DNA of 64,000 nt from positions 310,001 through 374,000 of the forward strand of contig NC_083536.1 of the NCBI RefSeq assembly GCF_032362555.1, read 5' to 3'. A model generated the notes under the pieces. It made no database searches and was not told where the DNA came from. It was given only the letters and a program-made list of their open reading frames with translations. Positions 1-64,000 of the stretch are shown piece by piece. A program made the position numbers and the translations under genes. The DNA is from Amyelois transitella. Its lineage: Eukaryota; Arthropoda; Insecta; Lepidoptera; Pyralidae. How positions within the stretch are numbered: position 1 is the first letter of the stretch; every line of letters starts with the position of its first letter.

Positions 1-166
1 AAGACATAACACAATTGTAGCCGCTGGCAAAATTTTTAATCCATACATCCATACATATAATAAAACTGTAACTGAACATTGTCTGTACATTGAAGATATT
101 TAAGAAAAAATATTGTAAGGGGTCTTTTTAGGGTCAATAGAAGCCAAAACATTTTTTTTTAATTTT

Positions 167-197
<31 letters not shown>

Positions 198-699
198 CTG
201 TCTGTATGTTTGTACGCGCATCACGCAAAATCTACCGAACGGATCTGAACGAAATTCGGCACAGATATAGTTAGTAACCTGGATTAGAATATAAGCTACT
301 TTTTATCCTGAAATTCTATACCAAGGGGATGAAATAGGGGGTGCAAGTTTGTTTGGAACTTCGTCATTTTTGAATCGATATAAAAATCTATAAATAATTA
401 ATTATCATATTTATTATGATTGAAAAAATAGCATTTTATTGATTAAATTAATTATGCTTTGTTTATTTATTTAGTTCCCGTGGTTTAGATATTTATTTTT
501 TGCCCACCCGATACGAGATGGCGCCTCATGAGAATTTAAGAAATAACACAATTGTAGCCGCTGGCAAAATTTTTAATCCATACATATAATAAAACTGTAA
601 CTGAACATTGTCTGTACATTGAAGATATTTAAGAAAAAATATTGTAAGGGGTCTTTTTAGGGTCAATAGAAGCCAAAACATTTTTTTTTTTTTATTTTT

Positions 700-731
<32 letters not shown>

Positions 732-1412
732 TTCTGTCTGTATGTTTGTACGCGCATCACGCAAAATCTACCGAACGGATCTGAACGAAATTCGGCACAG
801 ATATAGTTAGTAACCTGGATTAGAATATAGGCTACTTTTTATCCTGAAATTCTATACCAAGGGGATGAAATAGGGGGTGCAAGTTTGTTTGGAACTTCGT
901 CATTTTTGAATCGATATAAAAATCTATAAATAATTAATTATCATATTTATTATGATTGAAAAAATAGCATTTTATTGATTAAATTAATTATGCTTTGTTT
1001 ATTTATTTAGTTCCCGTGGTTTAGATATTTATTTTTTGCCCACCCGATACGAGATGGCGCCTCATGAGAATTTAAGAAATAACACAATTGTAGCCGCTTG
1101 AAAAATTTTTAATTAATTATATAATTAAAACTTCTTTTATTCATTGATTTAGTTTCGCCAGCACTTACTGTTTCACCACATCTTTGAGAAGAATTTTTTT
1201 TTATGTAGGTAGGGTTTGACGCGCCCCGCATCGGCGACGGTTGCCATGCTCCTCAAGATTAGCAGGAATAACACACATGTAGTAACGCCAGTACTTACCA
1301 TTTCACCATTGATTTAGTTCCCGTGGTTTAGATATTAATTTTTTGACCATCCGATACGAGATGGCGCCACGAGAATTTAAGAAATAACGTGATTGTAGCC
1401 GCTGGCAAAATT
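1..1412. repeat. Degenerate ~540-bp tandem repeat array
   Basis: Two nearly identical units, about 1-539 and 540-1075, follow each other head to tail. The shared end block (TTCCCGTGGTTTAGATAT to TAGCCGCTGGCAAAATT) recurs at about 475-570, 1012-1107 and, more diverged, 1317-1412. Each full unit contains a (GTCT)n tract followed by a block typical of lepidopteran interspersed repeats (ACGCGCATCACGCAAAATC). No coding capacity is visible. I take it as tandemly amplified non-autonomous element sequence next to the Helitron fragment; the family name is not certain. Confidence 0.8.
168..207 (+). repeat. (GTCT)n microsatellite, repeated at about 700-742
   Basis: A run of TGTC/GTCT tetranucleotides with one C interruption. 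The second copy, inside the second 540-bp unit, has a slightly different interruption pattern. Confidence 0.9.
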
Positions 1413-1454
1413 AGATAGCACCGATGCTTGCAGCATCGGTACTTATTCGGTATA

Positions 1455-1820
1455 GTTCCTTAATTCACTTTCGGCATCTGGACTGCCCGCGCATACAATT
1501 GCTCTAAAAGTAGACATTCCATTTTGTAATGGGACTGCCTTAAAGTGGTGTCGCTTCATAACATTATAGTAGAAGCTAAAATTCTTACTGGTTGTGCAGC
1601 GGGTGAAATTGTTTTTATACCGCGCATTCCGCTCATTCCCAACAATTTTCCATTTCAAATTAAGCGTGTACAGTTTCCAATGGCTATATGTTTCGCGATG
1701 ACAATTAACAAATCGCAAGGTCAAACACTTGGAGCAGCCGGAGTCGACCTCAGGACGATTTGCTTCTCACACGGACAGCTCTACGTCGCTTGCTCGCGGG
1801 TCACCAGCTGTGACAGTTAA
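1455..1820 (+). pseudogene. Helitron Rep/helicase, C-terminal helicase remnant
   Basis: Conceptual translation shows the last part of a Helitron-type Pif1 helicase (the DNA unwinding module of rolling-circle transposons). Recognisable pieces are NGTALK near 1530, [17 protein letters not shown], the block [13 protein letters not shown] (helicase motif V/VI region) and the terminal [11 protein letters not shown]. The stop is at 1818-1820. The Rep nuclease and most of the helicase are missing. A segment normally found between GLPAHTIALKVDIPF and the CNGT block appears deleted, and the frame shifts near 1545. It is therefore a dead 3' remnant. The Helitron 3' terminus at 2372 lies downstream in the right orientation. 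Confidence 0.8.
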
Positions 1821-2105
1821 TTTGTGATGTCTCCAATGGGCAAGACAGCAAATGTTGTAAACAAAGAGATAGGTACTTTAACTTTCCATTATTATAATTT
1901 CCTTTTTTTGTCTTTAGAATTTATTCGTTTTTTAACAGCTGCGCTTCCGAGCTTTGCTTTTGTAAGAAAAATAAACTATGTTCTATTCCAGGCATTATTC
2001 TTCCCGTGTACGTAAGTTTCATCAAAATCCATCCAATAGAATTTGCGTGATTGAATAGCATCCTCAAACAAGGACTCACGTAGGTTCATCAATTTTTTTG
2101 CATAA

Positions 2106-2372
2106 TCTATACTAACATTATAAAGCTGAAGAGTTTGTTTGTTTGAACGCGCTAATCTTAGGAACTACTGATTCGAAATGAAAAATTATTTTTGCGTTGA
2201 ATATACCATTTATCGAGGAAGGCTTTAGGCTATATAACATCACGCTGCAACTTTAACGAGAAAACAAAAAATGGACTATGTGAAAAAAAACGGGGAAAAT
2301 TATTCATCCTTGTGGGCTTCAATGATGCTCAAAATAACAATTCCACGCGGACGAAGTCGCGGGCACAGCTAG
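2106..2372 (+). mobile_element. Short non-autonomous Helitron with both termini
   Basis: Starts with TC (TCTATACTAACATTATAAAGC), ends with CTAG after a GC-rich CACGCGGACGAAGTCGCGGG block, and lies between A (2105) and T (2373). This fits the Helitron rule of 5'-TC, CTRR-3' and insertion into AT. It is 267 bp with no coding capacity. Because it sits at the end of the helicase remnant and recurs with the same left neighbour at 10,013-10,270, it may have been inserted into, or serve as the 3' end of, the larger Helitron. Confidence 0.8.
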
Positions 2373-2705
2373 TTATTTATACAAATCATGTTTCCAAATT
2401 TCTTTTAAAAACTTTAAACAAAGGTGTCCGCAGTTTATAGTACCATAAGATTGATATTGCAAATAATTATAATTTGTAGTTAAAGGACTTAAATAATTTA
2501 CTAGTTCCAATGGTGGTTTTAAATCACCAAAACTATCAAAATATTCACAGTAATTAATATATTTAACGTAGGCTACCCAATGTGTTCCAGGATTGTCAGA
2601 ACTATCTAAATTTAATACAGCACACTCAATTTTTTTTGGTTTCCGAGGAAGAGTATCTCTCATATACACTCCGCGAAAGTAAGGAATATCAATAGCATGT
2701 TCCAT
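2373..2705 (-). CDS. Adenain-like cysteine protease of the Polinton
   Basis: Protein of 110 residues. It matches the adenovirus-type/Ulp1-like maturation protease carried by Polintons, which processes structural proteins in related viruses. Visible motifs are GTHWVAY around residue 41 (catalytic His), YFDSFG around residue 55 (acidic residue) and INCGHLCL near residue 90 (catalytic Cys). It may be nearly complete, since the family is short here and the C-terminal FL.EIW block is present. The stop codon lies at 2373-2375, directly against the Helitron terminus, so the last few residues could have been altered by that junction. The start at 2705 is the first ATG; an upstream part of the fold may be missing. 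Confidence 0.85.
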   Translation of the reverse strand: MEHAIDIPYFRGVYMRDTLPRKPKKIECAVLNLDSSDNPGTHWVAYVKYINYCEYFDSFGDLKPPLELVNYLSPLTTNYNYLQYQSYGTINCGHLCLKFLKEIWKHDLYK

Positions 2706-2746
2706 TATATCTAAATTGGTTAGTGCTCGTCTGGGTAGCCGCTTTT

Positions 2747-3520
2747 TCAGTTTTTTGAAGGACTTAGATATAATCCTGCTCCCTTTTTATATGGTTTTAT
2801 ATACAAGGCCTTTCCTAAAGCAACAGATTCCATCATCTTGTTATGTCGTTTAGACTCTTCAAAGTTTTTCTGAGCTACTTTGTAATCATTAACAGCCTTT
2901 GCTATACCTGCCGCGCCACCAGCAAGTGAACCTAAAGCTGACAGACCGGCAAAGATGGGAATGAGCGGTAAAAAGCCTCCACATTTAGGAATGGGTATAC
3001 ATCGTGGTAAACGTGTACGTGATCCGTTATTTTTAGAAAATAGTCTTTTTGCGGTTGCATATGCAAAGTTTATAGTTGAACGCTTGTCCTTTGATTTAAT
3101 ATTTTTAAGCTTAGATTGTATATTTTTCACTACTTTCATAAATGAACGAACTCCAGCGCCAGCTTTGAGTTTTGCTTTCATTGCATTTTTTACAATCCAT
3201 GAAGCCAATTTTTCTCCTTTTCCAGCACTCTTCGATTTTATTCTTTTCTTAGCCATATTCAAAAGGTCTAAATCTGCTTTATGTCGAATGTTTAAATCCT
3301 TATTATTGTATGCAATATCGTGGTACATACAAGCTTCATCCAATTTATTTATACCTCGCTCACCTCTTAATAATCGTTTTTGAAGTTTAGTACCTGGTCC
3401 ACAAAACTGATATCCAGGAATATGTAGTTCGAAAGGTAAATTATTGATGACGTTATTTAAAATACCTCTTCCCTTCTTCATAGATATTCTTGAAATGAAG
3501 ATATTTATTATGACGCTCAC
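2747..3520 (-). CDS. Phospholipase A2-like (parvovirus VP1-type) structural protein
   Basis: Protein of 257 residues with a lysine-rich linker. Near residue 35 it has a PLA2-like core, GYQFCGPGTKL (Ca-binding-loop type) followed by the catalytic-type block DEACMYHDIAYN (His-Asp pair). This is the domain parvoviruses use to breach endosomal membranes, and related domains occur in insect Polintons/adintoviruses. Later there is a Gly/Ala-rich hydrophobic stretch (IPIFAGLSALGSLAGGAAG, about residues 187-206) that could be membrane-active. A second ATG at about 3481 (MKKGRG) is an equally plausible start. It lies between the integrase and protease genes. Assignment rests on motifs; capsid association is inferred. 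Confidence 0.75.
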   Translation of the reverse strand: MSVIINIFISRISMKKGRGILNNVINNLPFELHIPGYQFCGPGTKLQKRLLRGERGINKLDEACMYHDIAYNNKDLNIRHKADLDLLNMAKKRIKSKSAGKGEKLASWIVKNAMKAKLKAGAGVRSFMKVVKNIQSKLKNIKSKDKRSTINFAYATAKRLFSKNNGSRTRLPRCIPIPKCGGFLPLIPIFAGLSALGSLAGGAAGIAKAVNDYKVAQKNFEESKRHNKMMESVALGKALYIKPYKKGAGLYLSPSKN

Positions 3521-3526
3521 TTTATA

Positions 3527-4459
3527 TTACAATAGTAATGCATTCTTGTCCACCCAACTATTTTCTTTTTCACTTAAACCTAACCACTTTACATAAAGTT
3601 TATGACCTTTACGTTTAATAACTCTTTCAATAAGATAAAGTTCTGGAAATTTCGTTTTTTGTAATTCATATTCATAAAAAGCTCCCAAAATTTTCTGTTT
3701 ATGTTTGTCTTCTAATAGGTATGTTGGTGGATTCGTATCATTTACCTTGACAATAACGAATATTTCTGTCGACCAGTTGGGAGTGTATCCTTTATAAAAA
3801 TCACCTTTAAATTTACTTATCCGAACACTATCACCAACGTGGAACGTAGGCTTGCGGTATAAAACTCGCTTTTGTGCACGCAATATGTTACATCTAACAT
3901 GTATCTGGTTTACTTTATTTACGTCGACTGGTTTAAATTTAGTAGTACGGTGAGTAGTATTGTTATATTTGTCTACAACGGAATTTAAATTTGGTCCTAA
4001 CCATTTATAACAACCATACAAACTAAACATTTTGTAAAGATTACATTTTATTGTACGAATAACTCTTTCCACAATAGAAGCTTTTTTGGTGGAGTAGGTG
4101 GAATAATGATTAATGTCATATTTCTTACACAATTTATTAAAAGCATCATTATAAAATTCTTTGCCTAAATCAGTTTGTAAATTTATAGGTTTTCGTTTTG
4201 AACGAGATACAATTTCAAACATTGCTTTTGTCACACATTTTTTGTTTTTTGATTTTATAGGACATGTCCACACATATTTTGTAAAAGTATCTATTACAAC
4301 TAAAACATATTTATATCTTTTGTTAAAATAAGAATATTTCTGAAAATCCATAAGATCAGCTTGCCATAAGTCGTCTATTCCTTTTATAATTGTAAATCGA
4401 CGAGGTAAATTTCTTCTTGCTGCTTTATGAATTTCATCCACTATGTTTTTTTTGCTCAT
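3527..4459 (-). CDS. Polinton retroviral-type integrase with chromodomain
   Basis: Protein of 310 residues. The rve-type catalytic core begins near residue 30: WQADLMDF gives the first Asp, LQTDLGKEF the second, and the YSTKKASIVERVIRTIK block supplies the Glu, a D,D(35)E arrangement. The C-terminus carries a chromodomain-like segment, about residues 272-307 (LYLIERVIKRK, LYVKWLGLSEKENSWV). The enzyme would insert element DNA into the host chromosome. The N-terminal zinc-binding HHCC domain is reduced or absent, as often in Polintons. Its start overlaps the end of the upstream coiled-coil gene by 26 bp. The ORF is intact. Confidence 0.9.
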   Translation of the reverse strand: MSKKNIVDEIHKAARRNLPRRFTIIKGIDDLWQADLMDFQKYSYFNKRYKYVLVVIDTFTKYVWTCPIKSKNKKCVTKAMFEIVSRSKRKPINLQTDLGKEFYNDAFNKLCKKYDINHYSTYSTKKASIVERVIRTIKCNLYKMFSLYGCYKWLGPNLNSVVDKYNNTTHRTTKFKPVDVNKVNQIHVRCNILRAQKRVLYRKPTFHVGDSVRISKFKGDFYKGYTPNWSTEIFVIVKVNDTNPPTYLLEDKHKQKILGAFYEYELQKTKFPELYLIERVIKRKGHKLYVKWLGLSEKENSWVDKNALLL

Positions 4460-4802
4460 TGTGTTGGTTCAATTTAAGTTCAATCAAATTATCTATTTCT
4501 TGTTTTGTATAAAACGATTTTGACAAACGGTCTGATGTAGCTTTTTCCAATTTTTTTAAATATACTTGTATATTATCATTAACCACTCTTATTTCTTTTC
4601 TTAACTCTTGTAGTATATTATCGACGTATGCTTTGTTCACTGCTTCATCGGCTTCATTTGGAGATGAAAGACCTTTTAATTTAGATGTTTTCAAATCATA
4701 GTGTCCAGCATCAGTTTTCACCAATGTATCGTTTAAAGTGTCGATAAATTCCAATAATCGCAAACGTTTATGGACGTGATGACCGAACTTATCTACATTC
4801 AT
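4434..4802 (-). CDS. Small coiled-coil protein with a tail-fibre-like motif
   Basis: Protein of 122 residues. The segment KLKGLSSPNEADEAVNKAYV (about residues 42-61) resembles the GL..P....DAVNK.YVD signature common in phage and viral fibre or tail proteins. It is followed by heptad-like helix (ILQELRKEIRVVNDNIQVYL) to about residue 110. It could be a trimeric fibre or spike of the element's virion, but that is inference from one motif and the coiled coil. It overlaps the downstream integrase by 26 bp, suggesting tight packing. The family is not otherwise recognised. Confidence 0.55.
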   Translation of the reverse strand: MNVDKFGHHVHKRLRLLEFIDTLNDTLVKTDAGHYDLKTSKLKGLSSPNEADEAVNKAYVDNILQELRKEIRVVNDNIQVYLKKLEKATSDRLSKSFYTKQEIDNLIELKLNQHNEQKKHSG

Positions 4803-4816
4803 TGCTGTCTAGATGA

Positions 4817-5815
4817 TTAGAGATCTCGAATTATACTGGTCATTTTCTGTGGCGATAGCTGTTTATGTTCTATATTTATAATTCCAGCTTCTCGTAATTC
4901 TTCTATGACTGCAATAATTTCATTATCTACACCACTATTGCCAGCCGCTCGTGATCCTAACAACAATTTTAATCGTTCTACCAGTTCGTTGGGATCATCC
5001 CAATAAACATAATCAGTATATTTTTTAACTTTTTTCAGAAGTGGAATACCTTTTCCTTGAGGGAGACTTTCTACACTTGAAGTCATATTTTTTGAGAATT
5101 TAAATAAAGGCTTAATGACATTAATGTATTTAAAACCTTTGTTACTGTTTATTGGTTTAGATGACTCATAATTACGTCGATGTGCATTAGTATCAATTAG
5201 TAACAATTTATAATTTTGCAAGTCCTCCTCTCTGACTTTTTCTAGATCAGGTTTCCTTTTAAATAGTAACTCTCTTAAACCATCTGTCTTCTTTAAAATT
5301 CGAGTTCCTATTTTCAGAATGTTATCATTCTCGAAAACACGAATATTGCCAAGCATTAGTTTTCCCCGCTCATGTCTTACTCCAAAAGGTATAGCATCCA
5401 TTACTTCTGATGATGTAGACCACGACAAAGTTTGACGATTATCTGGAGAAGACGCAATAGATTTGAACGAACCTTCACTGACATTATGATCTTCAGAAGG
5501 TGTGGAAATTAAAGTTTTGTTGTAATTATTAGGAAAGTCGCTTTCAGAAACAGTGTCATTCGATTCTTCATTGGATGAATAAGACGATGTACTTTCATTT
5601 TTACATTTTTTCCCAACAGAGGGAATGTAATTATTTTCATTCTCAACCCACTTTTCATTATTTTTATTGGCTATCAAATTAAGGGGATCAACAATAGGTT
5701 TGAAAATTTTCTCCAGTGCCATATTATTTACGTTTTTTGTATCGTTAATCATCCCCACTTTTCTTTTAACAGCTGCTGCTGACTTAACTATTTGTTTTTT
5801 AAATGTTTTTTCCAT
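4817..5815 (-). CDS. Polinton DUF8207-like protein
   Basis: Protein of 332 residues. The N-terminal half is low-complexity, Ser/Asn-rich and charged (about 1-130). The C-terminal half has the block conserved among insect Polinton-associated proteins: IPFGVRHERGKLMLGN (about 141-157), then YVYWDDPNELVERLKLLLG (about 269-287) and EIIAVIEELREAGII (about 301-315). I associate this with the DUF8207 family; its function is unknown to me, perhaps a virion or packaging component. The ORF is uninterrupted and sits between the ATPase and the coiled-coil gene. Confidence 0.7.
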   Translation of the reverse strand: MEKTFKKQIVKSAAAVKRKVGMINDTKNVNNMALEKIFKPIVDPLNLIANKNNEKWVENENNYIPSVGKKCKNESTSSYSSNEESNDTVSESDFPNNYNKTLISTPSEDHNVSEGSFKSIASSPDNRQTLSWSTSSEVMDAIPFGVRHERGKLMLGNIRVFENDNILKIGTRILKKTDGLRELLFKRKPDLEKVREEDLQNYKLLLIDTNAHRRNYESSKPINSNKGFKYINVIKPLFKFSKNMTSSVESLPQGKGIPLLKKVKKYTDYVYWDDPNELVERLKLLLGSRAAGNSGVDNEIIAVIEELREAGIINIEHKQLSPQKMTSIIRDL

Positions 5816-5894
5816 TTTACTGCTTGATATTGTGTTCAGTCGCAGATCACACTTTAAAGTGACCTTTCATTATCACTACATTGTATTAAGTATG

Positions 5895-6165
5895 TTAATC
5901 TAGAACTATAAAAGTGTCAAATGCTGACCTATAACATCCTTTGTTTTTATCACAATCCTTATTAATAACAAGATAATTAAAAGGCTTTTTCCAAACTTTT
6001 GAACACATTTCATGAAATTGATTCCATGACATATCAGACCCAACATGCTCATCATAAACATGTTTCAAATTAATGTCATCTTGTTTAAATAATACAATCA
6101 AATTGGAATTGTCTCTCACTAGTTGTTTAGGTATTTTTGTATATGTTTGATTAATATAAAAACAA
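5895..6165 (-). pseudogene. Polinton packaging ATPase, C-terminal part (split by RTE)
   Basis: C-terminal part of the FtsK/HerA-type genome-packaging ATPase, ending at 5895. It includes the segments SNLIVLFKQDD, MSWNQFHEMC and CYRSAFDTFIVLD characteristic of the Polinton ATPase tail. Reading continues upstream to the insertion at 6165 and resumes across the 2.9-kb RTE element at 9042. The two parts meet in frame once one copy of the 11-bp target duplication is discounted. The gene is inactivated by the insertion. Confidence 0.85.
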
Positions 6166-9030
6166 ATTTCCAGTACCAGCCGAGGCTGTCAAGGGGTCGG
6201 TCTAATCCTTTCTGCACGAATGGCTGAGTGTGTGAATGAGTATGAGTGTGTCAGCCCTCGTCTTCTATGGATTAGGCTGAAAGTTGGAATCACTCGGATC
6301 TTCGTTTTAGGTGTTTATGCACCGTGGGATGTGGGTTCGAGGGGTACAACTTCAGCAAAAAGCGAAAACGAGGAGTTCTGGAATAGTGTAAGAGAAGTAT
6401 TGAAAGTTACCAAGCCAAATGAGAAGATTATTATTATGTTAGGTGATTTTAATGGATGGGTGGGTGTAAAGCGTGATGGATATGAAAAGGTGCTTGGTGC
6501 GTTTGGTGACGAAAAGGTGAATGATAATGGAAGAAGTGTATTAGAAATTTGTCTAGAGTGGGATCTTTTTGTGTCGAACTCAATGTTTCAACATAAAGAG
6601 ATCCACACCTATACAAGAGTGGAAGGTATTTTAAAAAGTATGATAGACTTTGTGATTGTAGATGAAAGATTGAAGAACAAAGTGCTGGATACCCGTGCAT
6701 ATCGCGGTGCTGGCATTGACTCGGACCATTTACTGGTGATATCCCGGATAAGGGGTATCTTCAATCGTTGGCGGCACAGGGTAAGGGAGCAAACCAGCGC
6801 TTTGGAAAGAGTGAAAGTAGAAAATTTGCAAGATATGGATGTAGGTAAGAAGTATATTAATAGACTGAAGGATGAAATTGAAGATTTAGATGAGAGGAGC
6901 AATATTGAAGATGGATGGAAGGAATTTAAAGAAAGAATTGTGAAAGTAGCTGTTGAAGTGTGTGGTGTAAGTAGAAGAAGGAAAGGGAGAAATCACAAAA
7001 ATGCGTGGATGAGTAAAGATGTGCAAGAACTTGTGCGATTAAAGAAGAAAGCATGGCTGGATTTGTTAGCAGCAAAAGCTAACTTAAGAATGCAAGAGGT
7101 TATAGATGAGGATGTGAATGAAGCACGTAAGGAATATAAAAAAATGAAAGATTTGGTTAAGAAAGCTGTGATTAGAAAGAAAGAAGAGTATAAAGAGGAT
7201 TTTGATAAAAGGCTATCAGAAGACTTTCAGTCAAATCTGAAAGTATTCTGGAAATCCGTAAGGTCAGCCCGAGGAAAAACTATAACCAGAGAGCTGACTA
7301 GGATCAGATGCCAGGATGGTAGCGTTGTGAAAGGAGAAGAATGTGTGCTAAAGATATGGAAGGACTATTTTGAGAGTTTATTTGAAAAAAAGGAAGAAAA
7401 TAAGAAAGAGTTCTGCTATAGCGAAGAAAAAGAGAATGAGATGGAAGGCGAAATTGAAATGTTTGAAATTGTGGAAGCACTTAAGAGTATGAAAGCGGGT
7501 AAGGCTGCCGGGTATGATAGAGTGTCGGTCGAGATGCTTAAAGCAGGAAAAGGCGTCGTAGCTAGACAGTTGTACTGCCTTTTCAATTTGTGTTGGAGAA
7601 GCGGCCGAGTACCAAAAGATTGGTGTAAGGCTGTTATTGTGCTACTTTACAAAGGAAAAGGGTCACAACTGGACTGCAAAAATTATCGTGGTATAAGCCT
7701 GCTTAGCGTCGTCGGCAAATTGTATGCTAAGGTATTGATTAATAGAGTCAGGAATGAAACTGATGACAAAATATGGGATGCTCAAGCGGGATTTCGAAAG
7801 GGAATGGGATGTACTGATCAGGTCTTTTCTTTGCGGTGCATAGCCGAAAAGTTTTTGGCCAAGAGTCAAAAAGTCTATTGCACATTCGTGGATTTGGAAA
7901 AGGCCTATGACAGAGTTGAGAGGAATGAATTGTGGTCAGCACTTTCTATGCATGGGGTGAGCAGTCTCTTGATACGAGCACTGAAATCCTTATATGAGGA
8001 TTTGAGTGCTTGTGTCAGGATAAACGGAGCGCACACTGAGTGGTTTAAGATTGAGAAAGGTGTTAGGCAGGTATGTGTTGCGTCACCGTGGCTGTTCAAC
8101 CTATTTATGGATAGTTGTTTGACAGATTTGAAAGAGTCTGAAAGTGGATTAAGGATGAATGAGTTGCTCGTCAAATGTCTGCTCTATGCCGACGATCAGG
8201 TTATACTGGCGTCATCAGCGGAGGAGTTACAGGAGATGGTAAACTGTATGCATGAAGCTTTAAAAGAGAAAGGAATGAAAGTGAACGTAAGTAAAACTAA
8301 AACACTGGTTTTTGAAATGGAGAAAGAAATGACAGCATGTAATATTTTGATTGGAGGAGAAAAAGTTGAGCAAGTGAAAGAGTTTGTATATCTAGGATCA
8401 AAGTTTACATCAGATGGCAAGTGTGATAGTGATATTGAAAGGAGAGTGAACGCGGGGAACATGGTGAATGGAGCTTTGCATGCCTTTATGAGCAGTCAGA
8501 AACTATCCAAAAAGGCTCGACTGGCTGTGCACAGGGGCGTGTTGGTCCCGACATTAATGTATGGGAGTGAAAGTTGGGTATGGCAAAAGAAGCACGAAAG
8601 CAGAATAAATGCAGTGGAAATGAGAGCGTTAAGGAGTATGTTGGGTGTGAAATTGAGTGACCGGATAAGGAACAGCGTGATAAGGGAATGTTGTGATGTG
8701 AAAGAAGATGTAGTTACAGGAATAGAAAAGGGTATGTTGAGATGGTTCGGTCATGTGGAGAGGATGAATGAAAACAGGTTGACTAAGCAGATATACAAGG
8801 AGAGTGTGGAGGGAAAGGTCGGGGTGGGAAGACCTAGACGAACATATCTTGATCAAATTAAGGACGTCCTGGTGAAGGGTCAGGTCAAAAGTGCCCGAAA
8901 CCGCCGAGCTTGCATGAAGAGAGTTATGAATGTGGATGAAGCAAAGGAAGTATGCAGGGATCGTGGCAAGTGGAAAGAGGTAGTCTCTGCCTACCCCTCC
9001 GGGAAAGAGGCGTGAGTTTATGTATGTATG
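6166..9030 (+). mobile_element. RTE-clade non-LTR retrotransposon, copy 1 (5'-truncated)
   Basis: Flanked by an 11-bp target duplication TATAAAAACAA (6155-6165 and 9031-9041). It ends in a TATG microsatellite tail, as RTE elements do, instead of poly(A). The 5' end is truncated inside the endonuclease region; it aligns with about 16,545 of the full-length minus-strand copy. It is inserted antisense to the Polinton ATPase gene. Confidence 0.9.
6220..9015 (+). CDS. RTE ORF2: endonuclease-reverse transcriptase (N-truncated)
   Basis: 931 residues from the first in-frame ATG. It contains most of an AP-type endonuclease (LGDFNGWVG near residue 75, SDHLLVISR near 169) followed by the RT: YKGKGSQLDCKNYRGISLL, VDLEKAYDRV (motif A), VRQVCVASPWLFN (motif B) and LLYADDQVILA (catalytic Asp pair). 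Compared with copy 2 it has a Gly-to-Val change in motif B (VRQGC to VRQVC) and one extra Ile before LGDFN. The N-terminal endonuclease residues are absent because of 5' truncation, so it should be unable to move itself. No premature stop is seen. Confidence 0.9.
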   Translation: MAECVNEYECVSPRLLWIRLKVGITRIFVLGVYAPWDVGSRGTTSAKSENEEFWNSVREVLKVTKPNEKIIIMLGDFNGWVGVKRDGYEKVLGAFGDEKVNDNGRSVLEICLEWDLFVSNSMFQHKEIHTYTRVEGILKSMIDFVIVDERLKNKVLDTRAYRGAGIDSDHLLVISRIRGIFNRWRHRVREQTSALERVKVENLQDMDVGKKYINRLKDEIEDLDERSNIEDGWKEFKERIVKVAVEVCGVSRRRKGRNHKNAWMSKDVQELVRLKKKAWLDLLAAKANLRMQEVIDEDVNEARKEYKKMKDLVKKAVIRKKEEYKEDFDKRLSEDFQSNLKVFWKSVRSARGKTITRELTRIRCQDGSVVKGEECVLKIWKDYFESLFEKKEENKKEFCYSEEKENEMEGEIEMFEIVEALKSMKAGKAAGYDRVSVEMLKAGKGVVARQLYCLFNLCWRSGRVPKDWCKAVIVLLYKGKGSQLDCKNYRGISLLSVVGKLYAKVLINRVRNETDDKIWDAQAGFRKGMGCTDQVFSLRCIAEKFLAKSQKVYCTFVDLEKAYDRVERNELWSALSMHGVSSLLIRALKSLYEDLSACVRINGAHTEWFKIEKGVRQVCVASPWLFNLFMDSCLTDLKESESGLRMNELLVKCLLYADDQVILASSAEELQEMVNCMHEALKEKGMKVNVSKTKTLVFEMEKEMTACNILIGGEKVEQVKEFVYLGSKFTSDGKCDSDIERRVNAGNMVNGALHAFMSSQKLSKKARLAVHRGVLVPTLMYGSESWVWQKKHESRINAVEMRALRSMLGVKLSDRIRNSVIRECCDVKEDVVTGIEKGMLRWFGHVERMNENRLTKQIYKESVEGKVGVGRPRRTYLDQIKDVLVKGQVKSARNRRACMKRVMNVDEAKEVCRDRGKWKEVVSAYPSGKEA

Positions 9031-9041
9031 TATAAAAACAA

Positions 9042-9457
9042 TCAATTTTCTTATGTCGACCCATAGCAAAATAATCTCTAATTCTGTTCTGATTTTCGCA
9101 AGCTACATCATCAAATATTATAATTGAATCAGGTAGCGCTTCGTGAGGACTCAAAATTTCACAATTGTGATTGTATTTATGAAAGGTTGTACCAGAAACC
9201 ATGTTCATAACTTTCTCTAAAAATAAGTATTTTGCTTGATATAAAGATTTTGAATAAACATATAAGTTACAAAATCGTGGACCATCTGTATGTAACAATA
9301 AACTTATTACTAAGTTGATTTTTCCACAATTTGATGGACCACAAACGATACAACGTATTGTGTTCGGCAGAAGGTTTCCGTGTCGTTTTGGTTCTTGTGA
9401 TGAAGCAGGACAAATACAATCTAATTTTAGTGAGTCTTTTTGTTTCACAAATTTCAT
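9042..9457 (-). pseudogene. Polinton packaging ATPase, N-terminal part
   Basis: N-terminal part of the packaging ATPase with a P-loop at CGPSNCGK and a Walker B-type IIIFDDV. The residue after the P-loop Lys is Ile where the family has Thr or Ser, the residue that coordinates Mg, so ATPase activity was probably lost besides the RTE insertion. The ATG at 9455-9457 is preceded by a stop in its frame, while a related reading lies in another frame just upstream (about 9500-9460), so an N-terminal frameshift is also possible. Confidence 0.8.
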
Positions 9458-9722
9458 TTCTAGTTATTAGCATGTGCTTAAACTCGTCTGCAGTACTCAA
9501 CGAATTTGAGCGAAATGAATTTAGGTTTAACGAATAAACACGTTTTATAATTTAACATGTAAAATCTTGTTGGTAAAACAGGAATCAGGAAAGCACAACA
9601 AAATAATGTTTGATGGTTAGAATGAATCATGTGTAAAAAGTGTGTTCGGTGTGTGATCTTTCCACGAGCTCGCGGGTGAGTGCATTCGACTAATGTTTTG
9701 TGTTTAGAATGCATCGAATTTT
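9458..9722. other. Non-coding flank of the Polinton remnant
   Basis: No coding signal, terminal inverted repeat or other element is recognised here apart from a possible frame-shifted N-terminal extension of the ATPase close to 9460-9500. Confidence 0.5.
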
Positions 9723-9772
9723 GTTTATTGGGAATTCTGGGACACAAAAGTGTCCCAGAATTCCCAATAAAC
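9723..9772. repeat. Perfect 23-bp inverted repeat with 4-nt loop
   Basis: Left arm 9723-9745 begins GTTTATTGGGAATTC; loop AAAA 9746-9749; right arm 9750-9772 is its exact reverse complement. It lies at the junction of Polinton sequence and the second Helitron piece. Confidence 0.95.
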
Positions 9773-9779
9773 ATCTACT

Positions 9780-10270
9780 GGTACTTTAACTTTCCATTAT
9801 TATAATTTCCTTTTTTGTCTTTAGAATTTATTCGTTTTTTAACAGCTGCGCTTCCGAGCTTTGCTTTTGTAAGAAAAATAAACTATGTTCTATTCCAGGC
9901 ATTATTCTTCCCGTGTACGTAAGTTTCATCAAAATCTATCCAATAGAATTTGCGTGATTGAATAGCATCCTCAAACAGGCACTCACGTAGGTACATCAAT
10001 TTTTTTGCATAATCTATACTAACATTATAAAGCTGAAGAGTTTGTTTGTTTGAACGCGCTAATCTTAGGAACTACTGATTCGAAATAAAAAAATATTTTT
10101 GCGTTGAATATACCATTTATCGAGGAAGGCTTTAGGCTATATAACATCACGCTGCAACTTTAACGAGAAAACAAAAAATGGACTATGTGGAAAAAAAAGG
10201 GAAAATTATCCATCCTTCAATGATGGTCAAAATAACAATTCCACGCGGATGAAGTCGCGGGTACAGCTAG
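9780..10270 (+). mobile_element. Second copy of Helitron 3' region
   Basis: Direct repeat of 1872-2372 (about 95% similar by eye, with small indels), including the inner TC...CTAG unit (10,013-10,270) ending CTAG before T. It begins abruptly at GGTACTTTAAC, eight bases after the palindrome. It therefore brackets the Polinton remnant together with the copy on the left. Confidence 0.85.
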
Positions 10271-10424
10271 TTTATAATAAAAAATGAATTATAAAGTTTG
10301 AAATTAAAAAAAGCGCGCTAAAAACGCTCTCAAAGTAATGGCGGACGCTGTGTGACGTCACACGCAAGCAAACTGATGATTTTGATTATAATTCTCTCAA
10401 TTTATTAAACAAAATTGTTTAAAA

Positions 10425-10597
10425 ATGGTGTGTAGTACCACAATGTACAAATACTTCAATAAAAAACTCCGCAAAAAGTGTTTGTGTCTATTCCAACGAA
10501 TCCAATAAGACGAAAGAAGTGGTTGCAGTTGGCTCGAAGAGATCCAAAGAGTATTTTATCGCATTCAAATGTTTTTATGTGTGAAGATCATTTTGAT
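10425..10597 (+). pseudogene. THAP-type zinc-finger exon (frame-shifted)
   Basis: Across two frames the exon spells the C2CH THAP pattern: CVVPQC at about 10,430, then after a 1-nt frame change near 10,466 KVFVSIPTNP, KKWLQLARRDP and MCEDHFDV. It ends at a GTAAGT splice donor (10,598). THAP domains bind transposon termini in P-element-like and IS4EU-like transposases. The frame breaks make it non-functional. Confidence 0.6.
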
Positions 10598-10672
10598 GTA
10601 AGTATGCTGGCAATATTTGAGTTATAGCAGCAATATTTGAGTTATAGCAAACAATAAAACAAATAAAACATA

Positions 10673-10939
10673 CATACATACATACATATGATCACGTCTA
10701 TATCCCTTGCGGGGTAGACAGAGCCAACAGTCTTGAAAAGACTGAATGGCCACGTTCAGCTATTTGGCTTAATGATAGAACCGAGATTCAAATAGTGACA
10801 GGTTGCTAGCCCATCGCCTAAAAGAGGAATCCTAAGTTTATAAGCCTATCCCTTAGTCGCCTTTTACGACATCCATGGGAAAGAGATGGAGTGGTCCTAT
10901 TCTTTTTTGTAATAGTGCCGGGAACCACACGGCACAAAC
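10673..10939 (-). mobile_element. RTE-derived SINE-like element (copy A)
   Basis: Minus-strand element: 5' end GCCGTGTGGTTCCCGGCAC at the right, (TATG)n tail at the left. Flanked by a 16-bp target duplication AAACAAATAAAACATA (10,657-10,672 and 10,940-10,955). Its 5' end matches the 5' leader of RTE copy 2 and its 3' end resembles the RTE 3' end, so it looks like an internally deleted RTE relative. Non-coding. Confidence 0.9.
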
Positions 10940-11033
10940 AAACAAATAAAACATAACCTATAAAATAAAATTCTGCGAAATTTTTTCGTGAAATGAAAGA
11001 TTTCTAAATAAATAATTTCTTTAAAATACTTAC

Positions 11034-11161
11034 GCAGCTGTTTTTACATTCTTAAGTTCTGCATCATAATAATCCGCGTTGTTTTTGAAGAAAAGTGCAA
11101 CCATAAATGCATCAATCTCAGGTAGGTTTGTGTTGTCGGCACGCACAAAATATTTGTCCAT
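11034..11161 (-). pseudogene. First exon of an unknown transposon-associated protein
   Basis: ATG at 11,159-11,161 opens a 43-codon exon beginning MDKYFVRADNTNLPEIDAFM and ending at a GTAAGT donor. I do not recognise it with confidence. It could be the start of the second (YqaJ-type) protein of an IS4EU-like transposon. No downstream exon is evident. Confidence 0.35.
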
Positions 11162-11489
11162 TTTGAATACAAACACCAGGAATTTATTTCACTAAAGTAA
11201 TAAAATGAAGCTGAAATAGTTCACTGTCACGAAATAGCTCAATATCTGGGATAAAACATTAATAACACACAAACTACACAGGAGGAGTTGACGTTTACTT
11301 GCGTGTGACGTCACCGGAGTTGTAACCAATCACAGAGCGTTCGGTCTTTCAAAAGTATTTAAAAATTATTGTATTTTTTAAACGATAAATCGCCAAAAAT
11401 ATGCTTATATTAGTACAAATGAAAGTAAAACACGTTCTGTTTTATTATTATCTAATAGGATTACCACAATTCGTAGCATATTTTCAATA

Positions 11490-11819
11490 GTGTCAAATAG
11501 CCTATTAAAAAGCAAAGCCGAAATAGCTAAGTTCCAAAATTTAAACATTTCTAATACGAAACATTGCTACCGATGTAATAAACCTGGTCATACCGTTATT
11601 AATTGTAAAATTAGAAGTTTCTCTGGACCACCAAACCAAAAATTTTGCAATTATTGCAAAAAGAAAGGGCATATCAAGGATGAATGTTATCATCTCAACA
11701 ATAAAAATAAATTTGGAAATAAATCAAATGGATATAATAAAAGCAACTCAAACACGCGTTATAAAACTAAAAATCAAGTGAATGAAGCGGGTTCGTCTCA
11801 ACAAAAAAAAACTAATTAA
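11490..11819 (+). pseudogene. gypsy-0 gag nucleocapsid part
   Basis: Open frame without an ATG (it begins GTG), about 109 residues. It has two CCHC zinc knuckles, CYRCNKPGHTVINC (about residue 27) and CNYCKKKGHIKDEC (about residue 53), the RNA-binding nucleocapsid signature of retroelement Gag, then a basic Asn/Lys-rich tail. The capsid part upstream is not recognisable, so it is 5'-truncated. The stop is at 11,817-11,819, just after an A-rich slippery run. Confidence 0.8.
11804..11810 (+). promoter_or_regulatory. Candidate -1 frameshift site of gypsy-0
   Basis: A AAA AAA heptamer in the correct gag phase, three codons before the gag stop. The -1 frame stays open to about 11,945 and carries the pre-protease segment. 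Confidence 0.55.
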
Positions 11820-11963
11820 CTCCAATGGTGTGAGCCAACCAGAGGGTGATATTATTATAGATGGGCTCATTACTAGTATAAGTAGTTGCTATACCGCATC
11901 ATTGCAATTAAAAAACGAGTTACGAAATACTACTCTGTCAAGAAAGTAGCAGGAAAAGATCAA

Positions 11964-13172
11964 TAATACACAAACTGTTTGTTATTCATCCAAATTTATT
12001 TTATCAGCTTCAAAATATGCTCCTTTAGAAACGATACACTTACGCCAACGAATAATCCAATCATCAAAACATTTTTTAAACGCTGTTTCCGGAATTGAGG
12101 TCAGTTCTCGCCGCGAATTCTCTTTTATGTCTTCTACCGATTGAAAACGGGTGCCACGAAGTGGTAATTTGAGTTTAGGAAAAAGAAAAAAGTCGGCTGG
12201 AGCCATATCTGGTGAATATGGTGGTTGCTCGATGGTATTTGTTGAGTGTTTGGTTAAAAATTCGTTCACAATGATGGCCTTGTGCGAAGGTGCATTATCA
12301 TGGTGCAAAATCCAAGAATTTTCTTTCCACAAATCTGGCCTTTTTCGTCGGATTTGCTCTCTTAAACGCCGCATAACACTCAAATAATATTCCTTATTTA
12401 CCGTTTGACCTTCCGGCAAGAATTCCGAGTGCACAACACCGCGATAGTCAAAGAAAACAGTCAACATTACTTTGACTTTTGAACGACTTTGGCGTGGTTT
12501 TTTCGGTTTCGGTTCAGTTGGAAGGCGCCACTCCGAAGCTTGTTGACTAGTTTGCATGTCAAACTCGTAAACCCACGTCTCGTCACCAGTAACAATGCGT
12601 TTCATGAATGTTGGGTCGGAATTGACTCGTTCTAGCATGTCCTCAGCGACTCTCATGCGATTGAGTTTTTGAAAAAAATTCAGGTCTTTTGGGACTAGCC
12701 GAGCGGCAACATGTTTCATACCCAAATTATTAGTTAAAATGGTACGGATCGACTCGTGAGATACAGAAAGTTCGGTGGCTATCTCTCTCAAAGTTGAATG
12801 AGGATTTTCAGTCACTATTTCCTTCACTTTTGCGATGTTAACTTCAGTTGCAGACGTTGATGGCCTACCAGAGCGAGGCAAATCTTCCATCACATCTCGA
12901 CCGCTTTTGAACGCTTTGTACCACTCATAAGCACGAGTTTTTGATAAAGTCGATTCACCGTAAGCCTTCTGTAACATTTTCAGTGACTCCGAACACGATA
13001 TTCCATTGGCAATGCAAAATTTAAGACAAACTCTTTGTTCGATGTTTTTATCCATTATGAAATTAGCAATACACACTAGATATGATATAACTAAAAATAG
13101 CACTGTATTTAATGTAAACAACAGATGCAACTCAAACTCTGCGCCAAAATGGAAAACAGTTGTGCCAATCTA
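11964..13172 (-). mobile_element. mariner (Tc1/mariner) transposon
   Basis: About 1.2 kb with TA on both sides. The ends are imperfectly inverted: the right end read on the minus strand is GATTGGCACAACTGTTTTCC, and the left end has ATACACAAACTGTTTG. It is inserted between gag and protease of gypsy-0. Confidence 0.75.
11982..13055 (-). CDS. mariner transposase, intact ORF
   Basis: 357 residues from the ATG at 13,053-13,055 (MDKNIEQRV); an in-frame ATG 25 codons upstream adds a hydrophobic stretch not typical of the family. The N-terminus has two helix-turn-helix segments (about 1-115, including SLKMLQKAYGESTLSKTRAYEWYKAFKSG in part). The linker PRSGRPS matches the family. The catalytic triad is D,D(34)D: TGDETWVYEF, HHDNAPSH and YSPDMAPADFF, with exactly 34 residues between the second and third Asp. 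There is no stop or frameshift, so it may still encode an active enzyme; the ends are only moderately matched. Confidence 0.92.
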   Translation of the reverse strand: MDKNIEQRVCLKFCIANGISCSESLKMLQKAYGESTLSKTRAYEWYKAFKSGRDVMEDLPRSGRPSTSATEVNIAKVKEIVTENPHSTLREIATELSVSHESIRTILTNNLGMKHVAARLVPKDLNFFQKLNRMRVAEDMLERVNSDPTFMKRIVTGDETWVYEFDMQTSQQASEWRLPTEPKPKKPRQSRSKVKVMLTVFFDYRGVVHSEFLPEGQTVNKEYYLSVMRRLREQIRRKRPDLWKENSWILHHDNAPSHKAIIVNEFLTKHSTNTIEQPPYSPDMAPADFFLFPKLKLPLRGTRFQSVEDIKENSRRELTSIPETAFKKCFDDWIIRWRKCIVSKGAYFEADKINLDE

Positions 13173-13214
13173 ACAACAACAAAAAAAACAAAAATTTGAA
13201 TTTGGAACCATAAA

Positions 13215-13670
13215 TAAATAATCCATTCCCGATACTTTTCTGACTGAATGTATTAATTTCTTAATAGACACTGGTGCCACTATTAGCTTGATAAAACAAA
13301 GCCTTATAAAAAGGACGCTAAAATTTATCATAATATTTTAGCTAACCTTCAAGGGATAGACAAAGTAGACAAACCTACCAGGACATTAGGTTGTGTCGAA
13401 TTATTATTCATTGGAGATCTAAAGTTAAGACTCCATATAGTTAATGATGACTTTCCCATTGACGCTGATGGTATAATAGGGAGTGATATATTAGAATTTT
13501 ATAAAGGCACAATTGATTATAGCACTAAAATATTAAGTCTCGGTGATAATGAATTTAACTTAAATTCAGAACAACAAAGCGAAAAAAATAAAAGAAATAA
13601 GTCAGATTCACTTATAACAATTAAAGCTAGAACGGAAAGTGTAATTCCGATAAATATTAATAATGAAGTA
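13215..13670 (+). pseudogene. gypsy-0 retropepsin
   Basis: Retroviral-type aspartic protease: active-site FLIDTGATISLIK at about 13,250-13,290, then, after a frame change near 13,310, the downstream strand segment with ADGIIGSDILEFYKG (second psi-loop block). The protease would process Gag-Pol. It runs into the J1 complex at 13,671 and the reading resumes at 57,718. The frameshift makes this copy defective. Confidence 0.75.
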
Positions 13671-16600
13671 TACATACATACATACATACATAACATCACG
13701 CCTCTTTCCCGGAGGGGTAGGCAGAGACTACCTCTTTCCACTTGCCACGATCTCTGCATACTTCTTTCGCTTCGTCCACATTCATAACTCTCTTCATACA
13801 AGCTCGGCGGTTTCGGGTACTTTTGACCTGACCCTTTACCAGGACGTCCTTAATTTGATCAAGATACGTTCGTCTAGGTCTTCCCACTCCGACCTTTCCC
13901 TCCACACTCTCCTTGTATATCTGCTTAGTCAACCTGCTTTCATTCATCCTCTCCACATGACCGAACCATCTTAACATACCCTTTTCTATTCCTGTAACTA
14001 CATCTTCTTTCACATCACAACATTCCCTTATCACGCTGTTCCTTATCCTGTCACTCAATTTCACACCCATCATACTCCTTAACGCTCTCATTTCCATTGC
14101 ATTTATTCTGCTTTCATGCTTCTTTTGCCATACCCAACTTTCACTCCCATACATTAATGTCGGGACCAACACGCCCCTGTGCACAGCCAGTCGAGCCTTT
14201 TTGGATAGTTTCTGACTGCTCATAAAGGCATGCAAAGCTCCATTCACCATGTTCCCCGCGTTCACTCTCCTTTCAATATCACTATCATACTTGTCATCTG
14301 ATGTAAACTTTGATCCTAGATATACGAACTCTTTCACTTGCTCCACTTTTTCTCCTCCAATCAAAATATTACATGCTGTCATTTCTTTCTCCATTTCAAA
14401 AACCAATGTTTTAGTTTTACTTACGTTCACTTTCATTCCTTTCTCTTTTAAAACTTCATGCATACAGTTTACCATCTCCTGTAACTCCTCCGCTGATGAC
14501 GCCAGTATAACCTGATCGTCGGCATAGAGCAGACATTTGACGAGTAACTCATTCATCCTTAATCCACTTTTAGACTCTTTCAAATCTGTCAAACAGCTAT
14601 CCATAAATAGGTTGAACAGCCACGGTGACGCAACACATCCTTGCCTAACGCCTTTCTCAATCTTAAACCACTCAGTGTGCGCTCCGTTTATCCTGACACA
14701 AGCACTCGAATCCTCATATAAGGATTTCAGTGCTCGTATTAAGAGACTGCTCACCCCATGCAAAGAAAGTGCTGACCACAATTCATTCCTCTCAACTCTG
14801 TCATAGGCCTTTTCCAGATCTACGAATGTGCAATAGACTTTTTGACTCTTGGCCAAAAACTTTTCGGCTATGCACCGCAAGGAAAAGACCTGATCAGTAC
14901 ATCCCATTCCCTTTCGAAATCCCGCTTGAGCATCCCATATTTTGTCATCAGTTTCATTCCTGACTCTATTAATCAATACCTTAGCATACAATTTGCCGAC
15001 GACGCTAAGCAGGCTTATACCACGATAATTTTTGCAGTCCAGCTGTGACCCTTTTCCTTTGTAAAGTGGCACGATAACAGCCTTACACCAATCTTTTGGT
15101 ACTCGGCCGCTTCTCCAACACAAATTGAAAAGGCAGTACAACTGACTAGCTACTACGCCTTTTCCTGCTTTAAGCATCTCGACCGACACTCTATCACACC
15201 CAGCAGCCTTTCCCGCTTTCATACTCTTAAGTGCTTCCACAATTTCGAACATTTCAATTTCGCCTTCCATCTCATTCTCTTTTTCTTCGCTATAGCAGAA
15301 ATCTTTCTTATTTCCTTCCTTTTTTTCAAATAAACTTTCAAAATAGTCCTTCCATATCTTTAGTACACATTCTTCTCCTTTCACAACGCTACCATCCTGG
15401 CATCTGATCCTAGTCAGCTCTTTGGTTATAGTATTTCCTCGGGCTGACCTTACGGATTTCCAGAATACTTTCAGATTTGACTGAAAGTCTTCTGATAGCC
15501 TTTTATCAAAATCCTCTTTATACTCTTCTTTCTTTCTAATCACAGCTTTCTTAACCAAATCTTTCATTTTCTTATATTCCTTACGTGCTTCATTCACATC
15601 TTCATCTATAACCTCTTGCATTCTTAAGTTAGCTTTTGCTGCTAACAAATCCAGCCATGCTTTCTTCTTTAATCGCACAAGTTCTTGCACATCTTTACTC
15701 ATCCACGCATTTTTGTGATTTTTTCCTTTCCTTCTTCTACTTACACCACACACTTCAACAGCTACTTTCACAATTCTTTCTTTAAATTCCTTCCATCCAT
15801 CTTCAATATCGCTCATTTCCTCTAAATCTTCAAATTCATCCTTCAGTCTATTAATATACTTCTTCCCTACATCCATATCTTGCAAATTTTCTACTTTTAC
15901 TCTTTCCAAAGCGCTGGTTTGCTCCCTTACCCTGTGCCGCCAGCGATTGAAGATACCCCTTATCCGGGATATCACCAGTAAATGGTCCGAGTCAATGCCA
16001 GCACCGCGATATGCACGGGTATCCAGCACTTTGTTCTTCAATCTTTCATCTACAATCACAAAGTCTATCATACTTTTTAAAATACCTTCCACTCTTGTGT
16101 AGGTGTGGATCTCTTTATGTTGAAACATTGAGTTCGACACAAAAAGATCCCACTCTAGACAAATTTCTAATACACTTCTTCCATTATCATTCACCTTTTC
16201 GTCACCAAACGCACCAAGCACCTTTTCATATCCATCACGCTTTACACCCACCCATCCATTAAAATCACCTAACATAATAATCTTCTCATTTGGCTTGGTA
16301 ACTTTCAATACTTCTCTTACACTATTCCAGAACTCCTCGTTTTCGCTTTTTCCTGATGTTGTACCCCTCGAACCCACATCCCAAGGTGCATAAACACCTA
16401 GAACGAAGATCCGAGTGATTCCAACTTTCAGCCTAATCCATAGAAGACGAGGGCTGACACACTCATACTCATTCACGCACTCAGCCATTCGTGCAGAAAG
16501 AATTAGACCGACCCCTTGACAGCCTCGGCTGGTACTGGAAATTCCAGACCAATACGCCGTGTAAGGGCCGTGCTGCGTCGCGTCGCATCCTTTCCGCTTC

Positions 16601-17090
16601 GTTTCATTCACGCACAACACATCCAAACGTCTTTCATCCATCATCTGGCATACTTCCTCAATCTTATCCTTCATTCCTCCTCTTACATTCATCGTCGCAA
16701 AGCGGCTTTCAGCAGACCGCATACCGCTCCCGCCGGGAACGAGACGTAATGGGGTGCGGACACCATCGCCGCCATTTATATGCTTTTTAAGGTTCATAAT
16801 GCGATTCCCACGAGACGCTAGGGAAAAATTTTGTCCGCCCCAGCAGAGCCCCGCATGCCAGGGTAAGGCTAGCCATTACCTGGGGGTCGCCCAACCCCAT
16901 GGCGGAAGTGGCACGCTCGAGACTAGGCTCGCCCCTAGCCATGCATCCATCGGCGCGGCAGACCTTAGATTGGCAGGGATTTACATTAAAGAGGAATCCC
17001 AAGTCTATCCCTTAGTCGGCTCTTACGACATCCGTGGGAAAGAGATGGAGTGGTCCTATTCTTTTGTAATGGTGCCGGGAACCACACGGC
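13671..17090 (-). mobile_element. RTE-clade retrotransposon, copy 2 (apparently full length)
   Basis: The 3' (TATG)n tail lies at 13,671-13,690, against the AATGAAGTA of gypsy-0. The 5' end is GCCGTGTGGTTCCCGGCAC at about 17,090. The leader of about 290 nt precedes one long ORF. No second copy of AATGAAGTA is found next to its 5' end; the matching copy is at 57,709-57,717, at the far end of LINE J1 (see findings). Confidence 0.9.
13696..16797 (-). CDS. RTE endonuclease-reverse transcriptase, intact 1033-aa ORF
   Basis: Single ORF as in the RTE clade. The endonuclease (about 30-270) has ATMNVRGG, VLCVNETKRKG (catalytic Glu), LGVYAPWD, IIMLGDFNGWVG (Asp/Asn) and DSDHLLVIS (terminal Asp-His). 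The RT (about 480-780) has NYRGISLL, VDLEKAYDRV, RQGCVASPWLFN and LLYADDQVILA. The C-terminal segment contains WFGHVERM and GRPRRTYLDQIKDV, common in this LINE group. It nicks DNA and copies its RNA by target-primed reverse transcription, and could also mobilise the SINE-like elements that share its 3' end. No disabling change is visible. Confidence 0.93.
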   Translation of the reverse strand: MNLKKHINGGDGVRTPLRLVPGGSGMRSAESRFATMNVRGGMKDKIEEVCQMMDERRLDVLCVNETKRKGCDATQHGPYTAYWSGISSTSRGCQGVGLILSARMAECVNEYECVSPRLLWIRLKVGITRIFVLGVYAPWDVGSRGTTSGKSENEEFWNSVREVLKVTKPNEKIIMLGDFNGWVGVKRDGYEKVLGAFGDEKVNDNGRSVLEICLEWDLFVSNSMFQHKEIHTYTRVEGILKSMIDFVIVDERLKNKVLDTRAYRGAGIDSDHLLVISRIRGIFNRWRHRVREQTSALERVKVENLQDMDVGKKYINRLKDEFEDLEEMSDIEDGWKEFKERIVKVAVEVCGVSRRRKGKNHKNAWMSKDVQELVRLKKKAWLDLLAAKANLRMQEVIDEDVNEARKEYKKMKDLVKKAVIRKKEEYKEDFDKRLSEDFQSNLKVFWKSVRSARGNTITKELTRIRCQDGSVVKGEECVLKIWKDYFESLFEKKEGNKKDFCYSEEKENEMEGEIEMFEIVEALKSMKAGKAAGCDRVSVEMLKAGKGVVASQLYCLFNLCWRSGRVPKDWCKAVIVPLYKGKGSQLDCKNYRGISLLSVVGKLYAKVLINRVRNETDDKIWDAQAGFRKGMGCTDQVFSLRCIAEKFLAKSQKVYCTFVDLEKAYDRVERNELWSALSLHGVSSLLIRALKSLYEDSSACVRINGAHTEWFKIEKGVRQGCVASPWLFNLFMDSCLTDLKESKSGLRMNELLVKCLLYADDQVILASSAEELQEMVNCMHEVLKEKGMKVNVSKTKTLVFEMEKEMTACNILIGGEKVEQVKEFVYLGSKFTSDDKYDSDIERRVNAGNMVNGALHAFMSSQKLSKKARLAVHRGVLVPTLMYGSESWVWQKKHESRINAMEMRALRSMMGVKLSDRIRNSVIRECCDVKEDVVTGIEKGMLRWFGHVERMNESRLTKQIYKESVEGKVGVGRPRRTYLDQIKDVLVKGQVKSTRNRRACMKRVMNVDEAKEVCRDRGKWKEVVSAYPSGKEA

Positions 17091-17142
17091 TTTCTCTTTT
17101 ACATAACATAAACCTAACATATAATCTTGTCTTTTCCCTGCT

Positions 17143-17301
17143 GCCTGAAGGCCATGTTCAGCTGTTTGGCTTAATGATAGAATTGAGATTCAAATAGTGA
17201 CAAGTTGCTAACTTGTCACTATTTGAATCTCATTACCTATCCCATCACCTAAAAGAGGAATCCCATGTATATAAGCCTATCCCTTAGTCTCTCTTTTACA
17301 C
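17143..17301 (-). mobile_element. SINE-like element fragment with templated inversion
   Basis: Matches the middle part of the SINE-like element (GTTCAGCTGTTTGGCTTAATG through AAGCCTATCCCTTAGTC) but lacks both termini, and is disrupted by an inverted duplicate of 21 bp. The 17,091-17,142 stretch between it and the RTE 5' end is not recognised. Confidence 0.75.
17185..17231. repeat. Perfect 21-bp inverted repeat, 5-nt loop
   Basis: Arms 17,185-17,205 (GAGATTCAAATAGTGACAAG and on) and 17,211-17,231. The right arm is an extra inverted copy of SINE sequence. Confidence 0.95.
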
Positions 17302-17467
17302 CTTATATCTAAAATAAGAGGGGGAAGATAAGACATAATGTTCTATCATGAATAAAGACCCAGGAATGTAAGAATGTTGCTTAAAACTTGTAAATGGAAT
17401 AAAGAAGTATCTATAGTTAATATATTGGATGGCAGAATAACAAATTATTAAATAATAAATGGGAACT
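17302..17467 (-). other. Probable 3' UTR of the RNF4-like fragment
   Basis: AT-rich non-coding stretch between the RNF4-like stop codon and the SINE fragment. No poly(A) run marks a processed end. Confidence 0.4.
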
Positions 17468-17866
17468 TTACAAAAATAATTGGTGGTACCCACCTTTTTT
17501 CAAAACTTTTCTACAAGTAGGACACTTTCTTCCACCTGTTTTCAGTGCAGATTCTATGCATTTTAAACAAAACACATGGCCACATATTGTAGATGCCATA
17601 GTTTTATTTGCCAAACTGTCCATGCAAATAGGACAGTCGCCATAATTTTTCACAGGTGTTCTATTAGGTGAGGCTGCAACTGCTGTTCTAGTTTTTAGTC
17701 GTTTTGAAGCTGGTGATTTTCGTTCTTCATTTCTGCTATAATTTGACTGCTGAATACTTTTATGAATAGTGCTATTAGACCTTGAATTAGTTGGAAAATA
17801 AAAATGATGTTCACTGGTTGAATGATGTGCACTTATGCCATGCATGCATCTAGGGCAATCATAATG
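17468..17866 (-). pseudogene. RNF4-like RING-finger ubiquitin ligase fragment (retrocopy?)
   Basis: Minus-strand, intron-free reading of about 130 residues. It ends in a C3HC4 RING: CPICMDSL, CGHVFC, C..C and CPTCRKVL, followed by the aromatic tail KKGGYHQLFL typical of RNF4/STUbL-type ligases, which ubiquitinate SUMO-modified nuclear proteins. Upstream is a Ser/Asn-rich, basic region (RKSPASKRLKTRT) resembling a nuclear localisation signal. The N-terminus breaks off near 17,866, where LINE J1 endonuclease sequence begins. The RING is undamaged, but promoter and N-terminus are gone. It is probably a 5'-truncated retrocopy; an exon of a rearranged host gene is the alternative. Confidence 0.65.
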
Positions 17867-17867
17867 T

Positions 17868-18431
17868 ATATAAGTCGAATATAACAACATTTTTTAATAA
17901 GCTAGACCAGCTGTTGAGACTTTTAACTAAATGTAACAAAAAAATTGAACTGGCTGGAGATTTCAACATTAACAATCTGGAAGACACTAAAGAAACATTA
18001 GAATTTAGATCACTTTTATTAAATTACAATCTCAAGCTCAAATTAAAGCAACCGACAAGATTAAAAAACAAAACTTGTCTGGACAATTTCGCTCATAACT
18101 TAGACCAAAAATGTAAGGCAGAAGTCAAAGAATTGGCTTTATCTGACCATACAGCACAGATACTAAAATGCCAAGTTCAGCGAAAATACCTGATTAAATC
18201 TAAGAAAATCAAACGACGTGACTATAGTGTAGAAAACATGACAAAATTTTTGAATTGTATTAAAGAATTAAAGTTTAATGACATTTATAACACAAATAAT
18301 CCAAATGACGCATTTTACTTATTTATTGACGAATTTAAATTATTCTATGACTTATGCTTCCCTATAAAAGTGATTACTTAAGTGGATTTCAAGGGGCATT
18401 AAGCTGTGCTGTAAAAGAAAACGGGAGAATC
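17868..18431 (+). pseudogene. LINE J1 segment a: endonuclease C-terminus and linker
   Basis: Endonuclease end with LAGDFNINNL (catalytic Asp/Asn) and LALSDHTAQI (SDH), then a linker with FYDLCFPI. A 1-nt frameshift near 18,372 precedes KWISRGIKL. The segment stops where LINE-2 enters and continues at about 23,820. J2 at 61.6 kb is homologous and confirms the order. Confidence 0.8.
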
Positions 18432-18925
18432 TTTTTTTTTGGCGGCTGGCAACCCCGGAGCGTAATTGTCATATTCATTGCTCCGTATTTAAAATTTGTA
18501 AATTTAATTAAAATACACTAAAAATAAGTTAAAAATAAAATAAATTCATTGAATGCACATAGTGTAATTGTAATATTTAATTTTTAAGGTCAAATTCGGT
18601 GTATCTTGTGAAAAGATAGTGTTCAAAGTTGACGTTCTGTGGGTAACTGTTGCCGGTTTTATTTTACAACTTTTACAAGGTAAGAACTGTACAATAGTTA
18701 CTTTTCCTCACGAATTTATATCAATCACCGCGTCCTTGTGCACTGTTTTGCGTAATTTTTATTAAATATCTTACGAAATCACTTATTTCCTATACCGAAT
18801 TTGACGTTTGTTTACTTTTGAATTAGGTTAGGTTTTAGTACGGTAGTCGGTTTTGCTGGTATTATTTTACATACATCAAACTCTCATTGTCTTCCTTATA
18901 CTTATAACATCTTATTTTGTAAAAT

Positions 18926-20527
18926 ATGTCGTCCTCAACCCGTGCTGTGACCGCTCGTCAGCTGGAAATGCAACTGAAGGAAGCCTTAGTTCAACTCAAG
19001 GCTGAGAAAAAGGACAATGAGCAATTATTACTGGAAAGGGAAGACAATGAACGTGAATATGAATTGATGCGCAATAAAAATCTAAAGCTCGAACAACATC
19101 TTGCTGAGAGTCTTAATAATTGTGATGACTTAACCGGGCAGCTTAACCGACTTAATTTAGTGGTAGATTCTTTCCGCCAATGCAGTGATACGTATGAGCA
19201 GACACTCAGACGTGTTACTGAATTAGAAAGGGAGCTGAGTGAGGCATATGAGCTGATAAATAGACACGAGCAAGATGCCCAGTCGCATCAGTCAAAGGAG
19301 GTGTCCAGCCTCTTTGATGAGCTCATTGAAAGTAGACTTATGTCACCCTCAGTTGATTCCTCAATTATTGATCTCACTAGTGACACTTCTTATGATAATA
19401 TGTATAAAAACAAACCAAAACTTGATATGAGCCATAATAAATTAAAAAAATACCTAAAACTCTCTAAAAAAATTAGGAAATGTAAATATCAATTAAAAAA
19501 TAATAACATAAGGAAATCATGCTTAATAAAAAGCAGTTCATTGAACTGTAGGTTACAAAGGGAAATCAGCTCTTGCAATCAAAAAATGGTTGAAAATCAA
19601 GAGGCATATGAGGTTGATAGGATCAGATTGGAGACTCATGTCATAAAATTACAGGATGACTATTCTAAACTGTTTAATAAATATGATAAACAAAGACAGC
19701 AAAATACTGAGCATCTGTTGGCTGTAGAAAAGTTGATTCATGACAGTACATTTAACCAGGAGACTCTTGAATTCTTATCAAAAGAATGTACCTGCGGGCA
19801 ATTCAACAAGCCCGATATCAATGATTCTACCTTGCTTTCACCCACTCCCAGTGCCGGTAATTTGCTTGATACTTATTCCAACTCTGCACCCTGTAAACCT
19901 CATTATAATTATAATACAGTGCTATTTTCAGACGGTATTGGTAGCAATATGGGTAAATATTTTTGTGATACCCTAAATCAGTCTTTTATAAATTACTGCA
20001 TGCCAAATGCATCTTTTACCCAAATTATTGAGAGAATTAATAATGTAAATTTAAATAATAAATCCAACATAGTAATATTAATTGGTGATAGTTTTAAAAT
20101 TGGCAGGAAAGATATAATTAACTGTTTTGAATCTTTGAATAAATTAAAAGTTAACCAAATAATTTTATGTGCTTTTCCATATATGAGTTGCCAGTCTCCA
20201 AAACTTAATAAAAACATTCACCTACTCAATAATTTTATGCATTCGTTGACATGTCGTCACAGTGACAAATTTGTGTTTTTTGACACAAACAATTTCATAG
20301 GTGATTGTTTTAAGACCAATGATAGAATATTTCTATCCAGATACCATAAGAACAAAATTGCTACATTGGTAGCTAGTAATATTAATGTTTGGACGAGTTT
20401 ACATTGTAAGCGAAATATTAATTATAAGTTGACTACAGAATTGCCAACTCTGTGTGATGGTAACTCTGTTGACTTGACAGTTAATTTAAACTGCACACTC
20501 AGACAACGGGAAACCCTCGAGGGTTAA
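18926..20527 (+). CDS. LINE-2 ORF1: coiled coil plus SGNH/esterase-like region
   Basis: 533 residues. Residues about 8-115 are continuous heptad-rich helix (KEALVQLKAEKKDNEQLLLE and on) with a second coiled-coil stretch at about 210-275, expected to multimerise an RNA-binding protein. Around residue 388 is VILIGDSFKIG, which resembles block I (GDS) of SGNH esterases found in some CR1/Jockey-type ORF1 proteins; I cannot assign the remaining catalytic residues securely. The ORF is open and overlaps the start of the ORF2 frame by a few bases. Confidence 0.75.
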   Translation: MSSSTRAVTARQLEMQLKEALVQLKAEKKDNEQLLLEREDNEREYELMRNKNLKLEQHLAESLNNCDDLTGQLNRLNLVVDSFRQCSDTYEQTLRRVTELERELSEAYELINRHEQDAQSHQSKEVSSLFDELIESRLMSPSVDSSIIDLTSDTSYDNMYKNKPKLDMSHNKLKKYLKLSKKIRKCKYQLKNNNIRKSCLIKSSSLNCRLQREISSCNQKMVENQEAYEVDRIRLETHVIKLQDDYSKLFNKYDKQRQQNTEHLLAVEKLIHDSTFNQETLEFLSKECTCGQFNKPDINDSTLLSPTPSAGNLLDTYSNSAPCKPHYNYNTVLFSDGIGSNMGKYFCDTLNQSFINYCMPNASFTQIIERINNVNLNNKSNIVILIGDSFKIGRKDIINCFESLNKLKVNQIILCAFPYMSCQSPKLNKNIHLLNNFMHSLTCRHSDKFVFFDTNNFIGDCFKTNDRIFLSRYHKNKIATLVASNINVWTSLHCKRNINYKLTTELPTLCDGNSVDLTVNLNCTLRQRETLEG

Positions 20528-23376
20528 GAATTATCCATCAAAATATACAAGGTCTTCCCGGCAAAGAATTAGAAGTACAACTAGTTTTAGAAGAATTAAA
20601 TGTGGACATTTTATGTTTGACTGAGCATTGGCTCATGGAGGGGGAGATGATGTTCAGCCTAAACAATTATAATATTGTGAGCTGCTTAAACAGAAAGTCT
20701 GCAATTAGAGGTGGGTCTATGATATTTATCAAATGCGGTCTTCGCTGTAAAGAGCGAACAGACATAACCAGACTTTCGGTTGAGCGGTGTGCCGAAGTGA
20801 CCTGTGCCGAGCTAGATCATCATATAATTGTTTGTGTGTACAGTCCCCCAAACAGTGAATTTAAACAATTTTTAAAAATAATGGATCAAGTGTGACATGT
20901 TACCTCAAAATGTAATAAAAAATTAATTATTTGTGGTGATTTTAACATTGACATTTTAGTTAAATCAACTGCTAGTATACAATTTATTAATTTGTTTAAA
21001 TCTTATAATTTAGAGTATGTTTTTTTCGAACCAACCCGAATAACATCTACATCTGCCAAGTGTCTGGATAATTTTTTTTGCAATAATCTTTATATACGGA
21101 AATCAATTATTCACAAATTGCCCTCGGATCACACCGGTCAATATGTTACCTTTGAGAAAGAGTCCTTAAACAATTTAAATAATGATAAAATTATGTGTAG
21201 ACCTCTTTCTTCCAAAAACATAAGAAAATTTAAAATAAACATTGCAAATCAATTAAATACTTTAACATATTCTGGAAATAATCCTAATGAACATTATAAC
21301 AATTTATTTAATATGATTTCTGCTGAATACTCAAAAAGGTTCAAGCAGAAACAAGTCAATATTCGTAATAGATTACAGTTCAGTGAATGGGCTACATTAG
21401 GTATTCACAAGAGTAGGAATAAGTTATCTGACTTGTATGCCCAGAAACAATACAATTTTGACCCCAGTTTTGTAGAATATGTCAAACATTATTCAAAATT
21501 ATTTAAAAAAATTTGCAGGCAAGCCAAGTCTTTTCACATAAGTAGTAAAATAAACAACGCACCAAATAAAATTAAAGAAACATGGAACATTATTAATAAA
21601 GAATCTGGCAAAATCAAAGATAGAGACAGTATTAAACAAATTTCATCCGGTAACAAAAGTATTTCTAAAACTCAGGACATAGTAAATGCTTTTGATAATT
21701 TCTTTGCAAAAATCCCTGTGGAGCTAACTTCTGACGTTGACTCTTGTCCATTGCGCGCTGAAACCCTACTTAATAATAACACAACTCCCATCAAATCTGT
21801 CTTTAAATTTAAATATGTTAACTCTGATAATATATTAAAGGCGTTCAAACAACTTAATTTGAAAAAGTCTGAAGACCATTGGGGTATGTCTGTTAGTATC
21901 ATAAGTCAAATCATAGATATTATTGCATCTGATCTAGCTTTTATATTTAATGAATGTATTGATGAGGGTATTTTTCCAAATTTAATGAAATGTAGCAAAT
22001 TAATACCTCTATTCAAAAAAGGGGAGAAAACAGTCCTTGGCAATTATAGACCTATTTCTATATTGCCAGTTTTGAGCAAGGTGTTTGAGAAGATGATGCT
22101 TAATCAAATGCAACAATATTTTAAAATCAATAACATTTTCCATTCCCAACAATATGGGTTCACTGCCGGGAAGTCCACCACTGATGCGGGAGTAGCACTT
22201 GTTACTCAAATCTATGACGCGTGGGAGAGTTCACAGGATTCAGTTGGAGTCTTTTGCGATCTCTCTAAAGCATTTGATTGCGTAGATCATCAGACACTTT
22301 TGCGTAAACTTCGTCAATATGGGTTTGACCACAAATCAACTAAATTAATGGCATCCTATTTGACTGATAGGCTTCAAACTGTAGATATTAATGGAGTAAA
22401 GTCAAGCGGATCAAGCGTCTCAATGGGTGTTCCTCAGGGCTCAATTTTAGGACCATTCCTCTTCTTGGTATATGTCAATGACCTGCCTTTTATGGTGGAA
22501 AAACAGGCGGGTATAGTGCTGTTTGCCGATGACACTTCTTTAATATTTAAATTAGACCGCCATAGCGAAAATGTAAGTTCGGTTAATAATATACTGTCGG
22601 CCATATCTATCTGGTTCTCAACCAACAATCTTCTTTTAAATGCTAATAAGACCCAATGCATTAAATTTACCCTTCCAAACGTAAGGCAGGCCAATACTGA
22701 CATAACACTGGAAGGCCAGAAATTAGAATTTGTTGAAAATACAAAGTTTTTAGGAATTATAATTGATGCAAAGCTACAGTGGGGTGCTCATATTTCTAAA
22801 CTATCCAATAGACTTAGCTCTGCCGCTTATGCTGTTAGGAGGATCCGACAATTGACAGATGTAGCTACAGCTAGGCTTGTTTATTTCAGCTATTTTCATA
22901 GCTTGTTATCTTATGGTTTACTTTTATGGGGTAGCGCGGCTGATATACAAACTATTTTTATAATTCAGAAAAGGGCCGTTCGCGCAATTTACGGCTTAGG
23001 ACCAAGAGACTCGTTAAGACAACTCTTTAAGAAAATAAACATACCTACAGTAGCGTCCCAGTACATTTTTGATCTTATAATGTATGTTAGGAAAAATACC
23101 TCTTTTTTTCAAAAAGTTAGTGCCACAACTGATAGAAATTTACGTAATAAACATAAATTAGTCATGCCGTTTCATAGGCTTAGCAAAGTCAGTAAATCAT
23201 TTATGGGGAACTGTATACGATTTTATAATAGGTTGACGGAGTCTGTTCTTGATATGCCCAACCGAAAATTCAAAGAGTATGTAAAGAAAGTACTTTGTGA
23301 GAAGGCTTATTATAGGACTGATGATTACCTTAATGATAAAAACATCTGGCTCGAGCTTGGCACAGGAACCTCGTAA
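20524..23376 (+). pseudogene. LINE-2 ORF2: endonuclease-reverse transcriptase with one stop
   Basis: The endonuclease opens at about 20,524 with IIHQNIQGL and ILCLTEHWL (catalytic Glu), has IICGDFNIDI at about 20,925 and LPSDHTGQYV at about 21,120. The RT has NYRPISILPVLSK, VFCDLSKAFDCVD (motif A), GVPQGSILGPFLFLVYVND (motif B) and VLFADDTSLI (motif C). The only visible break is an in-frame TGA at 20,893-20,895 inside the endonuclease. The C-terminal domain up to 23,376 is complete. Jockey/CR1-type organisation. Confidence 0.88.
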
Positions 23377-23451
23377 TTAATTGTAGTTTAATTTGAACTT
23401 AAATCAAAATTTCAGTACACTCTGTACATAAATCTTTTTAAAATTGGCAAT

Positions 23452-23515
23452 CCATATATATATATTTATATATTTATATAATATATTTATTTATATATAT
23501 ATATATATATATTTT
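23452..23515. repeat. (TA)n-rich microsatellite
   Basis: Alternating TATATA tract in the LINE-2 3' UTR; the rest of 23,377-23,820 is non-coding 3' UTR and tail. Confidence 0.85.
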
Positions 23516-23820
23516 TCTTTTTTCAATATTAAATCTCATAAATATATAAATCTCCCGTGAACAATGTATTCTCCCGTCCACATTCTATTCTAAGTATAAT
23601 TTAATATTGTGAAGTTGACGTTGTTGAAGAAAATGCTGCAGTGCAGTTTGTTACCGCTTCTTCTGCACTGACGCCTTGGAAGCGGCAGTAAACTTAGTTT
23701 TTAAGTAATGTATTTGACGTCAACCAAGTTGTTAAACCATACGACAATTATTAAGCGATATAATAATATCCTATAATAATGAATAAAAAATTTTGAATTT
23801 TGAATTTTTTTGAATTTTGG

Positions 23821-24069
23821 AGCTTTTATGGCATTATAGACATAAACCTACAAATCTAAATAAAATGACATTTCAAAATTATACAAAAATATTGAAAAAA
23901 ATTATGAATCTTACAAAGAAAGCCCAAAATATAAACAAAATTAACATATCAACAAACAAGACAAAAGCAGTGTGGGAAATAATTAACCAGCATAAACAAA
24001 ATTTGCCTAAAAATGCCATTCAGTCAATAAAGCAAGGTCAAAGTGTTATAAAAGACCCTAAAAGCATCT
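23821..24069 (+). pseudogene. LINE J1 segment b: ORF2 linker
   Basis: Linker between endonuclease and RT (LLWHYRHKPT, KAVWEIINQHKQN). The reading continues at 49,136 after removal of gypsy-1, with ATCT duplicated at 24,066-24,069 and 49,136-49,139. Confidence 0.85.
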
Positions 24070-24361
24070 AATTAAGCGGGTTATAGCCGCAGTTTTCAAA
24101 AAAAAACCAAAATCTTTTAAACTATTTAATAATGAACTAAAGAATTACATATATTAATTTAAATATTACTACAATGTTAAAATATATCAATACAAGTGAG
24201 ACCGAACCGATGTGAGGATACGGAATGAGTTCTCTGAAGTTGCCGGGCGGTCGGACGATGGACGTTGCGCAACCCGTTCCCATGCAGCGACAACGGTGGC
24301 CGGAGTACTCGGAACCGCGGGTGCTGCGTCATGACTTCACATAGCTGAAGTGTTCGTGACA
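24070..24361 (-). repeat. gypsy-1 3' LTR
   Basis: 292 bp; on the minus strand begins TGTCACGAACAC and ends CGCTTAATT. Looks identical to 48,844-49,135. Confidence 0.95.
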
Positions 24362-25311
24362 TCTCCCCCCGTAGAACAGCGACTATTGAAGACTTTGGTC
24401 AAGAAAGGAGCTGGATGTTGAGCAGGATCTATTCTGGTGCTATTTATAGTAGCATTCATTTCATGCATTTCATTTTGTCCCAATGCGATAGTGTTAGCAG
24501 TCATTGCAATTCGATTGGCACGGTACTTGCGATATATTAGGACAATAATTAGTGCAGTTGCACCGAGTAACACAGTGTAGATTGGTATCGTAGTATGGTA
24601 TAACCCATTGTCATTGGTGCTGTTTATAGATATAGGTGGTTGCATAGAGATCTTCGTGCTGACAGCGTGTAGCTCATTGAGATTGATAGAATTCAGCTTG
24701 AATGCAGGTGATGGTTGTAGGCTTGGCAAATCTTCAGGAATGTCGATAATTTTTAGTGCTTGTCCTTTCAGGTGATCATCCGTATTCGTGATAATAAAAT
24801 CAGTGGTTGCTAGATAACAGCTGTGCGGGACGACAGCTAGGTAGCTGCCTTGTAATTCCTTATATAGGTCTTGTCCACAAGATAGATGAACTTTAACAGG
24901 GCGTGGAAAGCTAATAGCGTAGTGTCTGTTGTCTAATTCTTCGAATGCTGGTCTTTGAAGCGTGATCATAGTTGGTTTGCAGGTCTCTGATTTCTTCTGA
25001 GTAGTTATGAGTTGCTGGATGCAATCCGGGGATGATTGACTTTGCATGTTGTAGTCTTGTTCACAAAGATACCACTTATGGGTCTTCGGACATTCTGTCC
25101 CTATGTACCTGAAGTCTTTCTCATATATTGCTAAGAAACGGGAAGGTGGAACTAGGATTTCAGAGTGATTATTTGGGATAATAGACAATTTATATAAATC
25201 ATACGTTTCAGAAAGGACAATAGGAAATTTATAGACTATAATAATTTCATTTTGTAAGTAGTAGGATCCGACTTTAATAATGTTATAATATTCTCTCGAA
25301 TCTATGTCCAT
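24337..25311 (-). pseudogene. gypsy-1 env, C-terminal (ectodomain and anchor) part
   Basis: 324 residues of an insect errantivirus envelope protein. The ectodomain has many Cys (ECPKTHKWYLCEQ, CGQDLYKELQG). A single transmembrane segment lies near residues 247-266 (YTVLLGATALIIVLIYRKY), followed by a short cytoplasmic tail that runs into the LTR. It is separated from the N-terminal part by a break at about 25,312-25,360, so no continuous Env is made. Errantivirus envelopes belong to the baculovirus F-like fusion protein group. Confidence 0.75.
24362..24372 (-). promoter_or_regulatory. gypsy-1 polypurine tract
   Basis: Minus strand CGGGGGGAGA directly before TGTCACG of the 3' LTR; primer for plus-strand DNA synthesis. 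Confidence 0.85.
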
Positions 25312-25354
25312 AATTCTACTAGATCCATATAAATTCCGTAATTTATCTATTAGT

Positions 25355-26110
25355 TCATGTTAGACTTAAAATAGAGTGGTGCATGGTGCGGGCTCTTATA
25401 AAAGCTAAAACGTTTTGCAACTTAACTAGCTCTTGTGCAATATAATCAACGTTATCTCCTAAAATAAGAAACATTTGTGCTAGATGTGCATATTTAACTA
25501 AATCGTTATCCCTAGTGGCAATCGATTGACTAATCTTAGAAAAAAGTTCTTCTATCCTATTCTGATTACTTGTTATACTTTCTATTATTTTACCATAACG
25601 GGCCATCCAGTCCTTAGTAAGGCTGACATGACTATTGTATTCCATAGCAATTTTATTCTCATTGTCTTCTAGAACTTTAATAGCTTTGTTATATCGTAAA
25701 GCATCAGTATAATCTAAGTTACCGGTGATGCTTTTCACCACAGATCCAAGCCCATCAATTAGTCCTCTTTTTACACGGTTAGTTTCAAATGTTTCTAACT
25801 GATCAGAGACACTTTGAAGCTTATTTTTTAAGTAAATGACATGAGGCTCAAATAATGATAGGGTTTTGTTATTTAGTTCAGGACTCATACTAGTTATCTG
25901 ACTCTTTACTGAATTTACTTTTTCTTGTAATTCTAGAAGATTTATGCTCTGAATAAAAGAATGATGATGAGATGTTAGCTTAGTGGGACCCAACTTGAAG
26001 GGCAGTATACCGGGGCTACCTCCAAGGTTTTCAAGTTTTATCTCCTGTGTGAGGGCTGTGCGAAGAAGAAGCACCTGAAGCATCAGGAGGATCCTGCAAC
26101 AAATTTGCAC
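25355..26110 (-). pseudogene. gypsy-1 env, N-terminal part with furin-type site
   Basis: 251 residues starting with a hydrophobic signal-like segment (about 6-20), helical region, a furin-type cleavage site RVKR near residue 116 and the following hydrophobic Gly-rich stretch GLIDGLGSVV, the position of the fusion peptide in F-like envelopes. Then long helices to a stop at 25,355. It overlaps the end of pol in another frame by 80 bp, consistent with env being expressed from a spliced RNA in this group. Disrupted downstream, hence not functional as it stands. Confidence 0.75.
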
Positions 26111-27842
26111 TCCTTGGTACTCTTTTTAATCTAGATTTAGCAACGGGACCACTTTTCTTACGGGTGTATATATGAATAGGAAGATTAGTCATGACTTTGT
26201 CAAGTGTATAGCGTGGGGCCAGTTTTTGTCTAGACGCCATCGGATTTTTCACAAAAATCTGCTGGTCTGGGGAATAATTGACTTCTGCTTCACGGGATTT
26301 ATTATGCCTATTAGTTATCTCTGCGCGAGATGAGACACCAGCTTCATGAATTAAATCATAGACTATCTTCATTCTATTCTTATGATTGGTAATGTATTGT
26401 TGTAACAAATGAGCAGATAGATCGATGTTAATAGGGTCTCGAGGGTCAAAGTGCCCAGTGATTAACTCTATTGGTTTACATTTAGTAAAACTATGTATAC
26501 TATGGTTGTAACCTAGAAGGGCGTATGGCATTAAATTAATAGTAGATTCATTCTTATGCTGGATTTTTAAAATACGGAGATGTTCAAGGATTGTTGAGTG
26601 GAACCTTTCCACTATACCATTTTCATTTGGAGTATGGGGTGCTATCCTATGATGCTGAATTTTATGAAGTTTTACAAATTCTGAAAGTAACTGATTTGTG
26701 AATTCCGGCCCATTATCAGAAACTAGTGTTATAGGTATACCATGGTGAGTAGAAAACTTTAGTAATGCTTGAACTACGCTTACCGCAGTACCATCTCTCA
26801 AGTAATAGACCTGAGCATATTTGGAAAAGGCGTCTATTATCGTCATAAATTTTTCATTTTGTATAGATAAAAGATCTACGTGAACTAATTCAAAAGGTTT
26901 GCTAGCAGGTGGGACTACACAGAATTTTTGTTGTACTGGATTTCGATCGTACTTAGCTTGCCCACATATTGTGCAATCATTAATAAATTTAGTTATGTGT
27001 TCGCGCATTTTTGGCCAATAGTACTTGTGAGATAGTGCTAAAAAGCATTCGTTTATACCGCGATGGTTCGTCTTTCCATCATGGTATTTACTGATAATTT
27101 CTTGTTGCTTAAGGTATTCTCTAACATTCTCTATTTCTCTTTTAGCTAAGACAAGGTTCATAGCTGAATTTTTGAAGGTATTTTGTATTATAGGTATTAT
27201 AGAATACATAGCTGTAGGTGGATGAATTAATAGGCCAGTTTTAATTTTAGGGTGAACGTATTCACGTATAGCGTTTATGACGTCTTCCTGAAGGTTGGAC
27301 TCTGAAATTTGTATAGAAAATCTAGAATGCGTATCAAATGGTTTGGTAGCGACTGTTTTAGCTTTAATATCGTTAACCACAGTAAGAACCATTTGTCTAG
27401 TGAATTTATTTAAGGGGTCATCTGTGATCGGGACTTCCAAGATGGGAGCTTCTGCATCTGTATGAGCTATGAGAGTTTCAGAACCAGCAATTTCCGGTAC
27501 TGTTACTGTATCAGGTCCATCGAGAGGGTCTTGTTCCGATGGGTTAACAGCTATTGAGCTAGCGATCTCATTATTAATCTCAACGCGAGATAATGCATCT
27601 GCGTTAGTGTTGCGTGTTCCTGGTTTATATGCAACTGTGAAATCGTATTCACTCAATTTTAAACGCCATCTTGTAAGTCTCGAGTTGGGCTCTTTTAGAT
27701 TCATTACCCATTGTAAAGGCTTATGATCAGTTAAAATTTTAAATTTTCGTCCAAATAGATAAGGTCTAAAATACTTAGTTGCCCAAACTATAGCCAATAG
27801 TTCTTTTTCTATAGTACTGTAATTTAGCTCACTTGAGTTCAA
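26031..27842 (-). CDS. gypsy-1 pol, RNase H (part) and integrase
   Basis: 603 residues. N-terminal RNase H remainder: TIEKELLAIVWATKYFRPYL (Glu), LTDHKPLQW (Asp). Integrase from about residue 270: HHCC-type region with CTICGQAKYDR, core VHVDLLSIQ, VSDNGPEFTNQ and NENGIVERFHSTI (D,D,E), then a C-terminal domain. The segment before it, joining to the RT ORF, has lost sequence (27,843-27,905), including the first RNase H Asp. Otherwise no stop. Confidence 0.88.
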   Translation of the reverse strand: MNSSELNYSTIEKELLAIVWATKYFRPYLFGRKFKILTDHKPLQWVMNLKEPNSRLTRWRLKLSEYDFTVAYKPGTRNTNADALSRVEINNEIASSIAVNPSEQDPLDGPDTVTVPEIAGSETLIAHTDAEAPILEVPITDDPLNKFTRQMVLTVVNDIKAKTVATKPFDTHSRFSIQISESNLQEDVINAIREYVHPKIKTGLLIHPPTAMYSIIPIIQNTFKNSAMNLVLAKREIENVREYLKQQEIISKYHDGKTNHRGINECFLALSHKYYWPKMREHITKFINDCTICGQAKYDRNPVQQKFCVVPPASKPFELVHVDLLSIQNEKFMTIIDAFSKYAQVYYLRDGTAVSVVQALLKFSTHHGIPITLVSDNGPEFTNQLLSEFVKLHKIQHHRIAPHTPNENGIVERFHSTILEHLRILKIQHKNESTINLMPYALLGYNHSIHSFTKCKPIELITGHFDPRDPINIDLSAHLLQQYITNHKNRMKIVYDLIHEAGVSSRAEITNRHNKSREAEVNYSPDQQIFVKNPMASRQKLAPRYTLDKVMTNLPIHIYTRKKSGPVAKSRLKRVPRSANLLQDPPDASGASSSHSPHTGDKT

Positions 27843-27904
27843 TGTGCGTGAAGCATATGAAATTGGTTTATCGGACCCTATTGGGCCTTGTGATAGAATC
27901 GCGC

Positions 27905-29519
27905 CTATTGCGACATTAGCAAGAATTCCTTATTAAAATCGGGGTACTGAAGAATGGGGTCATTTGTTAAAAGGGTTTTACACTGTTCAAAACAACGTGT
28001 ATAATTTTGATCTAAAGTAATTTTGCTACCTTTTTTTAGGCACTGAGTTAGGGGCTTTGTGACACGAGCAAAATCAGGGATGAATTTCCTATAATACCCT
28101 AGTAAACCGAGAAAACGCTTGATTTCGGTAGTAGTCTTAGGCAAGGGATATTTAGTTATGGCTTCAATTTTACTAGGATTAGGTTTCACACCATCTGCGC
28201 TAATTACATGACCAAAAAACTCAGTCTCTAACTTCAAAAATTCGGACTTGTCAAGCTGAATCTTGAAATTAGAGTCTCGTAGTTTTTTGAATACTTTTTC
28301 TAGATTTACCATGTGCTCCTGAAGGGATGTACTATACACTATTATATCATCTAAATAAACTAGGCACACATCGTTTTGAAGATCCCTGAGCACATTATCC
28401 ATCACCCTTTGAAAGGTTGATGGCGAATTTTTCAATCCCATGGGCATCCTCAAGAATTCGTAATGCCCATTTTCAACGTTAAATGCAGTTTTATGGATAT
28501 CCTGAGCGTTCATTTCAACTTGATAGAAACCACTAGCCAAATCTAAGGTAGTAAAATATTGGCACTTGCCTAGCTTATCCAATACATCGGTTATATTTGG
28601 GATAGGGTACTTGTCATCAATTGTTTTCTCGTTAACTTTCCTGAAATCTACTACTAATCGCCATTTGGTCTTGCCTGAAGCATCGACCTTTTTGGGAACA
28701 ACCCAAATGGGTGAGCTCCAAGCGGACTCAGATGGACGTATGATATTCTGCTCTAACATTTTAGTTATCTGATCTTTAACTTCTTGTCTATGCACAAAGG
28801 GATATCTATAACTCTTAGTATATACAGGAGCCTCATCCGTGGTTTTAATGCTGTGTTTTATCTTATTAGTGAACGTTAAAGGTTCACCTTCTAGGTAGAA
28901 TACATCGGCATAACGCTCACATAACGCTCTTAAATTAGCTAGTTCTTCAGGATTTAAATGTTCAGTACGGAGTTTAGGTAAAACTAGTTCGGCGCGTTTA
29001 GCTATTTCAGTATAATCGTTACTAGTAAACTCAACATTAAATAATTCTATTGACACGGGACGATCCATAGAGAAAATGACGTCATTACCTGTTGGATTAG
29101 TGACCTCAACCCAACCACGACTGTCTTTTACTTCAGTTAAGCAATCCGATATTAAACAGTTACACATAGTTTGGTTAGACACTAATACATCACCATCTTT
29201 GGCGTTAATTGGTACTCTTACTAATTTTGAAGACTGAGCCGGGATTATATCCTCATAAAGATTAACATTACGCGAATCATATAATTTTATAGGTATATTA
29301 GCATTCTTAGTAGATAATATATTGTTCTTTAAATCTATATTAGACTCCCAACTATTAAGTAAATCTAGTCCTATAAGGCCGTCAAAGAATTGATGGAAGT
29401 CGTAAACAAATAGGGTAATGTTATCTTGTTCATTAAATTCCGAAAAACACGGTAATGTAATGGAATAGTTATTTTTACTAGTCGCATGAATACTGGTCAC
29501 TTCGAAAGGTTCATAGTTT
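27905..29519 (-). pseudogene. gypsy-1 pol, protease end and reverse transcriptase
   Basis: About 531 residues: end of the protease/linker (IGLDLLNSW near residue 38), then RT with SPIWVVPKK, TLDLASGFYQV (motif A), MPMGLKNSPSTFQ (motif B) and VYLDDIIVYS (motif C YLDD), then FLGLLGYYRKF (connection). The frame ends prematurely at 27,905 where a small deletion and frameshift remove the start of RNase H. The upstream end is cut by LINE-3 at 29,524; the protease active site is on the other side, near 47.1 kb. Confidence 0.88.
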
Positions 29520-29524
29520 AATGG

Positions 29525-30037
29525 CCGCTAGGTGGCGTAACATCAACACAGTGCTCCGTAGAATTTTTAATTTTTAAAATACTTAATGTTATTGAACTAG
29601 CCAAGTGACAATATAAATTTGATTCTTAAACTGCAATAGCCAAGTGTGAGTGTTTGTGACACAAAATACCATTGGATTATGGAAATAACGGGACTTTCAG
29701 ATAAGTTACTATAACGTCAGGGAATGAACACTTTACATTAACATTTTTGTGTATATATTAGCAGTGACTTATACTTGAACTGGATACACACTATCAATAA
29801 ACTTTAGAGCAGTGAAACATACATTAATTTTAAATTTTCAATATTAACGTATTATTTACTATAGCGGCGCCATTAACTTTTCGCTACTCCACGGCAGAGG
29901 GCGCTGATCGTGAAGATAAATTTACCGCCATCTACATTGTATTGTGAGAACTAAGATATAAGTGGTATAGGGCAGATATTTGCAGTCTCAGTCATTCACT
30001 CACAGAGGGCGACACTGGTATAAAGTAAATCCATAAA
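29525..30037 (+). promoter_or_regulatory. LINE-3 5' leader
   Basis: 513 nt without an ORF, from CCGCTAGGTGGCGTAAC to the ORF1 ATG. An internal LINE promoter is expected here; no specific motif can be named. Confidence 0.5.
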
Positions 30038-30345
30038 ATGAAACCGTCATCGTTAAAGTCCACCATGGCTGAAAACTGTGCTGCCTGTTCAAATTCATTG
30101 TCGAAGAAGGAATATCTGCGCTGTGTACTTTGTAAATCGGCATATGATATAATTTGTTTAAATATAAGCGTTCAACGTTACCGCTCATTTTATTCTGCGG
30201 ATTCAGAGAAAAAGAAGACCTGGAGGTGTCCTGAATGTGTAAATAAAATACCAAAACAAGGAAACCTTACTACTCCTGGGGGCTTAGACAAAGTAACATT
30301 TTGAAAACGATGACGAAGTTCGGCAATAAAAAAATGTATGGGATG
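30038..30345 (+). pseudogene. LINE-3 ORF1 N-terminus with PHD-like zinc finger
   Basis: Begins MKPSSLKSTMAENCAACSNS and shows paired Cys in a PHD-like order: CAAC, CVLC, later WRCPEC, then KQGNLTTPGG. This zinc finger followed by a coiled coil and an FP25K-like domain is the common ORF1 layout in this LINE group. The frame closes at 30,302-30,304 (TGA) and shifted frames carry on to the Harbinger boundary at about 30,362, so there are at least two frame breaks. Confidence 0.75.
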
Positions 30346-30666
30346 ACATAAGCCTTCGCTAAATCACGTGATCGATCGAGATCGATAACAAAATTGGTAG
30401 ACAATGTTTACATTCATGTCGAAAACGAAACGAAATCGTCAATTAGCGAATTGTTTATTCGCCTATTTCAATACAAATGCGTAGCCAAGCGGCACTTTTG
30501 ACGTTCGCTTTCTCTTCGGGAGCGATCGTTCGATTCGACATGTGTTCGCCATAATAACGAAAGCTTGGGGGCTGACGATATCGCTACAAAATGGCCGAAA
30601 ATTACAGTCAGCTGTGATTTGTGTACAAGGGCTACGTTGCGTTAATACAGTTTTATTTATATAAAA

Positions 30667-32601
30667 ATGCATTCTTTACGTTTATTGTGGGCTGCACATA
30701 ATGAGAATACGTGGGTGAGGCGTCAAAGGCGATTTTCATCAAGAAGACATATGGAAACGATTGAAGATATGCCGGAATTGTTGTTTATACAACATTTCAG
30801 GCTTGATAAAAAAACTTTTCGACGATTATGCGACGAACTAAAAAGATATACTGGATTGAAAGGATCCAATGAAATTTCCCTGGAAGTGAAGGTAAGAACT
30901 TTCATAAGGATTAACCTCATAGGGAAATAAGTATACTTATCTCTAAACTTAGAATACTTATAGAAATTTCTATAGTCTAATCCTATAAAGAAAACCACAC
31001 GAGTATGCAGAGACATTACTGTTTTTCAGGTGCTGTGTACTCTAAGCTTTTTAGCCACAGGGTCATACCAGACAATTGTAGGTGTGGGACAATATTTGAC
31101 ACAGCGGACTACAAGTCGCTGTGTCAGGGAGGTTGTGAATTCTTTAAATCACAATTGGATGGTCAGCAGGTGGATAATGTTTCCACAAACACCACATGAG
31201 AGATCTTTAATCAAAGAGAAGTAAGTGTAATTATAAAGATATAAAACCTTTCTTAATATTTGTCACCTAGGCCTACAGCCAGTATTTGTTATAAAATTGT
31301 TAACATTTCCAGATTCCATATAAGACATAATTTGCCTGGAATTATTGGGTGCATTAATTGTACCCATATAGCTATAGTAAGACCAGAGGAGGATGAATAT
31401 TCATTTTTTAATAGAAAAGGATATCATTAATTAAATGTTCAAGTGGTAAGAAACTAGACTTAATTTTTATTATCAAAACACCTAAATATACTACTCTTTA
31501 TATGTTGTGCAATAAAGTGTTAATTCAATTCAAATGGCCTGAATATACCTGTCAAAGGTATCACATGTAAATAAATATATAGGGACAAATCACACAGATT
31601 GAGTATTATATAACTTTTAATCAATTGTTATATCCCCAAAACAAATTGTTTTGTATATTTTTTCCCCAGATATGCGATTTCGATTTAAAAATAGTTAATG
31701 TCAATTCAAAATTTGGTGGTGCTACACATGACTCCCACATATGGTCCGCTAGTCATGTAGAGACTTTCATGCGAGGGCTTCATGAAAGTGGTGAACATGT
31801 TTGGTTATTAGGTATGTAAGACATTTTTTCTTATATTTCATTGCAAACCATAATAGATAAAAAACTTATATGGAATAAACATATGTAAAGTATTTCATTT
31901 AAATAATACATCTACTTCTATAAACTATTGGAAATCAACTAAATTAAATTAGTATTCATTGTTTGCCACCCAAGTATACATTATAGTTCTTCAATTTATT
32001 TTGAACTAGAGGCCGCCCGCGACTTCGTCCGCATGGAAACCCTATCAATTCGCGGGAATTCTGGGATAAAAAGTAGCCTATGTGTTATTCTGGGTCTTCA
32101 GCTACCGACATACCAAATTTCATGGTAATCGGTTCAGTAGTTTTTGCGTGAAAGAGTAACAAACATCCATACAAACTTTCGCCTTTATAATAGTAGTAGG
32201 ATAAAATATTTATTGAGTATGTAATTTCAGGGGATTCTGGATATCCACAGCGACCTTGGTTGATGACGCTTATACTAGATGCTGAACAAGGGTCCCAAGA
32301 AGAAATATATACCAGACGTCATGTGCAAGCCAGATCTCGCATAGAACGATGTTTTGGATTACTGAAGGCTCGTTGGAGGTGTATGCTTTGACACCGTGTT
32401 CTTCACTATCAGCCTTACGTGGCTAGCAGAATTATTAACGCATGTTGTGTATTGCATAATATTGCAATACATGCTAAACTACCTGCTCCAACAGATATGC
32501 CAGCTGAGGCTCTTGATGGTAGTGAAGATCAAAGTATACAGCATAACACCTCTACAACCAACACTAATCAAAACGAGTTAATTCGAGGAAGGGCTATGTG
32601 A
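30667..32601 (+). pseudogene. Harbinger transposase, five exons, inactivated
   Basis: Exons 30,667-30,891, 31,030-31,220, 31,313-31,445, 31,670-31,811 and 32,231-32,601, all with GT-AG borders and in phase. The DDE nuclease core shows GCINCTHIAIV in exon 3, where the family has Asp instead of the first Asn (catalytic Asp lost), THDSHIW in exon 4 (second Asp) and RIERCFGLLKARWR in exon 5 (Glu). Two in-frame stops, TAA at 31,428-31,430 and TGA at 32,389-32,391, also block translation. Structure is otherwise complete to NELIRGRAM. Confidence 0.88.
32006..32200 (-). mobile_element. Lepidopteran interspersed repeat in Harbinger intron 4
   Basis: Contains GCCCGCGACTTCGTCCGCATG and, near its end, TTCGCCTTTATAATAGTAGTAGG, the typical ends of an abundant lepidopteran short repeat. 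It lies between the donor at 31,812 and the acceptor at 32,230. Confidence 0.7.
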
Positions 32602-32646
32602 AATTATCTAGTCAGTAGAATGCAGCATTCTACTGACTAGATAATT
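32602..32646. repeat. Perfect 21-bp inverted repeat, 3-nt loop
   Basis: Arms 32,602-32,622 and 32,626-32,646 around CAG, immediately after the transposase stop and 10 bp before the tandem duplication starts. Confidence 0.95.
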
Positions 32647-32797
32647 CTGTCTGTATATAATTTATAGTTTCATTTTATTTAAGCTTAAGTATATTTTCTT
32701 AAGTTAGTATCAAATGAAAAAGAAAATAATAATAATAATATAACAATTTTAATAAGTATCCAGTCTTTTAACTTATCAATATACTTATCTACTTATT

Positions 32798-33973
32798 TTA
32801 ATATTTAACCACACCACCACCATAGTCCACATATACTGGATCATCTTCTTGGGCAACAACTGCAGATGATTGAGAGGGTGCAGGTGCAGAAGATTGAGGT
32901 CTCTGAAAAAGTTATTATGGTGATATTTATTGAATATGTAGATACTTAATTAAATAGTATACTGTTTTATCTAATTATATATGTGTAATGGCTAAAATTT
33001 TTAATTTCTAATATTCAAGTACAATATTTATTCAACAAGATTTACCTAGTTAGTATTGATTTTTAGCTAATAATTTTGTTACATGAGGTACTGGAAAATA
33101 AGGTTAATACATACACTAAATCCAAGCTCTTGTATAGAGTCTTGTCCTTCCACTGCTGTTGGGCCGATAATAGCCAGAACCCTTTCCTCCAAATGCGACA
33201 AGGATTTCTGACTAGCCGGTCCACCTCCAGTCCCTCTGGCATGTTGTCGCAAGGTCAGACCTTTTTTCTTAGTCTTGGATTTTAAATCGGCCCATACCTT
33301 TTTGGAATTATCAGTCATAAGTATGCATACAACCACATAAGTTGAAAATTGGTCTCCACACTCCACTGGACCGAAAAATTCCTAACATCCCTGTTACCTC
33401 TTCTTGCACATATGTGATAATAATATATGATATTCTAGGTGCTTGATTTGCACATCAAAGCAGATTGTAACTTGTGACTTTATCTATACCAGATCCACAT
33501 CCAAATTGCTTGGCATGTAATATGTAGAAAAGATTATTAAATATAACTAAATATCTGAGTAATTTCCATAGAAAGAACTTATAATCACAAAGACTCTTCA
33601 AATACGGCTATTGGAATAGAATTGCTAGTCATTACTTACTTTTTTCCACTTGTCTGTTGTTTTGTTGACACCACCACCAACGGAATTTAATATATTAGTA
33701 AGATCAGACCATAATTGGTCTGACCGTACTCGACCTTGTGCCCCTGCAACAGGCCTAGCCAGGTCCCCATGACTGTAACATAAGCAACGGTTCAATACAC
33801 AAATGCTTCATTGTTATTATCGCGTCATTGTTTACATTAGCGATTGAAATGGTACCAAAGTTTTGTACGATTGAATTTAAAAGAAATGGAAAATAACTTG
33901 GATTTACCTACCTTTCCATATACTCCAGTAGAGTTGAGAGTTGTTCGGGACTTGCCCTTACCCTAGAATCCAT
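32798..33973 (-). CDS. Harbinger Myb/SANT-like partner protein (copy 1)
   Basis: Four exons on the minus strand: 33,912-33,973, 33,640-33,772, 33,115-33,297 and 32,798-32,902, with GT-AG borders and continuous phase. Begins MDSRVRASPEQLSTLLEYME, then a Myb/SANT (zeste-type) DNA-binding domain (LWSDLTNILNSVGG, KWKKVWADLKSKTKKK), then the conserved HARGTGGGPAS and LEERVLAIIGPTAVEG blocks, and a C-terminus ending GGGVVKY. In Harbinger elements this protein binds DNA and brings transposase to the nucleus. No disabling change is visible, unlike the transposase. Confidence 0.85.
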
Positions 33974-34381
33974 TCTTTAACACTAAAAATAAAAAAAATA
34001 ACTATATTTATTTTGAACAGTTACAATCACGATGATTCTATTTAATTTTGAAGAAATCTACGTAAAAACTATGTAAAAACACTCTAATAATTTAACACTA
34101 TCAAAGTTTTGCTATAAGATTATTAAAAAGCGTCAAGAATTAATAATATCAATTAAAAACGACTCACCACACTCACAGTAAACACTCACTTAAACTTTAG
34201 AATAATCCCGCTTTGTTTGTTCCAATTTGAAACTGACAGCTAAATTTTCGTTACCATAGCCAATATTCGTTTGTTTATCGAACGATCCGTTCGACACAAC
34301 GATCGCGACAATTGCGTTACATTGGCTAGGAAATGTTTATCGTTATCTCTAAGACGAAAAAGAACTTCGACATCGTTTCGT

Positions 34382-35352
34382 TAAGAAGCGATACTACATT
34401 GTCTAAGCCTCCTGTCCGTGTACAGCAGTCGATACCAGTCAGCAACAGTGATGAGAGTATGACGACCTCTACGGGCCCATCTGGTGACAACCAAAACGTG
34501 ACACTGAGGATGAAACCTACACCTGCTGTGGAGGAGTTCGTATTAAATGACTCAAGGGACGAATCTATAAACTCACAGGATCCTATGACGGATGTGAAGG
34601 CATTAGCGGAGGAACTTCGAGCTATGCGACGAGAGATTAGCAGGATGTGCGATAAAATCGACAAAATTGACTCTTTTGCCAACACAGTCAATATGCGAAT
34701 GGACAGGATGGAGGCGAGAATAGATTCTCTTGAAAACAAGAAAACAGAATTTGAAAGTTGTAGAATAATTGCGCTAGAGGAAACAGTGTCTCAACTAAAA
34801 TTAGAAATTCAGGATCGGGATCAAGAGGTACTCGGAAACGATATTGAAATCGCTAGCTTCCCAGAGGGAAAAAATGAAAACACGACCCATTTGATCTTGA
34901 CAGTAGCCAAAAAGCTAGGCGTAGAACTGGAAGAGCGTGATGTAGTTAAGGCGCAACGAGTGGGGCCGGTGCCTGCGCCCGCGGAGGAAGGCGCGGTGCG
35001 GCGACCGCGGCCTCTCGTGGTGCGGCTGGCGCGGCGCGATACCCGCGACTCGCTGCTGCGCGCGGCGCGCGTGCGTCGCGGCGTCACTACGGAGGGCATG
35101 GATCTCCAGGCTCCGGGTCCATCACGTAAGTTTTATGTAAACGAGAGGCTCACCAAAGTAAACAGACGCCTATTTCAAAAGGCGCGAGAGGCGGCAAAGC
35201 GCGCAAATTTCAGATTCGTATGGACCCGTGAGGGTAAAATATATACAAGGAAAGAGCAGGGAACGGCAAGTATCCGGCTTCGCACGGATTGTGACATAGT
35301 CAGGGTTTTTGAAGACTGTAATGTTGGGTCCGAATATGGAAATATGCAATAA
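34382..35352 (+). pseudogene. LINE-3 ORF1 C-terminal part, coiled coil and FP25K-like domain (copy 1)
   Basis: About 320 residues: coiled coil (about 85-170 of the open frame: ALAEELRAMRREISRMCDKI), then a baculovirus FP25K-like domain with VKAQRVGPVPAP, RRPRPLVVRLARRDTRDSLL and FYVNERLTKVNRRLFQKARE. An FP-like ORF1 is presumed to bind LINE RNA. The first residues of the open frame (from 34,333) are Harbinger-end sequence. The PHD-like N-terminus is 4 kb upstream, so no normal ORF1 protein is made. Local GC jumps between about 34,960 and 35,110. Confidence 0.8.
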
Positions 35353-35949
35353 CATAGTATTACTATTTTTTAACAAAAACAAAGCTATTTTTCTGGATAC
35401 TATATGTTTCATGTTAATTTGTTTTAATATTTTATTGTACTGTTTTGTGGGTTTTTTGGGAATTTTGTTGGTCTACTTTAAGATATATTTTCTGATTGAT
35501 GTATTAAAAAATGCTTATACATCCGGTATATGTGTTATATGTTTGTTATATACTTATATTAGTAATATTTTTTTGAACAAGCTTCATCATTTCCTACGTT
35601 GTCTCTCACAAAATATTGTTTGCCTAATATTGAGATGCATGTTATTGACGGTCTATCCACGGCTATGTTATTCCAAAAGAGTATATGAAATCACAAGATA
35701 TGATGAACTAATGTTATATGGACTGTTATATTATAATATGTATCATACTATATATTATACTACGTATTATACTATGTATCATAATATATATCAGGGTACC
35801 TTTTTTATAATAAATATATATATAATAGTTGTATCTATTTATCGTCTTATTTGGCGCCACTTAACGGTTTTAAAATTACTCCTAGATAATTGCTTTTATA
35901 TACAGCTTTCGTTTAGTTTTGTTATAAGGTTTATACAGCGGAAAAATTT

Positions 35950-36163
35950 CACAATAGGACTTTTGAACCCTGGTTCACTCGGAAATCGACGTAAGCATGA
36001 CGAGTTACGGGTCGCTATACAGCGACATGCAGTCGACGTACTGGCCATAAATGAAACGTGGATTTATGAAGGCGAAGATGCACGCGCTCCCAATGTACCT
36101 GGGTACAGACTACGACACGTGCCGCGCTCTGTGTTTGCCCCAAAAGACAAAGGAGGCGGAGTC
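35950..36163 (+). pseudogene. LINE-3 endonuclease start, cut by duplication
   Basis: First ~70 residues of the ORF2 endonuclease (FTIGLLNPGSLG, VDVLAINETWIYEG with the catalytic Glu) ending at the duplication junction, where the frame soon stops. The preceding open stretch (35,353-35,940) is AT-rich, reads as a hydrophobic peptide, and is taken as inter-ORF spacer. Confidence 0.75.
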
Positions 36164-36305
36164 TATAATTTATAGTTTCATTTTATTTAAGCTTAAGTAT
36201 ATTTTCTTAAGTTAGTATCAAATGAAAAAGAAAATAATAATAATAATATAACAATTTTAATAAGTATCCAGTCTTTTAACTTATCAATATACTTATCTAC
36301 TTATT

Positions 36306-37481
36306 TTAATATTTAACCACACCACCACCATAGTCCACATATACTGGATCATCTTCTTGGGCAACAACTGCAGATGATTGAGAGGGTGCAGGTGCAGAAG
36401 ATTGAGGTCTCTGAAAAAGTTATTATGGTGATATTTATTGAATATGTAGATACTTAATTAAATAGTATACTGTTTTATCTAATTATATATGTGTAATGGC
36501 TAAAATTTTTAATTTCTAATATTCAAGTACAATATTTATTCAACAAGATTTACCTAGTTAGTATTGATTTTTAGCTAATAATTTTGTTACATGAGGTACT
36601 GGAAAATAAGGTTAATACATACACTAAATCCAAGCTCTTGTATAGAGTCTTGTCCTTCCACTGCTGTTGGGCCGATAATAGCCAGAACCCTTTCCTCCAA
36701 ATGCGACAAGGATTTCTGACTAGCCGGTCCACCTCCAGTCCCTCTGGCATGTTGTCGCAAGGTCAGACCTTTTTTCTTAGTCTTGGATTTTAAATCGGCC
36801 CATACCTTTTTGGAATTATCAGTCATAAGTATGCATACAACCACATAAGTTGAAAATTGGTCTCCACACTCCACTGGACCGAAAAATTCCTAACATCCCT
36901 GTTACCTCTTCTTGCACATATGTGATAATAATATATGATATTCTAGGTGCTTGATTTGCACATCAAAGCAGATTGTAACTTGTGACTTTATCTATACCAG
37001 ATCCACATCCAAATTGCTTGGCATGTAATATGTAGAAAAGATTATTAAATATAACTAAATATCTGAGTAATTTCCATAGAAAGAACTTATAATCACAAAG
37101 ACTCTTCAAATACGGCTATTGGAATAGAATTGCTAGTCATTACTTACTTTTTTCCACTTGTCTGTTGTTTTGTTGACACCACCACCAACGGAATTTAATA
37201 TATTAGTAAGATCAGACCATAATTGGTCTGACCGTACTCGACCTTGTGCCCCTGCAACAGGCCTAGCCAGGTCCCCATGACTGTAACATAAGCAACGGTT
37301 CAATACACAAATGCTTCATTGTTATTATCGCGTCATTGTTTACATTAGCGATTGAAATGGTACCAAAGTTTTGTACGATTGAATTTAAAAGAAATGGAAA
37401 ATAACTTGGATTTACCTACCTTTCCATATACTCCAGTAGAGTTGAGAGTTGTTCGGGACTTGCCCTTACCCTAGAATCCAT
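36306..37481 (-). CDS. Harbinger Myb/SANT-like partner protein (copy 2)
   Basis: Exact duplicate of the copy at 32,798-33,973, shifted by 3,508 bp, with the same four exons (37,420-37,481, 37,148-37,280, 36,623-36,805, 36,306-36,410). It is separated from any transposase reading frame on its left by LINE-3 sequence, so it is an orphan copy created by the tandem duplication. Confidence 0.85.
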
Positions 37482-37889
37482 TCTTTAACACTAAAAATAA
37501 AAAAAATAACTATATTTATTTTGAACAGTTACAATCACGATGATTCTATTTAATTTTGAAGAAATCTACGTAAAAACTATGTAAAAACACTCTAATAATT
37601 TAACACTATCAAAGTTTTGCTATAAGATTATTAAAAAGCGTCAAGAATTAATAATATCAATTAAAAACGACTCACCACACTCACAGTAAACACTCACTTA
37701 AACTTTAGAATAATCCCGCTTTGTTTGTTCCAATTTGAAACTGACAGCTAAATTTTCGTTACCATAGCCAATATTCGTTTGTTTATCGAACGATCCGTTC
37801 GACACAACGATCGCGACAATTGCGTTACATTGGCTAGGAAATGTTTATCGTTATCTCTAAGACGAAAAAGAACTTCGACATCGTTTCGT

Positions 37890-38860
37890 TAAGAAGCGAT
37901 ACTACATTGTCTAAGCCTCCTGTCCGTGTACAGCAGTCGATACCAGTCAGCAACAGTGATGAGAGTATGACGACCTCTACGGGCCCATCTGGTGACAACC
38001 AAAACGTGACACTGAGGATGAAACCTACACCTGCTGTGGAGGAGTTCGTATTAAATGACTCAAGGGACGAATCTATAAACTCACAGGATCCTATGACGGA
38101 TGTGAAGGCATTAGCGGAGGAACTTCGAGCTATGCGACGAGAGATTAGCAGGATGTGCGATAAAATCGACAAAATTGACTCTTTTGCCAACACAGTCAAT
38201 ATGCGAATGGACAGGATGGAGGCGAGAATAGATTCTCTTGAAAACAAGAAAACAGAATTTGAAAGTTGTAGAATAATTGCGCTAGAGGAAACAGTGTCTC
38301 AACTAAAATTAGAAATTCAGGATCGGGATCAAGAGGTACTCGGAAACGATATTGAAATCGCTAGCTTCCCAGAGGGAAAAAATGAAAACACGACCCATTT
38401 GATCTTGACAGTAGCCAAAAAGCTAGGCGTAGAACTGGAAGAGCGTGATGTAGTTAAGGCGCAACGAGTGGGGCCGGTGCCTGCGCCCGCGGAGGAAGGC
38501 GCGGTGCGGCGACCGCGGCCTCTCGTGGTGCGGCTGGCGCGGCGCGATACCCGCGACTCGCTGCTGCGCGCGGCGCGCGTGCGTCGCGGCGTCACTACGG
38601 AGGGCATGGATCTCCAGGCTCCGGGTCCATCACGTAAGTTTTATGTAAACGAGAGGCTCACCAAAGTAAACAGACGCCTATTTCAAAAGGCGCGAGAGGC
38701 GGCAAAGCGCGCAAATTTCAGATTCGTATGGACCCGTGAGGGTAAAATATATACAAGGAAAGAGCAGGGAACGGCAAGTATCCGGCTTCGCACGGATTGT
38801 GACATAGTCAGGGTTTTTGAAGACTGTAATGTTGGGTCCGAATATGGAAATATGCAATAA
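37890..38860 (+). pseudogene. LINE-3 ORF1 C-terminal part (copy 2)
   Basis: Second identical copy of the coiled-coil/FP25K-like region; this one is followed by the continuous ORF2. It lacks the PHD-like N-terminus. Confidence 0.8.
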
Positions 38861-39449
38861 CATAGTATTACTATTTTTTAACAAAAACAAAGCTATTTTT
38901 CTGGATACTATATGTTTCATGTTAATTTGTTTTAATATTTTATTGTACTGTTTTGTGGGTTTTTTGGGAATTTTGTTGGTCTACTTTAAGATATATTTTC
39001 TGATTGATGTATTAAAAAATGCTTATACATCCGGTATATGTGTTATATGTTTGTTATATACTTATATTAGTAATATTTTTTTGAACAAGCTTCATCATTT
39101 CCTACGTTGTCTCTCACAAAATATTGTTTGCCTAATATTGAGATGCATGTTATTGACGGTCTATCCACGGCTATGTTATTCCAAAAGAGTATATGAAATC
39201 ACAAGATATGATGAACTAATGTTATATGGACTGTTATATTATAATATGTATCATACTATATATTATACTACGTATTATACTATGTATCATAATATATATC
39301 AGGGTACCTTTTTTATAATAAATATATATATAATAGTTGTATCTATTTATCGTCTTATTTGGCGCCACTTAACGGTTTTAAAATTACTCCTAGATAATTG
39401 CTTTTATATACAGCTTTCGTTTAGTTTTGTTATAAGGTTTATACAGCGG

Positions 39450-42264
39450 AAAAATTTCACAATAGGACTTTTGAACCCTGGTTCACTCGGAAATCGACGT
39501 AAGCATGACGAGTTACGGGTCGCTATACAGCGACATGCAGTCGACGTACTGGCCATAAATGAAACGTGGATTTATGAAGGCGAAGATGCACGCGCTCCCA
39601 ATGTACCTGGGTACAGACTACGACACGTGCCGCGCTCTGTGTTTGCCCCAAAAGACAAAGGAGGCGGAGTCGGCTTTTATCTTCGGCGTGGAATAAATGC
39701 GCGTGTGTTGGATCATCCTTATTGTCAAAATGTAGAACAGATGTGGATTAGTCTGAAACTAAATGGTTATAGAATCGCTATTGGTACCGCTTATCGTCCC
39801 CAGTGGATGAAAGTTGATATGTTTATAAATGCAATGACCGAGTCATTAAGTTCATTTTCACAATTCGACCATATAGTTTTAATTGGAGATTTTAACATAA
39901 ACTTACTAATACCTACTGAATGGGACTCTAAAATACTCCTCAATTTTGTTGATTGTATGAATCTTCGGCAATACGTGGAGGAGGCGACGCATTTCACTGA
40001 TCATTCGGCCAAACTATTGGATGTTGTGTGTAGCAGTGCAAAAGTCTTCAATGTTGTAGTGGACTATATACCAGAGTTAAGTCACCATGCTTTCATCTCA
40101 TTCGAATTAAATATAAAAAAGCCTAAAGTAAAGCCTCGCTGGATAACTTATCGCCCTCTCAAAGATATTAACATTGAGGACTTTAATGCTGATGTGGGCA
40201 CTATACAATGGGAAAAATTATTGTGTGACAATGTCAATGATTCGGTTACCGCCTTTACTGATCAAATCAATGCTTTGTTTGACCTTCATGCTCCCGTAAA
40301 AACCTCTTATATTAAAGAACAAAGTTACCCTTGGATAACTCAAACTATAAAGGACATGATGTGGCTTAGAGATGAGGCACATTCCAAAAGCAGGAAAACT
40401 AAATCGGATCAAGATAAATCAGCATATAAAGAGTTGAAAAAAGTTGTAAATGAAGCCTTACAGAGTGAAAAAACTGCTTATTTTCGATACAAAATAGATC
40501 AGAATTTGGGAAATTCTCGTACCTTATGGAAAAATATTAAACGCCATATTGAGTTTAATAAACAGCATACAGATTTACCTAGAAGTATTAGTAATCCAGA
40601 TCTCATCAACAAGCATTTTCTTGATGTCCCTGGTAGTAATCATCCCATAAATATCGAAAAATTAACTCATTTGTGGTTCCATAGATTTGGTTCCACGGTT
40701 TTTAGTCTGAAAACCGTTGACGAGGAGACTGTATTTAAGATCATTAAACAGATTGATACCAACGCTCAGGGCGTTGATGGTATTTCGCTGAACATGATAA
40801 TATTAACCTTGCCGCGCATTAGTTACAATAACCGCTATTATAAATAAGTCCATTACAAGTGGGGTTTTTCCAGATCTATGGAAAAATGCCATAATCGGGC
40901 CACTTCCAAAAGTCAGTAATCCTAAGGACTTTAATGATCTTCGTGCAATTAGTATTTTGCCATTTTTGTCTAAGATATTAGAAAAAGTCGTCTGCAAGCA
41001 AATGGTGGAATATCTGGTCAACAATAATATTTTACCATCTAAGCAATCGGGTTTTCGTTCTGGCAGAAGCACAGGCACGGCACTATTGGATGTGGTGGAT
41101 GACATATTGACTGGAAGGGATGAGGGTAAGGGCTCGATTCTGGTGTTGCTAGATTATTCACGTGCTTTTGACACAATCAATCACACACTACTCATGGCTA
41201 AACTGGTGTACTATGGTTTTGATTCTCTTGCAATAAAATGGTTTTCTAATTATTTAACTGGTCGATTTCAGCGGGTACAAATTAACAATAGTGATGGTAC
41301 TAAACTACTTTCGAATAATGTGTCTGTGAATAAAGGTGTTCCTCAGGGATCAATATTGGGGCCTATATTGTTCATATTGTATACTGCTGACTTGCCTCAA
41401 TATATCAGTAGCAGTCAATATCATATTTATGCGGATGACCTACAAATATACCAGTCTTTTAAGCCGAGTAACACCATGACCGCGGTGGAAAATATAAATA
41501 GGGATCTTAAGAGGGTGGCTGAGTGGTCGGATGATAATGGTCTCGTACTTAATCCAACCAAGACTAAATATCTAATCATAGGTACTAAAGCACAGACCAC
41601 TGGTATAAGGGAATGTGATCCAATAATTAAATTAAAAGACACCCATATACAAGAGGTATCTGAGGCTAGAAACCTTGGTGTTTTGATGGATAGTGATTTT
41701 CATTTCGAGAAACATGTTATTGAGACCATTAGAAATTGTTATTACCGGCTGAAGGTGCTGTATCAGATTCGAGAGCACTTAAGCACAGAATCACGTATCT
41801 GCTTGTGCGAGTCACTAATTCTGTCCAAACTGAACTATGCTGATGTTGTGATGGGAAAGTGTTTACTGGCCCGTACAAGAAATCTGATTCAGCGTTTACA
41901 AAACTCCTGCGCTCGATACTGTTTTTCTATCCCCCGTCGAGCTCATATATCACCTTATCTAAATCAAAACAATCTTCTTAATATGGAATCTAGGCGCAAT
42001 CTTCACTTGGCTTCTCTTATTTTCGGTGTAATTAAAAACAAAAACCCATCATACTTGTACGATAAGTTAAAATTCAGTCAAAGAGCTAGAGTTGCAGACC
42101 GCTTATTATTTCCCGCGCACAGGACTGCTGCGTTCCGAGGTAGTTTCAGGTACGCTGCGACGCGTTGTTGGAACAACATTCCACCGCCTATTAGGCATTC
42201 TATGACCATTAAAACTTTTAAAGTTAAATTCAAAGAATACATTTTAAATGCTCAAAAGTCTTAA
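39450..42264 (+). pseudogene. LINE-3 ORF2: endonuclease-reverse transcriptase, one frameshift
   Basis: Endonuclease begins near 39,455 (FTIGLLNPGSLG), with INETWIYEG, IAIGTAYRPQW, LIGDFNINLLI and ELSHHAFISF in place of the usual SDH. RT: DLRAISILPFLSKILEK, VLLDYSRAFDTIN (motif A), GVPQGSILGPILFILYTADL (motif B), HIYADDLQIY (motif C). The frame changes at about 40,800-40,850 just before the RT, splitting the protein into 676- and 435-residue frames. The open frame upstream to 38,817 is hydrophobic spacer, not thought to be part of the enzyme. C-terminus complete at 42,264. Confidence 0.88.
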
Positions 42265-42364
42265 CGTGCAGCGTTTACCTGAAATGCTTATTTTTTTCAT
42301 AATATTAGTATTATCAGTATCGCGTCGCACGCGCTAGCGGACGGTCGCTGATTCACGAGCGAAG

Positions 42365-43666
42365 TTGCATTTTTTTACCAAAATGTCAACAACAGTGAAA
42401 TGTGTGTCATGCAATATTGTGATTAATGAAGTGCTGGCTTTCATTTGTAATAAAATGGACATTATGGATGAAGAGAGTATCAACCGTATATGTGTTACAG
42501 CTTTCTCTCAAAGTGATATTGTGACAGCAAAGCGGTTACTGTATGAATCCTTATCGAAGACAATGAAAACTAGAAAACGTGATGGGAAAACTGTAAGAGA
42601 CATTGAAGACATCCTCTGTACGCTAAAGGAAGCTGATCCTGAAACCTTGCCAATTTTCGTCGCAAGAGAATTACAGAAGCTACCCCCGGTACTTTTTGAT
42701 CACGTCGATGTAACGCAAATTCTTAAGGACTTAGTAAAAATGCGTCAGGACATCAATAACGTGTCTCAGTACTATGCAAGTAAGGAAGATTTAAGCAAAT
42801 TAAAACATGACATTGAAATCCTTAAAGGGACTACGGATGTGAACAATTTCCCTAGAAACATAAACGTAAATCCAAAAAGGGGTGCCTGTTCATTAGAGGG
42901 TTGCGAATATAGCAGTGGACCTATGGGGTTACCGCCTGTTGATAGTGAAAAGGATTTCTGCTCCTCATCTTCACCAAAACTAAAAAACCGTTACCAACAT
43001 CAGCATCCGAAAGAAGGTATAAGTGAAAATAAATCTCCGGCCGTACAGATGCATAACGATGTGTCACCGTCGAACGTCATCAAATCAGCTGTGAGTGGAC
43101 GGGTGGGAGTGGTAAACAACACAGAGTCGGTGACGAGCGAGTGCATGAGTCATGCGCCGCCTGTACCTACGCTTCCATTACGGACGGCCGGGCCTATCTA
43201 CAATGACCGCGGGCCGCAGGAGAAAAAATCTTACACTCAAGTTTTGGAACAAGGTGAATGGAAATCTCAGGAAGAAAATAAGGAATGGGTATTAATACAA
43301 AGAAAGAGATTGAGAAATAGATTTATTGGTCAGAAAGGAAAGGCAGTTGTAGAATCTAATATGAAATTTAAAGCAGCCGACATTCGAATCCCGTTATATA
43401 TTTACAACATAGCGAAGAATGTAACAGAGACAGATATTCAAAATTATATAAAAAATAAGACAGAAGTGCCTGTTGAATTGGAAAAGATTGTTATGAAAAC
43501 GCCAAAAGAGTATAATGCATATAAAATCTATGTACCTAAAAGTAAGTTATCATACTTTTTGCAAGATGAATTTTGGCCGGAAGGAGTAGCTTATAGACGT
43601 TTCATAGATTTCAAGAGAAGTCAACGAAGTGGCCAAAAGCCAAGGACAGTTCATCAAAAACAATAA
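42365..43666 (+). CDS. LINE-4 ORF1: zinc-finger and coiled-coil protein
   Basis: 433 residues (an alternative start at 42,383 gives MSTTVKC). N-terminal CVSCNIVI with a helical domain (ICNKMDIMDEESINRICVTA) and DPETLPIFVARELQKLPP, a layout common to CR1/L2-like LINE ORF1 proteins of Lepidoptera. Then a short coiled coil (about 115-155), a Ser/Pro-rich disordered part and a C-terminal RRM-like region (IPLYIYNIAKNVTETDIQNY, near residues 346-365) that would bind RNA. Stop at 43,664-43,666, two bases before the ORF2 ATG. Confidence 0.8.
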   Translation: MHFFTKMSTTVKCVSCNIVINEVLAFICNKMDIMDEESINRICVTAFSQSDIVTAKRLLYESLSKTMKTRKRDGKTVRDIEDILCTLKEADPETLPIFVARELQKLPPVLFDHVDVTQILKDLVKMRQDINNVSQYYASKEDLSKLKHDIEILKGTTDVNNFPRNINVNPKRGACSLEGCEYSSGPMGLPPVDSEKDFCSSSSPKLKNRYQHQHPKEGISENKSPAVQMHNDVSPSNVIKSAVSGRVGVVNNTESVTSECMSHAPPVPTLPLRTAGPIYNDRGPQEKKSYTQVLEQGEWKSQEENKEWVLIQRKRLRNRFIGQKGKAVVESNMKFKAADIRIPLYIYNIAKNVTETDIQNYIKNKTEVPVELEKIVMKTPKEYNAYKIYVPKSKLSYFLQDEFWPEGVAYRRFIDFKRSQRSGQKPRTVHQKQ

Positions 43667-43668
43667 GT

Positions 43669-46386
43669 ATGGCTGTTACAACTAAACTAATTAGCTTCAA
43701 TTGTAAGAATGTACACCGGTCTGTTCCATGTTTGAGAAACCTGTGTCGGACTGCTGACATAATTGCATTACAAGAGACGTGGCTCTTACCACATGACCTA
43801 CAGTCTCTGGGAACTATTGATGAAAATTTCGCGTTCACTGGCAAATCGGCAGTAGATACTTCCCAGGGTATACTTCGTGGGAGACCATACGGTGGAGTGG
43901 CACTATTGTGGAGGAAGTCTATATTCCCGCGTGTTTCGATAGTTGAGTGTAACAGTGTGCGTTTGGCGGCTATTATAATACACCTCGATGGTGGTAAGTC
44001 GATGCTAGTGATTACTGTGTATATGCCCACGGACTTGGCGGTGAATCTTACTGAGTTTACAGACTGTATGGGTGAAATAAGTACCTTAGTGGAGACATGT
44101 AGTATCGAATCTGTTTTTATTCTCGGGGACTTCAATGCACATCCCGGTGAGCAATTTTCACATGAGCTTTTAAATTTTTGTTACGAGAACTCGTGGTCGT
44201 GTATTGATATGGAACTTCTGCATAACGATACCTATACTTTTGTGAGTGACTCACACGGCACTCGCAGTTGGCTTGATCATTGTATTGTTACTAGTGCCGC
44301 GCGGAATTCTGTACTTAGTGCATCTGTATTGTACCATAATGTCTATTGGTCAGATCATCTACCTTTATTAATTGAGTGTAATATAAATAATATTCAATGT
44401 AAAATTTCGCTTTCCTCACAATCTTTAAATAAAATTAAATGGGGTGAAAGGGACAGAGAACAAATACAGAAATATACTGATATTTGTAATAGTAAATTGC
44501 GATTAATTGACTTTCCTGTAGATTTTTGTGCATGCGCTGACAAGTTGTGTTCTAATGTTGACCATAGAGTAAATTTGGAAGCTATGTATTGTGAGATAAT
44601 ATATATTTTGAGAGACTCAGCAAAATGTTGCTACAAGGATAAAAGAGTTAAGCAGCATAGGTACATTACAGGCTGGAATAAGCACGTAGGTACCGCTCAC
44701 AGGGAGGCTCGGTTTTGGTATCAGTCGTGGTTGCAATATGGTAAACTGAGTTCTGGTTTTATTTATGATAAAATGCGCGAATCTAGGAAAATATTTAAAA
44801 GTAAACTAAAATACTGCCAAAACAATGAAAAACAAATAAAATTAGATATTATTGCTCAAAATCATGCTGATAAAAATTTTAAAAAATTTTGGAAAAACAC
44901 TAATAAACTGAATCCGAGGTCGAGTGTCCCTGCGAGCGTAGATGGTAAGTTCGATCCAACCGATATAGCGAATGCTTTCCGTAACCAATTTAAGGTGGGG
45001 CCTTCCCTCCCTCAGGAGTCGCAGGTGTTTGGTGCTGGGTGTCGCGACGGGGACTCAACCGTCAGATTCTCTGCGCGCGAGGTCGCCTCGGTCATAAGTG
45101 GCATGGTTAGAGGTAAATCTCCCGGTCACGATGACCTCAGCATCGAGCATCTGAAGTACGCAGGGGTACACTTGCCGCGAGTTTTGTCCATGTTTTTTAA
45201 TTTATGTATAAGTCATTCTTTCTTACCGAGTGAATTAATGTATACTATTGTGGTGCCTATTATAAAAAATAAAACGGGGGATGCCTCAAACTTGTCCAAT
45301 TATAGGCCTATATCTTTAGCTACGGTTATTGCTAAAGTGCTGGACGGTTTGCTTGACAGAAGATTGGCCGAAAATATTAAAATCCATGATTTACAGTTTG
45401 GTTTTAAACCCAGTCTGTCAACGGAGAGTGCCATCTTCTGTCTCAAGCAAACTGTGCAGTACTACACGGCGAGGAAAACTCCAGTCTATGCGTGTTTTTT
45501 GGACTTGTCGCATGCATTCGATCTGGTGTCCTACAATTTATTGTGGAAAAAGCTACAATGTGAAACCAGTATACCTCCGGATATCATATCAATATTTCAA
45601 TATTGGTATGATAACCAGAGGAACTGTGTCAAATGGGCTGGCTCGCGGTCGGATGAGTACGGGTTGAAATGCGGAATGAGACAGGGGGGTTTGACCTCGC
45701 CCAAGCTTTTCAACTTATACATTAACAGGCTGATCGAGGGACTCAGCAGCACCTACATAGGATGTCATGTAGGTGGGACGTGCATTAATAACATCAGCTA
45801 CGCTGATGACATGGTGCTGCTGAGTCCATCGATGGGTGCCTTGAAGAAGCTTTTGCACATGTGTGAAGAGTATGCAGTGGCACACGGGCTCAGATATAAC
45901 TCGCTTAAAAGCGAGTACATGGTTTTTGGAGCTGGGGCCGCGAGGAGTCAGCGCAGTGTGGCTTGTGTTACGTTAGGAGGTACTCAGTTGAAAAGAGTGG
46001 AAAAATTCAAATATCTGGGTCATTGGGTTACTGAAAGCTTGTCGGATACGGTTGATATTGAGAGAGAGCGTAGAGCGTTATCTGTTCGCTGTAATATGTT
46101 GATTCACAGATTTGCACGCTGTAGCAAACAAGTCAAACTAACACTTTTTAAAGCATACTGTCAGTCGTTCTACACGTGCGGCCTGTGGGTCGACTTCACG
46201 CAGCGGGCATATGGCGCACTGCGCGTTCAGTACAATAACGCGTTCAGGATGCTGTTCGGTCTGCCGCGTTTCTGCAGCGCGTCATCTATGTTCGCTGAGG
46301 CGCGCACCGATTGCTTCTACACAATCATCAGAAAGCGGTGCGCGTCGTTGCGGGCGCGAGTGCGCGGCGCGGCGGCACCGTCCTGA
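43669..46386 (+). CDS. LINE-4 ORF2: endonuclease-reverse transcriptase
   Basis: 905 residues. Endonuclease: LISFNCKNV, IIALQETWLL (Glu), ILGDFNAHPG (Asp/Asn) and YWSDHLPLLI (SDH). RT from about 480: MVRGKSPGHDDLSIEHL, NYRPISLATVIAKV, CFLDLSHAFDLVS (motif A), CGMRQGGLTSPKLFNLYINR (motif B) and ISYADDMVLLS (motif C). The RT ends with the KYLGHWVTE block. No internal stop. The C-terminus is Arg/Ala-rich (RARVRGAAAPS). The start is chosen because it lies two bases after the ORF1 stop, suggesting coupled termination and reinitiation. Confidence 0.9.
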   Translation: MAVTTKLISFNCKNVHRSVPCLRNLCRTADIIALQETWLLPHDLQSLGTIDENFAFTGKSAVDTSQGILRGRPYGGVALLWRKSIFPRVSIVECNSVRLAAIIIHLDGGKSMLVITVYMPTDLAVNLTEFTDCMGEISTLVETCSIESVFILGDFNAHPGEQFSHELLNFCYENSWSCIDMELLHNDTYTFVSDSHGTRSWLDHCIVTSAARNSVLSASVLYHNVYWSDHLPLLIECNINNIQCKISLSSQSLNKIKWGERDREQIQKYTDICNSKLRLIDFPVDFCACADKLCSNVDHRVNLEAMYCEIIYILRDSAKCCYKDKRVKQHRYITGWNKHVGTAHREARFWYQSWLQYGKLSSGFIYDKMRESRKIFKSKLKYCQNNEKQIKLDIIAQNHADKNFKKFWKNTNKLNPRSSVPASVDGKFDPTDIANAFRNQFKVGPSLPQESQVFGAGCRDGDSTVRFSAREVASVISGMVRGKSPGHDDLSIEHLKYAGVHLPRVLSMFFNLCISHSFLPSELMYTIVVPIIKNKTGDASNLSNYRPISLATVIAKVLDGLLDRRLAENIKIHDLQFGFKPSLSTESAIFCLKQTVQYYTARKTPVYACFLDLSHAFDLVSYNLLWKKLQCETSIPPDIISIFQYWYDNQRNCVKWAGSRSDEYGLKCGMRQGGLTSPKLFNLYINRLIEGLSSTYIGCHVGGTCINNISYADDMVLLSPSMGALKKLLHMCEEYAVAHGLRYNSLKSEYMVFGAGAARSQRSVACVTLGGTQLKRVEKFKYLGHWVTESLSDTVDIERERRALSVRCNMLIHRFARCSKQVKLTLFKAYCQSFYTCGLWVDFTQRAYGALRVQYNNAFRMLFGLPRFCSASSMFAEARTDCFYTIIRKRCASLRARVRGAAAPS

Positions 46387-46631
46387 GCGTGTTGGCTGAC
46401 CGATGGGACTCACCATTGTTTTGCCGCTGGATACAGCTTCTTGCTCCTGCTACTAGCTACCAATGTCTATAGTACAGGAATATCATTGGAAGCCAATTGT
46501 GTTACTTAATTATATAATATTCAATTTAAATGAATTGTTACTAACCCTAGAATAAGTTAAAATTAATTTTTACTAACATAATATGGATGCAAAATCTGAA
46601 ATAAATTATTTTATTATTATTATTATTATTT

Positions 46632-47013
46632 GTCACACACACCCATTTATGCTTATATATATCTATATTGTATATAATACATACAACTACAATTTCATAC
46701 TATATATTATATAATTGTATATATTATATATATACCTATTTATATATTTTAATTATTAATACCTTGTAAATTTTATTGCATTAAGTAGACACAGTGTGCT
46801 TGTTTTATCTTTTTGTTTTAGACTATTAGTGTATAATTTTAATTTTTAAAAAAAGGTGTCCTCGGAAGACCAGCGTTGTGGTTACCACCGCAACATTATG
46901 CTGAGAGGAAGCCTTTTTGATATTCACAAAAACGCACAAATTGTAAAATCTGTTACTTAGTATAGTTAAGTTTGTGATATCAAATAAAATATTTTTCTTT
47001 CTTTCTTTCTTTC
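46632..47013 (+). other. LINE-3 3' UTR and (CTTT)n tail
   Basis: Non-coding AT-rich sequence, then GTGTCCTCGGAAGACCAGCG and a (CTTT)n run ending at 47,013. It completes LINE-3 after the LINE-4 insertion. Confidence 0.7.
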
Positions 47014-47018
47014 AATGG

Positions 47019-47250
47019 GATGTTGCCAAAATACTTTTCTATCGCTAAAGGACTTATAAAAGATTGATTAGCACCAGTGTCTATTAGTAATTTAAGTGGG
47101 GGTTCATTAATCTGGACATAAGCAAGTTGCCTTTGGGTTTTGAGATTAACTTCTATTTTGGCTTTTCGGATTTGGGGACCTTCGGAAAATTTTCATCATT
47201 TGCAGAAATCGGATTAGAGCTTATTTCTTCGACAATGGTAGATTCGGCAT
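47019..47250 (-). pseudogene. gypsy-1 protease, N-terminal part
   Basis: Retropepsin active site LLIDTGANQSFI at about 47,070-47,105, cut at 47,018 by LINE-3 and continued on the other side from 29,519. It is in a different frame from gag, as usual when pol is made by frameshifting. Confidence 0.75.
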
Positions 47251-47252
47251 AG

Positions 47253-48542
47253 TTAGGGTTCATAATTATCGGCAAGGTAATATTCAGGCTGATACTCGTA
47301 ATCATTGTTCATAGCATCATAGTAATAGTCATTGTTATAGAGTTGTTCATAATCTAAGACATCAAACGCATTATCAAATTCATTGAAATTGACTTCACGA
47401 GACTTGAAATAATTTGAGGGTGGCGGATTACCTGATTTACGCCAGTCATGCCCTGATGGTGGTAATGGTTTAGTGGCAAAGTGACTGACTCCACTCATAG
47501 GACGCGGAAAGTTATTAGCATTAGATTGCTGTGGTTGCGGTTTAGGGGGCAACCGGAACATATTACTCTGGGCCCTATAATTTGGAGGGGGCGCGCGGAA
47601 AATCTGTTGAGTACGGCTAGGGCCAGCAAAGGGAGTTTGATTAGGTCTCCAGCCCTGAAACTGATATGAAGGCGGGACCTGCCTTGATGGACCGGGCGCA
47701 TTAAACGGATTATTTTGTTGTTTAGGCATTTGAAATCCTTGGTTTCCAGTAGGTTTAGGCATAGTAAAATTATTCAAAGGTAAATTAAATTGTCTAGGCT
47801 GGTGTGATTGCCAATCGTTCTTACTAAAACCTCCTGAGTTGCGCTGTTGTAAATAGAGAGTATTTAGCTCATCCTGTACAAACTCTAATGCTTTCTCCAT
47901 GCTCTCAGGTCTCATGCAACGAATTCTAGCTCCTAATGGATCTTTAAGGCCTCGTAAATAACACTGGAGAGTTAGTTTTTGATATAATTTACGTTTAGCT
48001 TCAATAGTAGTCTCGATAGTTTCATGTAGATTTATGTAGGTCATTATAGTACTAAAGAGGCTTTGACAACGCTCATAAAATTCTTGGGGACTGCTTGACC
48101 CTTGAGTCTGTAGTGATAAGTCATTGTAAAGGGCTGTTTCATCGCGATGGTCTGCAAAGTTATTAATAAGAGCTTGTCTAATGCTACTCCAATTTTCTGG
48201 TATGCCACTAGAGTTAATAAGCCTAGCAGCTTGTCCTGTGACTTTATTTAATATTCCATTGATAAGCGCTGAGTTCGTTAGCTCATGACTGGGCGCTACA
48301 CTAAAATATTTAACTACTAGTTGATCGCATAAGTTAAGAAATCGTGTAAGTATGTATGGATTTCCATCAAATTCTGGTAATAACCTCAAGGATTTATAAA
48401 TAATATCTACTCCGTCATTAGCCATGGTTTCACTAATATTAATATTCCTATGCCCGTCTAGCAAATTTATTCTATTAGCACTTCTCCTACTAGGACTAAC
48501 ACTTCTAGATTCGCGAGGATGAAAGATGTTTGAACCGGGCAT
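47253..48542 (-). CDS. gypsy-1 gag
   Basis: 429 residues. An N-terminal basic stretch, a capsid-like helical domain (about 45-230, LPEFDGNPYILTRFLNLCDQ, LTLQCYLRGLKDPLGARIR), then a long Pro/Asn/Gln-rich, nucleic-acid-binding type tail without CCHC knuckles, and an acidic Tyr-rich C-terminus. This matches errantivirus-type Gag, which packages the element RNA. Open throughout; start 304 bp downstream of the 5' LTR. Confidence 0.85.
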   Translation of the reverse strand: MPGSNIFHPRESRSVSPSRRSANRINLLDGHRNINISETMANDGVDIIYKSLRLLPEFDGNPYILTRFLNLCDQLVVKYFSVAPSHELTNSALINGILNKVTGQAARLINSSGIPENWSSIRQALINNFADHRDETALYNDLSLQTQGSSSPQEFYERCQSLFSTIMTYINLHETIETTIEAKRKLYQKLTLQCYLRGLKDPLGARIRCMRPESMEKALEFVQDELNTLYLQQRNSGGFSKNDWQSHQPRQFNLPLNNFTMPKPTGNQGFQMPKQQNNPFNAPGPSRQVPPSYQFQGWRPNQTPFAGPSRTQQIFRAPPPNYRAQSNMFRLPPKPQPQQSNANNFPRPMSGVSHFATKPLPPSGHDWRKSGNPPPSNYFKSREVNFNEFDNAFDVLDYEQLYNNDYYYDAMNNDYEYQPEYYLADNYEP

Positions 48543-48544
48543 TA

Positions 48545-48827
48545 AACGATAGCATATAATTATATATAAGGAAACTAAAGCGTAAAACTACACACATAAA
48601 ATATAAAAGGATTATTCTATGGGATAATCTATTAGGAATAGGAGTTAGCAAATACTTGAAAGATTCAAAGTACTTACAGCATGATTCTGGTATCTTTGAT
48701 GATCGATGTCTGGATCACTGCAGCTTCCTCCCGCACGTAGATAACAAAGTCACGCAGCGGCTATGCGGAGCCGACAGGATTCGATTTTAGAGTCCTTTCG
48801 CGCCACGCACTGCGTATATTTTGACTA
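48545..48827 (-). other. gypsy-1 5' untranslated leader
   Basis: Non-coding leader between the primer site and gag; expected to hold packaging signals and, for env, a splice donor, neither of which I can pinpoint. Confidence 0.5.
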
Positions 48828-48844
48828 TCCTACCGACTGCGCCA
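48828..48844 (-). promoter_or_regulatory. gypsy-1 primer binding site (tRNA-Ser type)
   Basis: On the minus strand TGGCGCAGTCGGTAGGA directly follows the 5' LTR. It is complementary to a tRNA 3' end of the form TCCTACCGACTGCG-CCA, as in tRNA-Ser, the primer used by several insect errantivirus-related elements. Confidence 0.8.
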
Positions 48845-49135
48845 ATTAAGCGGGTTATAGCCGCAGTTTTCAAAAAAAAACCAAAATCTTTTAAACTATT
48901 TAATAATGAACTAAAGAATTACATATATTAATTTAAATATTACTACAATGTTAAAATATATCAATACAAGTGAGACCGAACCGATGTGAGGATACGGAAT
49001 GAGTTCTCTGAAGTTGCCGGGCGGTCGGACGATGGACGTTGCGCAACCCGTTCCCATGCAGCGACAACGGTGGCCGGAGTACTCGGAACCGCGGGTGCTG
49101 CGTCATGACTTCACATAGCTGAAGTGTTCGTGACA
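48844..49135 (-). repeat. gypsy-1 5' LTR
   Basis: 292 bp, looks identical to the 3' LTR; followed by the ATCT target duplication at 49,136-49,139. Confidence 0.95.
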
Positions 49136-49528
49136 ATCTCAAAAATATTTAATGATTATTTTGTTGATAAAATTACACCTAAACCGAGCTATGGCCATCA
49201 AGTAACAAAAAATATAGAACATAGTGTTAATTCAATGTTCATGGCTCCTAGCCTACCTAAGGATATATTGACCATAATAAAAGGTCTGAAGAACAAAAAT
49301 TCAGTGGGTGTTGACGAAATATCGACTAAAGTCATTAAATTTGTTGCAGAATACATATGCACACACATTAGTCATATTATTAACTTGTGTATCATTAGTG
49401 GTATATATCCTGAGAGGCTAAAGGTAGCTACAATTAAGCCGATATTTAAAAAAGGAAACAAGGAATGCGTTGAAAATTTTCGACCAATTGCAATTCTCTC
49501 AATCTTTTCGAAAATTTTTGATAAATAT
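49136..49528 (+). pseudogene. LINE J1 segment c: start of RT
   Basis: NKNSVGVDEISTKVIKF (thumb-side RT block), LKVATIKPIFKKGNK and NFRPIAILSIFSKIFDKY. Continues at 55,901 after gypsy-2; AATAT duplicated at 49,524-49,528 and 55,901-55,905. Confidence 0.85.
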
Positions 49529-49860
49529 ATAAGGTTATTCAATAACACCGTCAATAAAACACAATTGAGTTTCTCTGAAATGAAAGTAGTTGTTTATTTT
49601 ACATTGTAAACTAAATAATACGTATTCACATTGAATATCATATTTACATACCTGAAATGAAAGAAACGACATTTAATGTTTATAATACGGTGTCAGTTTC
49701 TGTTTTTCCAAATTATTTAAAAGTGCAAAATATCGAGTCGGTTATGAAATGTATTTTCTTCATATAGACAAATCAAATGACGCGGCTCGGTGACATTGAC
49801 GTATGTTATTCGCGGAAAAATTTGAAATAAGAAAAGTGCCTATAGGTGATTTTCTTTACA
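49529..49860 (-). repeat. gypsy-2 3' LTR
   Basis: 332 bp; minus strand begins TGTAAAGAAAATCACC. Preceded on that strand by the polypurine tract GGAGGGGAGA (49,861-49,870). Confidence 0.95.
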
Positions 49861-51619
49861 TCTCCCCTCCAAGAAAAGATGATACAACGGGTGTCCGTGC
49901 ATGCATAGGAGCTGGCGTTAACTTCGAGATGTGGAAGAAGTTTGACTCAGATTTCCTATAGTCAGTATCTATCTTGTAAATTGAGTCTGATATTTTTTCT
50001 ATGATCTTGTAGGGTCCAATCTTCAATTCATCAAGTTTTTTCCTATTTAGTTTGTTACCATTTTCCACAAAAACAATATCACCAACTTTGAAGTCTTTAT
50101 ATCTTCGATTTTTGTCATAAATTGTCTTGTTGTAGTTATGTGATCGGATTGTATTTTCCAGAGCTCTCTTCCTGTCTTGAATTAAATCACATTCAGTTTT
50201 TTTCTGTTTCAATTCATTTGGCAGAATTGTAACATCTGTGCCATAAAGTAGGTACTCAGGGGCATATCCAGTGACTGTGTGCTCTGTTTCATTATATTTC
50301 TTTACACAGTTTTGTGCTATAGTTGACCATGCTACTTTCCTGTCTTGATCATTTATGTTACATCTGATTTTGTTTACCAATGTTTGGTTTAGCCTCTCAT
50401 TTAGGCCATTTGAAAAAGGCGAGTTTACTGCTGTAAATATTATTGGAATTTTCTTTTCTTTTAAAAAATCTTTAAATTCCTTAGAATTGATTCCCGGGTA
50501 TTGATCTGATAGTATCATTTCAATGTCATCAGCTTCTGAACATTTTTTTATGAGTTTGATGAAATCATTTGCATTTTGAGTACTGGATGTCAATATATAT
50601 GCATATCTAGTAAAGTGATCTGATAGTAGATGTAAGTATCTCTTTGTCGATCTGGATCCTCCGAAACCTCCAATGGTGTCAATGGAGCATATTTGAAAAG
50701 GTTTTGTTGCAGGACCTAAGTGAGACATCAATCCATATTTATTTTTTCCTCTCGATTTGTTCTTTAAGCATACTATACAATTTTCACATACGTTTTTTAT
50801 ATTATTTGTCATGTTTTCTGCTGTATATATGGAGCTAATCATTCTCTGCATTTGTTTAATTCCAATATGACCCAGTTCTGTATGTACGTTATGTATTAGT
50901 TGTATGCTGAATTTCTCTGATATTATTATTTTGTCTTTTTTCTTGACTGTCTTATAGTACACATTGTTTTTCATTTGTAACTTGTCTTTTCTACACTGTA
51001 TATATTCATTTTCCACTTGATCTTGTAGGATATCTTTTAGTGTTATTGTGTTTACTACTTTTAACTGTTCCTCTATATTGTCTTCTGGTTCAAGGACTGG
51101 ATTCCTGCTTAGGCAATCGGCTTCAATGTTAAATTTACCTGGACAATATTTTACTTGGAAATCATATTGTGATAAGTAATGTGTAAGATCACCTAATTCT
51201 TCATCAGTTCTAGATTTTATGTTCATATTCTCCAGTGGCTTATGGTCTGAAAATACAATGAATTTTTTACCTATTAACAAATGCTGCCAATACTGTATAC
51301 ATTCTTTGATTGCAAGACATTCCAGATATATTGCTTTCTTTCTTTTTTGTACTTCATTTAATTTTTTTGAGAAGTATGCCACTGGCTTTTCTTCATTGTT
51401 TTGTTGTGGTTGTTTCAAAACTGCTCCTACTCCTAATATACTAGCATCTGTGTATATGTGGATAGGTAAATTTGGATCATAGATTGTTAATATTGGCTGA
51501 GAGCATAATATTTGTTTCATTTCTTCAAATGATTCTTGACATGCTTCAGTCCAGTTAAATATTTGCCCTTTTCTCAATAGGCTATGTAATGGTTCTAATT
51601 TTATTGCTATATTTGGCAC
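49856..51619 (-). CDS. gypsy-2 pol, RNase H and integrase
   Basis: 587 residues. RNase H: IYTDASILGVGAVL (Asp), YLECLAIKECIQYWQHLL (Glu), FSDHKPLENM (Asp). Integrase: zinc-binding HHCC region with CENCIVCLKNK, core CSIDTIGGFG, ILSDQYPGINSKEF and PFSNGLNERLNQTLV (D,D,E), and a C-terminal domain with FKVGDIVFVENG. The stop lies in the 3' LTR. It starts in another frame than the RT immediately upstream, so a small frameshift at about 51,620 separates them. Confidence 0.9.
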   Translation of the reverse strand: MPNIAIKLEPLHSLLRKGQIFNWTEACQESFEEMKQILCSQPILTIYDPNLPIHIYTDASILGVGAVLKQPQQNNEEKPVAYFSKKLNEVQKRKKAIYLECLAIKECIQYWQHLLIGKKFIVFSDHKPLENMNIKSRTDEELGDLTHYLSQYDFQVKYCPGKFNIEADCLSRNPVLEPEDNIEEQLKVVNTITLKDILQDQVENEYIQCRKDKLQMKNNVYYKTVKKKDKIIISEKFSIQLIHNVHTELGHIGIKQMQRMISSIYTAENMTNNIKNVCENCIVCLKNKSRGKNKYGLMSHLGPATKPFQICSIDTIGGFGGSRSTKRYLHLLSDHFTRYAYILTSSTQNANDFIKLIKKCSEADDIEMILSDQYPGINSKEFKDFLKEKKIPIIFTAVNSPFSNGLNERLNQTLVNKIRCNINDQDRKVAWSTIAQNCVKKYNETEHTVTGYAPEYLLYGTDVTILPNELKQKKTECDLIQDRKRALENTIRSHNYNKTIYDKNRRYKDFKVGDIVFVENGNKLNRKKLDELKIGPYKIIEKISDSIYKIDTDYRKSESNFFHISKLTPAPMHARTPVVSSFLGGEM

Positions 51620-51623
51620 ATAT

Positions 51624-52367
51624 TTATGATAAGTTTATTTTTCCCAAAAACTGTCTCACATTTTTCTGAGTTTTAGGTGTGGGGAAATTTTTTATTGATA
51701 TCAAGTTATCTTTCAGCGGTCTGACTGAATTATTCTGTATTACATGACCCAAATATTTGACTGAGTCTTTTGCAAATGTGCATTTAGAGAATTTGAGTTT
51801 CATGCCCTCACTTTTAATTGCTTGAAATAGTTGTCTCAGTTGTTCGATATGTTCTGTGAATGTTTTTGAATATAATAAAATATCATCGATGAAACAAACT
51901 GTGAACTCACTGAGCTTGTGCTTCCGTATAATATTACACATTATCCTTTGGAATATGGCTGGAGATGTCTTCAAACCGAAAGGCAAACAAGTCCATTGGT
52001 AATGGCCTTCCTGAGTCACAAATGCAGTCTTGTATTTATCTGTAACACGTAAAGGTATAGACCAGAACGCTGAATTTAGATCTAGTGTTGAGAAAAACTT
52101 GCAATCTCTTGTTTTTACTATGAGATCTTCAATAAGGGGGAATGGCTGTGACTGAGGCACAACTATTCTATTCAAGTCTCTGAAATCTATGCATAACCTT
52201 GATTTTTTTTTTTCATCTCTTTTATAAGCCAATGTAACTGGTGCTGCAAATGGGCTGTAAGATTCTTCTATTATATTTTTTTCTAGTAATTTCGCAACCT
52301 GGTTCTCAATTTCCTTCTTGTCTTCCAAAGTGCAACGATATGGTCTTTTACTGCAATATTTTTCTAT
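51624..52367 (-). pseudogene. gypsy-2 pol, reverse transcriptase
   Basis: RT with SRLCIDFRDLNRIVV, STLDLNSAFWSIPL (motif A), CLPFGLKTSPAIFQ (motif B) and VCFIDDILLYS (motif C). Begins at the COQ8-like insertion (52,379/52,367) and ends in a frameshift at 51,624. The N-terminal edge continues from the protease reading frame at 53,867. Confidence 0.88.
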
Positions 52368-52379
52368 TTGAAGATCAAT

Positions 52380-53590
52380 CAATACATCGAGATCATCAAG
52401 GCGGCGTCGGACGGCGACCGCCAGGCCATCCTCCAGATGTCTCGCCAGATGAAGTTCCTCACGGGATACGAGTCGAAGATAATGGAAGAAACCCACGTGG
52501 ACACAGTAATGATAATGGGCGAAGTATTCACAAGCGAAGTTTCCGGAGAATTCGACTTTGGTGCCCAGAAAACCACACATCGGATCCAAGCGTTGGTACC
52601 CACCATTTTGAACCATAGACTTTGTCCTCCTCCCGAAGAAATTTACTCTCTACACAGAAAACTATCCGGCGTTTTCTTGCTGTGCTCAAAAATGAAGATC
52701 AAAATGAATTGCAGGAATATGTTTAACGAGATTTATGTGCAATATAAGAATAACAGCATTAGGTAAAGATAATACGAATTTACGTCGCCAGAGCGCGCCA
52801 CTTGGGTAAAATTTAATAATTGCCATTCTCATTCCATTTTGTCTATGGGTTATTGCTATTACTTTTAATTCGCTATAATTTAATATCTATATATAATCTT
52901 TACGCAAAGTCTATTACAGTTTAACCCAACCCAGAATGATAGGTTTTTCAAACTGTATTCAAATGTGATCATACTATCATTCCACGATAAAGTGGCGACC
53001 TCTGGTGAAGATTAACAAAAACTAACGATTTTATGAACGTATCCTCGATAGGTATCGCAAATTCACAAAAATATATATAATTATTAACTAGCATCATTAT
53101 TTTGTCACATTTCTTTAAGGCTCAAGTTTCGGTGCTCCACTCCGTTGGCTTAACATCTTATTCCTAATTCCGGGCATAAGATATCCTACGGTCAGTATAG
53201 ACTGGTCACATAATTCCTTTAGCTGCTTTTTAGTATTATTTTAAACCAACCTAATAAGGTAAAGCTTAAAATTAATGCAATATTTAGTATAAATATCATC
53301 ATTTTAATTGCCCCTTAAGAGCTAAGGCACCTTAAGTTAATGGAACTCGTATATCGCAAATGAGTTGACCATTATATGTTTATGTATACCTATTTTGCAA
53401 GATTTCTAGGTTTGTTTGTATTGTTTATCTGTGTATTTGTACTTAATAAAAATATGTTTTAACTACGAGTCCAGCTATCGAAGCTTTTAAGATTGACGCT
53501 TTCACGCACAATTGTTCCGATTTTGATGAAATTTGGTGGATAACCAGATATTGAAAAAGGTCATGTTTATTGTTAAGATGTATAAAAAGT
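52380..53590 (+). pseudogene. COQ8/ADCK-like gene fragment, 5'-truncated retrocopy
   Basis: Coding to 52,766: about 128 residues resembling the C-terminus of the COQ8/ADCK3-type atypical kinase of mitochondrial ubiquinone synthesis (MSRQMKFLTGYESKIMEE, FDFGAQKTTHRIQ, LCPPPEEIYSLHRKLSG). Then an 824-nt 3' UTR containing AATAAAA at about 53,446 but no poly(A). It runs straight into a SINE-like element (53,591-53,854). TTGAAGATCAAT lies directly before it (52,368-52,379) and directly after the SINE tail (53,855-53,866), so gene fragment and SINE arrived together. ATP-site motifs of the kinase are absent, so it is not a functional enzyme. Confidence 0.85.
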
Positions 53591-53854
53591 GCCGTGTGGT
53601 TCCCGGCACGAATACAAAAAAGAATAGGACCACTCCATCTCTTTCCCATGGATGTCGTAAAAGGCGACTAAGGGATAGGCTTACAAACTGGGGATTCTTC
53701 TTTAGGCGATGGGCTAGCAACCTGTCACTATTTGAATCTCAATTCTATCATTAAGCCAAATAGCTGATCGTGGCCATTCAGTCTTTTAAAGATTGTTGGC
53801 TCTGTCTACCCCGCAAGGGATATAGACGTGACTATATGTATGTATGTATGTATG
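53591..53854 (+). mobile_element. RTE-derived SINE-like element (copy B), fused to the COQ8-like fragment
   Basis: Starts GCCGTGTGGTTCCCGGCAC, ends with (TATG)n. The target duplication is not at its own 5' end but 1.2 kb upstream, before the COQ8-like sequence. Confidence 0.92.
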
Positions 53855-53866
53855 TTGAAGATCAAT

Positions 53867-54451
53867 GTGTGCTTCATAGTCACTGACCTTTCCTATATCA
53901 TATTTATCCTTTGCAAACACAGATTTGTTACATGATATTAAATCTTCAATCACTGCTTGTTTAGTATAATCTAGATGGTTAATGCAAATTACAAATTTTT
54001 CTCCTCTGATATCTTCATTATAGTTTACAGAATTTTCAAATTTTGTTTCCTTATTATCAATATCTGTTTTTCTTGTTTCCTTAGAAACTATTTCACATTT
54101 TTGTTGAGGTATTTTTTGACAAATGTTTAACTTCTCATCTTGAACTAGGGAGAATTCTTTAATACAGTCTAGTCCCACTAGGAAGTCGTAATCGAAATTT
54201 TCCTCATCTATTACAAAAACCTTCATTTTTTTTTCCATATCAAAAATAGCTATATCTAGTTCTACCATTCCTTTTGCTTTTTTAACGCCATTAATTGTTT
54301 TTAAATTAGTATTATTGGAACATATACCTTTCATTGTTTTTATCTTTAGCAATTTTGAATTGATCAATGATACATTAGACCCTGAGTCATAGATCCCAAA
54401 TACTTCAACATTTTTATTAAGTACTAATTTAAGCTTAATCAATGGCGGCAC
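53867..54451 (-). pseudogene. gypsy-2 protease and RT N-terminal linker
   Basis: Retropepsin with GIYDSGSNVSLI at about residue 19 (Ser replaces the usual Thr of DTG, a tolerated variant) and DYDFLVGLDCIKEF (second block), then a charged linker to the RT. The frame is entered from gag by a -1 shift at 54,457-54,463. Cut at 53,866 by the COQ8-SINE insert. Confidence 0.82.
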
Positions 54452-54453
54452 TA

Positions 54454-55545
54454 TTAGTTTTTTTGGTCTTCACACTGCAATTCACATTCTAGTTCAGAAT
54501 TGTTGACAAGTTTTATTTGCTTCTTATATTTTTCAGTATTTATTCTTTGCTTAAACCAACAGGAATCTTCTGGATGATATCGTGTACCTTTATTTAATTT
54601 TTCGCAAATTGTACATTTTTCTTTATTTGGCTTAGTGTCTTCTTTCTTTTTAATGTATTTTTTTCTTTGTACCAAATGTTCTAATTTGCCTAGTTCATTA
54701 AATAAGTCTCTAACATGAGAAATTTCTTCTTTGTTAATCCGGTCAGTTATAAAATCTGGTAAGCCCGCTGCAATTATATCGATCAGAGTCCCTTCATCAA
54801 TTGTTTTTCTTTCTTCTAGTAATAGTCTCTCTTTTTTTATTGCATAATCTAACAAAGACCCTAATTGATACTTGAAAGTTAAAGCATATTTGCTGGAAGT
54901 CCAACCTTTATTGGTATAGGTTTGCAGAAAACTGGATTTCCATTCTGACCACTCTGAATCCAAACCATATCTTATCATCATAGATGAATACCACTCAATG
55001 CATGATTTTTCTAAAAATAATCTGAAAATTTCTATTTTTTCTTCATCTTTAGAAATACTGAACCTTGCATATTCTTTTTCCAATATTTCCATCCACTGAT
55101 ATGCACTTGTATTTTTTCCATTATATTTTTCAATGACAAATCTCTCGGCTAACTTTTTCATATTTTTTTTTTCTACATTTTGTTTATTTTCTACTAATTT
55201 CTCCAAAATTTCCACAATAGGATCTTCCGAAGACATTTCTTGTGTAGTTTCCTCTAGAAATTGATCCGAAAAAATCATGTTTCTATCCTCATCAACATAT
55301 GTTTCTAATATATCCTGTGTCGCTTTTATCCACACATTTCTTGTTTGATTCCTTTTTTTTAATGTACTTTTGACTGTAGCATAGTTTTTTGTACATAGAA
55401 TCTGTTTGTGAAATGATATATGTTGATGCTTTTCAGGAATGAGATATACTTTGTTATCTTGCGTGGCGATTGAGGTTATGGCAATAAAGTTTGACTTTCC
55501 ATCCACTGTTGGTTTTACTTGGAATGTAAACCTTAATTTTTCCAT
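54454..55545 (-). CDS. gypsy-2 gag
   Basis: 363 residues. The middle has a capsid-type helical region (VIEKYNGKNTSAYQWMEILE, about 140-290) and the C-terminus has a Cys/His cluster CTICEKLNKGTRYHPEDSCW, a spaced variant of a zinc knuckle. Ends at 54,454 just after a slippery heptamer. The ATG is only about 23 nt from the 5' LTR, an unusually short leader. Confidence 0.82.
   Translation of the reverse strand: MEKLRFTFQVKPTVDGKSNFIAITSIATQDNKVYLIPEKHQHISFHKQILCTKNYATVKSTLKKRNQTRNVWIKATQDILETYVDEDRNMIFSDQFLEETTQEMSSEDPIVEILEKLVENKQNVEKKNMKKLAERFVIEKYNGKNTSAYQWMEILEKEYARFSISKDEEKIEIFRLFLEKSCIEWYSSMMIRYGLDSEWSEWKSSFLQTYTNKGWTSSKYALTFKYQLGSLLDYAIKKERLLLEERKTIDEGTLIDIIAAGLPDFITDRINKEEISHVRDLFNELGKLEHLVQRKKYIKKKEDTKPNKEKCTICEKLNKGTRYHPEDSCWFKQRINTEKYKKQIKLVNNSELECELQCEDQKN
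54457..54463 (-). promoter_or_regulatory. gypsy-2 gag-pol -1 frameshift heptamer
   Basis: A AAA AAC in gag phase directly before the gag stop TAA; the -1 frame leads into the protease. Confidence 0.8.
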
Positions 55546-55568
55546 TTTGTGACAATAAATGTCGTTTT

Positions 55569-55900
55569 ATAAGGTTATTCAATAACACCGTCAATAAAAC
55601 ACAATTGAGTTTCTCTGAAATGAAAGTAGTTGTTTATTTTACATTGTAAACTAAATAATACGTATTCACATTGAATATCATATTTACATACCTGAAATGA
55701 AAGAAACGACATTTAATGTTTATAATACGGTGTCAGTTTCTGTTTTTCCAAATTATTTAAAAGTGCAAAATATCGAGTCGGTTATGAAATGTATTTTCTT
55801 CATATAGACAAATCAAATGACGCGGCTCGGTGACATTGACGTATGTTATTCGCGGAAAAATTTGAAATAAGAAAAGTGCCTATAGGTGATTTTCTTTACA
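55569..55900 (-). repeat. gypsy-2 5' LTR
   Basis: 332 bp, looks identical to 49,529-49,860. No TGG-type tRNA primer site follows it. Confidence 0.95.
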
Positions 55901-56446
55901 AATATATTTGTCAAGAAATTCAATCATATTTAGAAAAACAAAATATATTAGTGAGAGAGCAAAAAGGATTTCGGAAAAATAAAAATATTGACATGGCTGT
56001 TTTCGACTTCCTAAACGCTATAATGACAAACGTAGACAAGGTTATTCCTATATGTGCTATATTCTGTGACATGACTCAGGCCTTTGACTACGTAGACCAC
56101 AATATATTGACACAAAAATTAAATGCTTATGGAATAAGAGGGAATGTCGCTGATCTAATTACTTCGTATCTTAGCAATAGAACACAATATACTGAAATTA
56201 ACAAACATTGACCCTAATAGCGTAGAAAAAAGTTATCTGTCAAATGAACGCAAAGTTAAATTCGGAGTCCCTCAAGGTAGCGTATTATCCCCATTATTAT
56301 TTATTATTTATATAAATGACCTGCCGAAAGCAATAAAACACCCTATGTGTCTTTTTGCAGACGATAGCACAGTAACTATTGAATATAATGACTCGAAAAA
56401 TTATGAGAATGACATTAATAATACATTATTAGACATAATTACATGG
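55901..56446 (+). pseudogene. LINE J1 segment d: RT core
   Basis: KGFRKNKNIDMAVFDFL, IFCDMTQAFDYVDHNIL (motif A); frame break at about 56,209; then KFGVPQGSVLSPLLFIIYIND (motif B, 21st residue omitted in the family block) and LFADDSTVTI (motif C). Interrupted by a SINE-like element at 56,446. Confidence 0.82.
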
Positions 56447-56707
56447 CCGTGTGGTTCCCGGCACTATTACAAAAAAGAATAGGACCACTCCATCTCTTTC
56501 CCATGGATGTCGTAAAAAGCGACTAAGGGATATGCTTATAAACTTAGGATTCCTCTTTTAGGCGATGGGCTAGCAACCTGTCACTATTTGAATCTCGGTT
56601 CTATCATTAAGCCAAATAGCTGAACGTGGCCATTCAGTCTTTTCAAGACTGTTGGCTCTGTCTACCCCGCAAGGGATATAGACGTGATCATATGTATGTA
56701 TGTATGT
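56446..56707 (+). mobile_element. RTE-derived SINE-like element (copy C)
   Basis: GCCGTGTGGTTCCCGGCAC to (TATG)n; target duplication ATTACATGG (56,438-56,446 and 56,708-56,716). It splits the J1 RT between DIIT and WLDNNNL. Confidence 0.93.
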
Positions 56708-57708
56708 ATTACATGGCTAGACAATAATAACCTCAAAATAAATATAAATAAAACATACATAATACAGTTTAGCCAAAGAAAGCCAACGAAAAATATTAAT
56801 ATCACCTACGCAGGCAACACAGTTACGGAAGTATACGACACTAAGTTTTTGGGGCTTAGAATAGACAAAAGTCTAAACTGGAAGGAACATACACAAGAAT
56901 TGAGAAAAAGAATTAATAAAACTGTGTATGCTCTTTATAAACTGCGGCCAGTATCCGATATCGAGACACTACTTACTGCATACCACGGCATGGTCGCATC
57001 GATATTAAGATACGGCATAATTTTCTGGGGAAACTCCACAAATAAAGAAATCGTTTTTAAGGGCCAAAAAAGGTGTATAAGAGCAATGTTTAATTTAAAA
57101 CAAACGGATAGCTGCGTTCCATGCTTTAAAAAATATAATATTTTAACCACACCTGCACTATACATATATGAAGTGGCAGTATTTGTAAAAATAAATCCAT
57201 ACCTATTCCCAAAGCTATCAGACGTAAACAACCGCAGAAGAAGAGATAATAGCAGACTATGTATCCGGCAATGCAATACGAAACTAATGCAAAATAGTAT
57301 TTTTGGTGTAGCGCCGAAAATATATAACAAATTGCCTTTAGCATTAAAAGAATTGCCGATACATAGATTTAAAAAAGGGCTCAAAATTTTTTTAATCAAT
57401 AAATGTTATTATAGTCTTAATGAATTCCTTAATGACAGGGTGAATTTATAATAGTAATGATAATATTGACAATTAATTTATTATTCCTTAAATTTATATA
57501 TTTACCTTTTTTTGTTTTATTGACGGTTGCTATAGTTCATGTATGCATGTCATAATATAATACTGCATGTATAAATAAATATTTTGTATGCCGTATGGCC
57601 AAACATGTTCAGTCACAACAATATGCTTCTTCATCTGCAATACATGTATGTACCCATTTATATGTATGTAATGTAACATGTTCTACAAATAAATAATCTT
57701 GAATCTTG
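56708..57708 (+). pseudogene. LINE J1 segment e: RT thumb, C-terminus, 3' UTR and tail
   Basis: TWLDNNNLKININKT, TKFLGLRIDKSLNWKEH, SILRYGIIFWGNST and the C-terminal domain to the stop at 57,449-57,451; then a 3' UTR and a tail of CTTGAAT repeats ending at 57,708. AATGAAGTA (57,709-57,717) matches 13,662-13,670. Confidence 0.85.
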
Positions 57709-58510
57709 AATGAAGTAGGAATAAATCATGGGATTGTTCCACGTCTAGAGATAACTCCGGGAGTACTCTTATGTCCAAGATTAATCAATGTTAAAGATAA
57801 CAAGGGCATTACGACCGTGTTAAATTCTAACGATCGCGATGTAACTTTCTCTATCCCTAATATAAAATTAGAAGATACAAACATTGATCTATCTATCCTA
57901 TACTATCCTACAATTAAAAGCTAATAAAGGTAGTATTTTTAAAAATGAAAATTATGATAGCGAAAGGCTCAAAAAACTTGAAAAATCTTTAAGAGTGAAT
58001 CATTTAAACAAAGAGGAGAAAAAATCATTGATTCAATTATGTAAGGAATATAACCAATTATTTTATTTGGACGGCGATAAATTGAGCTGTACTGATGTAG
58101 TTATGCATGAAATTCATACAAAGTATGAAACTTCTATTAATACAAAAAGTTATAGGTATCCAGAAGCTTTAAAGGGAGAAGAAGATAAACAAATAAATAA
58201 AATGCTTAAAGATGACGTTATCAAACCATCAAATAGTCCATGGAACTCACCTATTTGGGTGGTACCAAAAAAGATAGATGCATCAGGACAAAAGAAATGG
58301 AGAGTAGTTGTTGATTATAGGAAATTAAATGAGGTCAGCATTGGTGACTCCTATCCTTTGCCTCAAATAAACGAAATATTAGATCAACTAGGTCATTCAA
58401 AATATTTCACGACTTTAGGTTTGGCTTCAGGTTTCCATCAAATCAAAATGCATCCTAGAGATTCTCCAAAAATAGCATTCACTGACCCTCAGGGTCATTA
58501 TGAATATATT
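57709..58510 (+). pseudogene. gypsy-0 pol: linker and N-terminal half of RT
   Basis: Picks up the frame left at 13,670. A frame break lies near 57,905. RT: SPIWVVPKKIDASG, WRVVVDYRKLNE and the motif A segment FTTLGLASGFHQI, where Gly stands for the catalytic Asp. It stops at about 58,510 where J2 enters; the next motif (MPFGLKNAPATYQ) is at 63,945. Confidence 0.85.
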
Positions 58511-59142
58511 TGTTGTCAAAAAGTTGTCAAACAAGATAGACGTGTAAATTTTGCTCTTGGTGATCATAATTAATAAAAGGACATCTAACAAGTTTTTAAG
58601 GAGGGAACATGCTGGATTATAACCTTCATAACCGGCAGTAAGTTACGATCACATTTTTAACACATATAAACACTGCACTTGCACCAAATTTTGAAAAACA
58701 AATTGTTGAATAAGAATAACCGAATTATTTTGAAAATTACTGTTTTGATTTTAAGAAGACAACGACCAATTAGAGGTAATTACATCCACTTGTAAACTAG
58801 CAACACGACGTCTACCTACAACAAATCAAAACAATCAGCTGTCAACTGACAATCATTTGAGTTTGACATATGCATTTTGATTTTTGACATTGAAGTTATA
58901 GAACTGACATTTGATTTATGCTTAGACAAATAATTTATACAGCCAAGATTTATGAAGTACATTATAACACACCTACACAGATTGACTAAAGTGCTAAAAC
59001 ATGGATATTTCAAAAGATTAAGGAACCATGGCTATTATTTATATATAAATTGGTAGAGTGTACAAAGTGTTTGAATAAAGAATAGACGGTAATTTGATTT
59101 GTTCCATATCTATACGTTAGCGACTCAACCCAAACCAGCAAT
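58511..59142 (+). promoter_or_regulatory. J2 5' leader
   Basis: 632 nt, no coding signal and no nameable promoter motif. Confidence 0.4.
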
Positions 59143-60033
59143 ATGGATAACGAAAACGTAACATTACGTAAACGTCATCTAATACGGTCAAGATCAGTTG
59201 AATCGCTGGATAAAAATGAGTCATTAAACACTACATTATCAGAAGACAACATTCTGGGTAGAAGTCTAGACCTGTCAACCAATCTACAAAGTATTCACAT
59301 AAATGAAATGAAATCGGAAATAGCTCAGTTAAAGTGTAACCTGATTAGTACTCAGAATTAGCTTGATAATGTAATACTCGAAAACAATGTACTAAAAAAA
59401 CAAATTGCCCAATTGATGCAAAATAATAATGTTTTAAAAAACTTATGTCGAAGTCCAGTATCCTCTGTTAGGAAAGACATTTGTTCAAGTCAGAAAAAAA
59501 GCCTTAGACGCAGACTAACAGACAGTTTTATGGATAGTCCATCACAAAATATACAAGATAAAAAATTACAAATGATTGAATCAGAAAACTTAGAGACCCA
59601 AGAAGAGAAAAAAGCAGTATCAAGAGCAAGCTCCTTACTATCTCAGGAAGAAACATCTACTGCAGCCATTAAGGATCAGAAAAATGACAGCAACCGAAGA
59701 ACTGAAGCAGATGATGACAAGCATAGAATCTTTATCTTCGAAGGAAAGCAATGCAGTGGCTTGGCGCTTGCATTAACAAAACTTAGACTACGTAATCCTT
59801 ATAAAAATTATAAAATTATATCCATTGTAAAGCCAAATGCTAAGACAGAGGATATTCTTATATGTAGTAAATTGTTTGATATTACTATTGACGACAGGAT
59901 TATTATAAGCGTCGGTGAACATGACACAAATCCGACAAAAATTATGGCTGAATTAAGTAATTTCCTAAAATCAATAGTCTGCCCAGTCTTTATTTTGCAG
60001 ATTCGAGAAAAAAGCCAAGCAACTATAAAATAA
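59143..60033 (+). pseudogene. J2 ORF1: coiled-coil protein with one in-frame stop
   Basis: 297 codons in one frame with a single TAG at 59,359-59,361. Charged N-terminus (RKRHLIRSRSVESL), a heptad helix spanning the stop (IHINEMKSEIAQLKCNL, LKKQIAQLMQNNNVLKNL), a Ser-rich linker, and a C-terminal alpha/beta-like region with IIISVGEHDTNP. I do not recognise the C-terminal fold; an SGNH-like relation to LINE-2 ORF1 is possible. Confidence 0.65.
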
Positions 60034-60135
60034 GAAATGAAAACACTGGTAGTTACAAAATAAAAAATAATAATAGGCCAACCAAAGAACAAGGCACGCA
60101 AACAGACTTGTCTTTACAATCAGAGACAACACTTA

Positions 60136-63100
60136 GTGCAAACAATTTTTTTCGTGCCACGAAATGTAGATGGAACTATTTTTAGGGTTCTTCACCAAAA
60201 TATCAATGGATTAATAAACAAAATTAATTTATTAGAAATCTCTCTGTTCGAACTTACTTCCCAAGACAAAGAACCAGATGTAATTTGTGTAACTGAACAC
60301 TTTGTATCGAAAGAAAACGAAAGCATGGTAAATGTTCAAGGGTATAACTTAGCAGCTATATATAGTAGAAAAAATACAAAAGATAATAAAAATAGAGGCG
60401 GTACTTGCATCTTACTAAAAGATGGAATTGCGTATAAAAAATTAGAATATAAAGATATAACTATGGAAACAACATTTGAATGTTGCGGAGTTCAAATTCC
60501 TGATCTCAAAATTTTGATTATTTGTCTATACCGAACTCCAGAATCAAACGTCGATATATTTTTGAACAAATTGGAAGTTTTACTAACAAGATTACGTAAT
60601 AAATCTGATCTTACTAAAATTATACTTGCTGGCGATTTAAATATAAATACCTTAAAAACGGGCATTAAAATTCAAAAGTTCTTGGACATAATAAGTAACT
60701 TTAACTTAATCTTACATATAAACGACCCCACTAGACAGGACTCGTGTATTGACCATATTATTAGTAATATAAAAAATGGAGAGGGGGAAGTTTTGCAGCT
60801 AAATTTATCTGATCATAACACGGGGCAAATGATGAGCATTCCCACAACAAAAAATGCTATGTCTGAAAGTTATTATTACATTTATACATACATACATACA
60901 TACATAAAATCACGCCTCTTTCCCGGAGGGGTAGGCAGAGACTACCACTTTCCACTTGCCACGATCTCTGCATACTTCTTTCGCTTCGTCCACATTCATA
61001 ACTCTCTTCATACAAGCTCGGCGGTTTCGGGTACTTTTGACCTGACCCTTTACCAGGACGTCCTTAATTTGATCAAGATACGTTCGTCTAGGTCTTCCCA
61101 CTCCGACCTTTCCCTCCACACTCTCCTTGTATATCTGCTTAGTCAACCTGCTTTCATTCATCCTCTCCACATGACCGAACCATCTTAACATACCCTTTTC
61201 TATTCCTGTAACTACATCTTCTTTCACATCACAACATTCCCTTATCACGCTGTTCCTTATCCTGTCACTCAATTTCACACCCATCATACTCCTTAACGCT
61301 CTCATTTCCACTGCATTTATTCTGCTTTCATGCTTCTTTTGCCATACCCAACTTTCACTCCCATACATTAATGTCGGGACCAACACGCCCCTGTGCACAG
61401 CCAGTCGAGCCTTTTTGGATAGTTTCTGACTGCTCATAAAGGCATGCAAAGCTCCATTCACCATGTTCCCCGCGTTCACTCTCCTTTCAATATCACTATC
61501 ATACTTGCCATCTGATGTAAACTTTGATCCTAGATATACAAACTCTTTCACTTGCTCCACTTTTTCTCCTCCAATCAAAATATTACATGCTGTCATTTCT
61601 TTCTCCATTACATTTATAAAAGAGATATTTCCCAAGAAAACATGAAAAAGTTTAAAGACTGTATGAAGAGCCTTTCTTTTTCCGAAATATACGATGAATC
61701 CAATCTTGATCCAGCATACGAAAAATTTCATATGTTGATCACGTTATTTTACGATTTATGCTTCCCCATATTAAAAGTTAAAATATCCACAGTAGCTCGA
61801 AAAAAAAAATGGATAAGCAAAGGTATTCGAATAAGTTGTAAAACAAAAAGAGGTCTTCGTTACAAATATTACTCCGACAAATCTAGTACTAACCTAAAAA
61901 CATATAAAAAATATACTAGACTCTTAAGAAATTGTATCAATTTATCTGTTAAAAATTACAACTATAAATACATCAAAACTTCTACAAATAAATGTAAAGC
62001 TTCGTGGAAATTGATTAAAACTGAAACTGAAACCATAAAAAAACTGGAGTATATAAATAATATCACATTTGATAAACAGACCATAACGGATCCAAATACA
62101 ATAGCCAATATATTTAATGAATATTTAATTAACCTGACTAATAAAGAAAACAAGACACGCGCTACATGCAAGGCAAGCAATTGTAACAGCATTTTCCTTA
62201 AACCCATTGACGAGAATGACACTTATAAATTTATTATGTCGTTAAAAAACACAAATGCAGTAGGTTGGGACGAGTTAGCTACTGAAGTGCTCAAAGAGTG
62301 TTCCAAGGAACTAGCTCCTGTACTGACACACCTGATTAACCTATCATTCTCAGAGGGATGTTTTCCCACACTACTTAAAAATTCAATTGTAAAACCAATC
62401 TTTAAAAAAGGGGATAAGTCTGACGTTTGTAATTTCCGACCCATAACATTAAATTCTATTATATCCAAAGTTTTTGAAGGTGCATTTCAAGTACAGGCAT
62501 TAAAATTCTTTAACAAACATAAAATATTGAGAGACGAGCATAAGAATGCAACTACAGTAGTATTTTTCGACATGACCCGTGCATTTGATCTAGTTTCTCA
62601 TAACAGACTTCTAGAGAAACTAGAGAAGTATGGTATCAGGGGCCCAGCACTTAAGTGGATAACATCTTATCTAAGTGATCGATCACAATGCGTAGAAATA
62701 GCCAATCTGAATGAAAATAGAGAAGTCAAACTAGTTAGGTCTTCATCCAAAATAAATAAATTTGGAGTACCACAAGGTAGTGTACTAGGTCCTCTATTAT
62801 TTAACATTTATATAAACGACTTACCAGAAATAACCCCCCACCCTTGTATTTTATATGCTGACGACATTTCCATTATTATTAAATCCCCAAAGAATCCAAA
62901 TGAAATTGACATAAAAAATACAATTGACAAAGTAAACGAATGGCTTGAAAACAATAATTTACAAATTAATTTAACGAAAACTAACATAATGCAATTTCAT
63001 TTTTATCAATCCAAACGTAATAAAATTAGCTTAAATTATAATAACAATATTATTTCGGACGTAAACAAAACTACATTTTTAGGAATTGTGCTGGACAAAC

Positions 63101-63682
63101 ACTGTGACTGGAAGGCCCACATTGAACAGGTTTGTAAGAAATTAAATAGATTTGTGTATGTACTATATCGATTATCAAAAACATCAACTCAAAGCACAAT
63201 GTTGTCGGCTTATCATAGAATATGTCAGCTCTGTTCTTAGGTATGGTTTAATACTTTGGGGTAACTCTACAGAAGTAGAAAAAGCTTTCATCGTGCAGAA
63301 AAAATGCATAAGAGCTATGTGTGAGGTAGCCCCATGGCACTCTTGTAAACCCTTATATCAGAAACTTGGTCTTCTTACTCTTCCCTGCTTGTATATTCTT
63401 GAATTGAGTAGGTTTGTCAAACTAAACCCTGAATTATTTGTTAAAGCTAGGGATATATACCTAAGAAATACTAGAAATCCAGACAGACTAGTTCTACCGA
63501 AACTTCCTCAAACAGCTCTATATTTGAAAAGCTGTTATGTGATGTGCATCAAAGTATTCAATGCCCTTCCGGCGGATATCAAACGTCTCCCAATAAAGAA
63601 ATTTGACATAAAAATTAAAGAATGGCTAATAGAAAGATGTTTTTATAATGTAAAAGAATTTTTGGAAAGACGCAACCTATAG
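60136..63682 (+). pseudogene. J2 ORF2: endonuclease-reverse transcriptase, interrupted
   Basis: Endonuclease from 60,190: VLHQNINGLI, VICVTEHFV (Glu), LAGDLNINTL, LNLSDHNTGQ. RTE fragment at 60,887-61,606. RT: NFRPITLNSIISKVFEG, VFFDMTRAFDLVSH (motif A), GVPQGSVLGPLLFNIYIND (motif B), LYADDISIII (motif C). About 24 residues before motif A are missing compared with J1 (the QxGFR.xxS block). A frameshift lies near 63,220; the C-terminus ends at 63,682. Not functional. Confidence 0.88.
60887..61606 (-). mobile_element. RTE-clade retrotransposon, copy 3 (3' 720 bp only)
   Basis: Only the C-terminal coding end and (TATG)n tail of RTE, antisense to J2. Flanked by ATTACATTTATA (60,875-60,886 and 61,607-61,618). 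Its sequence is closer to copy 2 than to copy 1 (for example the MMGVKLSD segment). Confidence 0.95.
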
Positions 63683-63941
63683 GCATTACTAGTATTATAA
63701 AAAAATATATATTTTATTATTATTGTTATGGACCTAGTATCTGGAATTTTGACATTATTGACATGATTTTATAATATTGACACTTATTCTAGCACAAATT
63801 AATAAGAAATTATAATCTGTAATATATTTAATATTTGCAAGCAGAACATGTATTAGGACTACAATTTACTGTGACATCTTTTATAACCATGTTTTAAGCA
63901 AATAAATGAATTGAATTGAAAAAAAAAAAAAAAAAAAAAAT

Positions 63942-64000
63942 CGAATGCCATTTGGTTTGAAAAATGCACCAGCAACATACCAACGTTTGATGAATACAGT
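63942..64000 (+). pseudogene. gypsy-0 RT continuation at the window edge
   Basis: Reads RMPFGLKNAPATYQRLMNTV (RT motif B), the direct continuation of the RT left at 58,510. The element continues beyond the window. Confidence 0.85.

Follow-up and report, generated by a model that had tools for sequence, protein, structure and literature searches.

The end of a spliced COQ8 mRNA and a complete SINE entered an LTR element of the lepidopteran Amyelois transitella as one unit, and this chimeric retrocopy was probably made by template jumping, in which reverse transcription would have passed from SINE RNA onto COQ8 RNA. The unit lies in a window of 64,000 nucleotides, the whole stretch of DNA that was analysed, which corresponds to C32:310001-374000 in the searched assembly (33 contigs, 327 Mb). 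A LINE that depends on its own 3' end is not expected to copy ordinary mRNAs, and the origin of retrogenes in insects rich in such LINEs is therefore puzzling. The apparently young COQ8-SINE case, with its empty sites, its parent and its exact junction, shows that an mRNA can be carried along by a SINE.

The inserted unit and its source RNAs

The unit spans 1,475 bp between two copies of a 12-bp direct repeat, TTGAAGATCAAT, at 52368..52379 on the 5' side and 53855..53866 on the 3' side (no strand assigned). It interrupts the ORFs of a Ty3/gypsy-type LTR element on the minus strand (49856..55545), which is identified by Pfam matches to reverse transcriptase, RNase H and integrase and in which gag-like and protease-like regions are recognized by eye only. 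The site is intact, with a single TTGAAGATCAAT, in five of five sister elements (L046-L050; 97-99% identity, all on C32); this count comes from the best 40 of 47 candidates, and the next copies listed are at most 76% identical. Joined directly, the 90 bp on each side read as a single open frame of the LTR host. The TTGAAGATCAAT repeat is a true target duplication, and the single open frame and the five empty sites establish that COQ8 and SINE arrived in one event, which is what the initial annotation had claimed for the COQ8 coding end, its 3' UTR and the SINE. The focal target also resembles that of other SINE copies. The signature of 38 of them favours A/T 9-12 nt upstream of the duplication, and 1.2% of background positions reach the focal score. 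RTE-clade LINEs are reported, in the available text of PMC13295347, to have a run of thymines some ten nucleotides upstream.

Two independent insertions, a COQ8 retrocopy first and a SINE at its 3' end later, are hardly credible as the origin of this arrangement. Nested transposable elements are common in the window, as judged by eye, but a second insertion should have left a second duplication. The sole duplication found encloses both parts, and a search up to 45 bp from the SINE 5' end agrees with the earlier remark that the SINE has no duplication of its own. Moreover, COQ8 on its own would have no tail of such kind.

The COQ8 part begins within the penultimate coding exon (52380..52478, plus strand, 5'-truncated mid-exon), which is 98% identical to an exon on contig C31 and stops where the parental exon ends at an intron. 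The last coding exon with its stop codon follows (52479..52766, plus strand), supported by the parental match, a PDB match and its translation, and then 827 bp of 3' UTR and its continuation (52767..53593, plus strand), delimited by alignment to the parent. Positions 52380-52763 encode 128 residues that match COQ8A/COQ8B structures (best PDB match COQ8A, E 4.3e-46), and the translation equals the parental one over all 128; Pfam assigned no family to the 132-aa ORF. The retrocopy aligns with three blocks of one C31 gene at 98%, 96% and 93% identity. The COQ8 parent is a single gene on C31, and the protein search of the genome returned no further COQ8 retrocopies, all three of its matches being the focal copy and two parental exons. 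A 916-bp GT..AG intron splits the coding part in the parent, whereas the exons are joined at that place in the retrocopy. The loss of this intron means that the source RNA of the COQ8 part was spliced. An intron between the parental exons was the check that had been suggested for an mRNA intermediate, and the intermediate is supported.

The retrocopy probably derives from a COQ8 allele distinct from the reference haplotype. Four codons differ from the reference parent, one at the last base of the first exon, and all four differences are synonymous (4 per 77.7 synonymous sites, about 5%). Had the substitutions accumulated in the retrocopy without constraint, the chance of four out of four synonymous would be ~0.003, given a transition-weighted synonymous fraction of 0.23. 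Furthermore, the reference parent's 3' UTR holds an insertion of 1.57 kb as well as a mariner at a TA, and the retrocopy has neither. The synonymous differences and the two missing insertions together point to a different donor allele, which the codon differences would mostly reflect, and the retrocopy itself is probably young. In the reference COQ8 3' UTR (C31:10785001-10795000), the mariner sits just before the position of the chimera junction, alongside the 1.57-kb insertion, and its ORF resembles, by eye, an ORF at 11982-13130 of the window.

The SINE is full-length (266 nt; 53589..53854, plus strand), and its best other copy, on C30, is 100% identical over 266 bp. Its 3' end (53788..53854, plus strand), which carries the (TATG)n tail, is shared with LINEs: the last 62 and 67 nt of the SINE can be aligned to the 3' termini of two LINEs in the window, one with an ORF at 6220..9015 (plus strand) and the other at 13696-16797 (minus strand). 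The alignment confirms the LINE-type tail that had been read from the letters. In the partner LINE, Pfam detects a reverse transcriptase and, below the cut-off, an endonuclease; that both LINEs are RTE-type is suggested by the ORF, by the (TATG)n tail and by lepidopteran pairs in the literature. Rfam gave no relevant match that would place the origin of the SINE's Pol III promoter in a small-RNA gene, and the predicted SINE 5' hairpin is unremarkable (z -0.88).

The COQ8-SINE junction

At the junction the two sequences overlap. COQ8 homology extends to 53593, and its last five nucleotides, GTGCC (53589-53593), are also the first five of the SINE. The overlap between parent and SINE is exactly GTGCC, or AAAAAGTGCC (53584..53593, plus strand) if the A run that frequently precedes these SINEs is counted; GTGCC occurs only twice in 1,214 nt of COQ8 sequence. 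Parental sequence beyond the mariner is TAtaaaaagtgcctaaatag, and the retrocopy has TAtaaaaagtgccGTGTGGTTCCCGG at the same place. In the reference haplotype there is no SINE at the parental junction, where the 3' UTR goes on 'taaaaagtgcctaaatag'. The SINE in the unit has its own tail, lies in the same sense as COQ8 and joins it directly. As had been observed at the outset, no poly(A) separates them, and the five A at the junction are parental sequence. Since poly(A) is absent from the end of the mRNA copy, the unit differs from a classical poly(A) processed pseudogene. The copied COQ8 3' UTR has a single AATAAA (53445..53450, plus strand) and no ATTAAA, and COQ8 homology ends 148 nt past the first base of that signal (53445). 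The next AATAAA in the reference parent lies 252 nt beyond the junction, which makes a long COQ8 3' UTR, and with it a transcript extending past the first poly(A) signal, plausible.

For the template jump we infer an RTE enzyme as the agent, a free SINE RNA as the first template, pairing of the cDNA end and a long COQ8 isoform. The enzyme would nick the LTR element and begin cDNA synthesis, primed at the (TATG)n tail of the SINE RNA. On reaching the SINE 5' end, the cDNA would end in ...GGCAC, often with an extra T, and could pair with AAAAAGUGCC in spliced COQ8 RNA extended past its first poly(A) signal. Synthesis would then continue along the COQ8 RNA and halt in the penultimate coding exon, and sealing of the product would leave the 12-bp duplication. 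Such a jump would account for a reference parent that is free of SINE, for the exact SINE 5' end and for an overlap unlike those of the sampled ordinary insertions. It is favoured because of the GTGCC overlap, fillers that repeat the SINE itself, the A that often precedes GTGCC, one U6-SINE fusion in this genome and published U6 chimeras (see below).

An appreciable minority chance goes to a different history, in which the donor COQ8 allele already had this SINE in its distal 3' UTR and a read-through transcript was mobilized through the SINE tail, which would be a 5' transduction. Both models use RTE machinery and the SINE tail. The donor allele evidently differs from the reference in its synonymous sites and in the two insertions, the SINE is young by its identity to another copy, and the downstream AATAAA allows a long 3' UTR. 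On the other hand, the reference parent has no SINE, the model needs priming within an mRNA or cleavage at the SINE tail, and it needs the 5-nt GTGCC overlap to have formed at an ordinary SINE insertion, which is seen in none of 40 copies with a near duplication. The initial annotation had proposed a host transcript reading into a SINE in or after the 3' UTR. This part finds no support in the reference parent, where no sense SINE lies downstream of the junction for 10.2 kb and the first one is 81% identical. A parental locus without the SINE had been named as the finding that would speak against read-through, and the reference haplotype has such a locus; read-through is not thereby fully refuted, because the donor allele was another haplotype.

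Several points count against template jumping. The difference between donor and reference haplotypes means that the donor allele may have held a SINE. SINE cDNA joining COQ8 DNA in an ordinary insertion could equally give the GTGCC overlap, and the hypothetical SINE target in the COQ8 3' UTR is acceptable by the signature, although a score that 25% of other positions reach says little either way. Reverse transcriptase jumps usually land on RNA 3' ends, and the acceptor here is an internal site on a transcript that must pass its first poly(A) signal. According to the available text of PMC4476161, U5 jumps are internal and U6 jumps are not.

A further proposal is that a COQ8 transcript, after read-through, was linked to a distant SINE by splicing or trans-splicing before retrotransposition; this is very improbable. 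The parent has a GT at the junction, between AAAAA and GTGCCT, so that a weak donor is formally conceivable, and splicing is favoured for several L1-mRNA chimeras in the available text of PMC13174262. But the donor would be poor, and the acceptor would have to match the exact SINE 5' end. The 21.2 kb downstream of the parental junction, moreover, contain no full-length young sense SINE; the sense matches there are the 81% copy at 10.2 kb and two pieces of 60 and 19 nt near 19.6 kb. Splicing and two independent insertions jointly take only a small share of the probability, and the remainder is assigned to unforeseen explanations.

Other SINE insertions and fusions in the genome

How unusual the focal overlap is can be judged from 56 SINE copies, a non-random sample made up of the closest relatives of the focal SINE and bystanders in fetched loci. 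By an exact-match rule, 40 of the 56 have a near duplication; the focal copy is among the 16 without one, and the other 15 (of 55) qualify the lack of a second chimera described below. The duplication overlaps the SINE start by 0-2 nt in 18 of the 40, and fillers of 1-15 nt separate them in the other 22. Overlaps of at least 3 nt occur in 0/40, compared with 5 nt in the focal unit, which suggests that an overlap the size of GTGCC is rare in ordinary insertion. Fillers of at least 4 nt are present in 14 of 41 copies (L008 added). They share 85 matched nt with the SINE's first 40 nt, against a shuffled mean of 50.6 (0/2000 shuffles equal this), with 33 of the 85 supplied by L007 and L008. Furthermore, in 20 of the 28 duplication-flanked copies that begin at GTGCC, the preceding base is A. 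We read this as a reverse transcriptase that often re-engages its template or adds T at the SINE 5' end. At L007, L008 and L038, a partial repeat (about 13-20 nt) of the SINE's own 5' hairpin precedes the SINE; L007, L008 and one L038 copy, whose partial repeats are largely alike, could represent one subfamily rather than separate self-jumps.

Scans for distant duplications covered 47 copies to 1.4 kb and 83 copies to 2.4 kb where the locus allowed, partial copies included, and revealed no convincing second mRNA-SINE chimera, which counts against jumping. They returned weak matches of 8-12 bp and two stronger ones, of 22 bp at L037 and 16 bp at L026. The L037 duplication was considered as a chimera and is read as a SINE nested in a SINE. 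At L026 (4584-4911, on C27), a LINE 3' end runs into the SINE from nt 86 onward, and the two lie between the copies of a direct repeat (16 bp as an exact match, some 46 bp as an imperfect one judged by eye); this is a possible LINE-SINE template jump.

A fusion with U6 RNA is also present. The U6 search gave 9 matches (48 candidates scored), and a DNA search gave 11, comprising 5 full-length copies and 6 fragments, four of which end exactly at the U6 3' end. In one of these four, L061 (1501-1638; C13:3079510, the same locus as L064), a 5'-truncated U6 with an oligo-T end passes straight into SINE nt 88 in the sense orientation. From its sequence this is an old U6-SINE chimera, of the kind that a jump onto U6 RNA should leave; the SINE part is 88% identical and has lost its 3' end, and no duplication was detected around the fusion. 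No SINE adjoins the U6 3' end in the other five of the six fragments or in the five full-length copies. The age of this chimera and its lack of a duplication count against jumping as an account of the COQ8 case.

Known systems, implications and neighbouring elements

The comparisons that follow concern the available portions of the cited papers. U6 template switching is published for LINEs of the L1, L2 and RTE clades and for SINEs, and the U6 chimeras ascribed to it include RTE-like and L2-like LINEs and AnolisSINE2; L2/RTE-clade LINEs, with their stringent RNA recognition, are said to form U6 copies only as chimeras (PMC4476161). Like the COQ8-SINE unit, these are copies of a foreign RNA fused to a retroelement, for which template switching is invoked. 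In the present case, however, the acceptor is a spliced mRNA entered internally with a 5-nt overlap, and the host is an insect. The opossum U6-RTE and U6-RTESINE1 chimeras are described without a clear duplication (PMC4476161), whereas the COQ8-SINE unit has one.

In the Magnaporthe MINE, WEIRD RNA is fused to the MGL LINE or to Mg-SINE (PMC2104539), so that here too a host RNA copy is joined to a LINE or SINE by a template switch. Unlike the COQ8-SINE unit, MINE has one abundant non-coding RNA as its partner, and its junctions are described as lacking micro-homology (PMC2104539), which counts against jumping. Human L1 provides 17 cases of 5' transduction of mRNAs or lncRNAs in hg38 (PMC13174262), which resemble the COQ8-SINE unit in having mRNA exons 5' of a retroelement within one duplication. 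In the MAP3K13 and FHIT cases no source L1 turned up at the parental gene (PMC13174262), as no SINE did at the junction in the reference haplotype of COQ8. On the other hand, 15 of the 17 lie at transcript starts, a splice donor marks the end of six, and the L1 is in most cases nearly complete; the COQ8-SINE unit joins last exons and a 3' UTR to a SINE, and its fusion point shows no evident splice junction. Template switching is not the explanation that the authors prefer for an L1-mRNA chimera containing a splice junction (PMC13174262), and this too counts against jumping.

Among Lepidoptera, a template switch from HaSE1 RNA to 5S rRNA has been suggested as the origin of Helicoverpa HaSE3 (PMC3272025). 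HaSE1 and HaSE3 are, by description, like the focal SINE in having RTE-derived tails, but they are amplified families and the COQ8-SINE unit is a single retrocopy. A survey of eight lepidopteran genomes counted 1993 retrocopies, ascribed mainly to non-LTR elements, and reports gene copies near SINEs or LINEs (PMC11675541); the available text does not describe a SINE-fused junction such as that of COQ8, and its main text does not contain the word RTE. A literature search of titles and abstract openings, with subscription journals largely outside it, found no insect case in which RTE machinery had produced an mRNA-SINE chimera. The present case differs from those above in combining the mRNA of an intron-containing gene, internal entry with an overlap, an RTE-tailed SINE and verified empty sites.

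More generally, and tentatively, free SINE RNAs may serve as adapters for host mRNA retroposition where LINEs, such as those of the RTE clade, demand a specific tail. The SINE would provide the tail and the priming, and its 5'-terminal cDNA (GGCAC, often with an added T) would anneal to AAAAGUGCC-like sites in mRNAs. If so, retrocopies without poly(A) should arise at predictable sites. The COQ8-SINE unit yields a testable rule: the junction should lie where the mRNA matches the SINE 5' end.

Several other features of the window and its contig were observed. Among the five closest copies of the host LTR element, those at C32:1729302 and 1731152 form an inverted pair, and C32 might be the W chromosome. 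On the minus strand, ORFs at 2747-4459 have a phospholipase A2-like domain, a retroviral-type integrase core and a sub-cut-off chromodomain; we take them to suggest a Polinton/adintovirus-like element, near the RTE-type LINE at 6220-9015. Two LINE copies 3.5 kb apart (34333-35352 and 37841-38860) have identical 1,020-bp ORFs, as either a recent duplication or repeated insertion would produce.
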